From NCBI GenBank assembly GCA_024220525.1, contig JAMYWO010000112.1, positions 103,093 to 125,971 of the forward strand: a stretch of 22,879 nt of DNA, in the 5' to 3' direction. Within the stretch, counting starts at the first letter, position 1. Each line of letters begins with the position of its first letter. The notes below the pieces were generated by a model, which searched no databases, was not told where the DNA came from, and worked only from the letters and a program-made list of their open reading frames with translations. Source of the stretch: Cochliopodium minus (Eukaryota; Discosea; Himatismenida; Cochliopodiidae). Below, piece by piece: positions 1 to 22,879 of this stretch. The position numbers and the translations under genes were made by a program.

Positions 1-192
1 AGAATAGTAAATAAACCGAGTGGATGGATCAATATTTTCATTTTGATCCACTTGGGATCTTCTTTTGCAGCGTATGGAGCTATTTTCTCTTTCAAAATGA
101 AAAATCCTAAAAAATTCTCGAGTTCTTCAACAAAAGGTGGTTCAAACACTAACAAAGACAATTCCTTGAAGTCTGTAAACTCAAAAAATTAA
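1..192 (+). CDS. C-terminal exon of a PA/7TM family protein (copy 0, partial)
   Basis: Reading frame 1 is open from base 1 to the TAA at 190-192 and is cut off by the left edge of the window. It encodes the end of the seventh membrane segment (INIFILIHLGSSFAAYGAIF) followed by a short basic, Ser/Asn-rich cytoplasmic tail. The block SFAAYGAIFSFKMK matches SLAAYGAIFSFKMK at the end of the complete paralog at 16025-18010, so this is the last exon of another member of that family. The tails differ almost completely after that block. It lies 144 bases upstream of copy 1 on the same strand, so the genes form a head-to-tail array. I know of no named function for the family; membrane location is inferred from the hydrophobic segment. 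Confidence 0.8.
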   Translation, partial: RIVNKPSGWINIFILIHLGSSFAAYGAIFSFKMKNPKKFSSSSTKGGSNTNKDNSLKSVNSKN

Positions 193-324
193 TTTCCAAG
201 ATTTTGAAAGATTTTTTCATTTTTACTTCAACAACAAAATTAAATTTTGTTCTTGGTTTTTACAAAGATTCAGTTTGTTGTATTAATTAATTTAAATTAT
301 AAAATTAAATAAATATAAAATTAG

Positions 325-347
325 AATTGAACGAATATGAAAAAATT
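325..347 (+). promoter_or_regulatory. Conserved start-codon context shared by copies 1 and 3
   Basis: The 12 bases AATTGAACGAAT directly before the ATG at 337, and the first codons after it, are identical to 18341-18363 around the ATG of copy 3. Flanking intergenic DNA is not conserved, and copy 2 (16025) lacks the motif. This is either recent common ancestry or a retained translation or transcription start context; the sequence cannot say which. It supports the choice of ATG in both copies. Confidence 0.45.
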
Positions 348-1137
348 GATAGTATTGTTCTTTGTTATTTTCATTATAACAACAGAATCTAGTTCGATTA
401 TTAATCCATTAACTAATCTCACCATCCAAATTGATTCTCCTGTTTATATGAATACCAATTTCAAAACCTTTGATCCTATCACTGCCCCAATCTCATCAGT
501 ATCAACCAGTTTTTATGATTTATCTGATTGCAAGAAAATAACAGTGAATATGACAGGTAAATATAAAAGTTGAATAAAAAAATTATGTTTGAAATATTCA
601 TTAAAATCTGTTAAACTCTCATTTTTATTTAAAAATAAGAATAAACAATATATTTCATAAAAAGTGGTATAGCTGGAGGTATAAATTTATTATTTTATTG
701 TTTCTCCAAATTTAATATAATTTTAAAATTAGGATGTTCGATTGAAGAACATATCTTTTATTTGCAAGAAGCAGGAGCAGTGGGAGCCATCATGAGTAAA
801 AAAAGATTTTTTTTCCTTTAAAATCTAACTTTCCGAAATTAGTTGGACCTGGATACTATTGGATTTTGGCAAGATTGAAAGATCAGAGCTTTGATAAAAA
901 TAGAATAAAAATTCCATCAGGTCAAAAAAAATTTATTGAATGAAATTTAAAAGAAATTTTTGTTTTTTAAATATTCTGATTTAATTTAATACATTTATTA
1001 TTAGTGATCATCCATTCTAAATCCGCAAGGGAGGTTGTAGAAATTATTCAAAGAGCAACGATTTTGAAATACCCAATACCCAACGTAACAATGTCATTGA
1101 CACCAAATAAATGGTTGGCAGAAGTGAAACAACCTGG
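337..1137 (+). pseudogene. PA/7TM family copy 1, 5' part, probably frame-broken
   Basis: Exons aligned to copy 3: 337-556, 665-678, 733-795, 843-920 and 1005-1137 (cut by the N at 1138). Exon 1 gives a signal peptide (MKKLIVLFFVIFIITTES) and the start of the lumenal domain. Later exons give GCSIEEH, EAGAVGAIM, GPGYYW and the IIHSKSA...NKWLAEV block, a protease-associated-like core. Copy 3 has two tiny exons (5 and 11 nt, encoding GKIGVS) between the first two exons; I find neither in 557-664. Joining 556 directly to 665 reads ATG ACA GTG GTA TAG, a stop, so the copy as written is broken by loss of 16 nt. Retaining the intron also stops, at 571-573. The membrane-spanning part is missing because of the gap. 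A sequencing or assembly fault in 557-664 is possible; exons are otherwise clean and close to copy 3, so decay would be recent. Confidence 0.6.
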
Positions 1138-1138
1138 N
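1138..1138. other. Assembly gap (N), probably far larger than one base
   Basis: A single N separates the interrupted exon of PA/7TM copy 1 (plus strand) from ankyrin low-complexity sequence (minus strand). Neither gene ends naturally here. The 77 bases that follow repeat the right end of the window, so about 3.5 kb of ankyrin sequence (19339-22802) plus the missing exons of copy 1 probably belong in this gap. Confidence 0.75.
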
Positions 1139-1215
1139 TATCATCATTATTTAGATCATTATTATTTATTTTATTATTATTATCATTATTATTATTTAAA
1201 TGATTATTTTTTATT
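1139..1215. repeat. 77-bp exact repeat of the window's right end (left copy)
   Basis: All 77 bases equal 22803-22879. It starts immediately after the N and lies in the Asn-rich coding tract of the ankyrin gene. Its length equals a k-mer size commonly used by de Bruijn graph assemblers, which fits two adjacent graph edges sharing one k-mer rather than a biological repeat. Confidence 0.9.
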
Positions 1216-3100
1216 ATTGTATTAGAAAGAGGAGGGTGGTTTCTACTATTGATTATGTGAGATTTATTGTTGTCTAATTTCTCATCACTACTTTCATAAT
1301 CATTACTATCTTCCTCATCATCATTACTACCTTCCTCATCATCATTTCCCTCATCATCATCATCATCATTTCCCTCATCATCATTTTCATCATTATCATC
1401 ATAACTACCTTCTTCTTTATCACCACTGTCTTCTTCTTTATTCTCTTTTTCATTGAACAAAGAGGAGAAAGGAGGAGAAGAACGAGAAAGAGGATAAATA
1501 GAAGAAATAGAAGAAGGCAAAGAAGAGGAAGAGGAATATAACTCAGAAAAAGGTTCTTCCTTTTCTTTTTCCTTTTCCTTTTCCTTTTCTTTTTCTTTTT
1601 CCTTTTCCTTTTCCTTTTCTTTTTCTTTTTCTTTTATTTCTCTTTTAAATTGTTCTCTTTGAGGAAATGTTCCTACCTGGGGAGAATCTAATGAAGAATC
1701 AATAGAAGAAAGAAGGAGAGGAGAATCAGAAGAAGAAGAAGAAGCATTTAACAAAGAAGGAGAATGATTTAAAGAATTGTTATGAGGGGAAAGAAGAGGA
1801 GTATTACTTTTACTGAAAGAAGAATATAATTGTGAAAAGGGAACTTGTTTTGGTGAATGATTGTTTATTTCTTTTTTTTTTTTAGTTTGTTTACGAGCAA
1901 CTGTGTTAGTATCAATACTTGTGATTGATGTATTTGGGTTAGGAGTATTATCAATTGCAGTTTTATCATTAAAAGAATTAATATCAGTTGTATCATTAAG
2001 ATTATGAGTGGTATCAGTTGTTTTATTGGTATTATTAATATCAGTAGTATTATTAAGATTATGAGTATCAGTTACAAGAGGCTTAGAAGTAACGATGTTG
2101 GGTGTTTTGTTATGTTTGGGAGAATTTCTGTGATTTGGAGAAAAGAGAAAAAGAGGAGAAGAAGGGTTGTAGCGAAGAAGGGGAGAAGGATGAAGGAAAG
2201 AGGAAGAGCGAAGAAAGGGAGAAGGATTGAGAAGAGGAGATGGAAGAGAATCAAAAATAAAAGAAAAAGAGAAAAGATGAAGAGGGGTATTGAGGAGGGA
2301 ATCAGCAAGATTGGGATTTACTTTGTAACGAAGAAGAATTTCAATAATCTTCCAACTTGATTTTTCTTTTAAACATTCATAGTGAATTGCTCCTCTCCCA
2401 TCTTCATCCAATAAATTCCCATCTATTCCCCTCTTTAAAAAATACTCTACTATTTCTGGTGTGCAGTTATGATTCAAACAACTCAGAATCAAAGGATTTC
2501 TTCTCCAATTTTCCTTTTTTTTTTTTATTTAAAAAAAATTAAAGAAATGGAAAGTTCGAAATTGAAATTTACATCTATTAAAGAAACATCGGCCTTGTGT
2601 TCAACCAAAAATTCAATCTTCCTTAAATCCATTTGAGGATTTTTACAAATATAATGTAAAGAATTACGTCCATAACAATCTATGTTGGAAGAAATTAAAA
2701 TTGATTTTGAGAAAAATAAGATTTCATTTACCCAAATGATTGGGATTGGCCTTTCCAATTTTACATAAATATTCAATTATTTCGAAACTGACTTTTTTTA
2801 TTTTCCATAAATAAATGATTAAGCAAAAAATAAATGAAATTATTCACCTTTTTGATTGAAACATGCAATTTGAATAGCTGTTTTATACTCTATTTCGTCA
2901 GGTATATTGAAATCACAATTATAATCATTAAATAATTTGATAATATCGAGATTTAATAAGAATCCTCCACATATCAAATGAAGAGGGGTGAATCCTTCTG
3001 AATTTTTAAGATTTATATCAATTTTGCTGTCCAATAATCTCTTTATTTCTTCAATTGAATTTGAAATACAAGCATCATGCAAAGGAAAATTTTCTTGCAT
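1139..3100 (-). CDS. Large ankyrin-repeat protein, 5' part
   Basis: Exons on the minus strand: 3100-2848, 2791-2732, 2679-2573 and 2513 to 1139 and beyond; all introns are GT-AG and phases match. The start MQENFPLHDACISNSIEEIK opens directly into ankyrin repeats. Visible repeat cores are GFTPLHLICGG, NSLHYICKNP, NPLILSCLNHN, GAIHYECLKE and NTPLHLF, with the usual helix-2 motifs such as KIEFLVEHKADV and IVEYFLKRGIDGNLLD. After about residue 245 comes a long disordered stretch: Ser/Pro-rich, then Asn/Thr/Asp, a Lys-Glu run, an acidic Asp/Glu/Ser block and finally Asn-rich. The frame stays open to the N and continues in the same frame at 22879, so the protein is finished by the right-hand piece. 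The gene is divergent from UTP18, with 147 bases between the starts. Ankyrin repeats bind proteins; no partner can be named. Confidence 0.85.
1558..1636 (-). repeat. Coding hexamer tract (Lys-Glu run)
   Basis: About 13 tandem copies of a six-base unit (TTTTCC/TTTTCT on the plus strand; GAAAAA/GGAAAA read from minus) encode an alternating Lys-Glu run inside the ankyrin protein. The repeat stays in frame, so any length change in whole units only adds or removes Lys-Glu pairs. Confidence 0.85.
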
Positions 3101-3247
3101 TTTTTTTATTTATTTTTCACCAAATCAACTTTTTAATCTCTCGCCATGTAGTCCAGATCACAATTTGTGGAGAAAAGAAAGAACAATAGGTTCATTAAAA
3201 TCAATTTATAAGAATTTTTGAAGAAAAAATTAAATTAAAAAAAAAAA
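3101..3247. promoter_or_regulatory. Short divergent promoter between ankyrin gene and UTP18
   Basis: 147 bases separate the two ATGs, which point away from each other, so both promoters must sit here or overlap the genes. The stretch is AT-rich with a more complex centre around 3137-3175 and an A-run directly before the UTP18 ATG. No specific factor site was recognised. Confidence 0.5.
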
Positions 3248-4690
3248 ATGAGTTCCAATAAGAGAAAATATACAAAAGAAGATACAAAGAAAGAGAAAAA
3301 CCTTGAAACTTTTTTATTTGGATCCACAAATCAAGATTTAATAAAGGATCTTAAAAAAGGAAAATTTGAAGAAAAAAATGTTTTGGAAATGATTAAAAAT
3401 AATTCAGAAAATGAACTGAAACCTGCATGGATAGATGAAGTTGAAGATAATATAGAAAAAGATGAAATAAATGATAAAGAATCAACTTTGAGGAGTAATT
3501 TCGAAAAAATATCAGGAGGAAAGCAAAACTGGGCATCGGAAGATATTTTAAAAAAGAAAGATAAAAAAGAATTTTGGTTCGATAAAACAACAGAATCTCT
3601 TTCTAATTATTCCACAAAGAAAATAGATCCAAATAATTTTATAATAACAAAATTAACTTCAAATGTGTTGACAGAAAAGAGCAAAGGACCAATAATTGTA
3701 ACCAAATTCCACCCTAATTCAAAATTATTGTTGGTAGGAACAAATAAAAAGTTGCAACTCTGTAAAGTCTCCTCTTCTGGAAAAGATGATAAAGAAGATC
3801 AAGTCGTACAAAAAAAAAGAAAATCCTCCCAAACACTCAATTCTAAATGTCCTTTAGTTGCTTCTTTTTCCACCAATTATCCTTATACTACCGCATATTT
3901 TTCACCAAATGGCTCTGAATTATTATACACCGACAATAAACATGCATCAATCAAAGTAATAGATCTATTATCTCACAAGGAAATTTCAATTAGATCAATC
4001 AAAGGGATAGATGAAAATTTTAAAGATTTTTCTTCTTTTTACATCTCCCCTGACGGAGAATATTACGTCCTGATCGATAAATCATTTGGCTTCATTTATT
4101 TGATTTCTTCCAAATCAAAAACATTGGCAGGAAAAATGAAAGCTAGAGGAGCTCTTGTGAGTGCTTGTTTTTCACCTCTTTCCATCACTACCAACAAAAC
4201 AGAATATTTGTATACAACATCGGAAGAAGGAAGTATCTACAAATGGTGCTTATCAAATAGAAGATGTGTTTCTATTTTCAGAGATCAAGGTTCTTTGAGA
4301 ACAAATTCAATTTCTGTTTCTAATCAATTCTTTTGTTGTGGATCAAGCAGTGGAGTGGTGAATGTCTATGGAAATGATTCCCTTTCCAAATTGGATATAG
4401 ATGATGAAGCTGTTCCTTTATATAAACCAATCTTCAACTTGAGAACTTCCATTTCAGGTATCTCACTCAATCATGATTCCCAATTGTTTGCATTTTATTC
4501 TGAAGAGAGTGAAAATGGAATCCGTTTTGTGAATTCTTCAACAGGAAAAGTTTATGGTGACTGGATCGGAAATCAACAATTTGGATGTGTCAATTCTATT
4601 GATTTTTCTCCACAATCCGCTCTCTTTGTTTTGGGAAATACGAAAGGTTATGCACATTTATTCAGAATCAATCATTATGATAAATATTAA
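3248..4690 (+). CDS. UTP18: UTP18, WD40 subunit of the small-subunit processome
   Basis: Intronless, 480 residues ending in TAA. The N-terminus is a Lys/Glu-rich tail carrying two short blocks typical of UTP18: LETFLFGS near residue 18 and KPAWIDEVED near residue 57. From about residue 150 come WD40-type blades (KFHPNSKLLLVGT, AYFSPNGSELLYT, FYISPDGEYYVLID, YTTSEEGSIYKW, GSSSGVVNVYG). The C-terminus, KPIFNLRTSISGISLNHDSQ through SIDFSPQSALFVLGNTKGYA to HLFRINHYDKY, is the best-conserved part of the family. UTP18 belongs to the UTP-B module that binds nascent pre-rRNA in the nucleolus and is needed for 18S rRNA maturation. Length is close to the usual 500-600 residues, with a short N-terminal tail. 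The A-rich bases before the ATG and the absence of any in-frame upstream ATG support the start. Confidence 0.93.
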   Translation: MSSNKRKYTKEDTKKEKNLETFLFGSTNQDLIKDLKKGKFEEKNVLEMIKNNSENELKPAWIDEVEDNIEKDEINDKESTLRSNFEKISGGKQNWASEDILKKKDKKEFWFDKTTESLSNYSTKKIDPNNFIITKLTSNVLTEKSKGPIIVTKFHPNSKLLLVGTNKKLQLCKVSSSGKDDKEDQVVQKKRKSSQTLNSKCPLVASFSTNYPYTTAYFSPNGSELLYTDNKHASIKVIDLLSHKEISIRSIKGIDENFKDFSSFYISPDGEYYVLIDKSFGFIYLISSKSKTLAGKMKARGALVSACFSPLSITTNKTEYLYTTSEEGSIYKWCLSNRRCVSIFRDQGSLRTNSISVSNQFFCCGSSSGVVNVYGNDSLSKLDIDDEAVPLYKPIFNLRTSISGISLNHDSQLFAFYSEESENGIRFVNSSTGKVYGDWIGNQQFGCVNSIDFSPQSALFVLGNTKGYAHLFRINHYDKY

Positions 4691-5354
<664 letters not shown>

Positions 5355-5416
5355 ACAAGTATTCACCACACTTTGTTTAATAAAAAAAAAAAAAAAAACA
5401 ATCATAAAAAAACAAA

Positions 5417-5433
5417 GGCGATTTTTAATCGCC
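5417..5433 (+). promoter_or_regulatory. Histone mRNA 3' stem-loop
   Basis: GGCGATTTTTAATCGCC forms a six-base-pair stem (GGCGAT/ATCGCC) with a five-base loop, or seven pairs with a three-base loop. The flanks are the animal consensus: AACAAA before and ACCCA (5434-5438) after. In known systems SLBP binds this hairpin and the mRNA is cleaved just downstream instead of being polyadenylated. The canonical hairpin is 16 nt with a four-base loop, so this one is a base longer. An AATAAA (5379-5384) and a run of 17 A (5382-5398) lie upstream, so an alternative polyadenylated form is possible. Confidence 0.85.
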
Positions 5434-5444
5434 ACCCATTTCAT

Positions 5445-5461
5445 AGAACAAAAAGAAAAAA
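5445..5461 (+). promoter_or_regulatory. Candidate histone downstream element
   Basis: A purine-rich run (AGAACAAAAAGAAAAAA) starts 11 bases after the hairpin. In animals a purine-rich element at this spacing pairs with U7 snRNA. In A-rich DNA such a run can arise by chance, so support comes mainly from its position. Confidence 0.4.
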
Positions 5462-5513
5462 TCATTTCATAAAAAAATTTCCTTTTATATCAAATAAATA
5501 AAAAAAAAAAAGT

Positions 5514-8068
5514 ATGAAAAACTCATTCAAATTATTAAACATCAAAACACAAAAGAACAAATTGAAATTCAAAGCAAATAGTTATTTGAACTTGTGGAAA
5601 AACAAGGTTGTTAAAAATTCGAAAACAAATAATCTTTTTTTGTTTTCTTCATATGAATACTCAACTGCCAAAAAACCTGCTCCCGAATTCTATTATCAAG
5701 AATTGTTTGAGCATGAAAATAAAGTAGAAACAGAATATTATAGATTGGATGAAGCCTCAAAATATGTTTCAGAAGTACAAGGACCAGATAATGAAACATT
5801 CTTGAAAATTGGACCAAAAGCTTTAGAGATATTATCTAGCACTGCAAATAGAGATGTTGCACATTTACTTCGTTCTGGTCATTTGCAACAAATCAGGAAT
5901 ATTTTGGATGATAAAGAAGCTTCCGAAAATGATAGATTTGTTGCTTTAACTTTATTGAAAAATGCAAATATTGCTTCTTCTTTCATTTTGCCAAGTTGCC
6001 AAGATACTGGTACTGCGATTGTATTGGGAAAAAAGGGAGGAAGGTAAAAATAACTTTTATACCTTTATATAATACCCTATTAACAAATATATTGAGATAA
6101 TCAAATTATAATAAACCAAATCAAATGTAAATTTATAATAATATATTATAATAAACCAAATCAAAAATGATGATTGATAATACAAATTATATTAAACAAA
6201 TTCTGTAAATAAATTTGAATTATATGAAAAAATTAAGAGTATTGACAGATGGAAAAGATGAAGAATCATTATCAAGAGGAATATATGATACTTACGTAAA
6301 TACAAATTTGAGATACTCTCAAGTGGCACCATTGACCATGTTCAACGAAAAAAATACCTCCACCAATCTTCCCGCTCAAATTGATCTTTTTTCAGATGGA
6401 AATAAAAAAGAATACAACTTTCTTTTCATGCAAAAAGGAGGAGGAAGTGCAAACAAAACTTTCCTCTATCAAAAAACCAAATCTCTCCTCAATCCTCAAT
6501 CTCTTTCTCAATTTTTGACTGAATCAATCAAAAGCATTGGTGAATTTTCTTCCTTTTCAATTAAAATAAAGATTTTTTAAAAAATATAAAAATATGAATT
6601 AAATATAAAAATATGAATTAAAAATATAAATTAAATATAAATTAAATAAATATAAATAAAATGAATTAAACATAAATGATTCTGAAAATTAATTTTTTTT
6701 TTGATTACATTTAAAAAGGAACATCCGCATGTCCACCATACCACTTGGCATTGGTTATAGGAGGTTTGTCTGCAGAATTAAACTTGAAAACTGTAAAGTT
6801 AGCAAGTGCTCGTTATTATGATTTCCTCCCTACTACTGGTTTCTTTTTTTTTTTCTTTTTTAAATCATCTTTTTCATTTTTGATTTTATTTTATTTTTTA
6901 TTAATTTTTTGTTGTTTAATTTTTTTATTTTTTTTATTTTTTTCATTTTAATTCATAATTTTTTATTAATTTTTTTTGTTTAATTCACAATTTTTTGTAC
7001 TCTTTTTGATTAAAAGGAAATGAACATGGAAGAGCATTCAGAGATTTGGAAATGGAACAAGAAATATTGAAGATTACAAGAGAGTTGGGTATTGGTGCTC
7101 AATTTGGAGGAAAATATTTTTGTCATGATGTTCGTGTCATTCGTTTACCTCGTCATGGTATTTTTTTTTTTTAAATTGAATTTGTTTTATTTTTTGAATT
7201 TTTTTTACTATTTAATTTTTAATTAATTTTAATTAATTATTTTTATTTTTAATTTTATTTAATTTTATTTTTAATTAATTTTATTCTTAAAAAGGGGCAA
7301 GTTGTCCTGTGGGATTGGGAGTTTCATGCAGTGCAGACAGACAAATAAAAGGAAAGATAAACAAGGATGGAGTATTTTTGGAATTGTTGGAGAAAAACCC
7401 TGCAAAATTTTTACCAGAAATAACTGAAACTTCCCTCAATGATTCCAACACTGTCAACGTCAATCTCGATGCTCCTATGACCGAAATCCTTTCCACCCTT
7501 GATAAATTGCCTACCAAAACTCGTGTAAATCTAACTGGAACCCTTATTGTAGCACGTGATATTGCTCATGCTAAATTGGTTTTCATTTTTATTTTATTTT
7601 TTATTTTTTATTTTTATTATTCTATTTATTTACATTTTATTTTAGTTGGAGATTTTGGAGAAAACAGGAAAACTTCCAGAATATATGATCAAATATCCAG
7701 TTTACTATGCAGGACCAGCAAAAACACCAAAAGGATTTGCATCAGGCTCTTTCGGACCAACAACAGCAGGAAGAATGGACTCTTATGTAGACAAGTTTAT
7801 GGAGGCAGGAGGATCAAAGGTGATGTTGGCAAAAGGAAACAGAAGCAAAGCAGTCACCAATGCTTGTAAAAAGTATGGTGGTTTTTATTTGGGTTCCATT
7901 GGTGGACCTGCTGCTATTCTCGCACAAGAAAGTATTAAGAAAGTGGAGGTGCTTGACTTTGAAGATTTGGGAATGGAAGCTGTTTGGAAAATCCAAGTCG
8001 AAAATTTCCCTGCTTTTGTTGTTGTTGACAACAAAGGAAACGACTTTTTTGAAAAATGGTCTATTTAA
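5514..8068 (+). CDS. Class I (4Fe-4S) fumarate hydratase, organellar
   Basis: Six exons, all GT-AG with matching phases: 5514-6043, 6238-6539, 6719-6838, 7017-7157, 7295-7578 and 7646-8068; 1800 nt, 599 residues. The enzyme interconverts fumarate and malate in the TCA cycle. The three cluster cysteines are in SCQDTGTA (about 162), SACPPYH (about 282) and ASCPVGLG (about 368). Other hallmarks are [72 protein letters not shown] and [13 protein letters not shown]. Compared with bacterial FumA it has about 50 extra N-terminal residues, rich in Lys/Asn with no acidic residue before Glu48, which looks like a mitochondrial or mitochondrion-related presequence. Introns are 67-194 nt and strongly T-rich on the sense strand. 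It converges with the RasGEF gene. Confidence 0.96.
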
Positions 8069-8232
8069 AAAAAAAACAATTCTATTTGGGATTCTAAAAT
8101 AAATTTATATTTTCAAGAAAGATTTTGTTTTACACATTAATTTTTGTTTTTAATTGGGGGAAAGTTTTTTATTTTTGTGAAAAGAAAAACATTCCAAAGA
8201 AAAAACTTTTTGATTGAGAAGAAAAGGAAAAA
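8069..8232. other. Intergenic space between convergent fumarase and RasGEF genes
   Basis: 164 AT-rich bases hold the 3' ends of two convergent genes. An AATAAA-like hexamer lies at about 8098-8103 on the plus strand. No hairpin or other feature was recognised. Confidence 0.4.
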
Positions 8233-11200
8233 TTACAAAATTTGATCAAGAGGGACACCTTTAGGTTCTCTTAACAAAGATAATTTGTATAAAGAATCTT
8301 CATCGTTACAGGGGAGTTGTTGCAAGAAAGCACCAAGTTGTTCATAATATTCAAAGATATAGGGAGTTTGTTGGTACTGTTGAATTTCGTGGATTACGTT
8401 GTAGGTGAGATCTTGTTTGGTAAAGTTGATCAACTTGTTTTCTCCACGTGTAACAAAATCAGTGTTTCCTTCTTCTATGAATGTCAAATCTGTGAGATAA
8501 ACTCCCAAAAAAGGAATGCAAGGAGGATTTGAGTTGTGAATTGCTTTTCTATTTTTTGAAAAGAAAAAAATGAATGTAAAAAAAAAATAAAATTAAAATA
8601 AATAAAAATAAAAATAAAATTAAAAATTAAAAATGAAAAATTAATATGGAAAAAAGTACCTGTAGTTGGAATAACTTGAAGTAGCACTGATCAAATCTTT
8701 CAATTCCTCAATTGTTTTGGTGGTTTCTTGAGAAAGGCCAGCCAAAGTATGTTTCAAACGATTGATTGATGAAGTACTCAATGCAGAAACAAACCCTAAT
8801 AAAACAAAAAATAATAAAATAAAAATAATAAATAATTAAATAGAAATTAAAAATAAAACAAATTAAATAATTTTTAAAAATGAAAAAATATGTTGGGAGG
8901 AAAAAAAAATAATACCAATCATGGAGTTAAAATTATTGAGTTTTCTTAAATGTACAGTGATATTAATGATTTTGGTTAAGACTTTTATTCTTTCTTTCAA
9001 TGTTTTTTGCCACAAAACCAAACTGCAAACCTTGCAAATGAAGTTAAAATAAAAATAAAAATAAATTAAAAAAATTTAAAATAAAAAAATAATAAAATAT
9101 TAATAAAAATAAATAAAAATAAACAAATAAAAATAAAAAAAATAAAAAAATAATAAAATAATAAAATAATAAAATAATAAAATAATAAAATAATAAAATA
9201 CCCAATGAGTGATGGCATTACTTCTTGCAATAAGCTTTCTGATGTTAGGGGACCTGTATTTTAATTTGTCCTTGCTCCATGCCTGATTCAACAACTCCAC
9301 TGGCTACAATAAAAAAATTAAAAAAAATAAAAAATAAATAAAAAATAAAAAAAAATAAAAAATAATTTCAAAATAATTTAAAAAAATTTGAAAAATAATT
9401 TTAAAAAATAAAATAATTCAAAAATTAACAATATAAAATAAATTTTAAAAAAAAAATTCAAAAATAATTCAAAAATTAAAAATAAAAATTTAAATTTAAA
9501 AAATTTAAAATAATTTAAAAAATGATTTGAAATAATTTAAAAATAAAATAATTTTTTTTTTTGAACCTGAATTTGAGAATAAATGGCAAAGTCGAGAAAG
9601 GTTAATTGTTTAGCGATTTCTTCTTCATTGAAAACAAAGAGGATACGGGAGGGGGAAAGGGGGATTTTGGGTTCTAACTCTATTATTTCCAAAAATTGTT
9701 GTTTCAGTTGATTTTGTTGATCAGACTTTGGACGTTTTGAATCTATGATGTTCATAATCGACTTTGCTATTCCCGAATATGCCTACAAAAAAAAAAAAAA
9801 AAAATTTAAAGTTTTTTTCAATTTTAATTTTATTTATTTATGATTTTCTTTTATTTTTAATTTTATTTTATTTATGATTTTCTTTTATTTTTTTTAATTT
9901 TAATTTTATTTTATTTATTTATGTTTTTTTTGAATTTCATTTTGTTTATTATTATATTTATAACATTTTTTTGATTTTTTTATATTTATTATTATGATTA
10001 ATTAGTTTTTTTTTCATGTTTATTTTTTTAAAATTGTTTTTTTTTTTCATTATTTTTATTCTATTATTTGTTATGACATATTTTTTATTTTTATTTTTAT
10101 TTTGTATTTAATCTTTTTATTTTGATTTTGATTTATTTTTGTTTTTTTTTTTTGAAATTTATTTTTACTTTGTTGTTTTTGGTTTCGTTGAGAAAGGAGA
10201 GGAGGGCCTGCACGAGTTGGTAATCATCTGAGAAATCACTGAATTGAGTTTCACACCAATGTTTCATCACATTCAACACTCTCAAGTGTATTGCCAACCT
10301 TTCAAAAAAAAAAAATAAAAAGTTGAAAATATTTTTTAAAAAAAAAATATAATAAATAAAAAAAATACAAAATATGTTAAAAATGAAAAACTATAATAAA
10401 ATTATTAAAAATAGAATAAATTTAAACTTTTAAATAAAAACAAAAAATTAATGAATTAAAAAATATAATAAATAATATGAAATAAAAAATAAAATGTTTA
10501 AAATGTTTTTTAAATAAAATAAATAAAAATAAAAAAAATAAAATAACAAAAAAATAAAAATACAAAAAAAGTTAAAAATGAAAAACTAAAAAATAAAAAT
10601 AAGAAAAAAATAAAAAATAAAAAATAAAAAATAAAAAATAAAAAATAAAAAATAAAAAATAAAAAATAAAAAAATAAAAAATAAAAAAATAAAAAATAAA
10701 TTAAAAAAAGTGAAAAATGATGCAAACCTATTTTTTTCTTCGCGTTGAGGAACATCGAAACGTTCAATGAGTTTGGCGTAGAGACGTTGAGGAGTGGCGA
10801 AAGCACGATAAGTGGCAGCGAAAGTATGCATCAATTTGATTTCTTGAGACAAAGGAGAAGTTAACCTTTCTATTATTTTATTAAAACTTCCTTGTTTCAC
10901 TCTGTCTTCCACCACTACTAAATTGTCACTGTTGTCTGGCTCGTCCCAAATGTTCATGTCTGTCAATCCTGATCAACATCATTTTTTTTTTTTATTTTTA
11001 AAAAATATGTTAAGATTAAAATTGATAAAAATCGAAATTTAAAAAAAAAGAAAATTTATTGATATAAAATTTCTAATTTCAAAGAAAATGAAAAGAAATA
11101 AAGTGAAAAATTAATAATGTAAAAAATAAAAAATAAAAATTATTAAAAAAAAAATGAAAAGAAAACAAAGATTTGAACGAAAAATAAAATAAAATAAAAA

Positions 11201-12835
11201 TAAAAGTTCTTGAAAAAAAATTAAAAATAAAAATTAAAAATTAAAATTATTAAAAATAAAAATTATTAAAAATAAAAATTATTAAAAATAAAAATTATTA
11301 AAAATTAAAATAAAAAAGAAGAGGAGAAATACCTTCAGATTTGATGGTTTCTTTTTGATCAGGGACTTTAGGGAGGGGTTTGAAAACAGCTTCTTTCAAC
11401 AATTTGGTGGCGAGTTTTTGATCTTCAGGGGAAGGCTCCACCATTTGATTTCCGATTTCACTCACGTTGGTTTCGGAAAGATTGATGGCGACGGAGAGGA
11501 GGAGATTGATTTTTTTGGTTGTGTTTTCCACGCATTTTTTCAGCTCTGTTATTTCTTTCAAGTTTGTAGAGTTTGGATTCATTTCGTCATTTCCTTCTGC
11601 CTTGTAAATCACCGCTTTTTTACCTTTTTTTTAAATAAGAAAAAGTTGAAGAATTAAATAAATCTTTTTTTTTTTTTTGATTTTAAAATTTGATTTTGGA
11701 TTTTGTATGGATTAGAAAAAAAAAATGATTTTATGGATAGAATTGAGATCATAATATAAGAATGTGAGAAAAATTAAATGTCATATAATTTAGATTGAAT
11801 GAACATGCTATATTATTTATCAATATTGTCAAGGTATTTGATGAAAGCCATATAAAATAATGGATAAGTTAAATAATATGGAAATTAATTGCCACATTGC
11901 TATTAAAATGGAAGATATATAAGGATTTTAGGCAATCGATAAAATTTTGTTTTAAAAATTATTTGAAAGAATTATAAAGTAAGTGTATGTGTACCTTCTT
12001 CTGTTAATTTGTGATATTCTTTTTTTACTTCGTCCAATAAATTCATGAGTCCATTCTTCAAGTTGCTATGAGAAATGGACAAATCAGTTTGTTTGATACT
12101 ATCTTCAAAAGCGGCCCACAACTGAGAGGAGGCAGTGGCAGCAATTTTGACATCTTCGACGATATCTCCTGGTTTGGTGAGAGGATACTCGTATTCAACA
12201 ACAATTCTGTGAGCAGAGATTAAAGAAGCGATTGCAGCTGCAGAAATTTCGTTCAAGTTACCTTTTGGAATGATATTCTCTCCCACAAGTTTTGATTTTG
12301 ATTCCAAAAGAGTGGTTAAGGATTTTTCCACATTTTTTGCAGAATCGTAATAAATTGCTTCTGCTAAAGGATCTTTCCAATCATTTGGTACTTCTGTCAT
12401 GAGTGCATCTACAATGAGGAAAATTGCATCACGTACAGTGGTTGCAGAGGTGGATACTTTTTTAAAGATTCCCACATCTTTGTTTGTTTCTGTTGCAGCG
12501 GTGGTACAAAGGCGAATTAAATTTGCACTTGTTTTTGCTACAGAAGAGGTTTTATTTAAAAGTGATTTCACATATTTGTAATTTGTGGTTGTCGCTGCTG
12601 CTTTTGTATCTTCTTGTAAATTACTTGTTGCACTTGATAACAAATTTCTTTCTTTTTCTAATTGTTCTTTATTACTTCCAGATGAACATTGATCTTTTAC
12701 TACACCTGATACTGCAACCAATTGTTTATTACTATTTATTATTTTCTTCAATATTCCTACTACCAATTTTGAAGTATCTTCATCTGTTAAAAGTTTTACT
12801 CTTGTATTTGTTGGAGATATAATTGAATCTTCCAT
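8233..12835 (-). CDS. Ras guanine nucleotide exchange factor with N-terminal helical domain
   Basis: Nine minus-strand exons with consistent phases: 12835-11995, 11623-11333, 10968-10728, 10298-10169, 9782-9567, 9303-9202, 9030-8916, 8795-8660 and 8548-8233; 2388 nt, 795 residues, stop TAA. Residues 1 to about 375 are a Thr/Ser/Lys/Ala-rich, apparently all-helical region that I do not recognise; it resembles helical-bundle adaptor domains in composition only. About 390-500 is the RasGEF N-terminal (REM) domain (VEDRVKQGSFNKIIERLTSP). About 553-790 is the CDC25-type catalytic domain: EEIAKQLTFLDFAIYSQIQ, PVELLNQAWSKDK, HLRKLNNFNSMIGFVSAL, NSNPPCIPFLGVYLTDLTF, IEEGNTDF. This domain opens Ras-family GTPases for GTP loading at membranes. 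Introns are 111-429 nt and almost pure A/T. The gene is divergent from the CH/GAS2-like gene. Confidence 0.92.
9150..9199. repeat. Intronic octamer tandem repeat
   Basis: About six copies of the eight-base unit TAATAAAA in the intron between exons 6 and 7 of the RasGEF gene. It abuts the splice donor at 9200-9201. Simple replication-slippage repeat. Confidence 0.8.
10611..10700. repeat. Intronic heptamer tandem repeat
   Basis: About a dozen copies of the seven-base unit TAAAAAA, with some one-base length variants, inside the intron between exons 3 and 4 of the RasGEF gene. Read on the sense strand this is a U-rich tract. Confidence 0.85.
11246..11300. repeat. Intronic 16-base tandem repeat
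   Basis: Three to four copies of the unit ATTATTAAAAATAAAA in the intron between exons 2 and 3 of the RasGEF gene, ending about 30 bases before the donor of exon 2. Confidence 0.8.
11624..11994 (-). other. First intron of the RasGEF gene, unusually complex sequence
   Basis: 371 nt. Unlike the other introns of this gene it is not a simple A/T repeat: from about 11720 to 11965 it has mixed composition comparable to intergenic DNA. I found no open frame, tRNA or snoRNA in it. A TTTGATGAAA (plus strand, about 11837-11846) resembles a C box, but no D box with suitable spacing was seen. Confidence 0.3.
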
Positions 12836-13202
12836 AATAATTTAAAAGGTTTGAATATCAGAAGGAACTAAAATTTTTTTTTATATTTTATATTTGAAAA
12901 ACTAATTATGAATCTATCATAGCATCAAATATTCACAATTGATTAATCATTCATATTTCATATCAAAATTAAACAATCTTTTTAATCTTTTGAAAATAAT
13001 TTTATATTTCCAAAACAATTTAAATTTCTCAATTCAATTTATTCTTGATATCTCAATATGGTAAATGTGATTGAAATCAGTGGAACTTTGAATTTTATTT
13101 TTTGACCGCTCAAATTTTGAAAAAAAATATTATAAACGTTGAAAGTAAATAAAAAATTAAAAAAAAAAAACTGAAATATTTATTGTTTTCAAGTGGGAAA
13201 AA
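12836..13202. promoter_or_regulatory. Divergent promoter region, RasGEF and CH/GAS2-like genes
   Basis: 367 bases between two divergent start codons. Composition is AT-rich but not repetitive, with an A-rich stretch (about 13149-13170) shortly before the plus-strand ATG. I see no recognisable factor site or RNA gene. Confidence 0.4.
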
Positions 13203-14891
13203 ATGCATGGCTCTCCAAATATTTCAAATAGAATTGATACTGCAATTGATAAATTGGATTTCTTCATTGATCAACAATTATCAAGATGTAAATCAAAAAA
13301 CAACAAAGAAAATTCAATAAATGAAAAGAATATAAAAGAAATAAAAATAACTGAAAATGAAAATAATATTTTGGTCGAAAGAAAAGAAAATAATCAAAAA
13401 AAACTCTTGGTTCCTCTTTTAAAATTGGATTCATTAAACACAAATCTATCTCCAAAAGAAACACTGAAAACCCAACAAAAAGAAAAGACAAAGGGAAGTG
13501 CGAAATCAGAGAAGAGAAAAATCCAATTCACAATACATAGAAATAAAAAGAAAGATTTCAGATTTTTGACAGATGAAGAGATGGTCAGAAAGTGGCTCAA
13601 AGAAGAGAATCCTCTCAAAAAAGAAATACCAAAAGATTTGAAATCATTTTTAAAGGATGGGTCTTTCCTTTGCCATCTCCTCAACAAATACTTGAATGAG
13701 AATGATTCCATCAAGACAGTGTTTGAACCACCATGCAAGAAGTTTTTGCTTAGAAATAACATTGATTCATTTCTCAAGGGATGCAAGTATCTGGGTGTGG
13801 AAGAGGAACATTTATTTGAAGTGAATGATTTATTTGAATTCAAGAATTTGGAAAAGGTATATTTCTGTATTCTCTCTTTGGGTGATGCTTTGATCAATAT
13901 AAGAATTCCAAAACAAAAATCAGACTTATCAATCTCTTCTGAACAAAATGATTCAAAATCCAAGATACTCAGCACATCCCCAAGATTCTTGGAATCATCA
14001 GATTCTAATTTCTCTTTAAATCTGACACCCCAAAACACTGATTCTCTCCCAAAAAAAGAAAGAACAATCTCCCTTCTCCCAAAACCTTCTCAAGATCGTA
14101 CACCAACTTCACCAAGATCCAGAAACTTGATTGAATTAACTCTTCCTACTTCTCCTAGATCAAACAACCAAGTTACCCCCTTGAAGTCTCCAAGATCCGT
14201 TCAACTTCCTAACTCACCAAGATCAACAAACACAGCACCCATCTCTCCAAGATCTACCAACCCTACCCTCTCTTTGAATTCTCCAAGATCAACAAACAAA
14301 AACACAGCACCCACCTCTCCCAGATCAAACAATAATCAAACTACCACACCCTTGAAAACAACAAAAACATTTAATCTCAACCTTAATCTCAACACTAAGA
14401 GTACAGCACCAACATCCCCAAGATCATCCACTCAACCTAGTTCGCCAAGATCATCCAAACCAATCTCACCTAGAAACAACAAAACAACACCAAGATACAT
14501 CAACTTGAGGGAATTGACAAGCTCCTCTTACCCCAAATTTTCACCCAGATCCAACAAACCAAGATTGGGAACGGATTCTTTGACTTCTCCTGAAAAAGAT
14601 AAACTTTTGCTCGATTATGTTGAGAACTACCTCAAAGAAAATGGATTTAATGAAGAAATTGATCTCAAAAAGATTGAAGGAGACAAAAATTTCAACTACA
14701 TGATTGGTACCTTGCAAATGAAACTAAGAATATTGAAATCTCAGGTCTATGTTCGTGTTGCTGGAGGTTTTGAGGTTCTTCAGGTTTTTTTAAATAAAAA
14801 GCTGAACCCAACAAAAGTCTCCTCTCCTAAAAAGAGTCCAAGAACTCCTCTTTCCAAAAAGTTACGTATTTTCAACGAAAAGAACAATTGA
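13203..14891 (+). CDS. Calponin-homology protein with SPR repeats and GAS2-like tail
   Basis: Intronless, 562 residues, stop TGA. Residues 1-115 are a basic, Lys/Asn-rich leader. About 117-230 is a single calponin homology domain of type 3 character: MVRKWLKEENPL, DLKSFLKDGSFLCHLLNKYL, FLKGCKYLGVEEEHLFEVND and KNLEKVYFCILSLGDAL. About 255-470 is a disordered linker with some dozen Ser-Pro-Arg motifs, most of them SPRS, in Thr/Asn-rich sequence. About 510-545 contains LQMKLRILKSQVYVRVAGGF followed by EVLQVFLNKK, close to the VMVRVGGGW...L core of GAS2-related microtubule-binding domains but without the family's Cys residues. CH plus GAS2-like suggests an actin-microtubule linker. The SPR motifs fit proline-directed kinase sites and basic microtubule-binding linkers. 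The CH call is firm; the GAS2 call is weaker. Confidence 0.85.
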   Translation: MHGSPNISNRIDTAIDKLDFFIDQQLSRCKSKNNKENSINEKNIKEIKITENENNILVERKENNQKKLLVPLLKLDSLNTNLSPKETLKTQQKEKTKGSAKSEKRKIQFTIHRNKKKDFRFLTDEEMVRKWLKEENPLKKEIPKDLKSFLKDGSFLCHLLNKYLNENDSIKTVFEPPCKKFLLRNNIDSFLKGCKYLGVEEEHLFEVNDLFEFKNLEKVYFCILSLGDALINIRIPKQKSDLSISSEQNDSKSKILSTSPRFLESSDSNFSLNLTPQNTDSLPKKERTISLLPKPSQDRTPTSPRSRNLIELTLPTSPRSNNQVTPLKSPRSVQLPNSPRSTNTAPISPRSTNPTLSLNSPRSTNKNTAPTSPRSNNNQTTTPLKTTKTFNLNLNLNTKSTAPTSPRSSTQPSSPRSSKPISPRNNKTTPRYINLRELTSSSYPKFSPRSNKPRLGTDSLTSPEKDKLLLDYVENYLKENGFNEEIDLKKIEGDKNFNYMIGTLQMKLRILKSQVYVRVAGGFEVLQVFLNKKLNPTKVSSPKKSPRTPLSKKLRIFNEKNN

Positions 14892-14993
14892 AACTATCAA
14901 TTGGAAGAGAAAAAAAAAACTTATAATTATTTTTTTTGTTAAATAAATTCTTTAATTCCCAAATTTTCTATTTTCTTGTCTTCTTCTTTTTTT
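14892..14993. other. Intergenic space between convergent CH/GAS2-like and MCTS1 genes
   Basis: 102 AT-rich bases between two stop codons. They hold both 3' untranslated ends; no structured terminator or other feature is seen. Confidence 0.4.
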
Positions 14994-15744
14994 TTAGTCA
15001 ACATTTTCAACATAATACAAATTATCTCCCAAATAATGAATTGTTTCAATTCCATGTCCTTTATTATCTTTTTTACTGAAGAATATATTTGGATTTAAAA
15101 AATTGATGATTTGGAGATGATGATTTATTATTAGATAAGACCACAATTATATCGTTTTATATTTTTGAAGAGTATTTGATAAATAATTGAGAAAAATTAA
15201 TTTCTTTTTTTTTCTTACATTGTATTGACATCCATCAATAAAGTTCCAATAGCCATAGGACTTTGTTTTCCTTCAGCAAATACAGCAACAGGAGTACCAA
15301 TCGGTAAATTTTCTTCAGGTAAAAAACCACCAGTAGCATGAGTTAAACCAGGACACATAATATTTGCACCTCCCAAAACAAAACGAATAGCACCTTTATC
15401 AACTTGTACTTTTTGCATTATAAAAGGATATTTATGTAATAATCGTAAGGTTGGGTAAAAAGGTCCATCTCTTATTTGAAAAAATAAAATCACATTCTCG
15501 ATTATTACCAATTGGATATGATCTTTGCATTTTGCAAGTACCAAATTTGCCTTTTTTGGAAAAATATCATCAATTACAGTTTCTATTTTTGGATATTGTG
15601 AGATTATACTGCTTCTTATTCCTCTTGTAACACTTTGTTTAGCTTGTGATTTACCACTTATGCTTTCATTCAAATCAAATCTTGAAAATTTAATTATAAG
15701 AGGTTGAGTTATTACAAATTTAATAAATTTTACTTCTTAAACAT
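14994..15744 (-). CDS. MCTS1: MCTS1 (Tma20) translation re-initiation and recycling factor
   Basis: Three minus-strand exons: 15744-15734, 15680-15219 and 15075-14994; 555 nt, 184 residues, stop TAA. The first coding exon is only 11 nt (ATG TTT AAG AA), giving MFKKFDLNES, which matches the conserved MCTS1 start. The core SIISQYPKIETVIDDIFPKK, REGPFYPTLRLLHKYPF-like block (RDGPFYPTLRLLHKYPF), QVDKGAIRFVLGGANIMCPGL and AVFAEGKQSPMAIGTL form the family N-terminal domain and PUA domain. The last exon gives HGIETIHYLGDNLYYV, matching the C-terminal strand of the family. Length is as in animals (181). MCTS1 works with DENR on the 40S subunit in post-termination recycling and re-initiation. A single-exon reading would stop early and lose both ends; the spliced model restores them. 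Introns are 53 and 143 nt. Confidence 0.95.
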
Positions 15745-16024
15745 TTTTTTTCTATTTTTTTTTATTTATTTTTCAACTAATCATTTCTTTTTGGAAAAAC
15801 ATTTTGGAAAAACCTCAAATGGCATTGATTGGAATTAGACTTTTTTTTGATAGAAAAAGAAGAAAGATATTTTTTAGAAAAATTCTTCATATTGAGATCA
15901 AAAAAAATCAGTAACTATAATCTCTTTAACCTTATGGTTTTAAATAGAGTAAAACTTGAAATAGTTTGAAATTTCACAAAATTACAAAAATTATATAAAA
16001 TAAATAAAAAATATAAAATCAAAA
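15745..16024. promoter_or_regulatory. Divergent promoter region, MCTS1 and PA/7TM copy 2
   Basis: 280 bases between divergent start codons, with long T-runs on the MCTS1 side and A-rich sequence before the copy 2 ATG. The start context seen in copies 1 and 3 is absent. No specific site was recognised. Confidence 0.4.
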
Positions 16025-18010
16025 ATGAAGAAATTTTTGAGTTATTCCATTTTCGTTTTGTTATTTTGGATTTTATCTTCAAGATCGAGTTCGATAATAA
16101 ATCCATTGACCAACATTACAATTCTTATAGATACACCAGTATTTATGAACTCCAATATGAGGTATTTATTAGACTGTATTGTGAAGTAATTATTCCAAAT
16201 ATATTTAAAATGAAAAAAATAGAGAATTCACAAAGATAACAGCTCATATATCTGCAGCTACCACAAATTCAAATGATTTATCAAATTGCAATATACTGAA
16301 GGTTAATATGACAGGAAAGATAGGTTCGAGACTTTTTTTTGTGATCAATTTGGATTTCCAATTAAATTTTTTAATTTTATTTGATGTAAAGGAGTGTCTG
16401 CTATTGCGGGAGGGTGTTCGATTGAAGAACATATATTCAATTTGCAACAAGCTGGAGCAATTGGAGCAGTAATGCGTAAATTATTTTTTTTTCTTAATTT
16501 CCTTAAAAATTCCTCAAATTTTTGATTTCATTACAAGTTGGTCCTGGATACTATTGGTTTTTGGCGAGATTGAGAGATCAGAACTTTGATAAAAACAAAA
16601 TCAAAATCCCGGCAGGTACGAATTTTAAATTAAAAATTTCAATTTCATAATTCAAAATTAAAAATTTCTTATTTTTGAATCTAAAAGTGATGATTTGGTC
16701 AAGAGATGCAAGATCGGTAATCTCTATGATCACCCAAGCTACTCTTCAAAAAAAGCCAATACCTCCTGTTACATTGGAATTGACTTCAAATAAATGGTTA
16801 ACAAAAGTAACAACTCCAGGATTCCTTTTATTCAAAGGTTTTTCTTTGGCTTGGACATCTCTATTAATTATAATAACCAGTATATTTTGGATCTTCAGAA
16901 TCAAAATAGAAGGAGGCAAAAGGAATATAATGTTCTTTCTGTAAATTTAATATTTTTTTTTCTTACAAAAAAGAGCCATCTGCTTCTCAAATGGTTTGTT
17001 TATTTGAATGGTTATCTGCATTATTCAGGTTATTATTTCTGATTGATCCTATTGGTATTTTTTATTTGTTTTTGCCTTGTTTTTTTTTTGGAACAGATTG
17101 TTTTTTTAAAATAATTAAAAGGAGAAAGAATGATTTACAGTTTTCAAACTTCAACAGTTTTTTTAACATTGTGGATTCCATTCAAAGCAGCTGGTAATTT
17201 CGAATCAAAATATTTTGTTTCCATTAATAAAACTTTAACTAAAAAACATACTCTTACTTAGGAACCATCTTTCTAACTTTCTTCTTCTTTGAAGTTTTAA
17301 TTTCCAAAAATTCTAATGCAAAACCATATCTAAAAAAGTATTTGTTTTTCCCCCTTTTTTGAAATTCTTTTATTCAAATTATTTTTCTTAAATATTTAAG
17401 ATTCAAATTCCCTTTTTTAATTTATTGTGGAATCGTTTTCATTTTTGAATTAGCAAACATTATATTGAGAACGACATGGCTTGTTAACGATATTATTTTA
17501 ATTGTTACGGTGGCTATTTACAGTTTTCTTTTTTTTGTGAGCACTTCTTTTTTTTTGATTGGAGGTAAAATTCTTTTTTTAACAAAAAATTTTAAACTCT
17601 AAAAATTGTTTCCAAAAAATAATGAAAGGTATAATCATGATTTCAAGGATGAGAAAGTTCGATCCTGTAAGGTCAAGAAGTACAAGAATGGGTAATAAAA
17701 AATTTCGTTCTTTTCAAACTTTTCAATTTTAAAATTTTGAAATTTAGTTATGTTGATTTTTTTGAGTTCAATTGGTCTTCTTATTTTGACAGCGGGACTT
17801 ATTTTGTCTCCAATCAAAGCATCAGAGGCTTCAACTAATGGGTGGTTTACAATTATGATTACAACACAGGTGGGTGCTTCTTTAGCTGCTTATGGTGCCA
17901 TTTTCTCTTTCAAAATGAAAAAAATCAAAAAGTTTAGATTGTCTGCTTCTACTAACAGTTCTCAGAGAACAAAAGAAAATTTTGAAAACAGCATGAAATC
18001 TTTAAACTAA
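16025..18010 (+). CDS. Secreted-start protein with PA-like domain and seven membrane segments (copy 2, complete)
   Basis: Eleven exons: 16025-16161, 16223-16323, 16392-16475, 16538-16615, 16688-16915, 16974-17054, 17122-17193, 17262-17337, 17401-17564, 17629-17691 and 17748-18010; 1347 nt, 448 residues. Residues 1-22 are a signal peptide. About 25-175 is a lumenal domain with a protease-associated-like core (VNMTGK, AIAGGCSIEEH, LQQAGAIGAVM, GPGYYW, IPPVTLELTSNKW). Seven hydrophobic segments follow near 178-203, 215-233, 244-275, 290-310, 315-347, 362-383 and 393-416, then a basic tail. Signal peptidase-like SPPL proteases also join PA to membrane segments, but the YD and GxGD motifs are absent. 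A 7TM receptor is therefore the likeliest type; the ligand is unknown. Intron 5 (16916-16973) must be GC-AG to keep frame. All other introns are GT-AG, about 50-75 nt. Confidence 0.8.
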
Positions 18011-18352
18011 AGACGAGTGTTATTGTTTTTGGTGGTTTTTTTATTATTTATTTTTAATTATTGAAAATTAAATTTATTTGATTTTAAATTCCAAAAAGAG
18101 TCTTCTTATTTTTGATAACTGGTATTTTGAATACTCCTAATTATGATATAGTGTTCAGTTATTGTTTTGACAGTTTGGAGATTCTTTTAAGGCTATGAGA
18201 GGGATTTTCTGTTTAAATTTGAAAATCCCAAATATTCTCAAATTCTTCTTTTGCAGGAGTTCAAACAAGACAATAAATTCTCAATACCAAACATTGAAAA
18301 AAAGTTTTTAAAAATTGAAAATTAAAAAAAATAAAATCAAAATTGAACGAAT
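18011..18352 (+). other. Spacer between PA/7TM copies 2 and 3
   Basis: 342 bases. It holds the AT-rich 3' flank of copy 2, then a decayed last exon of the same gene family (listed separately), and finally about 60 bases of A-rich leader ending in the start context shared with copy 1. Confidence 0.6.
18099..18288 (+). pseudogene. Relic of a PA/7TM last exon
   Basis: This stretch aligns, with small gaps, to the final exons of copies 0 and 2. TCTTCTTATTTTTGATAACTG matches the sixth-membrane-segment sequence TCTTCTTATTTTGACAGCGG of copy 2; GGCTATGAGAGGGATTTTCT and TTTGAAAATCCC match the seventh-segment end and following tail of copy 0; GGAGTTCAAACA matches GTGGTTCAAACA of its tail. No frame is open through it, so it is a dead exon of a lost gene copy. 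Its position directly upstream of copy 3 mirrors copy 0 directly upstream of copy 1, which suggests that a two-gene block was duplicated and this partner decayed. Confidence 0.6.
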
Positions 18353-19337
18353 ATGAAAAAATTAACTATTTTGTTCTTTGTTATTTTCATAATAACAACG
18401 GAATCGAGCTCGATTATTAATCCATTAACCAATTTTACCATCCAAATTGATACACCAGTTTATATGAATACAAATTTCAGAACTTTCAATCCTATCACTG
18501 CTCAAATTGTCGCAGTATCAACTAATTTCCAAGATTTATCAAATTGCAAGAAAATAACAGTGAATATGACAGGTAGAAAGAAATATGTTTAAAATTATGT
18601 TTGAAATAATCAATTTATTATCTCTTTCACTTTATAGGAAAGGTAAAAATCTCTTTTCGGCTTCATCAAATTATTATAATTATAATTATAATTATACAAA
18701 CAGATCGGAGTGAGGTAAGAAAACAATATATTTAAAATAGAAATAGATTCCAACTTATTTGATTGATAAAAAGTGGTATGGCTGGAGGTAAAAAAAAATA
18801 TAAATTTATATTATTTTATTTGTTATAATTTTAATTTATATTTTCCGAAAAGGATGTTCGATTGAAGAACATATCTTTTACTTGCAAGAAGCAGGAGCAG
18901 TAGGAGCTATCATAAGTATAATTTTTTTTTTTTTTCCGTAAAAATCTTACCTTTCTTAATTAGTTGGACCTGGATACTATTGGATCTTGGCAAGATTGAA
19001 AGATCAGAGCTTTGATAAAAATAGAATAAAAATACCATCAGGTGAAAAAAAAATTGACAATTTAATTTACTCATATAATTGATCACTTATCAAAAATGTT
19101 AATTAAATATATTGATCCATTGAAGGATTTGATGAATGAAATTTACGAATTTAATAAAATTATAAAAATTAAATTTAATTTTATTAATGATTTGCTATTT
19201 TATTTTGTTAGTGGTGATTCATTCTAAATCCGCAGTGGATGTTGTAAAAGTGATTCAACAAGCAACCATTTTGAAATACCCAATACCCAACGTAACAATG
19301 TCATTGACACCAAATAAATGGTTGGCAGAAGTGAAAC
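18353..19337 (+). CDS. PA/7TM family copy 3, 5' part, with three micro-exons
   Basis: Exons: 18353-18572, 18638-18642 (5 nt), 18704-18714 (11 nt), 18774-18787 (14 nt), 18853-18915, 18964-19041 and 19212-19337, cut by the N at 19338. The micro-exons read GAAAG, ATCGGAGTGAG and TGGTATGGCTGGAG, each between AG and GT. Together with the flanks they give MTGKIGVSGMAGGCSIEEH, matching MTGKIGVSAIAGGCSIEEH of copy 2, where the same residues come from two ordinary exons. That match and the restored frame are the evidence for these splices. The product starts with a signal peptide (MKKLTILFFVIFIITTES) and continues through the PA-like domain to NKWLAEVK. Membrane segments are missing because of the gap. 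The 3' 70 bases are identical to copy 1. Unlike copy 2, exon 1 is not split after the NTNF region. Confidence 0.82.
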
Positions 19338-19338
19338 N
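19338..19338. other. Assembly gap (N)
   Basis: A single N interrupts copy 3 in the same exon in which copy 1 is interrupted at 1138, directly after a 70-base block identical in both copies. What follows is the 3' end of the minus-strand ankyrin gene. Copies 1 and 3 cannot be told apart by reads at this edge, so the join is unreliable. Confidence 0.75.
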
Positions 19339-19345
19339 ATATGAT

Positions 19346-22300
19346 TTACCTCCTTTTTTTCCATACAGTATTTCTCTTTTTATTTTCCATTAAAATTTTG
19401 AAACATTCCTCTTTTTCTTCTTCTCTAAAAATATCCATGGGTGTCTTGGACTATTTAAAAAAAAAAAGTAAACAATTTTAAATGTCTTTTTTTTTATAGA
19501 AAATTACCTCGTAGTTTTTGAGATTGACATCAATTTTGTGAGAAATGAGAAGAACAATAAACTCTTCTTTAAATTTGTTTTTGGTGTATGCTGTCAAATG
19601 TAAACAATTATTTTCAAACAGATTTATTGCGTCCAAGTTTCCCCTGTTTTAAAAAATTATTTTTTTTTTCAATAAAAAAAATAAAAAAAATAAAAAAAAA
19701 AAAATAAAATAAGAACCCTTTTTCTATTAAGTCTTTCAACATAAGAGGAGTCAAACTGATGTTAAACAAAATTGTGTGAAGGCAATTATTTTCATCTTTT
19801 CATTTAAAAAAAAATTTTTGAATAAAATATGAAATTTTTTTTATGATTTTAAGCATTATACTTGAAATGATCTGATATAAACAGAACTCAAAATTTGATG
19901 CTAAGAAATTTCGAATAATTCAAGATTTTTGCAATTTTTATAAAAAATATCACATATTATTCATTTAATTTTTAATATAATTTGATTAATATTATTCATT
20001 TTTAATATAATTTGATTAAAATTACAATTTTTGATAATATTGTTTGATAAAATTACAATTTTAAATTAATATTATTTGATTAATATCACAATTTTTAATT
20101 AAGAATATTTAATTGATAAATATTATAATTTTTCTTATTAAAAATTATTTAATTATTTTACCTTCATCAGATAGATTGGGATCTCCTTTACTGTCTAACA
20201 TGAAATTTAAAACATCCCTATTTATATTTCTATTTTCACAACACCTATTTTTCTCATACAAAAATAAAAAAAAATTAATTAAAATAAAAAATAAATAGAA
20301 AATAAACAGAAATAAAATAAAATTAATAAATAATTAAATAAAAATAAATAAATAGAAAAAAAATAAAATTAATAAATAAAAGAAAAGAAAAATAATTTTT
20401 GTAAATTTAAAAAAAAATTTTCAAAATTTTCAAGAAAAATACCTGTAAAAAGGAGTTTTATGAAAAGAGTCAAACAAATTTAAATCTCCTCCATTATTCA
20501 CTAACCTGTGTTGTTTCAATAAAATAAAATTTTTCGTTCAAAAAAAAAAAATTTTTAAATTTTTAAAATTTAAAATTTACAAAGTAAAAAGAGGGAGAGG
20601 AAGGAAAGAGAAAATGGAGAAAAGATGAAGAGGAGTTTTGAGGAGATTATCTTTTAAATTCACATCTGCTTTTTTCTCCAATAAATATTTAATCTCCTCT
20701 TCTTTCCCTCTTTCTTTTTCACATGCAAAATGCAACCTTTTTTGAATGATTCAAAAAAAAATTATAAATTCCAAAAAAATTAAAAAAATTGAAAAAAATA
20801 TTTCTTTAAAAACATATATTTATCATTTATTATTTATTATTTAATTATTTAAACATACATATTTAAAAACATTAATTATATTTATTTATATTATTTATAT
20901 TTTATTTATAAATTATTCAATTTTTAAATATACATATTTATTTATATTTTATTTATCTTATTTTATATATATAATTATTATTATTTTACGTATTTATTGT
21001 TATAAGTATTTATGTATAAATAGATGTAGATGTAGATGTAGTTACGGAGATTTGAGGAGAGGAGGTAATTGAAAATTGAAAGAAGAGAAAAGAGGGGAAA
21101 GGAAAAGGAAAAGAGGGGTTGTTTCATTTACATTTTCACAAATAGAATTGAGGTATCCCCCATACCTCTCTTCTCCTTTATACCTTTCTCTTTCACCATC
21201 GTTATTAACATTGTCTTTATTAATATTATCTTTATTAACATTATCATTAGTATCATTATTAATATTATTATCATTATTAACATTGTCTTTGTTAATATTA
21301 TTATCTTTATTAACATTATCATTAGTGTCATTATTAATATTATTATCATTATTAACATTGTCTTTGTTAATATTATTATCATTATTAACATTATCATTAG
21401 TGTCATTATTAACATTAACTTTACTAATATTATCTTTATTAACATTAGTATTATTAACATTATTATCATCAATATTTTCATCATATTCACTATTATCATT
21501 ACCATTATTACCAACAATAAAATCTTTCTTAATTTTTTTCATCATTAATTCAATAAACTCTTTTTGATGGATATCCCTTTCGTTTATATCTTCGCCACTT
21601 TTACCTTTATTCTCTTTATCATTACCTTTATTCTCTTTATCATTATCTTTATTCTCTTTATTATCACTTTGATGTGGAGAAGTGTGGTTGAGAAGAGAGG
21701 AGAGGAGGAAGAGAAAGAGAGGGAGAGAGGGGCTGGGATGAAAAGAAAGATAATAAGAGATCACATCTTTTCCACCTTCTTCTTTCATTCCTACTTTTCC
21801 TCCCCTTTTTATCATCTCTTTCATCTATTTCAAATAAAAAAATTATAAAATTAAATGTAATTTAAAAAAATAAATCTAATTTTATGTAAAATATTAATTT
21901 ATGTAAAAAAAGAATGAAAGAATGAAAAGGAATATTAATTTATGAAAAATGATATTAATTTTATGCAGAAAGAATTGAAATATCAATTTTGTGAGAATAA
22001 AGAATTGAAATGAAAAAAAAAAGTACGATTGGAAAAGAAAGAGAAGGGTTTTCACAGAGGCAATGAAGAGGAGTTTTGAGAGAAGAATCGGTAAGGTTGG
22101 GAAGAGAGGAACGAGAAAGTAAAAGAGATAAAACAAGAAAATTGGAATGAATGTTTTCACATTCCAAATGTAAAGGTGTTTTTTGTTCTGAATTTTTTGC
22201 ATTCACATCTGCTTTTCCTTCTATCAACTTTTTCATTATGTATATTTTATTCTTTTCATATTTTTCCTTTCTTTCTTTTCTTTCTTTTTCATTATTGTCA

Positions 22301-22879
22301 CTATTATTATTATTATTATCATTATAATTATTATAACTATTATTATTATTCAGTTCATTTTTGAGATTATAAAAAATATTTAAATTACGAGTACTGTTGT
22401 AATTGTTTTTGTTATTGTTATTGTTGTTATTTTTATTATTGTTGAAAAAATTGGAGAAACTTTTATTATGGTAAAAATAGAGATTATCCAAAGTGATGAT
22501 GTTTACGTTGTACAAACTTTTTGTACTGCTTTTATTTTTAAAACTTATTATTCTTTTAATTCTTTCTTTCTTTTCTTTCTTTTTGTTGATCATCTTTTTT
22601 TTATTTACATTATTCCTTCTCTTAACAATATTATCTTTGTTTAAATTATTACTCACATTGTTATTTACATTAATATTTACATTGTTATTCACATTATTTA
22701 CATTATTATTTATTTTATTATCATTATTACTTAGATCATTATTATTTATTTTATTATTATTATCATTATTATTACTTAGATCATTATTATTTATTTTATT
22801 ATTATCATCATTATTTAGATCATTATTATTTATTTTATTATTATTATCATTATTATTATTTAAATGATTATTTTTTATT
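19346..22879 (-). CDS. Large ankyrin-repeat protein, 3' part
   Basis: Minus-strand exons: 22879-22027 (open at the right edge), 21824-21046, 20736-20581, 20505-20443, 20244-20162, 19795-19717, 19643-19508 and 19450-19346 (stop TAA). All are GT-AG with matching phases. The start is Asn-rich, then Lys/Arg-rich (22690-22550). Ankyrin cores follow: GKADVNAKNSEQKTPLHLEC, NLTDSSLKTPLHCLCENPS, MKEMIKRGGKVGMKEEGGKD, LLKSPLHFACEKER, YLLEKKADVNLKDNLLKTPL, NGGDLNLFDSFHKTPFYR, MLDSKGDPNLSDEDENNCLH, LIEKGGNLDAINLFENNCLH and ISHKIDVNLKNYESKTPMDI, ending in a short basic tail. A 600-nt Asn/Asp/Lys insert with a minisatellite splits two repeats. With the left piece (3100-1216) it makes one 1323-residue protein of consistent frame. 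A scaffold for protein binding is inferred; no partner or enzymatic domain is visible. Confidence 0.85.
21190..21425 (-). repeat. 75-base coding minisatellite
   Basis: About three tandem units of 75 bases (25 residues, of the pattern NDTNDNVNKDNNINKD plus VNNDNNIN) within exon 21824-21046 of the ankyrin gene. Units differ by a few bases, and the last is one residue shorter. The period is a multiple of three, so the frame is preserved. Confidence 0.8.
22695..22860 (-). repeat. Asn-rich coding tandem repeat
   Basis: Three imperfect copies of a unit of about 40-50 bases, built from TTATT/TCATTATT with a recurring TTAGATCATTATTATTTATT core, encode Asn/Asp-rich sequence (KINNNDLSNNNDNNN and variants) in the ankyrin gene. 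The last copy runs into the 77-base window-end repeat, so the assembly graph is likely ambiguous here. Confidence 0.75.
22803..22879. repeat. 77-bp exact repeat of 1139-1215 (right copy)
   Basis: Identical over all 77 bases to the sequence following the N at 1138. The offset is 21,664 bases, and the ankyrin codon phase is the same on both sides, so the reading frame passes through the overlap unchanged. Confidence 0.9.

Follow-up and report, generated by a model that had tools for sequence, protein, structure and literature searches.

Three consecutive microexons predicted in one of three tandem PA-domain gene copies of Cochliopodium minus

Introduction

Intron definition acts by default on short introns. 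Runs of consecutive microexons are found in the schistosome micro-exon genes, in which the exons are symmetric and the products are variable secreted proteins.

Spliceosomal microexons are exons of no more than ~15-30 nt that lie between two introns; they have been described in plants and animals, singly or in small clusters. In plants, according to the available portion of one study, the 1-nt microexons of APC11 and VPS55 were validated, adjacent microexons of 5 and 12 nt in the rice gene Os08t0562700 were validated by RT-PCR, and 35 of 45 microexon clusters date back to moss (PMC8831610). The Os08t0562700 pair is apparently the Peptidase M1 pair of the same study (PMC8831610, available portion). 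A 4-nt constitutive exon has been reported in MPC1 (PMC9929638, available portion). In Caenorhabditis elegans, microexons with very short flanking introns, for example that of tcer-1, are independent of PRP-40, which was attributed to intron definition. In addition, one microexon lost its need for PRP-40 once its upstream intron was replaced with one of 58 nt; the corresponding downstream replacement could not be tested (both in the available text of PMC8378409).

For Creolimax, a unicellular relative of animals, the available text of one study describes a search method that covers exons of 3-15 nt, and nothing further (PMC4739763). A narrow open-access search, judged from titles and the starts of abstracts, found no report of a run of three microexons in a protist, and descriptions of three microexons in a row, with sizes down to 5 nt, seem to be few in the sources covered.

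Here we describe a predicted run of three microexons, of 5, 11 and 14 nt, in one of three tandem gene copies of Cochliopodium minus, and compare it with the two neighboring copies and with more distant paralogs in the same genome.

Results

The DNA that we analyzed (the window) is a stretch of 22,879 nt of contig JAMYWO010000112.1 (positions 103,093 to 125,971, forward strand; assembly GCA_024220525.1), with an A+T content of 74.3%, compared with 80.65% for the genome of Anaeramoeba ignava (PMC11550330). It contains three tandem copies of one gene, all on the + strand. Copy 2 (16025-18011) is a complete paralog that encodes 448 amino acids in 11 exons (63-264 nt) separated by 10 introns (56-72 nt). 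One of its introns (16916-16973, 58 nt) starts with GC (GAG|GCAAAA...AAAAG) and is required to keep the frame. Copy 1 (337-1137) is the closest sibling of copy 3 and is truncated at 1138 by an N. Copy 3 starts at 18353 and is known as a 5' part only; its 3' half is missing behind an assembly gap (N, 19338).

The two single-N joins, at 1138 and 19338, are each located just within a truncated copy of the gene. The 77 nt at the end of the contig (22803-22879) repeat 1139-1215, directly after the first N, and this repeat looks like the k-mer overlap of an assembler. Because the end repeat follows the first N, the order of the scaffold pieces is doubtful and they are probably misordered. A reverse-strand gene, labeled ankyrin-like by eye, may cross the contig end into the sequence from 1139 onward. 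The microexon stretch of copy 3 is itself contiguous in the assembly.

Exon 1 of copy 3 (18353-18572, 220 nt) contains the ATG, a hydrophobic N-terminus and the start of the PA region, ends in ...ATGACAG, and is 84% identical to exon 1 of copy 1. It is followed by intron 1 (18573-18637, 65 nt; GTAGAAAG...TTTATAG), a 5-nt segment (18638-18642, GAAAG), intron 2 (18643-18703, 61 nt), an 11-nt segment (18704-18714, ATCGGAGTGAG), intron 3 (18715-18773, 59 nt), a 14-nt segment (18774-18787, TGGTATGGCTGGAG) and intron 4 (18788-18852, 65 nt). The later exons are at 18853-18915, 18964-19041 and 19212-19337, the last being cut by the N, and the later introns are at 18916-18963 and 19042-19211.

The initial annotation had proposed that the three short segments are exons and that together they restore a peptide encoded by copy 2 in two normal exons. 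We found all three segments flanked by AG on the 5' side and GT on the 3' side. When spliced to 18353-18572 and 18853-18915, they give a stop-free frame that reads ...MTGKIGVSGMAGGCSIEEH..., in which their 30 nt encode K-I-G-V-S-G-M-A-G-G. In copy 2, the matching MTGKIGVSAIAGGCSIEEH is indeed encoded by two ordinary exons, one of 101 nt (16223-16323) and one of 84 nt (16392-16475). Phase and GT-AG are kept in all four introns of copy 3, and the spliced coding sequence ahead of the N (517 nt) contains no stop or frameshift.

We recovered the same structure by spliced protein-to-DNA alignment. The aligner allowed only GT-AG introns of 30-400 nt, with a fixed intron penalty and BLOSUM62. The query was a piece of the copy 2 protein, spliced by eye; the targets were copies 1, 2 and 3, and no coordinates were supplied. 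On copy 3, this query returned the 5-, 11- and 14-nt exons at exactly the coordinates given above and introns of 65, 61, 59 and 65 nt. That is, 30 coding bases are spread over three exons cut by four introns, as originally claimed.

We measured how often such an arrangement occurs by chance. At the DNA level, we allowed any chain of AG..GT segments totaling 30 nt with introns of at least 40 nt, and compared copy 3 with dinucleotide shuffles. A valid chain was present in 2319 of 5000 shuffles, and the best of these had 16 identities to copy 2. The best real chain had 24 of 30. At the protein level, the spliced score of the real sequence exceeded the maximum of 1000 shuffles with an intron penalty of 8 (131 vs 124) and fell below the shuffle maximum with a penalty of 14 (107 vs 118). 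With penalties of 20 or more, the aligner favored a single 280-nt intron that omits all three microexons. Support at the protein level is thus weaker than that from the DNA test and depends on the penalty. The DNA test is the cleaner of the two because the length and the ends are fixed.

Peptides from five distant paralogs gave partial support. With a penalty of 8, introns 2-4 were found by three of the five (the L042 copies), and introns 3-4 were still found by two at a penalty of 10. None found any copy 3 intron at a penalty of 14, and the L041 and L044 queries recovered no copy 3 introns. Intron 1 was missed by all five distant queries, and the left boundary of the 5-nt exon is thus placed by copy 2 only.

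The four introns around the microexons have ordinary sizes and strong donors. At 59-65 nt, they fall inside the range of the ten copy 2 introns (56-72 nt). We scored their splice sites against a reference set of 20 introns of the family (47-170 nt), some of which come from near-identical copies. All four donors (9.5, 7.9, 10.7 and 10.3 for introns 1 through 4) lie between 7.9 and 10.7, compared to a reference median of 6.7 and maximum of 10.0. They read AG|GTAGA, AG|GTAAA or AG|GTAAG; that is, the exon before each of the four introns ends in AG. At the third of these exon ends, a serine that is TCT in copy 2 is AGT in copy 3, and the AGT supplies the AG. The acceptors of introns 1, 2 and 4 (2.8, 1.7 and 2.0) score below all 20 references (minimum 3.5). 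The acceptor of intron 3 scores 4.8, and an AG inside that intron (18740) scores 5.5.

The microexons matter for the match to the PA domain (PF02225; Pfam gathering cut-off, 23.9 bits). With them, the copy 3 protein scores 25.1 bits and matches profile positions 2-91. Without them, it scores 19.2 bits and the match begins at profile position 34. The complete copy 2 scores 22.2 bits, also under the cut-off, so the family is a marginal member of PA. Elsewhere in the genome, the PA model was over the cut-off at 17 places, five of which we had already seen as paralogs and none of which is in the window. The initial annotation labeled copy 3 as PA/7TM, which implies seven membrane spans following the PA domain. 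We found no match to a Pfam 7TM family at E up to 1, nor any match of the 172-aa copy 3 protein to solved structures at this threshold. The C-terminal half of copy 2 shows hydrophobic stretches; the corresponding region of copy 3 is absent (gap). Based on the PA score, copy 3 is probably a PA-domain membrane-protein gene. Paralogy, the chance test, intron size and the PA-domain score together support the microexons well, and at the level of the DNA the original observation is confirmed.

The main rival to the microexon model is that all three microexons are skipped, either always or by regulation. In that case, 18573-18852 would be one 280-nt intron and the protein would read MTG-CSIEEH, ten residues short. 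The frame would be kept, since 30 nt are omitted; three of the four acceptors are weak; and this is the structure that the aligner prefers at penalties of at least 20. An intron of 280 nt would be longer than all 20 reference introns and all ten introns of copy 2. However, introns in other paralog models reach 259 nt, so that 280 nt is conceivable, which makes skipping slightly likelier, and the microexon model slightly less so, than the reference set indicates. Against skipping, the ten residues form a conserved element of the PA fold, with 24 of 30 bases kept, and the PA score drops below the cut-off when they are left out. We consider skipping unlikely.

It is also possible that copy 3 is a young pseudogene, with fossil exons in a gene whose expression or translation has ended. 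Copy 1, in the same stretch, probably has a broken frame (see below), and copies 1 and 3 both end at an N. Against this are the 517 nt of open coding sequence and the intact phase and GT-AG of the four introns. In addition, dN/dS (Nei-Gojobori) is 0.20 between copy 3 and copy 1 and 0.25 between copy 3 and copy 2, although pairwise dN/dS is an average over the past from which a recent gene death cannot be dated. These values indicate that purifying selection acted in the past on the coding sequence of copy 3. The microexon codons alone (33 nt) have four nonsynonymous and three synonymous differences relative to copy 2, numbers too small to be tested separately. We regard recent gene death as very unlikely.

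An assembly artefact, in which misassembly of similar tandem copies produced the four intervening segments or the short exons, would fit the Ns at 1138 and 19338 and the 77-nt repeat that makes the scaffold order doubtful here, but it is hardly credible for a contiguous stretch 486 nt from the nearest N in which every segment runs from GT to AG and is of normal intron size, and of which copy 1 independently has the 14-nt exon and intron 4.

Copy 1 preserves part of the arrangement. It has the same exon 1 end as copy 3, the 14-nt exon (665-678), with a difference at one of 14 bases and both splice dinucleotides present, and intron 4 (679-732). It is missing the 5-nt exon, intron 2 and the 11-nt exon. 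A deletion in this part of copy 1 (557-732) seems to have taken the end of intron 1 through the start of intron 3, fusing introns 1 and 3. Because 16 coding bases are lost, the frame of copy 1 is probably broken, unless other splice sites are used. The aligner also offers an in-frame reading of copy 1 through other splice sites, which is four residues shorter.

We compared intron positions across the PA loci of the genome, taking the A of the ATG in MTG as nt 1. On this scale, introns follow nt 7, 12, 23 and 37 in copy 3 and nt 16 in copy 2. The comparison covered 25 informative loci with alignment scores of at least 41, in which places bearing two locus names were counted once. Sixteen of these were earlier paralog places, and the others were L067, L070, L071, L072, L075, L062, L066, L068 and L076; L061, L064 and L065 were uninformative on both strands and were left out. 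None of the 25 loci has an intron at 7, 12 or 23, and L054 has a doubtful one near 21. Thirteen of the 25 (L044 counted by its later model) carry an intron immediately upstream of the MTG-like triplet. In L045 and the three L048 copies, an intron lies at 38, one base beyond intron 4 of copy 3.

Most simply, the inner introns would have arisen after copy 2 had split off and before copies 1 and 3 separated. Based on these positions we infer that gain of the inner introns in this lineage is likelier than repeated loss elsewhere. Copy 1 lacks the stretch around the site after nt 12 and so is uninformative about that site. The intron of copy 2 (16324, after ATA G) is in the same place and phase as the intron at 16 of a more distant PA gene, L066. 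Because of this match, the copy 2 intron may be old and may have been lost in copies 1 and 3.

We looked for relatedness among the introns. Among 45 pairs compared by global alignment, introns 1 and 3 ranked first (15 of 2000 shuffles were as good); among 91 compared by local alignment, they ranked third (4 of 500 shuffles). Their weak similarity is collinear from donor to acceptor. A pair of introns at the same position in copies 2 and 3 was less alike (33 of 2000 shuffles). The likeness of introns 1 and 3 is not significant when corrected for all pairs, and is borderline for the six pairs within the cluster. One reading is that introns were gained locally in a recent burst, with one intron copied to neighboring sites of the same exon, shattering 30 nt of a conserved fold into microexons in a single lineage of the tandem copies. 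We consider a burst of this kind rather unlikely.

According to the available part of a report on introners, these are transposable elements that create introns; they would account for several gains in a short stretch (PMC9860276 for introners). Introner-derived introns would be expected to have many near-identical copies in the genome. A recent genome-wide introner family was not supported, as 18566-18722, which spans introns 1 and 2, matched only itself, plus a 22-nt antisense self-match, in a search that skipped common words. A search with all four introns found, outside the PA copies, only low-complexity-looking matches. The start of intron 4 with the end of the exon before it (18785-18844) is 83% identical over 60 nt (6.7% G+C) to L058 on another contig (C192:43498-43555, minus strand). 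There, a plausible coding stretch is followed by GAG|GTAAAAAAAAATAT, as at intron 4, and the remainder is nearly pure A/T. Other AT-rich matches in the genome scored like this one, and the likeness possibly reflects only a common donor and low complexity. We also rejected a target-site duplication: GAAAG occurs at 18576-18580 and as microexon 1, and by eye the context matches no further.

Discussion

We consider it probable that copy 3 contains three microexons between four ordinary GT-AG introns, that these introns are recognized by intron definition and removed in order, and that the inner introns were gained in this lineage. From the genomic evidence we infer that the RNA of copy 3 is likely spliced as modeled.

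The spliceosome would recognize each 59-65 nt intron across itself, with the help of strong donors. Because adjacent introns could hardly be bound together over an exon of 5-14 nt, they would have to be removed one at a time. Each removal would fuse a microexon to its neighbor and so lengthen that exon. The introns would come out in some order, and the evidence predicts no particular one. Removal in steps had been raised in the initial annotation and is plausible on grounds of spacing, since splice sites separated by 5-14 nt would hardly be occupied simultaneously. Two other statements made there did not hold or were weakened. The lower limit is not close to 5 nt, given the validated 1-nt and adjacent 5- and 12-nt plant exons and the 4-nt exon of MPC1 (PMC8831610 and PMC9929638, available portions). 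Special recognition is not needed a priori, as the C. elegans microexons with short introns are independent of PRP-40 (PMC8378409, available text). With introns of ~60 nt in copy 3, special recognition is less likely than simple intron definition in which the order of removal is forced.

The closest described systems each share part of this arrangement. Like the plant clusters in the available portion of PMC8831610, copy 3 has very short serial coding exons, not all multiples of three, in a conserved gene. Unlike them, it has three in a row, which lie in a single tandem-paralog lineage of a microbial eukaryote and are predicted from DNA. The flanking introns of the tcer-1 type in C. elegans, ~49-58 nt in the available text, are comparable to those of copy 3; the C. 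elegans cases are single animal microexons, whereas copy 3 has three consecutive ones with four short introns (PMC8378409).

Copy 3 shares the consecutive run with the schistosome micro-exon genes, but none of its microexons (5, 11 and 14 nt) is a multiple of three, unlike the symmetric exons of those genes, and its microexons lie within a conserved fold. In this genome, we noticed no clear microexon among 36 matched blocks of the chaperonin family (PF00118), a comparison that was not a census. The exon size in copy 3 sets no record, and it is the run of three that is rarer. What is unusual is the clustering of the microexons together with its apparent youth, and the structure looks like a rare but known kind that was recently acquired.

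Gene finders and short-read aligners may miss the ten conserved residues that the microexons of copy 3 would encode. The tandem paralogs are a natural before-and-after series: copy 2 is ordinary, copy 3 would be shattered, and copy 1 would have been shattered and then damaged by deletion. With such a series, both the order of intron removal and recent intron gain would be testable in one locus.
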